The notes beneath the pieces were generated by a model. The model was not told the origin of the DNA. It worked only from the letters and a program-made list of their open reading frames with translations, and did no database searches. From a bacterium (GTDB lineage Bacteria > Patescibacteriota > Minisyncoccia > Moranbacterales > DUUL01), in assembly GCA_018675685.1 (NCBI GenBank), contig JABGXP010000020.1, forward strand, positions 1-37,679: DNA of 37,679 nucleotides. Reading direction: 5' to 3'. Below are positions 1 to 37,679 of this stretch, piece by piece; within the stretch, counting starts at the first letter, position 1; each line of letters starts with the position of its first letter. The position numbers were made by a program, and so were the translations under genes.

Positions 1-297
1 GCATAGAACCATCACCATTATAGTCTAAATACCATTCCATGTAAGCAGAGCCTTTTCTAGCAACACCTACATTATCAGCTCCATCACCATCCCAGTCTCC
101 TACGACGGGTGTGTCTGTGGCTAGACCAAAGCTATAAACTTTGTCTATTTGGGTACCATCCCATTGACCATTACCATTATAGTCTAAATACCATTCCATG
201 TAAGTAGAGCCTTTTCTAGCAACACCCACATTATCAATTCCATCACCATCCCAGTCTCCTACGACGGGTGTGTCTGTGTCAAAGCCAAAGCCTGGAA
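1..297. repeat. 159-bp (53-aa) near-identical coding tandem repeat, about 2 copies visible
   Basis: 'acgacgggtg' at 102 and 261 and 'tagtctaaat' at 21 and 180: constant 159-bp offset with nearly identical sequence. Confidence 0.9.
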
Positions 298-1090
298 CAA
301 AAATTAATTCGCTTAATTCAAACTCTGCCACAATAGTATGATTAGCACCAATATCAGAAACAGTATACTGATTATTTGCTACTTGATTAATCACCGAAAT
401 ACTATTGTCTATTAGAGAGCTTAAGTTTCGTCCACTATCCGCAATAACATCATAAGTCACATCGTTTCCATAACTAACTGCACTGATATTAGGCGATATT
501 GAACCACCCGTACCTGATACAGAAGCATTAAGTATGAATACATAAGGAGAAAATGTGATCTCTACTGTTGTTTCAAGTTGCACATTCGTTAATTGCAACG
601 GTGAAGAAGGATTGCTCACTTCTATGCCATTTACTTCAACCCTTGATACATAATAACCAGTGTCTGGAGTATAGGCAATTGAAATGTCATCACCAACATT
701 CACTGTTCCAAGGTCTTCTATGGTTCCATTTCCCACAACATTAACAGTTACGGGTGGTGTCACAAACGTGGACCAATGAACTTCGCTTGAATTTGGTCCA
801 TTACCGTCTGCGTTATAAGCATAAACGACAAAGTACCAATGTGTCGAAGGCGTTAAAACCAGCGGCAATGTATATGATATAACATTACCTACGTCGATTT
901 CGACAGTATATGGTCCTCCTTGCGTGGTACCATAATTTAGAACGTAGCCATCTATAGGGTCTCCACTGGTTGGTGCATCCCAACTAGCTGTTGGCGACAA
1001 AAGTGACGCCACTGCCTGCGATTCTGTAAAAAACAGGATAAGCAGGAACGAAAAAAATACTAACGATAAAAGTTTGACATGTTTATTCAT
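1..1090 (-). CDS. Secreted protein (3' end beyond window): signal peptide, FnIII-like domain, then DxDxDG (FG-GAP/VCBS-like) tandem repeats
   Basis: Own translation of minus strand from ATG at 1090: MNKHVKLLSLVFFSFLLILFFTESQAVASLLSPTASWDAPTSGDPIDGYVLNYGTT...; then repeats TDTPVVGDWDGDGIDNVGVARKGSTYMEWYLDYNGNGQWDG. SD-like GGGAGG upstream. Not in ORF track because it runs off the window edge. Confidence 0.85.
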   Translation of the reverse strand, partial: MNKHVKLLSLVFFSFLLILFFTESQAVASLLSPTASWDAPTSGDPIDGYVLNYGTTQGGPYTVEIDVGNVISYTLPLVLTPSTHWYFVVYAYNADGNGPNSSEVHWSTFVTPPVTVNVVGNGTIEDLGTVNVGDDISIAYTPDTGYYVSRVEVNGIEVSNPSSPLQLTNVQLETTVEITFSPYVFILNASVSGTGGSISPNISAVSYGNDVTYDVIADSGRNLSSLIDNSISVINQVANNQYTVSDIGANHTIVAEFELSELIFVPGFGFDTDTPVVGDWDGDGIDNVGVARKGSTYMEWYLDYNGNGQWDGTQIDKVYSFGLATDTPVVGDWDGDGADNVGVARKGSAYMEWYLDYNGDGSM

Positions 1091-1162
1091 CTGTAAATCC
1101 TCCCAGTTGGGTTTTTCTGATTATTTCTTTGTATATCGAATCCTTTTGGATAAGATTTAAGA

Positions 1163-1180
1163 AACAATATAGTATTGTTT
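1163..1180. repeat. Inverted repeat AAACAATA-tag-TATTGTTT in 5' leader of the 1..1090 gene
   Basis: aaacaatatagtattgttt: 8-bp arms and short loop. Confidence 0.5.
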
Positions 1181-1243
1181 AAAGAACAAATTTAGAAGAA
1201 ACCAAGAAAAAAACTATTAATTTAAAGGCTTCTCTTTAACGAG

Positions 1244-1272
1244 AGTATAACCATATTTGTATAAACTTACAA
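1244..1272 (-). promoter_or_regulatory. Putative sigma70-type promoter TTGTAA-N17-TATACT
   Basis: Minus-strand ttgtaa gtttatacaaatatggt tatact upstream of the 1..1090 gene. Confidence 0.5.
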
Positions 1273-1317
1273 TAGAATAGCAAATAAAATGTAGTAATAA
1301 TCTTACTTTTATGCATT

Positions 1318-2232
1318 TTATTTTGAAACAGTTGAATTATGGTTGATTTCTGGACTGTCACTATTTTTTTTGAAGTATATACGCGCTTCGTTCGAATTTC
1401 CACCCATAGCGTTAGAAGATGAGACTGCTCTTACGATAGCATAATAGACAACATCTTCCTTAAGATTATTAATTATCCCGGTTTTTTCCGACGTTTCAAC
1501 TTCCCAACAATCATAATTGTAAGATTCTCCTTTTTTTCTCAAATAGATTCTGTATCTTGCTTTCACAAGATCAATATATTGCCAGGTAACCGTGACTTTT
1601 TTATTGCCAATTCTTGTTGGACATTCCTTTTTTTGATTTTGATAAAGATGCAGATACGTTTCATGACTCTCATTGTTTATTCTTTTTGAGCTACTGAAAA
1701 CGAACGGAATCTTTTGAATATCATAATCAATTCCATCAAACTCACCGTCGTTATCAGAGTCTTGGTCTAAAATGTTCGCAATACCATCCTTATCATAATC
1801 AAGACTACACGCTTTTGGCCCCCAGGTTACATATTCAATTCCATCGGGAATACCATCCTTATCAGTATCTTGCTCATTAGGCGATGTTTTTAATTTTCTT
1901 TCTAAAACATCAGACAATCCATCGTCATCTGTATCAAGATTGTTGCTCCAAATGATCACTATCTCAGAAGAATAGCCGAATTTATTATCAGCAGTTGCTG
2001 ATATATAATTAGGCACATCAGGTTTCAAGTGGAGCTTACTTAGTTTGATTGAGAAGGCTCTTTTTTCTAGAGAAACTTTTCTATCATAGTTCCTGCTTGA
2101 TAAACCGACATGAATCGTATAACTAGGCGTTACTTTGCTGTCAGTAAACTCATCCCAACCTAGTCGTACCTCTTGTGCATTTGCTGTTTGAGTAAAAAAG
2201 AAAAGAATAATCAAAAATGTTTTTAATTTCAT
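1318..2232 (-). CDS. Secreted FnIII-like protein with thrombospondin-type-3-like Ca-binding repeats
   Basis: Signal peptide MKLKTFLIILFFFTQTANA; DTDDDGLSD, DTDKDGIPDG, DYDKDGIANILDQDSDNDGEFDG motifs. Confidence 0.8.
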   Translation of the reverse strand: MKLKTFLIILFFFTQTANAQEVRLGWDEFTDSKVTPSYTIHVGLSSRNYDRKVSLEKRAFSIKLSKLHLKPDVPNYISATADNKFGYSSEIVIIWSNNLDTDDDGLSDVLERKLKTSPNEQDTDKDGIPDGIEYVTWGPKACSLDYDKDGIANILDQDSDNDGEFDGIDYDIQKIPFVFSSSKRINNESHETYLHLYQNQKKECPTRIGNKKVTVTWQYIDLVKARYRIYLRKKGESYNYDCWEVETSEKTGIINNLKEDVVYYAIVRAVSSSNAMGGNSNEARIYFKKNSDSPEINHNSTVSK

Positions 2233-2328
2233 GGAGCACCCCTTCGTTTTTTAGTGGTTGATTAAACACATAATAATATATATTTAGTTTTCAAGAAACT
2301 ACAAAATTTAGTATTTTGTTTACTGGAA

Positions 2329-2357
2329 AGTATAACTTATTTTTTTGATTTTGTCAA
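2329..2357 (-). promoter_or_regulatory. Putative promoter TTGACA-N17-TATACT
   Basis: Minus-strand ttgaca aaatcaaaaaaataagt tatact upstream of the 1318..2232 CDS. Confidence 0.65.
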
Positions 2358-2377
2358 GAGTATAAATGTGCATATTG

Positions 2378-2418
2378 AAAAAAGGAGCTCATCGTGTGAA
2401 TACACAATAAACTCCTTT
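2378..2418 (-). terminator. Rho-independent terminator of the ExbB/ExbD/transglutaminase-like operon
   Basis: Minus strand: AAAGGAGTTTATTGTGTATTCACACGATGAGCTCCTTTTTT (AAAGGAG/CTCCTTT stem, inner GTGT/ACAC, T run). Confidence 0.6.
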
Positions 2419-2439
2419 GGGTTTTAGCACTTTTAAGTG

Positions 2440-4347
2440 CTAGTTATCGATTAATACCGGCGGCAGATACTTGAACTGATTGAATCCAACAACACTTACA
2501 CTGCGGGAATTTCCATGCCCTTGAATCATAGCGGCAAATGAAGGAAGATAACTCTTCCTTTGGGGACAATCTTGGTGCAGAGCGTTGTTGTCATAACCAT
2601 TTCCCGTAGGTTCGGTATAGGAGAAGGGTATCTCCACACCATTTACTGGGAGCAGAATGTGATTCGGAAATGGATCCGTTGTGAACTTACCAATTTGCGG
2701 TAAGAGTGGAACCAGATGTCCAATGCCATGATAACTGAGCTGAACCAGAGCACATACCTTTGGTGAATCCTTAAATGCTTTATGCTTTGATGCCATGTAA
2801 GCACTGGCGGCCCAAGTTGCATGGCCATCACAATCCTTGCCTCTATTCCACAATGCTACAATTGGTGGCATGGGAATTTCTTCCGGACCTGCGAACCCCT
2901 TCTTGCTCGTGTCTGTTTTGTGATCTGACACGTACGGCAGAATTTCTTCGATAAACTGCATGATTTGCTCTACAGCTTCATCTGGAGTCTCAGCATCGCC
3001 GACTACTGCATCAACTATTTCAGTGAGTCTTGGAGTGACTGCGACGTATGACGAGAAGTCTGAACTCCTTGGTTCTGCGTTGGATTTGCCTGTATTTGCA
3101 TAGACAACTCTTTTTTTATGGAGATTATTCTCCCTAACCTGTTGTAATTCATCCAAGAGATCCTGATAGGTCACGTCTACGTTCTTGTTTCCCAAGAGAA
3201 CTCGGTCATCATTTTCCATTGTGAATAGATAGGAAAAGGGAATCATAATTGATTGATCAGGTTCACGACTGCCCCAGAAACAGAGTTGTTTTTTTTCATT
3301 CACGATTGGGACAGGAACCGTCATCAGATGCCCAGTGTCATTATCCTGCCAATTACCAGGAGTCGAACTTTGATTATTAAGCCAGCGAACAATAACATAA
3401 TTGACTGGAGGCTTTTTTCTGTAAAGAAAAAGAGCTTGCTTACCTTTGCCAACAATTTCAATATCGTCAGGATTAAGGTATATTCCGTATGCTATTGAGT
3501 ATTGCCGGGACACCAACCACTGAGTTTTTTCAATATCCCACTCTCCAGTTTGCCAATTACATAGATCCGTGAAGGTGTAGAAGGCTATCGGCAAAGATTG
3601 ATAGGGTTCCAAAGATGAAACGCCAATTGCACGATCAACCGATCCTTTCCTCCACAGTCCTTGAGTATTGGGACGGAGACATAGCCAGGTGTCATTCGGT
3701 TTGATTCTCCTGGTTTTTCCATCAGCAAACATTCTCTTGAAACCTAATTCCAGACCGTTCATGCCTTTTGTTTCTAGAAAAGGTTCAAACAATACCCTGC
3801 TTGAATTAGTGATGTCGTTTGAAATACGACCAAATTCACTATACGGGACGACTTGAAATGCTGTGCTCAAGTCTTTGGTATTGATAGCCTCTTCAACAGA
3901 ATGGCCATTCTTGAGCATTCGAGCAGAGTAGACCCAATCTGTAGCTGGGAAATGAAGATAATCCTTGCCAATATTGTATCCAGAAAATCTTACGGGATCC
4001 AATTTAGTACCGAGCTTTTCACCTTTTCCAGTTGACACAATTGAAATCGTGTCACCCAAAGGGAAGGCCTTTTTGAGAAAGTCAGAAAACATTTTCTGTG
4101 CTGATATCAAGAAATCCAGGGGTTTTCCAGGAGGTATTGCAAATGCAACGCCAACAATTCCTTTGTAAGGATTGAAGCAACTCTTGGAGTCTGTCCAGAA
4201 TCCTGCTATAGCCACAGTGACTATCAAAATGGTTGTAGTGCAAATGATAACTCTCAGAAATTTCTTCCACGGATTGGACCGAGAAGAAGCCTTTAAGCCT
4301 TTAGAAAGTGTGGCTTTTTGCCAGTTTTTCTGATCTAGGTAGCTCAT
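2440..4347 (-). CDS. Membrane-anchored transglutaminase-like (papain-like fold) protein, 635 aa
   Basis: N-terminal TM (FLRVIICTTTILIVTVAIAGFW); putative catalytic Cys in NRGKDCDGHATWAASAYM, His in YHGIGHLVPLL, acidic residue in FSYTEPTGNG; upstream AIEEILPYVSD-like segment. SD AAAGGAG before ATG. Confidence 0.6.
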   Translation of the reverse strand: MSYLDQKNWQKATLSKGLKASSRSNPWKKFLRVIICTTTILIVTVAIAGFWTDSKSCFNPYKGIVGVAFAIPPGKPLDFLISAQKMFSDFLKKAFPLGDTISIVSTGKGEKLGTKLDPVRFSGYNIGKDYLHFPATDWVYSARMLKNGHSVEEAINTKDLSTAFQVVPYSEFGRISNDITNSSRVLFEPFLETKGMNGLELGFKRMFADGKTRRIKPNDTWLCLRPNTQGLWRKGSVDRAIGVSSLEPYQSLPIAFYTFTDLCNWQTGEWDIEKTQWLVSRQYSIAYGIYLNPDDIEIVGKGKQALFLYRKKPPVNYVIVRWLNNQSSTPGNWQDNDTGHLMTVPVPIVNEKKQLCFWGSREPDQSIMIPFSYLFTMENDDRVLLGNKNVDVTYQDLLDELQQVRENNLHKKRVVYANTGKSNAEPRSSDFSSYVAVTPRLTEIVDAVVGDAETPDEAVEQIMQFIEEILPYVSDHKTDTSKKGFAGPEEIPMPPIVALWNRGKDCDGHATWAASAYMASKHKAFKDSPKVCALVQLSYHGIGHLVPLLPQIGKFTTDPFPNHILLPVNGVEIPFSYTEPTGNGYDNNALHQDCPQRKSYLPSFAAMIQGHGNSRSVSVVGFNQFKYLPPVLIDN

Positions 4348-4365
4348 GTTATCTCCTTTGACTTA

Positions 4366-4770
4366 TTAATTTTCAGAGTAGTTAATAAGTTTTTTGGTAG
4401 TCCATTGAACCCTTCTTCTTTTTGAAGGGTCTTTACTTGTGGTTCCAAGGGAACGCACAAGATTCATGACATTGTCGATAAAACCGTAGGGAATTTTCTC
4501 CTCAATTATTGCAGCAACCTCCACCTTGTGAATTCCTTCTTGGAAAGCTGCTAATACAATTTTGGATAATTCATTTTCTTCCACATAACGCCCATTGCAC
4601 TTTATACCATATCCTTCCCCCGTTTCTTCCAAGAAAATATTAATCATAGGCAAGCGAAGATCGCTCTCCATTGATTCTTTAGGCTCCATTTGTATGGCGA
4701 GTAGGAATGCAATACAAATTAGCATAAAGAGATCTACAAATGACCAAATAGTTCCGTCATTTTCTTCCAT
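4366..4770 (-). CDS. ExbD/TolR-like membrane protein
   Basis: Start re-assigned to MEENDGTIWSFVDLFMLICIAFLLAIQ (SD AAGGAGGTG, 6-nt spacer); single N-terminal TM with an Asp, soluble C-terminal domain; overlaps the upstream ExbB-like CDS by 14 bp. Confidence 0.65.
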   Translation of the reverse strand: MEENDGTIWSFVDLFMLICIAFLLAIQMEPKESMESDLRLPMINIFLEETGEGYGIKCNGRYVEENELSKIVLAAFQEGIHKVEVAAIIEEKIPYGFIDNVMNLVRSLGTTSKDPSKRRRVQWTTKKLINYSEN

Positions 4771-5485
4771 TTTCGCCACCTCCTTTTTGTGCGATTCTGA
4801 AAATAACAAGAACCGTTTTTAATAGTGAATTTCTTTCTGAAATAACAAGTCGATTCAAGGTTGAAATGCATAATTTGCCAAGTAAGGCAAAGACTGTTGT
4901 TCCAATGGCGTTTCCAACTCCAACAAACATCGAAGCGTTGCTAGACTTGCTTAGCGTTGCGCTGGCAAGTCCCATTGCCGTTCCCAGGAGACCCAAGATT
5001 GGCAAGATAGTTTCAAAAAAAGTTAAGAGCTTTGGACCTTTAAATATCATTTCTTCAAGGTAGCCCTCCAGATTAGCTTTCACCTCGTCTGACCAATGTT
5101 GTTTTTCCGAAGTAGAGAATTTTCTAAAATGTTTCACAAAAAGTGAACCATTGAAAATGTCTTTAACCGGCAACTTTGTGGCACTAAGGTTGATCTCATC
5201 TTGATTTGCAACCATTTTTTCTACAACCCTTGCTTCTTTCACTGTAACAATAAATGTTGAAATTGACATAACAATGCCAATCACTGTAATCATTACAATA
5301 GGAATCATCAATGGGTTGCCGATTGTCATAAGAAAGAGATGCTCAATAATGTTCTCCATCGATAGTGTTAGCGACAGACACCCGAGTAGAGCGAATGCCG
5401 TTAAATACTGGATAGTGAACATGGTTGATCGTTTGAAACCTTTTCCATATCTAACCTTTTCGATTAATGTTTCTTGTTTTTCCAT
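4757..5485 (-). CDS. MotA/TolQ/ExbB-family proton-channel-like protein
   Basis: FFETILPILGLLGTAMGLASATLSKSSNASMFVGVGNAIGTTVFALLGKL resembles the MotA/TolQ/ExbB core; start re-assigned to MEKQETL with SD AAGGAG. Confidence 0.8.
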   Translation of the reverse strand: MEKQETLIEKVRYGKGFKRSTMFTIQYLTAFALLGCLSLTLSMENIIEHLFLMTIGNPLMIPIVMITVIGIVMSISTFIVTVKEARVVEKMVANQDEINLSATKLPVKDIFNGSLFVKHFRKFSTSEKQHWSDEVKANLEGYLEEMIFKGPKLLTFFETILPILGLLGTAMGLASATLSKSSNASMFVGVGNAIGTTVFALLGKLCISTLNRLVISERNSLLKTVLVIFRIAQKGGGENGRK

Positions 5486-5621
5486 CACATGACTCCTTCT
5501 TGGTTTTAAGTTAACGGTTTGGTTTGAATCATTAAAGTTTTCTATGCGTCGATACTTAGATTTTAAGGAACAAATTTCATAATACACAAAATTTTAGTAG
5601 CATCTATGCATTATAGGAATA

Positions 5622-5650
5622 ATAATACCTTTCTTTTTGTATTTTGTCAA
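5622..5650 (-). promoter_or_regulatory. Putative promoter TTGACA-N17-TATTAT for the ExbB/ExbD/transglutaminase-like operon
   Basis: Minus-strand ttgaca aaatacaaaaagaaagg tattat; a second TATAAT follows 6 nt later. Confidence 0.65.
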
Positions 5651-5790
5651 TAGTCTAGGGTGATGTTTGTAGATATTTTCTTCAGATTGTTTTTTTTCAA
5701 ACTTTCATGTACAAAAAACGTGACTTGTTGGTCTTTAAATGTTAGAATTTAGAAGAAGTTTCAAGGAGGAATGAACAATCTAAGAAAGAA

Positions 5791-6951
5791 ATGAAGAGAA
5801 AAATGAGTTTCAAGAGAATTGAAAAAGAAGCCAAAAAAGTTTTGGTATTAAACTATGAGTTTCCACCAATCGGTGGGGGAGCTGCCACAGCAACATTCAA
5901 CATGTTGCGTGTTTTGGCTAGGAAAAAAGATATTAAAATCAATCTAGTAACTTCTTCGGAGGGTAGTTTTAAACAGGAGGATTTTGCAGACAATGTTAAA
6001 ATTCATTACCTAGATATTGGAAAAAATGGAGACATTCATAGTCAATCCAACAAAGATCTGCTAATTTTTTTTTGGAAAGCTTTTTGGTATTGTTTAAAAT
6101 TAAAAAAAGAGGAAAAATTTGATTTGACCCATGCTTTTTTTGGAATTCCTTGTGGATTCATTGCAATGTTTTTAGGAATTCCATATATTGTGTCTTTGAG
6201 AGGCAGTGACGTTCCTTTTTATAGCGAAAAGTATCATTGGTTAGACATTTTATTCTTCAGTTGGCTAAGTAAAATTGTATGGGCAAGAGCGAAAAATGTG
6301 GTCGCAAACTCCCAGGGTTTGAAAGAGTTAGCCCTTAAAACAAAACCAAATCAAGAGATTGAAGTGATCTATAATGGTGTGGATACAGAAAGATTTTTTC
6401 CTAAGGAAAAAAAGAATGATGAATTTGTGGTTATTTCAACCTCAAGACTCATTAAGAGAAAGGGAATCGATTTGTTGCTTGAGGCTTTTATTTCTTTTTC
6501 AAAAGAACATAACAACGTTAAGTTGGTTATTGCTGGAGATGGTGAATTAAACGAAACACTTAAGGGGCTAGTCGATAAGAATAAACTCACGGACAAAGTT
6601 AGTTTTTTGGGTGCAGTTGATAGAGAGGAAATTCCAGGAATATATCAAAAAGGAGATGTCTTTGTGTTGCCTTCTTTGAATGAAGGAATGAGCAATTCTC
6701 TTTTAGAAGCGATGGCTTCAGGACTTGCGATTGTGGCCACTGATACAGGCGGAACAAGGGAGCTGGTTGATGAGAGAAATGGGATTATAATTAGTCCAAA
6801 AAGTGTGTGGGAGATCGAAAAGGCACTTGAGAAATTAAATAACAACAGAAATCTGCTTAAAAGTTTAAAAAAAGAGAGTCGAAGCAGGGCACTGAAGATG
6901 CGATGGGAAGAGATGGCAGGAGATTATTATGAGATGTATTTTAAAAAATAG
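5791..6951 (+). CDS. Glycosyltransferase family 4
   Basis: EFPPIGGGAATATFN N-terminus; VNVVANSQGLKEL and EGMSNSLLEAMASGLAIVATDTGGTRELV motifs. Confidence 0.9.
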   Translation: MKRKMSFKRIEKEAKKVLVLNYEFPPIGGGAATATFNMLRVLARKKDIKINLVTSSEGSFKQEDFADNVKIHYLDIGKNGDIHSQSNKDLLIFFWKAFWYCLKLKKEEKFDLTHAFFGIPCGFIAMFLGIPYIVSLRGSDVPFYSEKYHWLDILFFSWLSKIVWARAKNVVANSQGLKELALKTKPNQEIEVIYNGVDTERFFPKEKKNDEFVVISTSRLIKRKGIDLLLEAFISFSKEHNNVKLVIAGDGELNETLKGLVDKNKLTDKVSFLGAVDREEIPGIYQKGDVFVLPSLNEGMSNSLLEAMASGLAIVATDTGGTRELVDERNGIIISPKSVWEIEKALEKLNNNRNLLKSLKKESRSRALKMRWEEMAGDYYEMYFKK

Positions 6952-8832
6952 ATGTGTGGAATTAATGGGATTGTAAAATTAGACAAGAACAAGGTCTCTG
7001 AAAAGGAGATTAGCTTAATGAATAAGGAAATCCAATATCGTGGTCCTGATGATCAAGGAATTTTTACTCATGAGGGTGTTGGGTTTGGTCACGTTAGATT
7101 GTCTATTATCGATCTTTCTTCGAAGGGGCACCAGCCAATGGAATATGCACATCAGAATCGAAAGATAGAAATAGTTTTTAATGGGGAAATTTATAATTTT
7201 CAGAAAATTAAAGGAGAACTTCAGGGAAAGGGGTATGTGTTTAATTCAACTTCCGACACAGAGGTTTTGGGGGCTGCGTATCTTGAATTTGGTTTTGACT
7301 GTGTAAAAAAGTTTAATGGTATGTTCGCATTTGTCATCTATGATAGGCGAAAAAACATTCTTTTTGGTGCACGTGACCGTTTTGGAAAGAAGCCCTTGAA
7401 ATATTATTTAGATAAAGACAAGTTCATTTTTTCAAGTGAGTTAAAGGCAATTTTAACACAAGGAGTGAAAAGGGAAGTTGATTTTGAAGCAATTAATGAT
7501 TATCTAACTTTGCAATACGTCCCAGCTCCAAGAACTGGGTTCAGGAATATTTTCAAACTTCCCCATGCTAGTTATTTTACACTGGATTTGTCTAGTAGAA
7601 AGATGGAGATTAAGAAATATTGGAATCTAGATTATTCAAAGAAATTAAAACTTCCAGAAAGTGAATTGATTGAAAAAATTGAAGAAAAATTTGAGGAAAG
7701 TGTGAAAAGAAGGATGATTGCAGATGTTGAAATTGGTGCATTTTTGAGTGGCGGAGTAGACTCAAGTGCAATTGTTGCATTTGCTTCAAAATTTAAAAAA
7801 CAACTCAAAACTTTCACGATTAAATTCAATGAGAAGGATTTTGATGAGAGTGAATTTGCAAAAAAGGTTGCAAAAAGATACGGGACAGATCACCGAGAGT
7901 TTTTGGTGGAGCCTGCTGACATGAAATCAATTATCAAGAAATTGATTCGACAGTATGAAGAGCCTTATGCCGATAGCTCTCAATTGCCAACATATATTTT
8001 AGCGCAAAAGACCTCCGCATTCGTTACAGTGGCACTAAATGGTGATGGAGGCGATGAAAACTTTGGTGGCTATGATAAATATGAAAAACATTTAGCAATT
8101 CCATTTTTGAAGATGATGCCCTGTAAAAAAGTGCTAGCTGCTAAATTGTTTCAAATTTCCAAACAAAAAGAATCTTTTTTATTATATAAAATTGCTTTAT
8201 TTGTAGAATTACTAGATGAAGCACCAGTAAGACAACATTTTAATTTTACTCATTATTTTGATATTTTTTATAAAAATGATTTCTATAAAAATGAATATCA
8301 AAAAAGATTTGAAAAAATTCAATATGATTCTTTTGATAAATTCAAAAAGGAAGGAGAATTCAAAGGACTTGATCAAATTTTGTATTTGGATTTCAACACC
8401 TATGTCCCAGATGACTTGATGGTAAAAGTAGACATTGCGACGATGGCTAATGGATTGGAAAGTAGGAGTCCAATCTTGGATTATGAATTTGTGGAGCTAT
8501 GTGCTCAAATAAGAATAAATCAAAAAATAGATATTTTTGGAAGAAGGAAGAAGATTTTCAAGAAAATGCTAGAAAAATATCTAGATAAAGATATTTTATA
8601 TCGAAAGAAAAAAGGATTTTCTGTTCCAATTAAATATTGGTTTAGAAATGAATTAAAAGATGAACTAGAAGAGGCAATTTTTGATAAAAAGGGTTTGGTG
8701 CTGAAAATGATGAAAGAAGAGAAAATAAAAGAGTTGTTTGATAGCCATCAAAATGGACAGAATCATTCCAAGAAACTTTGGTCATTGATGTCACTTAATT
8801 TGTGGCATAGGGAGTATTTCTTAAACAAATAA
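6952..8832 (+). CDS. asnB: Asparagine synthase (glutamine-hydrolysing) family amidotransferase
   Basis: MCGINGIV Ntn-amidotransferase start; IGAFLSGGVDSSAIVA PP-loop; ALNGDGGDENFGGYDKY. Starts directly after the preceding stop codon. Confidence 0.93.
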   Translation: MCGINGIVKLDKNKVSEKEISLMNKEIQYRGPDDQGIFTHEGVGFGHVRLSIIDLSSKGHQPMEYAHQNRKIEIVFNGEIYNFQKIKGELQGKGYVFNSTSDTEVLGAAYLEFGFDCVKKFNGMFAFVIYDRRKNILFGARDRFGKKPLKYYLDKDKFIFSSELKAILTQGVKREVDFEAINDYLTLQYVPAPRTGFRNIFKLPHASYFTLDLSSRKMEIKKYWNLDYSKKLKLPESELIEKIEEKFEESVKRRMIADVEIGAFLSGGVDSSAIVAFASKFKKQLKTFTIKFNEKDFDESEFAKKVAKRYGTDHREFLVEPADMKSIIKKLIRQYEEPYADSSQLPTYILAQKTSAFVTVALNGDGGDENFGGYDKYEKHLAIPFLKMMPCKKVLAAKLFQISKQKESFLLYKIALFVELLDEAPVRQHFNFTHYFDIFYKNDFYKNEYQKRFEKIQYDSFDKFKKEGEFKGLDQILYLDFNTYVPDDLMVKVDIATMANGLESRSPILDYEFVELCAQIRINQKIDIFGRRKKIFKKMLEKYLDKDILYRKKKGFSVPIKYWFRNELKDELEEAIFDKKGLVLKMMKEEKIKELFDSHQNGQNHSKKLWSLMSLNLWHREYFLNK

Positions 8833-8838
8833 ATTGCT

Positions 8839-9669
8839 ATGAGAAAAAAAGAACCGTTTGTTTCAGTTTTGATATGCTGTTATAATGCAGAAAAGTTCAT
8901 TGCTCAGACCCTAAAGTCAATTTTAGATCAAAATTATCGTAACATGGAAGTTCTAATTCTGGATAATAGTTCAGATGATGATACATTGAAGATACTAAGG
9001 TCAAACAAAAGATCTAATGAGAAGAGGCAAATAAGAATATTTCATTCTGATAAAAATCTTGGTCCTTACAAGGGATTGAATTTTTTATTAGATAAAACAG
9101 AAGGCGATTATATTTCGATTGCAGATCATGACGATATCTATCATCCAGATAAAATAAAGAAGCAAATTAATTTTTTATTAAAAAATAAAAAATATGTCGG
9201 TTGTGGAACCTGTGCTTATAAATATTTTGAGAAAAACAAAAATTTCAAGTATGTGAAGGTTTCATCGAAAGGCTTCTTTTCTCTGCATCCCTCTTTGATT
9301 TTTAAGAAAAGTAAGGGACTAAAATATGAAACCAATGTTAGGTATAAAACAGATACTTTTTTTATGAGATATATTTTGTGTAAAGATAAACGTTTACTCT
9401 TTAATATTCAAGAACCTTTGTATTTGATTAGGGTCAGGGAGGACGGCAATAATCTTAGCTCCTCATGGAATAGGAATCTATCCTTTTCTGATATTATGAA
9501 CTATTATGATTTCGCAAAAGATAAAAATACCTTACTTAAATATTTGTTTAAAAAAATATTTAAGTATAATTTTATTATTAAAATTTTGGATAGTTTCGGC
9601 AGAAAAAATTTAGGTTATTTTGAAAAAGATAGATTTTTGGTGAAATACGTAAAGTATCTAAAAAATTAA
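8839..9669 (+). CDS. Glycosyltransferase family 2
   Basis: PFVSVLICCYNAEKFIAQTLKSILDQNYRNMEVLILDNSSDDDT; IADHDDIYHPDKI. Confidence 0.9.
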   Translation: MRKKEPFVSVLICCYNAEKFIAQTLKSILDQNYRNMEVLILDNSSDDDTLKILRSNKRSNEKRQIRIFHSDKNLGPYKGLNFLLDKTEGDYISIADHDDIYHPDKIKKQINFLLKNKKYVGCGTCAYKYFEKNKNFKYVKVSSKGFFSLHPSLIFKKSKGLKYETNVRYKTDTFFMRYILCKDKRLLFNIQEPLYLIRVREDGNNLSSSWNRNLSFSDIMNYYDFAKDKNTLLKYLFKKIFKYNFIIKILDSFGRKNLGYFEKDRFLVKYVKYLKN

Positions 9670-9787
9670 ATAATAAGACTAAAAAGCATTAAGTTGTTCA
9701 ATCGAGGAGAACAACCAATGAAGTCTCAGAAGAAGAAGTGTGATTTTTTTGCGATAATTCTGTGAGGATATTAAAAGTGAATAATTT

Positions 9788-10783
9788 ATGAATAACAAAA
9801 AAAATCTGCCCTTGGTGAGTATAGTAATGTTGAATTATAACGGGTTGCAGTACCTGAAGAGAACTATCAAACCATTGTTAAATTTGGATTATCCCAATTG
9901 TGAATTTATTGTTGTTGATAATGGTTCTGCTGATCATAGTTTGGCTTTTATCAAAAAATTTAAAAAAATAAAATTAGTAAATAGTCCTAAAAAAAGAGAA
10001 AAAAACTTTGCATGTAATTATGGGATTGAAAAATCAAAAGGGGAGTACATTCTTTTGTGCGACAATGATCTTTTGATCAGAGATAGTTATCTGATAAATG
10101 ACTTAATTGAATATTCCAATAAGCTTGATAGTTGTGGTTCGATTAGTGCTGCCTTTTTTAACGAAGGGGAAATTTCCACAAAGGGATATGGAGGTTTTTT
10201 AGGTTATTATTTTACGAGAGAAACGAAAAGAGTTAAGAGAGATAAACTAGTTAAATTTGATAAACAATTGATAGGGTATCCCTCAGGGATAGGAATTTTT
10301 TTAAAGAGAAGCACCTGGGATATGACTGGCGGTTTTGATGATAGCCTGAAATTTGGAGGAGATGATAATGATTTGGGAATTAAATTGTGGTTATTGGGGT
10401 ACAAGAATTATCTATATTCTAAAACATCGCAAATGCACATAGGTATGGCAGAAAGAAGAGATAATAAGAAATATTCTTTAAAATGGAAGGAAATGTTCTA
10501 TGCTCATTTGTATACTATATTCAAAAACTATAGGTTAAAAAATTTGATTCCTACATTTTTTTTATATTCCGTCTTTGGTTTCGTGAAATCTATAAAGCAA
10601 TCATTGCTTAGACTTAACATAGGACCTCTCTTGGCTTTTTTTCGTGGCTATTATTTGTTCTTAAAAAACTTGCCGCATGCAATCAAGAAAAGAAAAGAAA
10701 TGCAATCCAAGAGAGTTGTAAAAGATGATATATTCTTAAAGATCAAACCTTCTAAGTTGTTTGTAGATGAGAAGAATAATTGA
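9788..10783 (+). CDS. Glycosyltransferase family 2 (rhamnosyltransferase-like)
   Basis: PLVSIVMLNYNGLQYLKRTIKPLLNLDYPNCEFIVVDNGSADHS; ILLCDNDLLI; GGFDDSLKFGGDDNDLGIKLWLLGYK. Confidence 0.9.
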   Translation: MNNKKNLPLVSIVMLNYNGLQYLKRTIKPLLNLDYPNCEFIVVDNGSADHSLAFIKKFKKIKLVNSPKKREKNFACNYGIEKSKGEYILLCDNDLLIRDSYLINDLIEYSNKLDSCGSISAAFFNEGEISTKGYGGFLGYYFTRETKRVKRDKLVKFDKQLIGYPSGIGIFLKRSTWDMTGGFDDSLKFGGDDNDLGIKLWLLGYKNYLYSKTSQMHIGMAERRDNKKYSLKWKEMFYAHLYTIFKNYRLKNLIPTFFLYSVFGFVKSIKQSLLRLNIGPLLAFFRGYYLFLKNLPHAIKKRKEMQSKRVVKDDIFLKIKPSKLFVDEKNN

Positions 10784-10919
10784 GAAAAAACATAATCAAT
10801 GCATGAAAGTAATTCATTTTTTTAAATATAATTTCCGCATAATTCACAGGAAAAGAGAAGTATTGCACAGAATACATTTTTGAGAGAGTAAAACCTAAGA
10901 TAATTAATTTTTGATAAAG

Positions 10920-12188
10920 ATGACCATTAGTAGATATTACTTCAGACACAAAACGTTCATTTGTAACTTCGCTTGGCAAGTATTGCAAGTATTTGGGAAG
11001 CAAGGCATGACATTTTTAATTTTTTTTCTAAGCGCAAAACTTCTTTCGCCATATGATTTTGGTGTCTACAGTTATATCTTGGGAGTGGTTTATCTATTTG
11101 TAGTTTTTAGCGATTTTGGAATATCTTCTGCAACATCTAAATATGTTACAGAGTATAACTTACTGGACAAAAAAAAGCTGGAGAAGGTATTATTCAATGC
11201 AATATTGGTGATAATGGTACTTGGAGTTATAACTTTCGGTACCTTAATGTATTTTAAGAAATATCTCCTAGTGGAAGTGTCTGACTATACATTATGTGTT
11301 CTCCCATTGTTATTTTTGATACCATTAACATCTCTTTATGACGGTGTATACAGAGGACTAAAGCAATTCAAGAAATTATCTTTGATTACAACAATGGTTG
11401 GACTTTGTTGTTTAGCACCAATCTTTTTGTTAATAGAAAATTTTTCCCTTTTCGGAGCGTTGATTTCTCAGGTTTTATTTTATATGGTTCTTATGATTGC
11501 TCTTATCGCTGGCTATAGAAATGTTAAGATAAAATATGATTTTCAATTAATAAAGACACTTCTATCGTACTCGTTGCTAATCGGTGTGGCCAATGTTGGA
11601 TATTTTCTTTATACGAAAATTGATATTATTATCTTAGGAAATTATGGATTCATTACTGAGATTGGACACTATGAAATAATCAATAAAATATTTGCTATAC
11701 TTATTATGCCTGCTATGATAATGGCTACAGTTGTCGCACCAAACACAACAGAACGCTTTGTTTTGAATAAAAGAAAGAACATCAGTAAGAAAATATTCAA
11801 AGAATCGCTCATCCTTTTCATTGTAGGGCTTGGAATCGCTACTCTAGTATATTGTTTCCACCAGTTATTTTTCAGGATATTCTTAATAGAGTATGATGCA
11901 CTTCTGATGTCACAAATATTAATACCTCTTTTATTCTTAATTCCAATTAGGTATTTTTCGTCCTATATTAACATTGGATATATCACTCCGAGTGGTTTTG
12001 TGAAAATATTAACTGTCACAACGCTGTTTTATGGTGTTCTAAATGCCGTCCTAGATCTTGTCCTTATAGAAAAGTATGGTTTTATAGGTGTGATTTATGC
12101 GACACTCATTTCACAAGCATTGTTGATAATGACTACACTCACAATGTTTATAATAAGTATTAGTAAGAAAAATGAAAAAAGAAAATAA
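10920..12188 (+). CDS. Polysaccharide flippase (Wzx/MATE-like, oligosaccharide flippase family)
   Basis: Multi-TM protein; QVFGKQGMTFLIFFLSAKLLSPYDFGVYSYILGVVYLFVVFSDFGISSATSKYV. Track starts at an upstream TTG (10911); ATG at 10920 preferred. Confidence 0.85.
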   Translation: MTISRYYFRHKTFICNFAWQVLQVFGKQGMTFLIFFLSAKLLSPYDFGVYSYILGVVYLFVVFSDFGISSATSKYVTEYNLLDKKKLEKVLFNAILVIMVLGVITFGTLMYFKKYLLVEVSDYTLCVLPLLFLIPLTSLYDGVYRGLKQFKKLSLITTMVGLCCLAPIFLLIENFSLFGALISQVLFYMVLMIALIAGYRNVKIKYDFQLIKTLLSYSLLIGVANVGYFLYTKIDIIILGNYGFITEIGHYEIINKIFAILIMPAMIMATVVAPNTTERFVLNKRKNISKKIFKESLILFIVGLGIATLVYCFHQLFFRIFLIEYDALLMSQILIPLLFLIPIRYFSSYINIGYITPSGFVKILTVTTLFYGVLNAVLDLVLIEKYGFIGVIYATLISQALLIMTTLTMFIISISKKNEKRK

Positions 12189-12975
12189 CTCAAATATGAA
12201 GTATAGTGATTCGCATAAGGGTGAAAATTATGGATTAAATTATGATACGATTCTGTATGATAAATCGTCATATGATAGTGTGATTTGGAGAATCGAAGAA
12301 GTAATTCTAAATAAGATCCTAAGGAAATTCGATAGAAGTCAGAAAGTATTAGATTTTGCATGTGGAACAGGCAGGGTTTCTGAGTTTATAGAAAAACTTG
12401 GATTTAAGAATGTATGTGGGTTTGATGTGTCAAGCGAAATGCTAGAGAAGGCAAAGACTAAGTTATCTAACGTAAAATTGGTCAATATCGATATAAACAG
12501 CGAGAATGTTGATTCATACAAAAGTAAGTTCAAAGTAATCACAGCCTTCCGTTTCTTCCTGAATGCGGACAACGAACTTAAAAGAAAAACATTCAAACAA
12601 CTTAGTTGTTTTTTGGCTGATGATGGCGTCCTAGTATTTAATATCCATGGGAATAGTAAGAGCCTAAGATTCTTCTATGTGATGTTGTTTAATATGAAAA
12701 AGAGATTGGTGAAGCTTTTGTTTAACAAAAGTGAAAATATATTCTCCTATAAAAAACAAACGTCTGTTAGTGAAATTAAGAAGTATTTAGAGGCAAGTAA
12801 CTTAGAAATCATTGAAATAATTAGTTACTCATTTCTAACAAAGGCACTATTCATGATTATTCCAAGAAAGTTGTTTTTGTTTCTAGAAAATAAACTCGTC
12901 TCAAGAAGTAGATTAAACGGAACACATCTTATTTTTATAGTTAGAAAAAATGACAAAAAAGGACCAATTCATTAA
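12172..12975 (+). CDS. Class I SAM-dependent methyltransferase
   Basis: KVLDFACGTGRVSEFIEKLGFKNVCGFDVSSEMLEKAK (motif I). Overlaps the flippase by 17 bp. Confidence 0.85.
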   Translation: MKKENNSNMKYSDSHKGENYGLNYDTILYDKSSYDSVIWRIEEVILNKILRKFDRSQKVLDFACGTGRVSEFIEKLGFKNVCGFDVSSEMLEKAKTKLSNVKLVNIDINSENVDSYKSKFKVITAFRFFLNADNELKRKTFKQLSCFLADDGVLVFNIHGNSKSLRFFYVMLFNMKKRLVKLLFNKSENIFSYKKQTSVSEIKKYLEASNLEIIEIISYSFLTKALFMIIPRKLFLFLENKLVSRSRLNGTHLIFIVRKNDKKGPIH

Positions 12976-13837
12976 AAAGAACAATAAGTATATCAGGAAT
13001 GACCTAGAGTCAGCGTTGTTATATTATGACTTCATCTTTTCGGGAGTTAAGATGTTTAAACTTTTTGATTCTCAGTTTTCAAGAATCTTGACTCATAAAG
13101 TGCTGAGAATTGCTCTAAAAGCTATCTTTTTGTTTAGAGTCAATTATTTTATCTTCACTTCTGTGAGACTTGAGGGAGACTTTATAATAAAAATCAATGG
13201 TAATGGCCAGTGGCCGAGTGAAGTAACAGTTTTCAATAGCGATGGCAAGCTATATGTCAAAAAAAAGGTGGCAAAAAGAAGTATTTTTTTAAAGGAAGAG
13301 TCTTTTTATGAAACGTATAAAGATGTAAATTCTCAAATTAGGCTACCAAAATATAATTTTGAATCAAATAGATGCAATATCGTGACAGAGTTTGTTCGAG
13401 GTAAGAGTTTGGATCGTATGTTAAATGAAGGAGTTTTTTCTTTTCAGGATTCAATGAAGATTTTTGAATCTATATTGAATGACTTGAATGCTATGTATGG
13501 ACCAAGAAACCCTGAGCGATTGATTCACGGAGACCTTAGTACGTTAAATATTTTAATTAACAAAGATCATGATTCTAAAAAACCGTCTTTTTTCCTAATA
13601 GATTATAGTGATTGTTTCTTGTCGGTCCGTGAGTATGATGCCTATGTTTTACTAAAAAGTTTTCTTTGCAATTTTCAAAAAATTAAAAGAGATGACTTTA
13701 TTGTTGGCTCTGAATACAAAGATCTCTTCTTGAGTAAACTTGGCATTCGTAATGATGAATTAGAAAGAGTGGAAAAGATTTTTTTTGGGATATTAAAAAA
13801 GAAACATCCCAAAACGTATAGACATCTTAGGATTTAA
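12950..13837 (+). CDS. Protein-kinase-fold (LPS/sugar kinase-like) protein
   Basis: LIHGDLSTLNILINKD (HxD...N) and FFLIDYSD (metal-binding Asp); TEFVRGKSLDRML hinge-like. Overlaps the methyltransferase by 26 bp. Confidence 0.75.
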   Translation: MTKKDQFIKKNNKYIRNDLESALLYYDFIFSGVKMFKLFDSQFSRILTHKVLRIALKAIFLFRVNYFIFTSVRLEGDFIIKINGNGQWPSEVTVFNSDGKLYVKKKVAKRSIFLKEESFYETYKDVNSQIRLPKYNFESNRCNIVTEFVRGKSLDRMLNEGVFSFQDSMKIFESILNDLNAMYGPRNPERLIHGDLSTLNILINKDHDSKKPSFFLIDYSDCFLSVREYDAYVLLKSFLCNFQKIKRDDFIVGSEYKDLFLSKLGIRNDELERVEKIFFGILKKKHPKTYRHLRI

Positions 13838-13838
13838 G

Positions 13839-15866
13839 CTAGTTAACTTCATACAGAACAAGGATGGGAGCCGACTTCCCAAAAGACTCTTTTGTTCTTA
13901 TTTTTTCCAAAGCCTCTCTTTCAGTGGCATCGAAGGTAGACAGATAATCTTTCTCTGAAAGGGTGATACAAAAACCTTCAGATAAGGAGGATTTTAGTTT
14001 TTCTAAGTTCATTATAGTAGGTATTTTTTTATAGACGGTTTTATAGATACCATCACTGTCTAAGAAAAATCTCCGATCTTTTTCTAGCAGGTCGGAATTT
14101 AAATAAACAGAGTAATCAATATCTATGTTATAAAAGCTTAATACAAATGGGTTTTCTAGAAAAGCTATGTTTTTAGTTTCCTCACAGTGTATTTTGAGGG
14201 AATTTGATATTTTTGAGTATTCGGTATAAGTTATTTCTGTGGGAATGGCAGGTTCTTCTAAAAATGTGGCGGGGTAGTTTTTGTAAATATTAAACAAAGC
14301 AAGCACTAAAAAGATAAAAGTGTAAGTCTTTTTGTTATATATTAACAATAAATACGTTAGGGAGATTATTGAGATTAGGTAGAAAAGAGGGAGAAAGTAG
14401 ATTATAACCCTGGTCATTTGCAGGTCTAATGATAAATTATAGTGAATTGTGAACAGGGATATAGCAGTTAAAATAAGGATTAAAATTTCTTTTCTGATTT
14501 TGAAAAAAAGCAAAACAAATGAAGAACTGAATAAAATAAAAAAGAAGGGATTAAGATTTAGAAATAGATTGTTGTATTTAAAGTCATTGCCCGATGTATA
14601 TTTAAATGTTCCATAGAGTAAACTTTGAATTAAAGAGAATACATCTAAATAAATAAAGACAGGGGGAATGAATAAGACTATTAACAATAAGATTAATATT
14701 TTTTTCTTCAAAAATATCCTATAGAAATTTAATAAACAGCGCTTCCTTTTTTGCATCAGAAAGACATAGGCCGTTAAAGATATAGAGGGAAGTATGACAA
14801 AATTTTTCCCAGCGTCTTTACTGAAAAAATAAAGAACAGATATTACTAATATCATTATGCTGGTGATAAAAGTTGTGCTTTGGTTATCCCTTAGTCTTTT
14901 TAGTGATGATAAAAACAATACCAATATAAAGATAAAACAAAACTCATAAAAGACATATATTCTGATATAGAAATGGTTAAATATAAACCATGGTATGGTG
15001 GTATAAATAAGTAACATGAGCATGGTTGAAAATTTTGGTAAAAAGATCTTTTTGCAAATGTGATACACCAGAAGAGTGTTCAATGTTCCAAGTAGGATTG
15101 GAAATAGCTTAGCAACAAAAAGGTTTTTCCCAAAAAGAAACAATAGAGCACCAACTAAAACAGAAACATGAGATCCTCTTGTATAACTCTCCCCCTGGAG
15201 TTTCTTGTAGAATTCACCATTCTCAAAAAACTCGATGCCAGAGAAAATATGGTTGTATTCGTCTATGTAGCTGCCCTCATAGACTAAGGGCATCATAATC
15301 TTTATTGAGACAGAAAATATAATAATTGCATAGATAAGTATCTTTATTTTTCCTTGCTTGATCGAGTAAGTATTTTTAAGCTCTTGTTTTTTCTCGAAAA
15401 ACTCAATCAGTTTTCGGTTCTTTATCATAACAGTCATGCACGCTATTATGGTTGTTGAAAACAAGACATTCTTTAAGAAGATGTTTTGAATGTCTGAAAA
15501 GATAGACACGAAAATTAAAAGGAAAATAAATGAGTTTTTCAAAAATACAATTCTAGAGGGATCTTTCCCCTCCATTTTTGCGAGTCCCAATTCTATATCA
15601 GAAATAATGTTTTTGGGTCCAACAGCTACTAGATAATGGATAAGTGGGATTGCTAATAAAAAATAGGGCTTAATTAAAAGAATGTGCCCTCGCAAATCTA
15701 TCCATGTAAAAACTAGAAATAAACCCGATGAAATCCAAAAAGTATCTCTAAACAATATCTCCCCCCTGGTCCCTGGTTTCTTTATTATTTTTTCAATAAA
15801 AATACCCCAGGTTTTTGTACCGAGTCTTTTAAATTCTTGAGTTTTTTTCTTTAGATCAAATTTCAT
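13839..15866 (-). CDS. Multi-TM GT-C / family-39-like glycosyltransferase membrane protein
   Basis: YEGSYIDEYNHIFSGIEFFENGEFYKKLQGESYTRGSHVSVLVGALLFLFGKNLFVAKLFPILLGTLNTLLVYHICKKIF; at least 10 hydrophobic segments. Confidence 0.7.
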   Translation of the reverse strand: MKFDLKKKTQEFKRLGTKTWGIFIEKIIKKPGTRGEILFRDTFWISSGLFLVFTWIDLRGHILLIKPYFLLAIPLIHYLVAVGPKNIISDIELGLAKMEGKDPSRIVFLKNSFIFLLIFVSIFSDIQNIFLKNVLFSTTIIACMTVMIKNRKLIEFFEKKQELKNTYSIKQGKIKILIYAIIIFSVSIKIMMPLVYEGSYIDEYNHIFSGIEFFENGEFYKKLQGESYTRGSHVSVLVGALLFLFGKNLFVAKLFPILLGTLNTLLVYHICKKIFLPKFSTMLMLLIYTTIPWFIFNHFYIRIYVFYEFCFIFILVLFLSSLKRLRDNQSTTFITSIMILVISVLYFFSKDAGKNFVILPSISLTAYVFLMQKRKRCLLNFYRIFLKKKILILLLIVLFIPPVFIYLDVFSLIQSLLYGTFKYTSGNDFKYNNLFLNLNPFFFILFSSSFVLLFFKIRKEILILILTAISLFTIHYNLSLDLQMTRVIIYFLPLFYLISIISLTYLLLIYNKKTYTFIFLVLALFNIYKNYPATFLEEPAIPTEITYTEYSKISNSLKIHCEETKNIAFLENPFVLSFYNIDIDYSVYLNSDLLEKDRRFFLDSDGIYKTVYKKIPTIMNLEKLKSSLSEGFCITLSEKDYLSTFDATEREALEKIRTKESFGKSAPILVLYEVN

Positions 15867-15875
15867 TTTTTAATT

Positions 15876-16826
15876 TTACCAAAAAAGTTCCTTAAGTCTT
15901 TTGAAATAATTACCAAAGGTCTTTTCAGTTTCAAAATCAATCTCTGTTGCGGTGATATTTCCTTGTTGGATTCCAGCTATTTCAAAATAATAGACGTTGC
16001 TTTCTGAATTTAATATTTCTTTTAATGAAGTTTTGCAAAGTAAATTTTTGATCTCGGGATTTTTTTCGCATTGCATTTTTCGCATATTAGCTTCTTTTGG
16101 TGAGGTGCCCGAAACAAAAGAAAAGTCTGGATTGATTTTTGAGAGTAATTTCTTGGAAAAAATTGGATGGAGTGTATTGGCGCCTGTGATATAGAATCTT
16201 CCATCTGACTTGATGATTAAATCTTTTGGAAACTGCGAATCTTTTTTTAAATTTTCAGAAGTAAGTGGTTTACCAGCTTCTAATTTTGTAGAATCACTCT
16301 TTGTTAATTTTTTTGTTTTAAACTTGTTAGTCTTGAAAATATTCTTAATGTCGTCGTCTGTGATTTTTCGCAACACTCCTTGTTCAATATAGAAAGTGGA
16401 AAAGAATGATGAGACAAGACTTCCATTTGGGCGGGAAGTTTCATTCTTTCTAAAAAGTCTTTCTTTTAATTCTTCTTTTTCTGCAATAATATTCCCTTTT
16501 TCTCGTAAAAGGGGAGAGAGCGTCTTGATTACTCTCACGTCTATATCGTCTTGGTCTATTTTTTCAAATTCTTTATCTGTCAACTTCAAGGACAGATTGA
16601 TGTTAGTATGATCTTTTCCACTGAAGTGTTGGATTGTTATAATAGCTCCTTTTTGTTCCAGCGATAAATTTTTAAAAGTTTTTGCTTCAATTTGCAAAAC
16701 GTGAAACGTGATAAATCCGAGTATAACAAAAAGGCCTATAGTGTAGAAAGAAGTCCGAAGAAGTTTAAATTGTTTTTTTGTTAGTCTATCTAAGGAAAAT
16801 TTCTCGGATAGTTTTTTTTGTGGCAT
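15876..16826 (-). CDS. Single-TM-anchored protein of unknown function
   Basis: LRTSFYTIGLFVILGFITFHVLQI TM then soluble domain; 9 bp upstream of the GT-C gene. Confidence 0.65.
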   Translation of the reverse strand: MPQKKLSEKFSLDRLTKKQFKLLRTSFYTIGLFVILGFITFHVLQIEAKTFKNLSLEQKGAIITIQHFSGKDHTNINLSLKLTDKEFEKIDQDDIDVRVIKTLSPLLREKGNIIAEKEELKERLFRKNETSRPNGSLVSSFFSTFYIEQGVLRKITDDDIKNIFKTNKFKTKKLTKSDSTKLEAGKPLTSENLKKDSQFPKDLIIKSDGRFYITGANTLHPIFSKKLLSKINPDFSFVSGTSPKEANMRKMQCEKNPEIKNLLCKTSLKEILNSESNVYYFEIAGIQQGNITATEIDFETEKTFGNYFKRLKELFW

Positions 16827-16871
16827 ATCTTTCGATTCACGAAAATCAGTTATTTGGAAAATGAAACACGG

Positions 16872-16885
16872 TCACTCATGAGTGA
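16872..16885. promoter_or_regulatory. Perfect 14-bp palindrome TCACTCATGAGTGA, candidate operator
   Basis: Identical to its reverse complement; lies in the divergent region between 15876..16826(-) and ugd(+). Confidence 0.45.
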
Positions 16886-16908
16886 TTTCAAAAGCAACTT
16901 TCCTTCTT

Positions 16909-16917
16909 ATTATAACA
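16909..16917 (-). promoter_or_regulatory. Putative extended -10 TGTTATAAT
   Basis: Reverse complement of attataaca upstream of the 15876..16826 gene. Confidence 0.4.
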
Positions 16918-17051
16918 AGTTATAAACATCTTGGGAACTAAAACCACGGTCTTTATGCAAGTTGACAAAAAGTCCATAAAAGATACCATTTAGGTTAGTT
17001 CTTAATGAAAAATGACGAAAGTCTAAAACCTTAATCGAGAGGAAAAACAAA

Positions 17052-18422
17052 ATGAAAAAAATTGCTATTTTTGGAACAGGCTATGTCGGACTTGTTACTG
17101 GCGCTTGCCTTGCGAGTGCCGGGATGAAAGTTGTTTGTGTTGATATCGAAGAGAGAAAAATCAAAATGCTTGAGGAGGGGGAATGCCCGATCATTGAAAA
17201 GGATTTGCCAGAAAGAATCAAAAAAGGAGTGAAGACGGGTAATCTCTTTTTTACAACTGATGCTAAAACTGCGATCGAAGAATGCGATGTGATTTTCATT
17301 GCAGTCGGAACGCCAACCAAAAAGGACAGTGAAGAGGCTGATTTGAGTGCAGTTTTTGCAGTAGCTGAAACAATCAACAAACATGCTACGAAACGCAAGA
17401 TTGTGGTGCAAAAATCAACTGTTCCAGTTGGCACGGGAAGCCAAATCGAAGAATTTTTCATGGGGAAGGCTGAAGGTGGACATGGAATTGCTTTTTTTCA
17501 TGCTGTTGTTTCTAACCCAGAATTTCTCAAAGAAGGAAATGCGGTGAAAGATTTTGAATCTCCTGACCGTGTTGTGATCGGAACTTCTGATGAGGATGCG
17601 AAAAAGGTGATGAGCCGGATCTACGCACCTTTTATGCGAACAGCAGTGGGAACGACAGACCGCATGATCTTTATGTCACGTCCTAGTGCTGAACTCACAA
17701 AGGTTTTTGCAAACACCATGTTGGCAATGCGAATTTCAGCAATGAATGCAATCACAGAGCTTGCTGAGAAATTTGATGCTGATGCAAAAGAAATTCGTAA
17801 AGGTATTGGAAGTGACTCCAGGATTGGACCAGACTTTCTTTTCCCAGGTGGAGCAACTTTTGGAGGCTCTTGTTTTCCAAAAGATGTCAGGGCTCTGATT
17901 GCTGTGATGGAAAAAGCTGGCATTGACGCAAAACTGTTTCGCGAAGTGATGAATGTCAACCGGGAGCAAAGAATGCGTTTTGTTGTGAAAATCTTTGAGC
18001 AGCTTGATTGTTCGGTTTCTGAATCCAAAATTGCGATCTGGGGATTATCTTTCAAGCCAGGCACTGATGACGTGCGGGAAGCAGCATCCCTCGATGTAGT
18101 GCAGAGCATTCTTGATGGGGGCGGAAAAGTTGCTCTTTTTGATGCGCATGCTAAGGAAAGTTTCCGAGTCGCCTTCGGTGAAAGAGCTGGAGTGGAATAT
18201 TGCGATGATCAATATGAAGCAATAAAAGGAGCAGATGCACTTGTTATTCTCACAGATGCAATGGAATTTCGATCCTTGGATTTTGAAAAACTCCACTCCT
18301 TGATGAACAAAGTCGTCATTTGTGATGGCAAGAATTTGCATGATCCAGAAGAGATGGCAAACGAAGGAGTCCAGTATGTTTGCATGGGAAGACCAGTTTT
18401 TACAGCTAAAAAGTCAACCTAA
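17052..18422 (+). CDS. ugd: UDP-glucose 6-dehydrogenase
   Basis: MKKIAIFGTGYVGLVTGACLASAGMKVVCVDI; VGTPTKKD; STVPVGTG; GATFGGSCFPKDVRAL; WGLSFKPGTDDVREAASL. Confidence 0.96.
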   Translation: MKKIAIFGTGYVGLVTGACLASAGMKVVCVDIEERKIKMLEEGECPIIEKDLPERIKKGVKTGNLFFTTDAKTAIEECDVIFIAVGTPTKKDSEEADLSAVFAVAETINKHATKRKIVVQKSTVPVGTGSQIEEFFMGKAEGGHGIAFFHAVVSNPEFLKEGNAVKDFESPDRVVIGTSDEDAKKVMSRIYAPFMRTAVGTTDRMIFMSRPSAELTKVFANTMLAMRISAMNAITELAEKFDADAKEIRKGIGSDSRIGPDFLFPGGATFGGSCFPKDVRALIAVMEKAGIDAKLFREVMNVNREQRMRFVVKIFEQLDCSVSESKIAIWGLSFKPGTDDVREAASLDVVQSILDGGGKVALFDAHAKESFRVAFGERAGVEYCDDQYEAIKGADALVILTDAMEFRSLDFEKLHSLMNKVVICDGKNLHDPEEMANEGVQYVCMGRPVFTAKKST

Positions 18423-18443
18423 ATAAGACAAGAAAGTTGTCGA

Positions 18444-18484
18444 AATAGTCCAAAGCAGAAATTTTGCTTTAGACTATTTTATTT
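18444..18484 (+). terminator. Rho-independent terminator after ugd
   Basis: AATAGTC-c-AAAGCA...TGCTTT-a-GACTATTTTATTT. Confidence 0.65.
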
Positions 18485-18505
18485 GGAATAATTTATGAAA
18501 AAAAT

Positions 18506-18539
18506 AGAGGACTCTATAGAGGACCCTATAGAGTCCTCT
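18506..18539. terminator. Perfect 14-bp stem / 6-nt loop hairpin between convergent genes
   Basis: AGAGGACTCTATAG-AGGACC-CTATAGAGTCCTCT flanked by A run (5') and GTTTT (3'). Confidence 0.75.
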
Positions 18540-18563
18540 GTTTTAAAAAGACAACCTGATTTG

Positions 18564-19151
18564 CTATAAGAGTCTTCCTATTAAGAGAATAATAAAAATT
18601 CCGAAGAAATTGAAAATAAATGAAACAATGGAGAATGTTATGAAAGAAAATTCTTTTGAGGCATGCACTAGCGCCATTGCAAGTTCATCTGGAAAAGGTA
18701 GCGCTGAGGCCACTCCAGCAAAAACAGGCAAGACGTATTTTCTGATAAACCTAGGAGTGAACCTGTCCAATTGTCTCACAATCCAGAGAAAAAGCTTTGT
18801 TTGCGATGCATGGTCAATTTCCTCAGTATATGAAACTCGTAGATATTGAAAAATGAGAAAATTTCCCACAGTTGATCCAATGATTGCAATGACTCCAGTC
18901 ATGAAGATTGGTTCTGTTTTCCCAATCAAAAGCAGTGTTGCAACCGCAGGTCCAAGCGTTAATCCATGGGAAAAAAATGCACCAGCCAAAAATATTGCTA
19001 CAAAACCAAGTTTTTGAATCAGTAAATGAAAATGGAAATTGTTTTCATCAGTATAGATCAAGATTCCAAGAAAAATAGAAAAGCCAAAAAGAATCAGTTT
19101 TGGATATTTAACCCTAAAGGCCAAGCGACTGAGTGTTGAAATTTTTTCCAT
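18564..19151 (-). CDS. Small multi-TM membrane protein (VTT/DedA-like fold possible)
   Basis: Four or more hydrophobic segments; GVIAIIGSTVGNFLIFQYL; PVFAGVASALPFPDELAMAL. Confidence 0.6.
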   Translation of the reverse strand: MEKISTLSRLAFRVKYPKLILFGFSIFLGILIYTDENNFHFHLLIQKLGFVAIFLAGAFFSHGLTLGPAVATLLLIGKTEPIFMTGVIAIIGSTVGNFLIFQYLRVSYTEEIDHASQTKLFLWIVRQLDRFTPRFIRKYVLPVFAGVASALPFPDELAMALVHASKEFSFITFSIVSFIFNFFGIFIILLIGRLL

Positions 19152-19216
19152 TTTTTCGAATTAGTATAATAACTTCTTTAGCTATGCTCTTCGTGAGGTA
19201 TGTACCAACTTTCATG

Positions 19217-19289
19217 AGCCGACCGTGGGACTCGAACCCACTACCTGCACGTTACGAGTGTGCTGCTCTACCAGATGAGCTAGGTCGGC
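19217..19289 (-). tRNA. tRNA-Thr (anticodon CGU)
   Basis: Reverse complement GCCGACC TA GCTC ATCTGGTA GAGC A GCACA CTCGTAA CGTGC AGGTA GTGGG TTCGAGT CCCAC GGTCGGC T: perfect 7-bp acceptor and 5-bp T stems; anticodon CGT. CCA not encoded. Confidence 0.93.
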
Positions 19290-19335
19290 ATATAATTTTA
19301 TAAAAAAGTCACTAGCATCATTGTATACTTATGCT

Positions 19336-19364
19336 TTGATTTTTTCAATAATCTAATATATAAT
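19336..19364 (+). promoter_or_regulatory. Promoter TTGATT-N17-TATAAT of prfB
   Basis: ttgatt ttttcaataatctaata tataat; ATG begins 8 nt after the -10 box. Confidence 0.7.
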
Positions 19365-19372
19365 AGCAGTGT

Positions 19373-20471
19373 ATGACAATAGAAGAACTCAAGAAAAAAG
19401 CGAAAGATTTGAAAAATAAAATCGTCCAAATGGACGACTGTCTTTGACTTAGAAAAACAAAAAAAAGAATTAAATGAACTGCAAAAGGAGTCCGAGAAAG
19501 AGGAGTTTTGGAGTGATTCAGTTTCGGCAGCAGCAGTGATGAAAAAAATTGAAGGATTGAAAGAGGAGCAGGCAAGATGGGAGAAAATTCAAAATGAAGG
19601 TGAGAATCTATTGGAATATCTAGAAATTATCGACAAGGACAACAAGGATGATCTGAGTGTTGCAAAAAAGCAATATGAACAAATATCCAAAGAATTTGGG
19701 TCTGTAGAGACGGAAACTTTGTATACGGGGAGATATGACAGGAAGGATGCAATTGTTTCAATTCATGCTGGAGCCGGCGGAGATGATGCGCAGGATTGGG
19801 CTGAGATGCTACTGCGAATGTTTCTGCGATTTTGTGAGAAAAAGGAATATCAAGCTAGGATTCTTCAGGAGACCAAGGGTTCAGAAGCAGGAATAAAAAG
19901 CGTGATGTTTGAGGTCAATGGAAAGTTTGCATATGGAAATTTTGCTGCAGAAGCTGGTGTGCATCGACTTGTTCGCTTATCACCATTTAACTCAGACAAT
20001 CTCCGTCAAACATCATTTGCATTGATCGAAGCAATTCCTCTTATTGAAGATAATAAAGAATTTGAAATTAATCCAAGTGAACTCAAGATTGATACTTTTC
20101 GTGCTTCAGGGGCTGGAGGTCAATCAGTGAACACCACTGATTCAGCTGTGAGAGTGACACATCTTCCAACAAAAACAGTTGTTAGTTGTCAAAATGAGAG
20201 ATCGCAATTGCAGAACAAGGAAAAAGCATTAGCAATTTTGAAATCGAAACTAATTCAAAGAAAGGAACGAGAAAGAATTGAAAAAGAAAGAAAATTGAAA
20301 GGACAGCATATCTCCGCGCAATGGGGAAGTCAGATCCGTTCCTATGTTCTGCATCCATATAAAATGGTGAAAGATCATAGAACGGGAGAGCAAACAGCAA
20401 ATGTCGATGCAGTTTTAGACGGTGATCTTAATCTGTTTATCGAAAAATTCCTAAAAAAACAAGCGAAATAA
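19373..20471 (+). CDS. prfB: Peptide chain release factor 2 with +1 programmed frameshift (CTT TGA C at 19442..19448)
   Basis: Frame 0 from 19373: MTIEELKKKAKDLKNKIVQMDDCL-TGA; +1 shift continues DLEKQKKELNELQKESEKEEFWSDSVSAAAVMKKIEGLK... into the listed ORF (GAGGDDAQDWAEMLLRMF, SGAGGQSVNTTDSAVRVTH). Confidence 0.95.
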
Positions 20472-20502
20472 ACTTTTTAAAATAATAGATTAAAAAACAA
20501 AA

Positions 20503-21183
20503 ATGATAAGTTTTGAGAATATTTCAAAGGTATACCCCGGAAGTTCTCCTGCACTTGAGAATATTAATTTATTTGTAAAGCCAGGTGAATTTGTTTCTGT
20601 TGTGGGTCATTCCGGAGCGGGAAAATCAACCTTGCTTAAATTGCTGTACACAGAGGAGAAGCCAACAACGGGGGTAGTTTCTTTTGACAAAATAAATCTT
20701 TTAGATCTACGAGGAAGGGAACTTCCAGAGCTCAGGAGAAAAATTGGAACAGTCTTTCAGGACTATAAACTGTTGCCTAAAAAAACTCTTTTTGAAAATG
20801 TTTCATTTGCACTTGAAGTTGCAGGCAGAAGTGACACAGAAATCAATGAAGTGGCACCAAAAATTCTAGATATTGTTGGTTTAGGTGATAAAATGGAAAA
20901 TTATCCAAGGGAGGTTTCTGGTGGTGAGCAACAAAGAGTTGCATTAGCAAGAGCGTTAGTGAATAAACCCAAAGTTATTATTGCGGATGAGCCAACTGGA
21001 AATCTTGACCCTGTTTCAACTTGGGAAATTGTTCAATTGCTTTTGAAGATCAACGAGTTTGGGACAACAGTGCTATTGGCAACTCACGACAAAGGCATTG
21101 TGGACAAAATTTCCAAAAGAGTTGTGGTGATGGAAGATGGAAGAATCGTCAGCGATAAGAAAAAAGGAAAATATGAACTTTAA
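20503..21183 (+). CDS. ftsE: Cell division ATP-binding protein FtsE
   Basis: ABC ATPase; GHSGAGKSTLLKLLY, VSGGEQQRVALARALVNKPKVIIADEPTGNLDP; follows prfB and precedes ftsX. Confidence 0.95.
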   Translation: MISFENISKVYPGSSPALENINLFVKPGEFVSVVGHSGAGKSTLLKLLYTEEKPTTGVVSFDKINLLDLRGRELPELRRKIGTVFQDYKLLPKKTLFENVSFALEVAGRSDTEINEVAPKILDIVGLGDKMENYPREVSGGEQQRVALARALVNKPKVIIADEPTGNLDPVSTWEIVQLLLKINEFGTTVLLATHDKGIVDKISKRVVVMEDGRIVSDKKKGKYEL

Positions 21184-21193
21184 ATAAAAACAA

Positions 21194-22132
21194 ATGTGGA
21201 TTAAATTAAAAAGAACATTCAGAGCTGGTGCAAAAAATTTCACTCGAAATGGCTGGCTTTCAGTTGCCACAGTTAGTGTGATGGTGATCACACTTTTTGT
21301 TGTTAACCTGCAACTTGCCATCATTGGAGCGAATGATTTGCGTCTAAAGGATGTTCAAAATCGTGTGAATATTTCAGTTGAAATCAACCCAAAAACATCA
21401 CTCTCACAAGTCAATGAATTTCAAAGAGACATTCAGTCATATGATGAAGTATTGTCAGTTGAATTGGTTGATAAAGATGAAGCCTTGAAGGAGTTCAAAA
21501 GTTTTACTCAAAGTGGCAGCACTATCCAAAGTGGGATTGAAACTTTAGGAGAAAACTTTCTATATGACACATTGATTGTTAGAACTCACAACCCAAGTCA
21601 ATATGAAAATGTTGTTAAAAAAATCGAAAGTGGTGGCTTTTCAAAATATGTTGAGGAGATAAATTATCATAAATACAGGGCTATTATTGATGGATTGACT
21701 AGTGAGATTGAGACTACAAGAAAATTTTCATTAACACTGGCATTCACCCTTTCTCTTGTTGCGATTCTAGTCACTTTTAATAGCATTAGAATAACTATGT
21801 ATTCACACAAGCAAGAAATTGAAATTATGAAACTTGTTGGTGCATCAAATAATTATGTGAGACTTCCTTTTGTCTGGGAGGGTATTTTCTATGGAATTGC
21901 AGCTGCTCTTATTGCAGTGCCACTGTCTTTTGCATATTTAAAGTTCATCACAAACGGAGATGCAACTAGTTCGGTTTTTGCCTTCTCAAACACAAAATTC
22001 TTGAAAGAATTTTTGTCAGTATACTTTGTGAAAAACATTTTCATAATCATTCCAGCACAATTCGCCTTTGGTGTTTTGTTGGGAGTGATGAGTTCGCTTA
22101 TCGCAATGAGGAGATATCTCAAGGAACTCTAA
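21194..22132 (+). CDS. ftsX: Cell division protein FtsX
   Basis: FTRNGWLSVATVSVMVITLFVVNL N-terminus; RITMYSHKQEIEIMKLVGASNNYVRLPFVWEG. Confidence 0.93.
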   Translation: MWIKLKRTFRAGAKNFTRNGWLSVATVSVMVITLFVVNLQLAIIGANDLRLKDVQNRVNISVEINPKTSLSQVNEFQRDIQSYDEVLSVELVDKDEALKEFKSFTQSGSTIQSGIETLGENFLYDTLIVRTHNPSQYENVVKKIESGGFSKYVEEINYHKYRAIIDGLTSEIETTRKFSLTLAFTLSLVAILVTFNSIRITMYSHKQEIEIMKLVGASNNYVRLPFVWEGIFYGIAAALIAVPLSFAYLKFITNGDATSSVFAFSNTKFLKEFLSVYFVKNIFIIIPAQFAFGVLLGVMSSLIAMRRYLKEL

Positions 22133-22142
22133 CGTTTTTTGC

Positions 22143-22170
22143 TTGCAAAAGATTCTGAAAATGATAAAAT
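22143..22170 (+). promoter_or_regulatory. Putative promoter TTGCAA-N16-(TGA)TAAAAT
   Basis: ttgcaa aagattctgaaaatga taaaat upstream of the 110-aa ORF. Confidence 0.4.
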
Positions 22171-22221
22171 TTCAAAGGCTGAAGATCGATAAAATAGTTT
22201 AACTAGCTTTAAATAAAAAAA

Positions 22222-22554
22222 ATGGGAATTACAAATTTTTTCAAAAAGAAAAAAGACGAAGATGCTGAAGTAACGGAAGAAAAAAAGTCTCCAAAAGGAC
22301 AGCCAACAAATATTTCTGATGCAATGGCTAATGTTGATACATCTCAACTCTCAATGAAAGAGAAGATTGGTTTGAAAATGTTTCAGAAAATGTCACCAAA
22401 AAAACAAGAAGAAATGCTCAGACAAGCTATGAACCCACAAGAAATTGCAAAGCACAAAGAGAAGATTATCCAACAAGTTGATGAAATGGTAAAAAATGGG
22501 CAGATTGACAAGGGACAAGCAGCAGCAGTCAAAAGCAAGATGGGGCTTCGATAA
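22222..22554 (+). CDS. Small charged protein of unknown function (110 aa)
   Basis: MGITNFFKKKKDEDAEVTEEKKSP...; own putative promoter and downstream terminator. Confidence 0.7.
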   Translation: MGITNFFKKKKDEDAEVTEEKKSPKGQPTNISDAMANVDTSQLSMKEKIGLKMFQKMSPKKQEEMLRQAMNPQEIAKHKEKIIQQVDEMVKNGQIDKGQAAAVKSKMGLR

Positions 22555-22577
22555 ATTGCTATAAAAGATTTGAATAT

Positions 22578-22606
22578 AAAAAACTCTTTCAAAAGAGTTT
22601 TTTATT
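22578..22606 (+). terminator. Rho-independent terminator
   Basis: AAAAACTCTTT-ca-AAAGAGTTTTTTATT. Confidence 0.75.
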
Positions 22607-22633
22607 GATTTTAAGTTAAACAAATGATATTCT
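22605..22633 (+). promoter_or_regulatory. Putative promoter TTGATT-N17-TATTCT of sufC
   Basis: ttgatt ttaagttaaacaaatga tattct. Confidence 0.55.
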
Positions 22634-22674
22634 AAAAGAAGTTAACAAACAGCTTTAAAAGCTAAAAAAGACTA

Positions 22675-23439
22675 ATGCTTGAAGTTAAGAATTTTTCAAT
22701 AAAATCTAAGGAAGACGGAAGAATGTTGCTTGAAAAAGTGAATTTTAAAGTTGATAAAAATGAAATCCATTGTATTTTAGGAAAAAATGGAAGTGGAAAA
22801 ACAACCGTCGCATATTCAATCATGGGGTTGGAGAAATATCAACAAGTGGGTGGCAAAATCATCTTTGAAGGGAAAGATATTACAAAACTGAAACCCCACG
22901 AAAGAGCGAGAAAGGGGATCACAATTGCCTTTCAAGAACCTGCACGCTTCGAAGGACTAACAGTGGGTGATTTTTTGCGTGCTGGGAAGAAAGATGCAAC
23001 TATTTCTCAGTTAAAAAAGTATCTAGAAATTGTTGGACTAAAGGCAGAAGACTTTATTGATCGAAAACTGGATAATAAATTGTCTGGTGGGGAACGTAAG
23101 AGGATTGAACTTGCATCAGTGATGATGATGAAGCCAAAGTTGATGATTTTAGATGAACCAGATGCTTCACTAGATATTATTGTGTATAACGAGCTTTATG
23201 ACTTAATGTTAAGAATCAAGGAGGAGCTTGGATGTGCAATCCTTCTTATCACTCATAGAGAAGAAGCGGGATTGATTGCTAGTGGTGCAACATTAATTTC
23301 CGAAGGTAAGGTGATAGCAACGGGGCCGTTTCGAAAAGTGATGAGAAAATATTGTGCAAGAGAAGGGCAACAAGATCGTTGCTTGGCTTTCAAGAATAAG
23401 ATGATCAGCGCGATGACAGGGGAAGGTTTAAAAAGCTAA
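22675..23439 (+). CDS. sufC: Fe-S cluster assembly ATPase SufC
   Basis: GKNGSGKTTVAYSIMGLEKY; ITIAFQEPARFEGLTVGDFL; LSGGERKRIELASVMMMKPKLMILDEPDASLD. Confidence 0.9.
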   Translation: MLEVKNFSIKSKEDGRMLLEKVNFKVDKNEIHCILGKNGSGKTTVAYSIMGLEKYQQVGGKIIFEGKDITKLKPHERARKGITIAFQEPARFEGLTVGDFLRAGKKDATISQLKKYLEIVGLKAEDFIDRKLDNKLSGGERKRIELASVMMMKPKLMILDEPDASLDIIVYNELYDLMLRIKEELGCAILLITHREEAGLIASGATLISEGKVIATGPFRKVMRKYCAREGQQDRCLAFKNKMISAMTGEGLKS

Positions 23440-23455
23440 TTTAAAAATTTCAGTT

Positions 23456-24391
23456 ATGACTAAGCTTCCAAGTGAATTTGTAAAAACTGCAAAAATTTGT
23501 GGAATCGAGCACGCACTTAATAATAAGGGCCATTTTCATGTAGAAAAAAATAGCATTATTTCAGAGCAAATGCCGAAAGGAGTTGTTGCTGTCACCAGGG
23601 AGACCAATAACGGTGTTGTGGCTGAGATTGTAGTTGGAAAAGGTGTGAAAATTAAAGAACCACTCTTTTTCTGTTTTGGGCTCAAGGGAACGAATGAAAA
23701 TCAAATGATAGAAACTAAGCTGACCTTAGAGGAGGGCGCTGAGGTGGAAATTCTAGCGCATTGCAGCTTCCCAAATGCTAGCAAATCCTCCCATAAGATG
23801 AAGGCGGGATATGAAATTGGAAAAAATGCAAAACTAATCTACAAAGAACATCATTATCATGGAAAAGTTTCTGGGATTTTAGTGATGCCAAAACTGAAAG
23901 TTAATATAGATGAAGGTGGGGTGTTTTTGAGTGATTTTGTGCTTTCAAAGGGTTCTGTTGGGCAAGTAGGGATTGAAGTGGAGGTTATTTTAGCAAAAAA
24001 TGCAAAAAGCGAAATCAGCAGTAAGGTTTTTGGAAAAAGCGAAAAAGATATAATCTCAATTATTGACAAAGTAACACTAGAAGGTGAGAATAGTAAAAGT
24101 TTGGTCACGATGCGAGCAGCCGCAAAGGATGGAGGGAGAGTTTTCATGCAAGGTGAGACATATGCCTCTGGTGCAAATTCAATCGGGCACATTGATTGTC
24201 AGGAAATTGTTTCCGGAGAGGGGTCTGTGGCAAAAGCAGTTCCGATCGTTGAAGTTTCAAATGACAAAGCCAGAGTGACGCATGAGGCTTCTGTTGGAAA
24301 GATTAATCAAAAAGAGCTGGAAACATTGATGACGCGAGGAATGGATGAGGAGGAGGCAACTGAGCTCATCATTGAGGCGATGATGCGTTAG
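23456..24391 (+). CDS. Short SufB/SufD-family protein (SmsB-like)
   Basis: Beta-helix core; YASGANSIGHIDCQEIVSGEGSVAKAVPIVEVSNDKARVTHEASVGKINQKELETLMTRGMDEEEATELIIEAMM. Confidence 0.85.
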   Translation: MTKLPSEFVKTAKICGIEHALNNKGHFHVEKNSIISEQMPKGVVAVTRETNNGVVAEIVVGKGVKIKEPLFFCFGLKGTNENQMIETKLTLEEGAEVEILAHCSFPNASKSSHKMKAGYEIGKNAKLIYKEHHYHGKVSGILVMPKLKVNIDEGGVFLSDFVLSKGSVGQVGIEVEVILAKNAKSEISSKVFGKSEKDIISIIDKVTLEGENSKSLVTMRAAAKDGGRVFMQGETYASGANSIGHIDCQEIVSGEGSVAKAVPIVEVSNDKARVTHEASVGKINQKELETLMTRGMDEEEATELIIEAMMR

Positions 24392-24446
24392 TGTTTAGTA
24401 TGACAATGGTATATTCATATAAATAATAAGTTAAAGAATAAATAAA

Positions 24447-24659
24447 ATGAGTGAAAAAAAGTTTGAGCTTTCAGTTAACTCTAATATTATGGAAGTGATC
24501 GCTAACTATCCTAAGGCTGCAGAAATTTTTGCAAAGAACGGACTGCCTTGCGTAGGTTGTGCGGCAGCAAGATTTGAAAGCATTTCTGACATAGTTGGTG
24601 AGTTTGGAATTGATGGAGAGGCATTAATCAAAGAGATCAAAGGGAGTGATTCGAAATAA
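24447..24659 (+). CDS. DUF1858-type small redox-disulfide/ScdA-N-like protein
   Basis: NIMEVIANYPKAAEIFAKNGLPCVGCAAARFESISD; CxxC after GLP. Confidence 0.8.
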   Translation: MSEKKFELSVNSNIMEVIANYPKAAEIFAKNGLPCVGCAAARFESISDIVGEFGIDGEALIKEIKGSDSK

Positions 24660-24758
24660 ATAAACAATAGTTTTGGACAAAAAGGGGAAAAATTCCGAGT
24701 TAAAAAACGGGGGAGTTAGTTTTCTTATAAACTTTGTCTTAAGTAACAAAGAATTTTT

Positions 24759-26402
24759 ATGATATCAAGGTTAAAAGAAAAAATTATATACGGCGAGAAA
24801 TCATCAAAATCAATTACGCGTAGCGCAATGTTGATTGCGACGATGGGAATTGCAAGCAGGATCCTGGGACTGTTTAGGGATAGAATGCTTGCTGGTAAAT
24901 TCGGTGCCGGAGATACTCTGGATATATATTATGCAGCGTTTAAGATCCCAGATCTAATCTATGGTTTGTTGGTTTTAGGCGCACTTTCAGCAGCTTTTGT
25001 TCCAGTCTTCACCTCTCTTATTTCGCAAGAAAGGAAAAAAGAAGCTTGGAGACTTGCAAGAACAATGCTTTCTTTTGGGATTCTTCTTTTATCTGTTGTT
25101 TCAGTGCTACTTTTTCTTTTTGCTCCGATTCTAGTGAAATTGATTGTTTTCGGGTATGATGCTCAAAAACAAGCAGAAATCGTCGAGTTAACTAGAATAA
25201 TGTTGCTTTCCCCTATTATTCTGGGAATGTCTGGTATCATAGGCGGAATTCTCAATTCATTTAAAAAATTCTTTTTCTATTCCTTGGCCCCAATTTTCTA
25301 TAATGTAGGAATTATTATTGGGGTTCTTTTTCTAACAGAACCTTTTGGAGTAAGAGGCTTAGCTTATGGTGTGATCTTGGGAGCAACTATGCATCTTGTG
25401 GTTCAAATTCCAGAAGTAGTCCGTTGTGGTTTGCGTTTTATTCCACTCTTTGATTATAAAAGCAAACAGCTTTATCGAGTTTTAATGCTGATGATTCCAC
25501 GAGTAATGGGAATCGCGATGACCCAAATCAATCTCTTGGTTGTGACAATTTTAGCTTCAACGCTAGAGCCTGGAAGCCTGGCAATTTTCAACTTTGCTAA
25601 TAATCTCCAAAGCGTGCCACTGGGAGTCTTTGGTATTTCTTTTGCGATCGCTTCATTTCCAGCACTTTCAGGGCTTTGGGCGCAAAACAAAAAAGAGGAG
25701 TTTATTTCAAAATTTACTGGAACATTCAGAAAGATTTTATTTTTTATTGTGCCATGTTCAGCGATGATTTATGTTCTGAGGGCTCAAATTGTGCGAGTTG
25801 TGTTGGGTGCAGGTGTTTTTAATTGGGACGATACGACTCTTACTTTAAGCGCACTTGGAATTTTTGTGATGTCGCTTTGGGCACAAAGCACAATTCCACT
25901 TCTAGCTCGAACATTTTATGCAATCCATAATACCAAAACACCATTTTTCATTGCACTTTTCTCCGAAGTCGTTAATGTCGGGCTGGCACTGTTTTTAATT
26001 CGAGATTTCGGAATTCTCGGTTTAGTAGCAGCATTCTCAATTTCTGCAAGCGTTAATGCAGCACTTTTATTTGTAATGTTGCACAACCGAATTGGAAAAT
26101 TCAAAAAAGGGAGAATAGCCACTTTTGCCCTGAAGATGTTTATTGCAACATCAGCTATGATGATCGTTTCACAAATAATCAAACATTCAATTAGTGATGA
26201 TCCTTTCGGGAGCGCGAGAACATTTCTTGGTGTATTCACCCAGTTAATAACAACATTGCTTGGAGGTGGAATCACCTTTGTTGTTATAGGAAGAATTTTG
26301 AAAATAGAAGAGTTAAGTCACTTTATCGTAGTTTTGAAAAATAAATTATTATCCAAAAGACCACTTGCTGAGAATGAAAGAAATGAAGTAGGTGGGATAT
26401 AA
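24759..26402 (+). CDS. murJ: Lipid II flippase MurJ
   Basis: SAMLIATMGIASRILGLFRDRMLAGKFGAGDTLDIYYAAFKIPDLIYGLLVLGALSAAFVPVF; multi-TM. Confidence 0.93.
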   Translation: MISRLKEKIIYGEKSSKSITRSAMLIATMGIASRILGLFRDRMLAGKFGAGDTLDIYYAAFKIPDLIYGLLVLGALSAAFVPVFTSLISQERKKEAWRLARTMLSFGILLLSVVSVLLFLFAPILVKLIVFGYDAQKQAEIVELTRIMLLSPIILGMSGIIGGILNSFKKFFFYSLAPIFYNVGIIIGVLFLTEPFGVRGLAYGVILGATMHLVVQIPEVVRCGLRFIPLFDYKSKQLYRVLMLMIPRVMGIAMTQINLLVVTILASTLEPGSLAIFNFANNLQSVPLGVFGISFAIASFPALSGLWAQNKKEEFISKFTGTFRKILFFIVPCSAMIYVLRAQIVRVVLGAGVFNWDDTTLTLSALGIFVMSLWAQSTIPLLARTFYAIHNTKTPFFIALFSEVVNVGLALFLIRDFGILGLVAAFSISASVNAALLFVMLHNRIGKFKKGRIATFALKMFIATSAMMIVSQIIKHSISDDPFGSARTFLGVFTQLITTLLGGGITFVVIGRILKIEELSHFIVVLKNKLLSKRPLAENERNEVGGI

Positions 26403-26430
26403 GTAGCGAGAAAATTTTTTACTAAAAAGA

Positions 26431-26470
26431 AAACAAGGTAATTCTCAGTTTGAGAACTACCTTGTTTTTT
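26431..26470. terminator. Bidirectional terminator between murJ and the small basic protein gene
   Basis: AAACAAGGTA-a-TTCTCA-gtt-TGAGAA-c-TACCTTGTTTTTT. Confidence 0.8.
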
Positions 26471-26492
26471 GACATTTCGTCAGAATCATTTT

Positions 26493-26654
26493 CTACCAAA
26501 ATTTAAATCTCCTTTTTGGCGTCGAACCTTTTTTAGATCTTGCCTTTCGGGTGGCAACATTTTTTGGAGTAGCCTTTTTGCGTCCTTTGGTTTTAATTCC
26601 AGCACGCCTTCCTTTGTTTTTCTTTCCTGGTAATTTTCCTCCAGGTTCTGCCAT
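26493..26654 (-). CDS. 53-aa extremely basic protein (replaces the listed 26486..26695 ORF)
   Basis: MAEPGGKLPGKKNKGRRAGIKTKGRKKATPKNVATRKARSKKGSTPKRRFKFW*; SD GGAGGTGAT 2-3 nt before ATG; promoter and terminator flank it. 21 of 53 residues K/R, 1 acidic. Confidence 0.8.
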   Translation of the reverse strand: MAEPGGKLPGKKNKGRRAGIKTKGRKKATPKNVATRKARSKKGSTPKRRFKFW

Positions 26655-26711
26655 AGATCACCTCCAGAGTTATGATTATTGGAAAAGTGAAGCACGAAAA
26701 CAACTAATATG

Positions 26712-26740
26712 AGAATATCAAAAAATTTTAAAAATGTCTA
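26712..26740 (-). promoter_or_regulatory. Putative promoter TAGACA-N17-(TGA)TATTCT
   Basis: Minus-strand tagaca tttttaaaattttttga tattct upstream of the 53-aa gene. Confidence 0.55.
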
Positions 26741-26772
26741 CAATGTCTATCTTGAAGTAAAAAATTGATTTT

Positions 26773-27264
26773 CTAAAAATAAATAATTTCGGCATTATTT
26801 GTTTTTGTTTCATAGACCGCCACTGAAGGAGAATTTTTTTTGGGGGAGCCAGCTGATCCAGGGTTTACATGTAAAGTATTTTTGACCTCCCTTATCAACG
26901 CGATGTGCGTATGTCCAGAGAAAACCGCATCATATTCTCCAGAGTCGATAAGCGATTCAAGCAACGGCTTTGAAACTCCATGATAGATAGCAAGGCTTCT
27001 TCCAGCCAAGTTCTTTTCAACGCACTGACCTTCAAAAGAAACCTTTCCACCAGGATCACTCGCCAGTTTCGAAAAAGCTCTATCAATATTTCCAAACGCA
27101 GAAATAATATTGCAGTTTAGTTTTTCACAATAATCAAGCATGAAAAGGGAAGACCAGTCGCCACAATGCAAAACAATTTCAACTTTTTGCTCATTGAAGA
27201 TAGAGATTGCTTTTTTGAAGCCCTCAACGTTATCATGAGTGTCAGAGATAATTCCGATTTTCAT
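26773..27264 (-). CDS. YfcE/MJ0936-family metallophosphoesterase
   Basis: MKIGIISDTHDN; HCGDWSS; SAFGNID; FSGHTHIALI; HVNPGSAGSPK. Confidence 0.92.
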   Translation of the reverse strand: MKIGIISDTHDNVEGFKKAISIFNEQKVEIVLHCGDWSSLFMLDYCEKLNCNIISAFGNIDRAFSKLASDPGGKVSFEGQCVEKNLAGRSLAIYHGVSKPLLESLIDSGEYDAVFSGHTHIALIREVKNTLHVNPGSAGSPKKNSPSVAVYETKTNNAEIIYF

Positions 27265-27269
27265 TAAAT

Positions 27270-27551
27270 TTAGAATCGTTTATTTCTACTAAGTAAGATT
27301 TCAAGTTTGCTACCGATGAAATACAGAGTTCCAGTGTTGCAGATTATGTATAGGGGATAGAAAAATAGAAGCGTAGTATCTAGAGAAAATTGTTTGAAGA
27401 TAAGCATCCAAGGCAGAAAAGACTTCATCAGAAAATAATGCCCTATTGAAGTAAGACTCTCTTCGTTTAAAAAGAGAATTTGTCCAGTCGCAAGAACTGT
27501 TAAGATGAGATAGATTCTCACTATGTCAATTCCTAGTTTTGAGCGCTTCAT
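27270..27551 (-). CDS. Small membrane protein, unknown
   Basis: 93 aa with about three hydrophobic segments; 5 bp upstream of the phosphoesterase gene. Confidence 0.5.
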   Translation of the reverse strand: MKRSKLGIDIVRIYLILTVLATGQILFLNEESLTSIGHYFLMKSFLPWMLIFKQFSLDTTLLFFYPLYIICNTGTLYFIGSKLEILLSRNKRF

Positions 27552-27568
27552 TATTTTTTGAATAGTTT

Positions 27569-29263
27569 TTATTTTTTTGCAGAATATTCTTTGGAAGCCG
27601 CAACTTGTGCGATAGACCTGGGAGTACTTTTTTCTGTTGGGATTACTTCTTCAGTTTTATGAACCCCCTCTTTCGAAAGCGTTAGTTCACGTCCTAGCCC
27701 GATATCATCGATGAAGTCTCTGTCATGTGAAATTACTAAAATTGTGCCTTCATAGTCTTTTAGAGTGTTTGTTAGTTGAGTGATCCCATTTAAATCAAGA
27801 TTGTTATTTGGTTCATCTAAAATCAAGAGGTCAGGAGCAATGTCAGTTGCCAAAAGACAAGCAAATGCTGCTCGAACTCTTTCTCCGCCACTTAGATTTT
27901 TAACCTTCTTGTGAATATCATTGTCATAGAAAAGGAATCTTCCCAATTGAACTCGCAAATCATCGTCAGTTTGATCTCCTGGAGCATAGCTAATAATATT
28001 TTGGAGAATGGTTCGATCGTTTTTTAAAAGAGTGATATTTTGATCGATAATCCCAATTCTAGTTGCACAGCTGTCAATTTTGCCCACAACTGGATCAATT
28101 TCTTTGGTGAGTAGTTTAATTAAAGTACTTTTCCCAGAACCATTTTTTCCTGCAACATGCCATCGATCGCGATCAGTTATTTTGAAAGTTAGTTTTTTCT
28201 TCCAAAGATTATCACCATTTTCAAATTGATAATTAATAGTTTGTGCGTTAACAATGTCTCCACCTTTTGCAACTTGTGAGGGTTGGAGTTCGATGTGCAT
28301 CATCCCTTCAGCAATCACCATTGCTCGTGTTCTGATTAGCTCATCTCTTGCTCGATCAACACACTTAGCATGAACTTTTTTAAGGCGTTTAAAGGTCTCT
28401 TCAGCACGCATTTTTCGGCGGTTTATTATTGCCTTTGAAAAATTCCTTGCCTTTGCTTTTGCTGCTCCAATTTTAGAATTCTTACGATGTGCATCAAGAG
28501 TTGACTCTTGTTTCTTTATTGATTTTTTATAAGTCCTTTCAGCAAATCTAAAGGCGGTCATCTTTGCTTTTTTCTCTTTATCTCTTTGATCTCGATAGAA
28601 ATCGAAATTACCTCCATAAAGTTCGGCCTTATTTTTTCTAATTTCGATTATTTCCTCCATCAATCGTAGCAGTTGCCTGTCATGACTTATTATTAAAAGT
28701 TTCCCTGGGTATTCTTTGATGAAACCATAGAGAAATTCCCTAGATTCCGCATCAAGATGATTAGTCGGCTCATCCATCAGAGCTAAATCAGGTTTTTTTG
28801 TTAGTAGAGAAGTGAAGAATAATTTAGAGGTTTCCCCTCCACTCAATGAAGAAATTCTGCGATCAAAGTCCAAATGACCTAAATCCGCTTTTTCGAGTAA
28901 TTTCTGTGTGTCATTTTTAATTTCCCAATCATCATCTAGCGTTAGCAGGTCTTTATTTGTTCCAACGCCCTCCATCACCTTTTCCAAGGCTCTAAGTTTC
29001 GCAGTTACACCTAAAATATCGCTGACTGTTTCATTAGCGAAAGGTGCAAAGTTTTGAGGAAGCTCCAAAAAGTTACCATCTTTATTGACAGTGCCTTTCT
29101 GTGGGTGAATGTCTCCTAGGATGATTTTTAAAAGAGTTGATTTTCCAGTTCCATTTTCTCCAACTAGGCCAGTCCGATTTTTTTTAATTGAAAAATTTAA
29201 ACCAGAGAAAAGAATTTCACCACTGCGGTGTTTATAAGAGAGATCTTTTATTGTTAGTAACAC
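27569..29263 (-). CDS. ABC-F family ATPase
   Basis: Two ABC domains without TM: GLVGENGTGKSTLLK, LSGGETSKLFFTSLL, AGKNGSGKSTLIKLL, LSGGERVRAAFACLL; linker rich in K/R. GTG start. Confidence 0.92.
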   Translation of the reverse strand: MLLTIKDLSYKHRSGEILFSGLNFSIKKNRTGLVGENGTGKSTLLKIILGDIHPQKGTVNKDGNFLELPQNFAPFANETVSDILGVTAKLRALEKVMEGVGTNKDLLTLDDDWEIKNDTQKLLEKADLGHLDFDRRISSLSGGETSKLFFTSLLTKKPDLALMDEPTNHLDAESREFLYGFIKEYPGKLLIISHDRQLLRLMEEIIEIRKNKAELYGGNFDFYRDQRDKEKKAKMTAFRFAERTYKKSIKKQESTLDAHRKNSKIGAAKAKARNFSKAIINRRKMRAEETFKRLKKVHAKCVDRARDELIRTRAMVIAEGMMHIELQPSQVAKGGDIVNAQTINYQFENGDNLWKKKLTFKITDRDRWHVAGKNGSGKSTLIKLLTKEIDPVVGKIDSCATRIGIIDQNITLLKNDRTILQNIISYAPGDQTDDDLRVQLGRFLFYDNDIHKKVKNLSGGERVRAAFACLLATDIAPDLLILDEPNNNLDLNGITQLTNTLKDYEGTILVISHDRDFIDDIGLGRELTLSKEGVHKTEEVIPTEKSTPRSIAQVAASKEYSAKK

Positions 29264-29340
29264 AAACTTGATGATAATTATTTATTTCGAGAACAAACTC
29301 GTGACCTGATTGTAGCAGGAAATTGCTTGTTTTGGCAACC

Positions 29341-29859
29341 TTATTCAATTTCGATATCAAATGCATTAAGTAGTGCAATGACCTCGGGAAAAGAAAATTT
29401 TGTTTTTTTGAGAAAATTTTTACCAGGATCAAAGTTGTATTTTGTCGACCCTCTAAAGGAAGTGTTTGTCATATTAGTATCATCAAACCTTGAACCCTCA
29501 AGATCTGAGCCTTTAAAGTTGCATCCCGAGAGGTCTGTGCCAAAAAAATCACAATTTTGGACTTGGGAGTCTTGAAAGGTTGTATCTGGGATTTTTATGT
29601 TGGAAAAAACTGATGTTGAAATCAAGCAATCCAAGAAACTAAAGCTAAACAAGAAGCGGCTACATTCCTCAAAATTGAGACCTAGGATTTTGCAATTTTG
29701 GAAAGTTGTATTTTGGAAGCGAGTACCAACTATTTTCGTGTTGGAGAAATTGCATTTTGAAAAAATGCAATCTATGAAAATTGCATTTGACAGGTCTTTT
29801 TCAGTAAAGTCTAGGTTTTTAAATGTTTGTGCTTCAAAATCTTGATTTGCAAATTTCAT
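29341..29859 (-). CDS. Pentapeptide-repeat protein
   Basis: FKNLDFTEKDLSNAIFIDCIFSKCNFSNTKIVGTRFQNTTFQNCKILGLNFEEC...CDFFGTDLSGCNFKGSDLEGSRF. Confidence 0.88.
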   Translation of the reverse strand: MKFANQDFEAQTFKNLDFTEKDLSNAIFIDCIFSKCNFSNTKIVGTRFQNTTFQNCKILGLNFEECSRFLFSFSFLDCLISTSVFSNIKIPDTTFQDSQVQNCDFFGTDLSGCNFKGSDLEGSRFDDTNMTNTSFRGSTKYNFDPGKNFLKKTKFSFPEVIALLNAFDIEIE

Positions 29860-30500
29860 TTTTTGAGTAGCTTATCTTGTTTTTTGTTGAATAAATTAAT
29901 AACCCTTTGGAGATCTTTCTTTTTCTTTAAATTGATGAAGGCAAAAACAAAAAATGCGAGAGAAAGAATTGCCCAACCAGCAAATTGGATATATTTTTCG
30001 ATTTCTTCTGCAAGTTCACCAAAGAAATAACCCAAAGCAACTAAGAACATACTCCAAACCAAGCCTCCAAGAATGGAGAATTGAAGAAATTTACCAAATT
30101 TCATCTTTGCTGAACCTGCTAGGATGAAAGTTACTAGGCACAAACCGGTCGACAATTTAACATAGAAAATAATTTTAGAGCCACTTTCTTCGAATTTATT
30201 TTCAAGGTAGCGGATTGTTGAAAGTTTAATCCCCAGTTTTTTACGGAATTTTTTTAGCACTGGTCTTCCGCCCAAGAAACCGACAAAATACCAAAAAATA
30301 TCACCTAAAACATCTCCAAAAACACTCAAAGTATAAACAACATACCAATCAAAGAATCCCAAAGAAGCCAAAAAGGCTGCGATGATTGTAGTGATTGGCC
30401 CTTCGGCAATCATGAGAAACAGCATTATTGGGTATCCCCAAACTTGAAGTTGTTGGATTAATTCCAAGATAGCAGGATTCATTGATTTTTTTGTTGTCAA
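29856..30500 (-). CDS. DedA-family (VTT domain) membrane protein
   Basis: GYPIMLFLMIAEGPITTIIAAFLASLGFFDWYVVYTLSVFGDVLGDIFWYFVGFLGG; ATGA overlap with the pentapeptide gene. Confidence 0.85.
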   Translation of the reverse strand: MTTKKSMNPAILELIQQLQVWGYPIMLFLMIAEGPITTIIAAFLASLGFFDWYVVYTLSVFGDVLGDIFWYFVGFLGGRPVLKKFRKKLGIKLSTIRYLENKFEESGSKIIFYVKLSTGLCLVTFILAGSAKMKFGKFLQFSILGGLVWSMFLVALGYFFGELAEEIEKYIQFAGWAILSLAFFVFAFINLKKKKDLQRVINLFNKKQDKLLKK

Positions 30501-30607
30501 TTCTAAATTGAATATCTTAAGTTTAGAATTTTTTCAAAAAATTTGCAATTTATGTTAAGATGAAATTAATTAAACTACTTTTGAGATAACTAATATAAAT
30601 AAAAAAT

Positions 30608-30973
30608 ATGGCAACAAAAAAGAAATCAAAAAAAATAAGCAGTATTATTGGAGACGTTTCCCCAATGAGAGATGTTTTTATGCAGTTTGTGGGAAGTTTT
30701 TTTGGTCATTTCATTGATCAATTGCAAGAGGACCTTACTGAGCGTATTGAGGAAGGTAAGGCTGAGCTAAAAGTGAAATGGGAACTGTTTTTGAAAAATA
30801 CAAGACAGGCATTTGTGGTCTTTTTTCTTTTAACACTAGGTGCAATATTCCTTTTTTTCGGTTTAGCAAATGTTTTAGATTATCTTTTCAAAATAAAGGG
30901 AGCAGGGTTTTTGCTTGTGGGGACAGTGATGACTTTTTTGGGACTTGTCATTGCGATTATAGTCAAAAAATAG
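30608..30973 (+). CDS. YqjE/phage-holin-III-like (DUF1469-like) membrane protein
   Basis: Amphipathic helix followed by two TM segments AFVVFFLLTLGAIFLFFGLANVL and GAGFLLVGTVMTFLGLVIAIIV. Confidence 0.55.
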   Translation: MATKKKSKKISSIIGDVSPMRDVFMQFVGSFFGHFIDQLQEDLTERIEEGKAELKVKWELFLKNTRQAFVVFFLLTLGAIFLFFGLANVLDYLFKIKGAGFLLVGTVMTFLGLVIAIIVKK

Positions 30974-31017
30974 TGGGACGTTTAATAATAAAAGTTTAAT
31001 AAAGATAAAATAAAAAA

Positions 31018-31341
31018 ATGGTCAAACAAAAACAGAGTAGCGAAGAGGAGTGTGGTGAAGATTTGAAATGTTGCGCAGATCAAGCTATGTCTCGTGCTAA
31101 GGATGAGTTAAAGAAAGTGAAAAAAAGCGCAGTCAAAATAAAAAAAAGAGCAAGTGACGAAGTGTCAAAATTAAAAGAAGATGTGGAGGAGGGTGTTGAA
31201 AAAGCAGAGGGTTATGTAAAAAAGAACCCCAAAAAAGCAACAGCAATTTCAGCTGGAGTTGGTGCGGCACTGGGAGCAAGCTTAGCAATGCTTTTTCGAA
31301 AAAAGAAAAAAAAGAAAGTTACGAAAAGAAAAAAGAAGTAG
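31018..31341 (+). CDS. YqjD/ElaB-like (DUF883/YtxH-like) protein
   Basis: Charged coiled-coil, then KKNPKKATAISAGVGAALGASLAMLF glycine-rich TM and KKKKKKVTKRKKK tail. Confidence 0.55.
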   Translation: MVKQKQSSEEECGEDLKCCADQAMSRAKDELKKVKKSAVKIKKRASDEVSKLKEDVEEGVEKAEGYVKKNPKKATAISAGVGAALGASLAMLFRKKKKKKVTKRKKK

Positions 31342-31371
31342 AGAATTCGAAAAGAGAAAATATTTCGTGCT

Positions 31372-31408
31372 AAAAAAGCCCTAGGGATAATATCCCCGAG
31401 GCTTTTTT
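31372..31408 (+). terminator. Rho-independent terminator
   Basis: AAAAAAGCC-cta-GGGATAATATCCC-cga-GGCTTTTTT. Confidence 0.8.
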
Positions 31409-31503
31409 GTTTGTAATTTAGCGTAGTCCAAGTGTGATACTGGCAAACAATCTACCCCCCAAGTCATGTTTGGCTGAAGCGTTGATGCCTTAATCGTCTG
31501 AGA

Positions 31504-31532
31504 TGGACAAAAAAAGAGCAGTAACCTATAAT
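31504..31532 (+). promoter_or_regulatory. Promoter TGGACA-N17-TATAAT
   Basis: tggaca aaaaaagagcagtaacc tataat, 6 nt before ATG at 31539. Confidence 0.6.
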
Positions 31533-31538
31533 TTAGGT

Positions 31539-32255
31539 ATGAAAATATTCAAAAAAATATGGGGAGGAAACACCCTTTATTATCCTGGGTGCCTTACAAA
31601 GTTTGTCTGTAAAGACCAAATGGAGAAATATAAAAAAATTCTGTCGCTTGAAGGCATTGATTTTATTATGCTTAAAGACAATGAACTTTGTTGCGGCTCT
31701 CCCGTTAAGAATGCTGGAGCTAAAAAGGTGTTTGAAGAATTGGCAAGGAAAAATCTAGCTGTTTTTCGTGAGCATGGAGTGGACCGAATTGTCTCAAACT
31801 GTCCTTCTTGCACGGCTGTTTTTAAAAAAGATTACAAAAAGATTTTAGGAGACGAGTGGGATATTGAAGTGCTTCATATCTCTGAGGTTATTGATAAGTC
31901 ACTTTCAAAACTTATAAAAGTAGAAAAAAATAAGCAGGCTACATTCCATGACCCTTGTCATCTAGGCAGATCATTGGGAATTTTTGATCAGCCAAGAGCT
32001 ATTATTAAACAAGCTGGATACAAGCTTGTGGAAATGGAATATTCCCGAGAAAAAAGTGCCTGTTGTGGAGCGGGAGGAGGAGTTAAAGGAAATGCCAGTG
32101 AACTTTCAGGGCGAATCAGAGAAGACCGAGTGACTCAAGCAAGAAAAGCCAAGGCTGATGTATTGATTACGAATTGCCCCATGTGTAATAAACAATTAGC
32201 TGAAAATGCGCAAAAGATGAAAGTATTGGAATTATGTGATTTGTTTGATGTGTAA
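31539..32255 (+). CDS. LutA/GlpC-like (Fe-S)-binding protein with two CCG domains
   Basis: LYYPGCLTKF, NELCCGSPVKNAG, SNCPSCTAVFKKDY; FHDPCHLGRSLG, SACCGAGGGVKG, TNCPMCNKQL. Start moved from 31503 to 31539. Confidence 0.85.
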   Translation: MKIFKKIWGGNTLYYPGCLTKFVCKDQMEKYKKILSLEGIDFIMLKDNELCCGSPVKNAGAKKVFEELARKNLAVFREHGVDRIVSNCPSCTAVFKKDYKKILGDEWDIEVLHISEVIDKSLSKLIKVEKNKQATFHDPCHLGRSLGIFDQPRAIIKQAGYKLVEMEYSREKSACCGAGGGVKGNASELSGRIREDRVTQARKAKADVLITNCPMCNKQLAENAQKMKVLELCDLFDV

Positions 32256-32289
32256 GTAGCTTGTGTTTATATTTTTGTTTTTTAATAAA

Positions 32290-32595
32290 ATGGAGATCAA
32301 AGAATTATTAGTAGAATCAAGGAGAATTTGGAGAAAGGAGAGATGCAACCTTTCTGGGGTTATTGTGCGTATGGGAGTTGTGTTTGGTGATATCTGTCGC
32401 TGGGAAAGGGATGAAAAGAAAGATAGAGAGACACACAATGATGAGGAGCTGCAAAAGGAGCTTGGGAATCTTATTTTTTCTACCATTCGTTGGTGTGATG
32501 ATTTGGGATACGATCCAAATGAGTGCATTAAAAAAGCGCTTAAAGCTCAGAATGACTTTGTAGAAATAAACAGAACTGATAAAAAGTGTAAATGA
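32290..32595 (+). CDS. MazG-like nucleotide pyrophosphohydrolase-like protein
   Basis: DEELQKELGNLIFSTIRWCDDLGYDPNECIKKALKAQN. ATG at 32290. Confidence 0.6.
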   Translation: MEIKELLVESRRIWRKERCNLSGVIVRMGVVFGDICRWERDEKKDRETHNDEELQKELGNLIFSTIRWCDDLGYDPNECIKKALKAQNDFVEINRTDKKCK

Positions 32596-33149
32596 AACAA
32601 TTCCAAGTTGAAGTCGAGGAAGGAACAGTTTGTATCGTTAGGAAAAACGCTTTAGCAAAGAGGGTTTCAATTACAATCAATGCTAGAAGTGGAGCAAGCG
32701 CAACAGTTCCTTGGTGGATTTCGAAAAAAAAAGCAATTTCCTTTGTGAAACAAAACAAGCAATGGATTTTGGATAAGTTGGCAAAAGCGAGAGAAATGAA
32801 AGCTGAAAGTCTGTTGCAATTGGGAGACCACGACGATTATCTTTTGCATAAAGAAAATGCTAGAAAGTTTGTTTTGCAGAAATTGGAGTATTATAATCAG
32901 TTCTATGATTTCCCCTTTCAGCGAGTTGCTATTCGTGATCAGAGAACTAGATGGGGAAGTTGTAGCGGTAAAAGAAACTTGAATTTCAATTATCGTATTA
33001 TCCATCTTCCTATTGAGCATGCTGATTATTTGATTGTACATGAATTGTGTCATTTGAAACAAATGAATCACTCAAGTGATTTTTGGGAATTAGTTTCACG
33101 CGCAATTCCAGAATATCGTAAAATTTCACGAGAGCTAAGGAAAATGTAA
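32592..33149 (+). CDS. YgjP-like metallopeptidase (DUF45)
   Basis: RTRWGSCSGKRNLNFNYRIIHLPIEHADYLIVHELCHLKQMNHSSDFWELV (HExxH). ATGA overlap with the upstream gene. Confidence 0.9.
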   Translation: MKQFQVEVEEGTVCIVRKNALAKRVSITINARSGASATVPWWISKKKAISFVKQNKQWILDKLAKAREMKAESLLQLGDHDDYLLHKENARKFVLQKLEYYNQFYDFPFQRVAIRDQRTRWGSCSGKRNLNFNYRIIHLPIEHADYLIVHELCHLKQMNHSSDFWELVSRAIPEYRKISRELRKM

Positions 33150-33187
33150 GCATTGAAGCTGGTTTATAATAATTAACGAGCAAACGG

Positions 33188-33910
33188 ATGGCAAGAATTA
33201 TATTTGATATCGAAACAATCGGAGAGGATTTTGAAAAGATGGACAAAAAAACCAAGGAAGTGCTGAAGGAAAAAGTCGAGAGAATTGTTGGTGATCCGAA
33301 AGATAAAAAAGCCATGAAAGAAGGGCTTGTTGCAGAAAAAGAAAAATTCGGACTCTCACCTTTAACTGGGGAAATTGTTTCGATTGGAATGCTCGATGCT
33401 GATACGAAAAAAGGTGCTGTATATTTTCAAGCTCCCGACGCGGAAGTGGAGGACTTTGAGGAGGAAGGGATTAAATATAAAGCGATGACCGAAAAAGAAA
33501 TCATTGAAGGTTTTTGGGAAGTCGCAAGGCATGCCGATGAATTTGTAAGCTTCAATGGACGTCCTTTCGATGTGCCGTTTATTCTAGTCAGAGGAGCCAT
33601 TCACAGTATTAGGCCAACGAAAGATTTAATGTCCAATCGATATTTGAATGTGCAGAAATTTGGCTCAAAGCATATTGATCTTTTGGATCAACTTACTTTT
33701 TATGGCTCAGTATGGAATAATAAGGGTAGCTTGCATATGTGGTCGCGTGCTTTCGGTATCAAAAGCCCCAAAGAAGAAGGTGTTAATGGTGGAGACGTTG
33801 CAAAGCTCTTCAAAGAAAAAAAATACTTAGAAATTGCACAATACAACGCACGAGACTTGTATTCAACCAGAGATTTGTTTGAGTATTGGGATAAATTTCT
33901 AAGATTCTAA
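33188..33910 (+). CDS. Predicted 3'-5' exonuclease (PolB-like)
   Basis: ARIIFDIETIGEDF; VSFNGRPFDVPFILVRG; QYNARDLYSTRDLFEYW. Confidence 0.85.
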   Translation: MARIIFDIETIGEDFEKMDKKTKEVLKEKVERIVGDPKDKKAMKEGLVAEKEKFGLSPLTGEIVSIGMLDADTKKGAVYFQAPDAEVEDFEEEGIKYKAMTEKEIIEGFWEVARHADEFVSFNGRPFDVPFILVRGAIHSIRPTKDLMSNRYLNVQKFGSKHIDLLDQLTFYGSVWNNKGSLHMWSRAFGIKSPKEEGVNGGDVAKLFKEKKYLEIAQYNARDLYSTRDLFEYWDKFLRF

Positions 33911-33921
33911 AGGTTAGACTG

Positions 33922-34254
33922 ATGCGAATCATTGCTATTATAGTGAATTTCTCTTTAGTGTTTTTGGTAGGAATTCTATTTCTGTACATCATCGGTAGAA
34001 TACCCCCAAGTGGAGCACTCGGTTTTCGACCAATTGATGACGGATGTTATGGGATTAGTCTTGAGAATAAAGAGGTTTATGGAAAATTTCCAAAAGGTAG
34101 AATCTGGATAAAGGTCCTTAATTTAGAATATTATGTTCCTGACAAGAAGAAAAATGAATCAAAGGAAGGTTTTTGTTTGGGAAAAAATTTCTGGCTAGAG
34201 AAAGAGTCTGTTGATAAGAAAAAAGTCGAAAGAGGGACAGTTGATGGAAAGTAG
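33922..34254 (+). CDS. Small membrane-anchored protein, paralog A
   Basis: N-terminal TM; GALGFRPIDDGCYGI...VYGKFPKGR...LEYYVPDKK...GFCLGKN. Confidence 0.7.
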   Translation: MRIIAIIVNFSLVFLVGILFLYIIGRIPPSGALGFRPIDDGCYGISLENKEVYGKFPKGRIWIKVLNLEYYVPDKKKNESKEGFCLGKNFWLEKESVDKKKVERGTVDGK

Positions 34255-34322
34255 AAAGTAATATAAAAACAAAAAATAGCGAAGAAGATAGTTGAAAATT
34301 AAATAGTAATTAAAAATAAAAA

Positions 34323-34619
34323 ATGTTTAGATTAATTGGTTTGATTTTTAAGATAGTTTTTGTGTTAATTGTTTTGGGCTTTGTTCATAAATATATTGCA
34401 GAGCGATGGGATTTAGGATCACTTGGTTTTCGTCCTGTTCAAAATAATTGCTTTGGGATTCTAATGAAGTCAGGCGAAGTCTATGAGTCATATGAAACAC
34501 TATCTTTTTTACCCAAAGGGCAAGTAAAGACTAAATATTTTAGTTTGGAATACAATGTTCCTCGAAACAAGCTAGAAGCAGGGAAAGGTTTTTGTTTGGG
34601 GCAAGATAAGAAAAAATAA
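34323..34619 (+). CDS. Small membrane-anchored protein, paralog B
   Basis: N-terminal TM; GSLGFRPVQNNCFGI...VYESYETLSFLPKGQ...LEYNVPRNK...GFCLGQD. Confidence 0.7.
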   Translation: MFRLIGLIFKIVFVLIVLGFVHKYIAERWDLGSLGFRPVQNNCFGILMKSGEVYESYETLSFLPKGQVKTKYFSLEYNVPRNKLEAGKGFCLGQDKKK

Positions 34620-34631
34620 ACAAAGGATGAA

Positions 34632-35891
34632 ATGACGAAATTTTTAAAAGATAAAACTAAGGTTTCAATTCAAGGAATTATTGCAAATTCTCGAAAAAAG
34701 AGGAATGCTGTTTTTGCAGAACTAGGAATCGACGAAGAGTGTTTCAAGGATGAGGTCACAGAAATTCGCAAAAAAACATTTGTAGACTTTGAGAGTAATT
34801 TGAATGAGGCAAGGAAAAATTTCAAAAAGAGGGGTTTTATTTTGCATGAAGCTAAAAAAAGCAGTGATATCGGAGTGATTCTAAAAGATGTTTTAAATGG
34901 TTCAAAAACAATCGCACGAGCAAAAACAAACACTGGGAGAGAGATTGGACTCGATAAACTATTGGAAGACTTCGAGAGTTTTGAGACTGATCTGGGTGAT
35001 TTTATTGTAGAGTTGTTTTCCGAAGAAGATCAGCACTATGTTTTGCCAGCAATTCACATTGATGCTGAGAAAATATCACAGAAGATCAAAGAAACTTTTA
35101 AGGATGATATTGAAGCAGACCCAACGAAATTAACACATTATTTATGTGAAAAAATCAGAGAAAAAATTCTGACGGCTGATACTGGAATCACTGGTGCAAA
35201 CTTTATCACAAAGAATGGGCAAGTTGTTCTGCTCGAAAATGAAGGAAATATATCTCTCGTTTCAAGACTTCCACGAAAACACATTGTTTTTGTGGGGATT
35301 GATAAGTTAGTCGAAACTGTTGAAGACGCAACGAAATTATGTAGAGCAGCGGCAATGTTTGGAACAGGACAAGACATCACTCAGTATATATCGATTATTT
35401 CTGGTCCTTCAAAAACAGCAGATATTGAAAATGAACTTGTAGTTGGCGCACAAGGCGCAAAAGAGGTGCATATTATCTTGATTGATAATATGCGAAAGGA
35501 AATGTTAGAGAAAGGTTTCGGTGATATATTGCGTTGTATTAATTGTGGTTCTTGTCTTAATTTTTGCCCAGTCTACCATCAGGAGGGCAATAAATTTGGT
35601 GGTGGAAAATATATTGGAGCTAAAGGAATTATTCTCAGTGCCTTTCGTGAATCTTTGGATACTTCTAATGAGAAAGGTTGTTTTGACTGCATGCTTTGTG
35701 GAGGTTGTTATGAAAATTGTCCGATGAAAATTGAACTTCCTAGCATGATTAGAAAGGTTCGACAGATGCAAGAAGAGAAAGGTAACCAAACAAAGGAGAA
35801 TAAGCAAATGCTTGAAAATGTAAATAAAAAAGGAAATCCTTTCGGAGAAGTTTCTGATAAAGAAACACCAGATAAACTTTATTGTTGCTAA
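34632..35891 (+). CDS. LutB-like LUD-domain 4Fe-4S protein
   Basis: RCINCGSCLNFCPVYHQEG...YIGAKGIILSAF...GCFDCMLCGGCYENCPMKIELPSMI; LUD-like GTGQDITQYISIISGPSKTADIENELVVGAQGAKEVHIILIDN. Confidence 0.88.
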   Translation: MTKFLKDKTKVSIQGIIANSRKKRNAVFAELGIDEECFKDEVTEIRKKTFVDFESNLNEARKNFKKRGFILHEAKKSSDIGVILKDVLNGSKTIARAKTNTGREIGLDKLLEDFESFETDLGDFIVELFSEEDQHYVLPAIHIDAEKISQKIKETFKDDIEADPTKLTHYLCEKIREKILTADTGITGANFITKNGQVVLLENEGNISLVSRLPRKHIVFVGIDKLVETVEDATKLCRAAAMFGTGQDITQYISIISGPSKTADIENELVVGAQGAKEVHIILIDNMRKEMLEKGFGDILRCINCGSCLNFCPVYHQEGNKFGGGKYIGAKGIILSAFRESLDTSNEKGCFDCMLCGGCYENCPMKIELPSMIRKVRQMQEEKGNQTKENKQMLENVNKKGNPFGEVSDKETPDKLYCC

Positions 35892-35982
35892 TATAAAAAG
35901 GTTCTCATTGAAACAGTCTCTAGCCGTAAACTTAAGGACGTTATTATTCTTTTGAGAGGCATCGGAAAGGTTTTAATTTTGA

Positions 35983-36012
35983 TTGACAACATGTGGTTGA
36001 AAATGCTACCAT
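35983..36012 (+). promoter_or_regulatory. Putative promoter TTGACA-N18-(TGC)TACCAT
   Basis: ttgaca acatgtggttgaaaatgc taccat in the 290-bp gap before the 7TM gene. Confidence 0.5.
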
Positions 36013-36181
36013 TTAAGCTAGAAACAGAAGAAAAAATAGAAATGAAAAGAAGTTAGTCAGAGGGAATAAAGTCATTAAAAATGGCAAGTTATTTTGTTGT
36101 TATTTTATTTGAATAACAAAAAAAGAAGATTAATCCCTGGCTAAAATTTTTAAATAGATAATATGCTTAATTTCTCGTGCT

Positions 36182-36877
36182 ATGTATTACGATAGATTTA
36201 TTGAGTTTGCGATTATACAAGGTGGAGTGCCAGATGGAACAGTTGTTCTTATGTTGATGTTGCCAATTGTCGTTACTATAATTGCTTTTTTTCGGCAAGT
36301 TATTGGAATTAAAGCCTTCGGTATCTACACCCCGGCACTTATAACATTTGCATTTGCTGCAATCGGTTCAGAGGCCGAAAGTGTTTGGAAGGGTGCTCTT
36401 TATGGAGTCACCATCTTTGTTACAGTGATTTTCATCGGAACTATAATGAGGTATGTCCTGAAAAGGTTTAGACTTTTATATCTCCCAAGAGTTGCTCTGC
36501 TTATTACAATCGTTTCTTTATCAACTTTAGCACTACTTGTAGTTGGTGGAATGTTCCAACGAACTGGGTGGGCAAGTGTTTCAATTTTCCCGATTTTGAT
36601 TATGATTGCACTTGTTGAAAAGTTTGTGGCAACTCAGATTGAAAAGGGTGCTAGGACGGCTATCATTCTTTCTTTTGAAACGCTTTTGATTTCTCTGGTT
36701 TGTTACGCTGTTTTAAGTTGGGATTCATTGATTCGTTTTGTCTCAATACATTCATGGGTTGTATTGTTCACTATTGTGATTAATATTTTCCTTGGTAAAT
36801 GGACAGGACTTCGTTTAACAGAAATGCTTCGATTTAAAGATGTTATCAAAAATGCTGAACACACTGACAAAAACTAA
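36182..36877 (+). CDS. UUP1-like 7TM membrane protein (7TM_transglut family)
   Basis: MLPIVVTIIAFFRQVIGIKAFGIYTPALITFAFAAIG...LYLPRVALLITIVSLSTLALLVVGG...IFLGKWTGLRLTEMLRF. Confidence 0.8.
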   Translation: MYYDRFIEFAIIQGGVPDGTVVLMLMLPIVVTIIAFFRQVIGIKAFGIYTPALITFAFAAIGSEAESVWKGALYGVTIFVTVIFIGTIMRYVLKRFRLLYLPRVALLITIVSLSTLALLVVGGMFQRTGWASVSIFPILIMIALVEKFVATQIEKGARTAIILSFETLLISLVCYAVLSWDSLIRFVSIHSWVVLFTIVINIFLGKWTGLRLTEMLRFKDVIKNAEHTDKN

Positions 36878-37679
36878 AGGAATCCTGGGAATGAACGCCC
36901 GGAATTTGAAATATATTCGCCCATATAACTTAAAAGGAGCAAAGCGTTTAGCTGATGATAAGCTGCGCTGCAAACGTGTTTTAAGAAAAGGTGGAATTCC
37001 TGTTCCTGAGCTTATCACTAAGATTAAGACTAAAGAAGAACTTGATAATTTTGATTTCTCCTCTTTGCCGAATAGCTTTGTTCTGAAGCCAAATTTTGGC
37101 TTTGGAGGTGAGGGGATTCTGGTTGTTTATGGAAGAAAGAAAGGAAGGAGTAATGTTTGGGTCAAAGCTAACAGAGATCCTATCACAGAAGATGATCTAA
37201 GAAATCATGTTAGGAATATTTTAGACGGTTCGTTTTCGAGGGCCAATACCCCTGACATTGCCTTTTTTGAAGAAAGGATCCAACTATTGAAACTTTTCAA
37301 GCCTTATGCTTATAAAGGAATCCCCGATATTCGCGTGATTGTTTTTAATCGTGTTCCTGTAATGGCAATGCTCCGACTTCCTACTGAAGCTTCTGGTGGA
37401 ACTTCGAATGTGCATCAAGGTGGAATTGCGGTAGGTATTGATATGGCTACTGGAGTAACAACAACAGCAATTCAATACAACCATTCAGTCGAATATGCCC
37501 CAGGAAAAAGACTGCTTTTGAGCGGTATTAGAATTCCAAATTGGAAGGAGATATTAAAATTAGCGATTAAGTCGCAAGACGTTTCTAATTTAGGGTATTT
37601 AGGGGCTGACATTGCTATTGATCGAAATAAAGGACCTGTTTTTATGGAGATCAATGCTCGCCCGGGACTCGCTATCCAA
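36852..37679 (+). CDS. ATP-grasp ligase (alpha-L-glutamate ligase-/sugar-transfer-associated-type), truncated by window end
   Basis: MLNTLTKTKGILGMNARNLKYIRPYNLKGAKRLADDKLRCKRVLRKGGIPVPELI...FVLKPNFGFGGEGILVV...GYLGADIAIDRNKGPVFMEINARPGLAIQ; open to the last base. Confidence 0.88.
   Translation, partial: MLNTLTKTKGILGMNARNLKYIRPYNLKGAKRLADDKLRCKRVLRKGGIPVPELITKIKTKEELDNFDFSSLPNSFVLKPNFGFGGEGILVVYGRKKGRSNVWVKANRDPITEDDLRNHVRNILDGSFSRANTPDIAFFEERIQLLKLFKPYAYKGIPDIRVIVFNRVPVMAMLRLPTEASGGTSNVHQGGIAVGIDMATGVTTTAIQYNHSVEYAPGKRLLLSGIRIPNWKEILKLAIKSQDVSNLGYLGADIAIDRNKGPVFMEINARPGLAIQ

Follow-up and report, generated by a model that had tools for sequence, protein, structure and literature searches.

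What does an ion-driven motor do in a bacterium that is thought to have no outer membrane, when the only apparent partner of the motor is an exported enzyme? Stators of the ExbBD, TolQR and MotAB type use proton flow to drive an envelope effector (TonB, TolA, the flagellum, or ZorAB in Zorya defence), and the accepted task of TonB- and Tol-type motors is to carry energy to an outer membrane. The question is raised by a locus in the window, the 37,679-nucleotide stretch of DNA analysed here, which forms the start of a 123,637-base contig in a 1.05 Mb genome of 22 contigs. The relatives that carry a name belong to Candidatus Moraniibacteriota / Moranbacteria, within the Patescibacteria (CPR), a group presumed to have no outer membrane (PMC12102498). 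Contamination as the origin of the locus was rejected, since the contig carries prfB-, ftsEX- and murJ-like genes (read by eye); the relatives in other Moranbacteria assemblies also count against it.

Three genes on the minus strand make up the operon. They encode a MotA/TolQ/ExbB-family channel subunit of 242 aa with four predicted transmembrane (TM) segments (4757..5485), an ExbD/TolR-family subunit of 134 aa with a single TM segment (4366..4770), and a 635-aa single-TM protein with an exported transglutaminase-like domain at about residues 425-635 (2440..4347). These reading frames, the 14-bp overlap of the ExbB and ExbD genes, the 18-bp gap between ExbD and the enzyme, and the Shine-Dalgarno-like AGGAG sequences before the genes were all read directly, as an earlier note on this DNA had described them. 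The intrinsic terminator with which that note closed the transcript (2378..2418, minus strand) consists of a 17-pair hairpin and a T-run, and was far more stable than shuffled sequences (-27.8 kcal/mol, z -7.6, matched by 0 of 200 shuffles). At the other end, the sigma-70-type promoter TTGACA-17-TATTAT (5622..5650, minus strand) does match the consensus at 11 of 12 positions, but promoter-like sites in general show no excess over shuffles (14 observed, 14.1 expected from shuffling); a real operon promoter at 5650..5622 is plausible.

The channel subunit matched PF01618 (MotA/ExbB) with an E-value of 8e-5 and 22.8 bits, against a cut-off of 22.9 that three of its relatives exceed, and a profile of the six-member family matched MotA (E 0.001) and TolQ (E 0.012). 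T169, T196 and T197 are invariant in the six sequences and align with the pore threonines of MotA/TolQ, while the motifs GLLGT in TM3 and AxGTT in TM4 are conserved. Hydropathy analysis gave four TM segments, a MotA-like layout, versus three in ExbB/TolQ, which qualifies the earlier ExbB/MotA-like label toward MotA-like. The ExbD-like protein matched PF02472 with an E-value of 3.7e-4, 4 bits below the cut-off, and its family profile gave a 105-residue alignment with E. coli-type ExbD (E 0.003). Its invariant Asp13 lies in the TM segment and aligns with the ion-binding Asp of ExbD PFIDVML, and the periplasmic-type domain carries an invariant CNG. Judged from these alignments, the motor subunits retain the ion-path residues, and together with the Pfam and profile matches this upholds the assignment of the pair to ExbB and ExbD. 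ExbB/ExbD pairs of the ordinary kind also turned up in assemblies of other Patescibacteria (L028 and L029), one of these operons having two ExbD genes. They are unexpected in bacteria thought to have no outer membrane, and the 635-aa enzyme was absent from the stretch examined at both loci.

Each of the six members of the 635-aa family has a net-positive cytoplasmic tail and a single N-terminal TM helix, with the large remainder exported. YLxxxxW is invariant at the cytoplasmic tip, and residues 10-74 (65 residues, TM included) contain no invariant position. No Pfam family was recognised in the window protein, with no direct match to PF06035. Comparison of the C-terminal domain with ordinary Moranbacteria Transglut_core proteins by hhalign gave a probability of 94% and an E-value of 1.2e-7 with the Cys aligned, and a second Moranbacteria transglutaminase group gave no match. 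Cys506, His509, His544, Asp558 and Glu579 are invariant in the six enzymes; Asp505 precedes Cys506 and Glu/Asp507 follows it, giving D-C-[E/D] in 6/6. Invariance of the Cys, the His and an acidic residue among sequences only 31-52% identical argues for catalysis, and the transglutaminase-like domain with a conserved Cys-His-acidic set that had been proposed earlier is now placed at C506/H544/E579. Glu579 is preferred over Asp558 as the predicted third catalytic residue because it sits after the strand that follows the His, like the E-T-T of other Moranbacteria transglutaminase-like proteins (by eye); MAFFT did not separate the two. The D-C-[E/D] motif favours a putative calcium-dependent protease of the LapG type over a crosslinker.

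An AlphaFold2 model of the cropped enzyme domain reached a pLDDT of 70 and a pTM of 0.74; the full-length model was too poor (pLDDT 51) and was set aside. In the models, helix 507-519 begins directly after C506, strand 542-550 contains H544, and E579 comes just after strand 571-577. This Cys/His/Glu placement fits a transglutaminase-like fold, but Foldseek returned nothing significant against solved structures, the cropped-domain model included. Its top matches, vasohibins and CPR-C4, were non-significant (E 0.08-0.2, TM-score <=0.3), and LapG (4u65) gave an E-value of only 0.33. Elsewhere in the window, 30 kb from the operon, lies a second, unrelated transglutaminase-associated locus (36182..37679, plus strand). 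It consists of a gene for a protein of the 7TM_transglut family (PF14402, E 2.5e-28) that lacks the usual inactive transglutaminase part, and then of one for a sugar-transfer-type ATP-grasp protein (PF14397, E 9e-65). Adjacent genes at 13839..16826 (minus strand) encode a 675-aa polytopic membrane protein and a 316-aa single-TM protein, both without a Pfam match at E 0.001.

A family search detected the enzyme in 6 of the 131 genomes of the order; two further genomes in that search gave weak transglutaminase-domain matches only, and the further genomes of the class that were searched held no full-length member. Five loci, corresponding to five of the same six carriers, were all that a pattern-limited scan of 85,462 species returned. 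Outside the family, a profile run over about 500 genomes gave four weak matches, three of them to transglutaminase-like proteins aligned over the same region. The carriers are a few tiny Moranbacteria, probably host-dependent in lifestyle. PF01618 matches occurred in 6 of 124 genomes of the order, exactly the six that carry the enzyme; the probability of this by chance is 2e-10 if genomes are taken as independent, which they in fact are not. The order ExbB-ExbD-enzyme is identical in all six loci, with genes mostly overlapping or closely spaced, and the gene-neighbourhood search suggested in the earlier note thus found strict co-occurrence of the three families. Besides the window genome, five other Moranbacteria genomes carry all three genes, with pairwise identities of 24-57%; retention of the genes in the same order at such divergence in five independent genomes indicates that the reading frames are real. 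Across the six genomes, distances between enzymes co-vary with those between ExbD proteins (r 0.85, Mantel p 0.0014) and between ExbB proteins (r 0.57, Mantel p 0.014).

The carriers are scattered in the order, and the wider flanks of the loci vary apart from one gene, which encodes a TSP3/fn3 protein. Since the three-gene order is kept in 6/6 loci amid this scattered distribution and these changing flanks, a shared function is hard to avoid. Surface-polysaccharide genes lie close by in four loci (the window, L008, L009 and L011). Single-sequence scans found no relatives in genome contigs or viral contigs, an alignment scan none in viral contigs, and tblastn-level searches none in plasmids and phages; a mobile-element origin is therefore unsupported.

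The TSP3/fn3 gene (1318..2232, minus strand) encodes a secreted protein of 304 aa and sits past the operon terminator. It has its own predicted sigma-70-type promoter, TTGACA-17-TATACT (2329..2357, minus strand), which matches 11 of 12 consensus positions and closely resembles the operon promoter in sequence. Full-length relatives were found in five carriers only (E 1e-105 to 1e-116), and other genomes gave short partial matches, mainly to the TSP3 repeat. The gene adjoins the operon in 5/5 loci with the flank present, on either side and on either strand; in the sixth carrier the contig ends before this position could show. The gene belongs to the conserved module. Its product is a candidate substrate or partner of the enzyme, and, lying outside the operon transcript, could also be a merely co-inherited surface protein. 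TSP3 is a calcium-binding repeat type, and the TSP3 segment weakly matched, by repeat type only, the TSP3 stretches of the gliding and cohesion proteins CglD and MtsD. The next gene (2..1090, minus strand), cut by the contig end, encodes a secreted fn3 / InlB-B-repeat / FG-GAP-like protein (PF18998, E 1.2e-9; PF00041, E 1e-6), a neighbour of the module. Near the operon in two other loci (L008 2012..3540 and L011 15027..16510), a common cassette was observed; it encodes two secreted proteins, one fn3-like and one small, and a DUF2304 membrane protein.

TonB and TolA dock on their motors via a His/SHLS motif in the TM helix. This motif is absent from the predicted TM helix of all six 635-aa proteins, which counts against motor docking. 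The earlier note had seen no TonB or OmpA-like partner; a search of the six carrier genomes for the TonB_C domain was indeed empty, and the operon itself lacks an OmpA-like gene, but one OmpA-domain lipoprotein is encoded on another contig of this genome. Such proteins, which here have a glycine-zipper region, were located at L087 1153..1812 (this genome, by a secA-like gene) and L086 1144..1818 (carrier G007), with none in four of the six carriers; they are usual in diderm bacteria. Separately, well-conserved AAA proteins of the sigma-54 enhancer-binding type were observed in 10 of 124 genomes of the order and in four of the six carriers, often by secreted fn3 genes. Such genes lie at L009 2..643, L010 3205..4386 and L011 13484..14749, beside the carrier loci, and further ones at L051-L060. 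Control of the operon by sigma-54 was rejected, as sigma-54 was not found in any of the 124 genomes and the enhancer-type genes also lie near fn3 genes of non-carriers.

The component assignments are well supported. A motor pair whose ion path is intact is tightly linked to an anchored, exported enzyme, and this is read most economically as a motor-effector system. We tentatively favour, at somewhat less than even confidence, an ion-driven motor that energises a membrane-anchored LapG-like cysteine protease acting on the secreted TSP3/fn3 protein, a preference that follows from the D-C-[E/D] motif and the secreted TSP3-repeat partner. Under this proposal, an ExbB5-ExbD2-type motor would sit in the single membrane of the Moranbacterium, and the TM helix and YLxxxxW tail of the enzyme would dock on the ExbB pentamer via residues other than those used by TonB/TolA. 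Through the cell wall or S-layer, the enzyme would then be moved, extended or switched by proton (or sodium) flow. It would cleave or otherwise process the TSP3/fn3 protein, probably in a calcium-dependent manner, so as to release, mature or anchor it, with control of surface adhesion or host attachment as the likely role. Here we infer the docking, the energy coupling, the calcium dependence and the substrate. Motor-driven transducers with unrelated C-terminal domains have a precedent in those with a vWA domain (PMC12204202). A stator in a host without an outer membrane nevertheless needs a purpose, and this counts against the motor reading.

The motor could instead drive a cell-wall enzyme that cuts or links peptidoglycan stem peptides (or an S-layer or wall polymer) within a Tol-like remodelling or division machine, the TSP3/fn3 protein being a passenger. 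Wall peptidases do occur among transglutaminase-like folds, and the surface-polysaccharide genes beside the loci in the window, L008, L009 and L011 would suit such a role. Relatives of ExbD/TolR and MotB commonly bind peptidoglycan, and Tol works at the division site (PMC12583513). Seen in no more than 6 of the order's 131 genomes, the system is nonetheless hard to reconcile with a core division function, the TSP3/fn3 gene is linked to the module as tightly as the other genes, and the D-C-[E/D] motif resembles LapG; a wall enzyme is thus unlikely. It is less likely again that the 635-aa protein serves as a force transducer or adhesin and uses its fold for binding, not catalysis, with the motor pulling on the TSP3/fn3 protein for gliding or attachment. 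The weak resemblance of the TSP3 segment to CglD and MtsD, by repeat type only, points this way, and vWA-type transducers of unknown function have been proposed from sequence and models (PMC12204202), but the Cys, His and acidic residue, invariant across such divergent sequences, argue for catalysis.

It is also improbable, a little more so than the transducer, that these surface genes are inherited together without any connection, the enzyme acting alone and ExbB/ExbD being a relic or a general ion channel. The missing TonB/TolA docking motif is what this would explain; conservation of the three-gene order in every locus at 24-57% identity, despite scattered carriers and changing flanks, speaks against it. 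A Zorya-like anti-phage defence system with a new effector would account for an accessory gene beside a MotA/ExbB-type pair and for the patchy distribution, but is highly improbable: PADLOC gave no relevant match, nuclease and helicase genes are missing from the loci, the enzyme is exported rather than cytoplasmic, the 242-aa channel subunit lacks a ZorA-like long tail, and the operons are surrounded by genes for surface polysaccharide and secreted proteins instead of defence genes. The motor-driven LapG-like protease remains our preferred reading.

No published description of this composition, an ExbB/ExbD pair with a transglutaminase-like protein in Patescibacteria/Moranbacteria, was found in the open-licence literature, in agreement with the earlier note, which knew of no such system. 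The motor belongs to an established type; what is new is the effector and the kind of host. With still less confidence than in the mechanism itself, we suggest that this may be the first proton- or sodium-powered surface protease, combining an ExbBD-type motor, a LapG-like enzyme and a dedicated TSP3/fn3 target in a cell without an outer membrane. Should the coupling prove real, the range of this family of ion motors would grow to include the powering or switching of a cell-surface enzyme, and there would be a way into how these epibiotic bacteria handle their surface proteins while attaching to a host. With four genes, the module is of a size that can be expressed and tested.

Among known systems, Zorya (ZorAB with effectors) likewise joins a MotA/MotB-like pair to an added effector. 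Zorya effectors are cytoplasmic and directed at nucleic acids, whereas the module here, without a PADLOC match, has no cytoplasmic effector genes of the Zorya kind nearby. CPR-C4 and the vasohibins are transglutaminase-like cysteine proteases, and CPR-C4 comes from the same superphylum; neither matches the enzyme in sequence, and CPR-C4 differs in its Cys-His-Leu(carbonyl) triad and in being a soluble homodimer (PMC9108980).

The ExbBD-TonB and TolQR-TolA systems share with the module the genes for a 5:2 motor and, after them, one for an exported protein that has a single TM segment and a short tail in the cytoplasm, as well as the conserved ExbD Asp and ExbB/TolQ pore threonines. The module differs in having neither TonB_C nor SHLS in the TM helix, in an effector with an enzyme fold, in a channel subunit with four TM segments, and in a host expected to lack an outer membrane (PMC12102498). 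Similar in arrangement are the vWA-type transducers (PMC12204202), in which the motor pair adjoins a TM-anchored exported protein with a C-terminal domain unrelated to TonB/TolA; theirs is a vWA fold in diderm hosts, here a transglutaminase-like fold in Patescibacteria. On the enzyme side, the comparison is with LapG and DvhG (BTLCP, PF06035), which differ in having Asp where Glu is the probable third residue here, in matching PF06035, and in working with a LapD/DvhD c-di-GMP receptor; no such receptor was seen in the loci, where the enzyme is paired with a motor. The likenesses are a transglutaminase-like domain with D-C-[E/D] at the active site and, for DvhG, an N-terminal TM helix with a long linker; DvhG is a TM-anchored adhesin protease in which D-C-E is the calcium and active-site motif (PMC13090378). 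The substrate of LapG and DvhG is a surface adhesin, and the candidate here is the secreted TSP3/fn3 surface protein.
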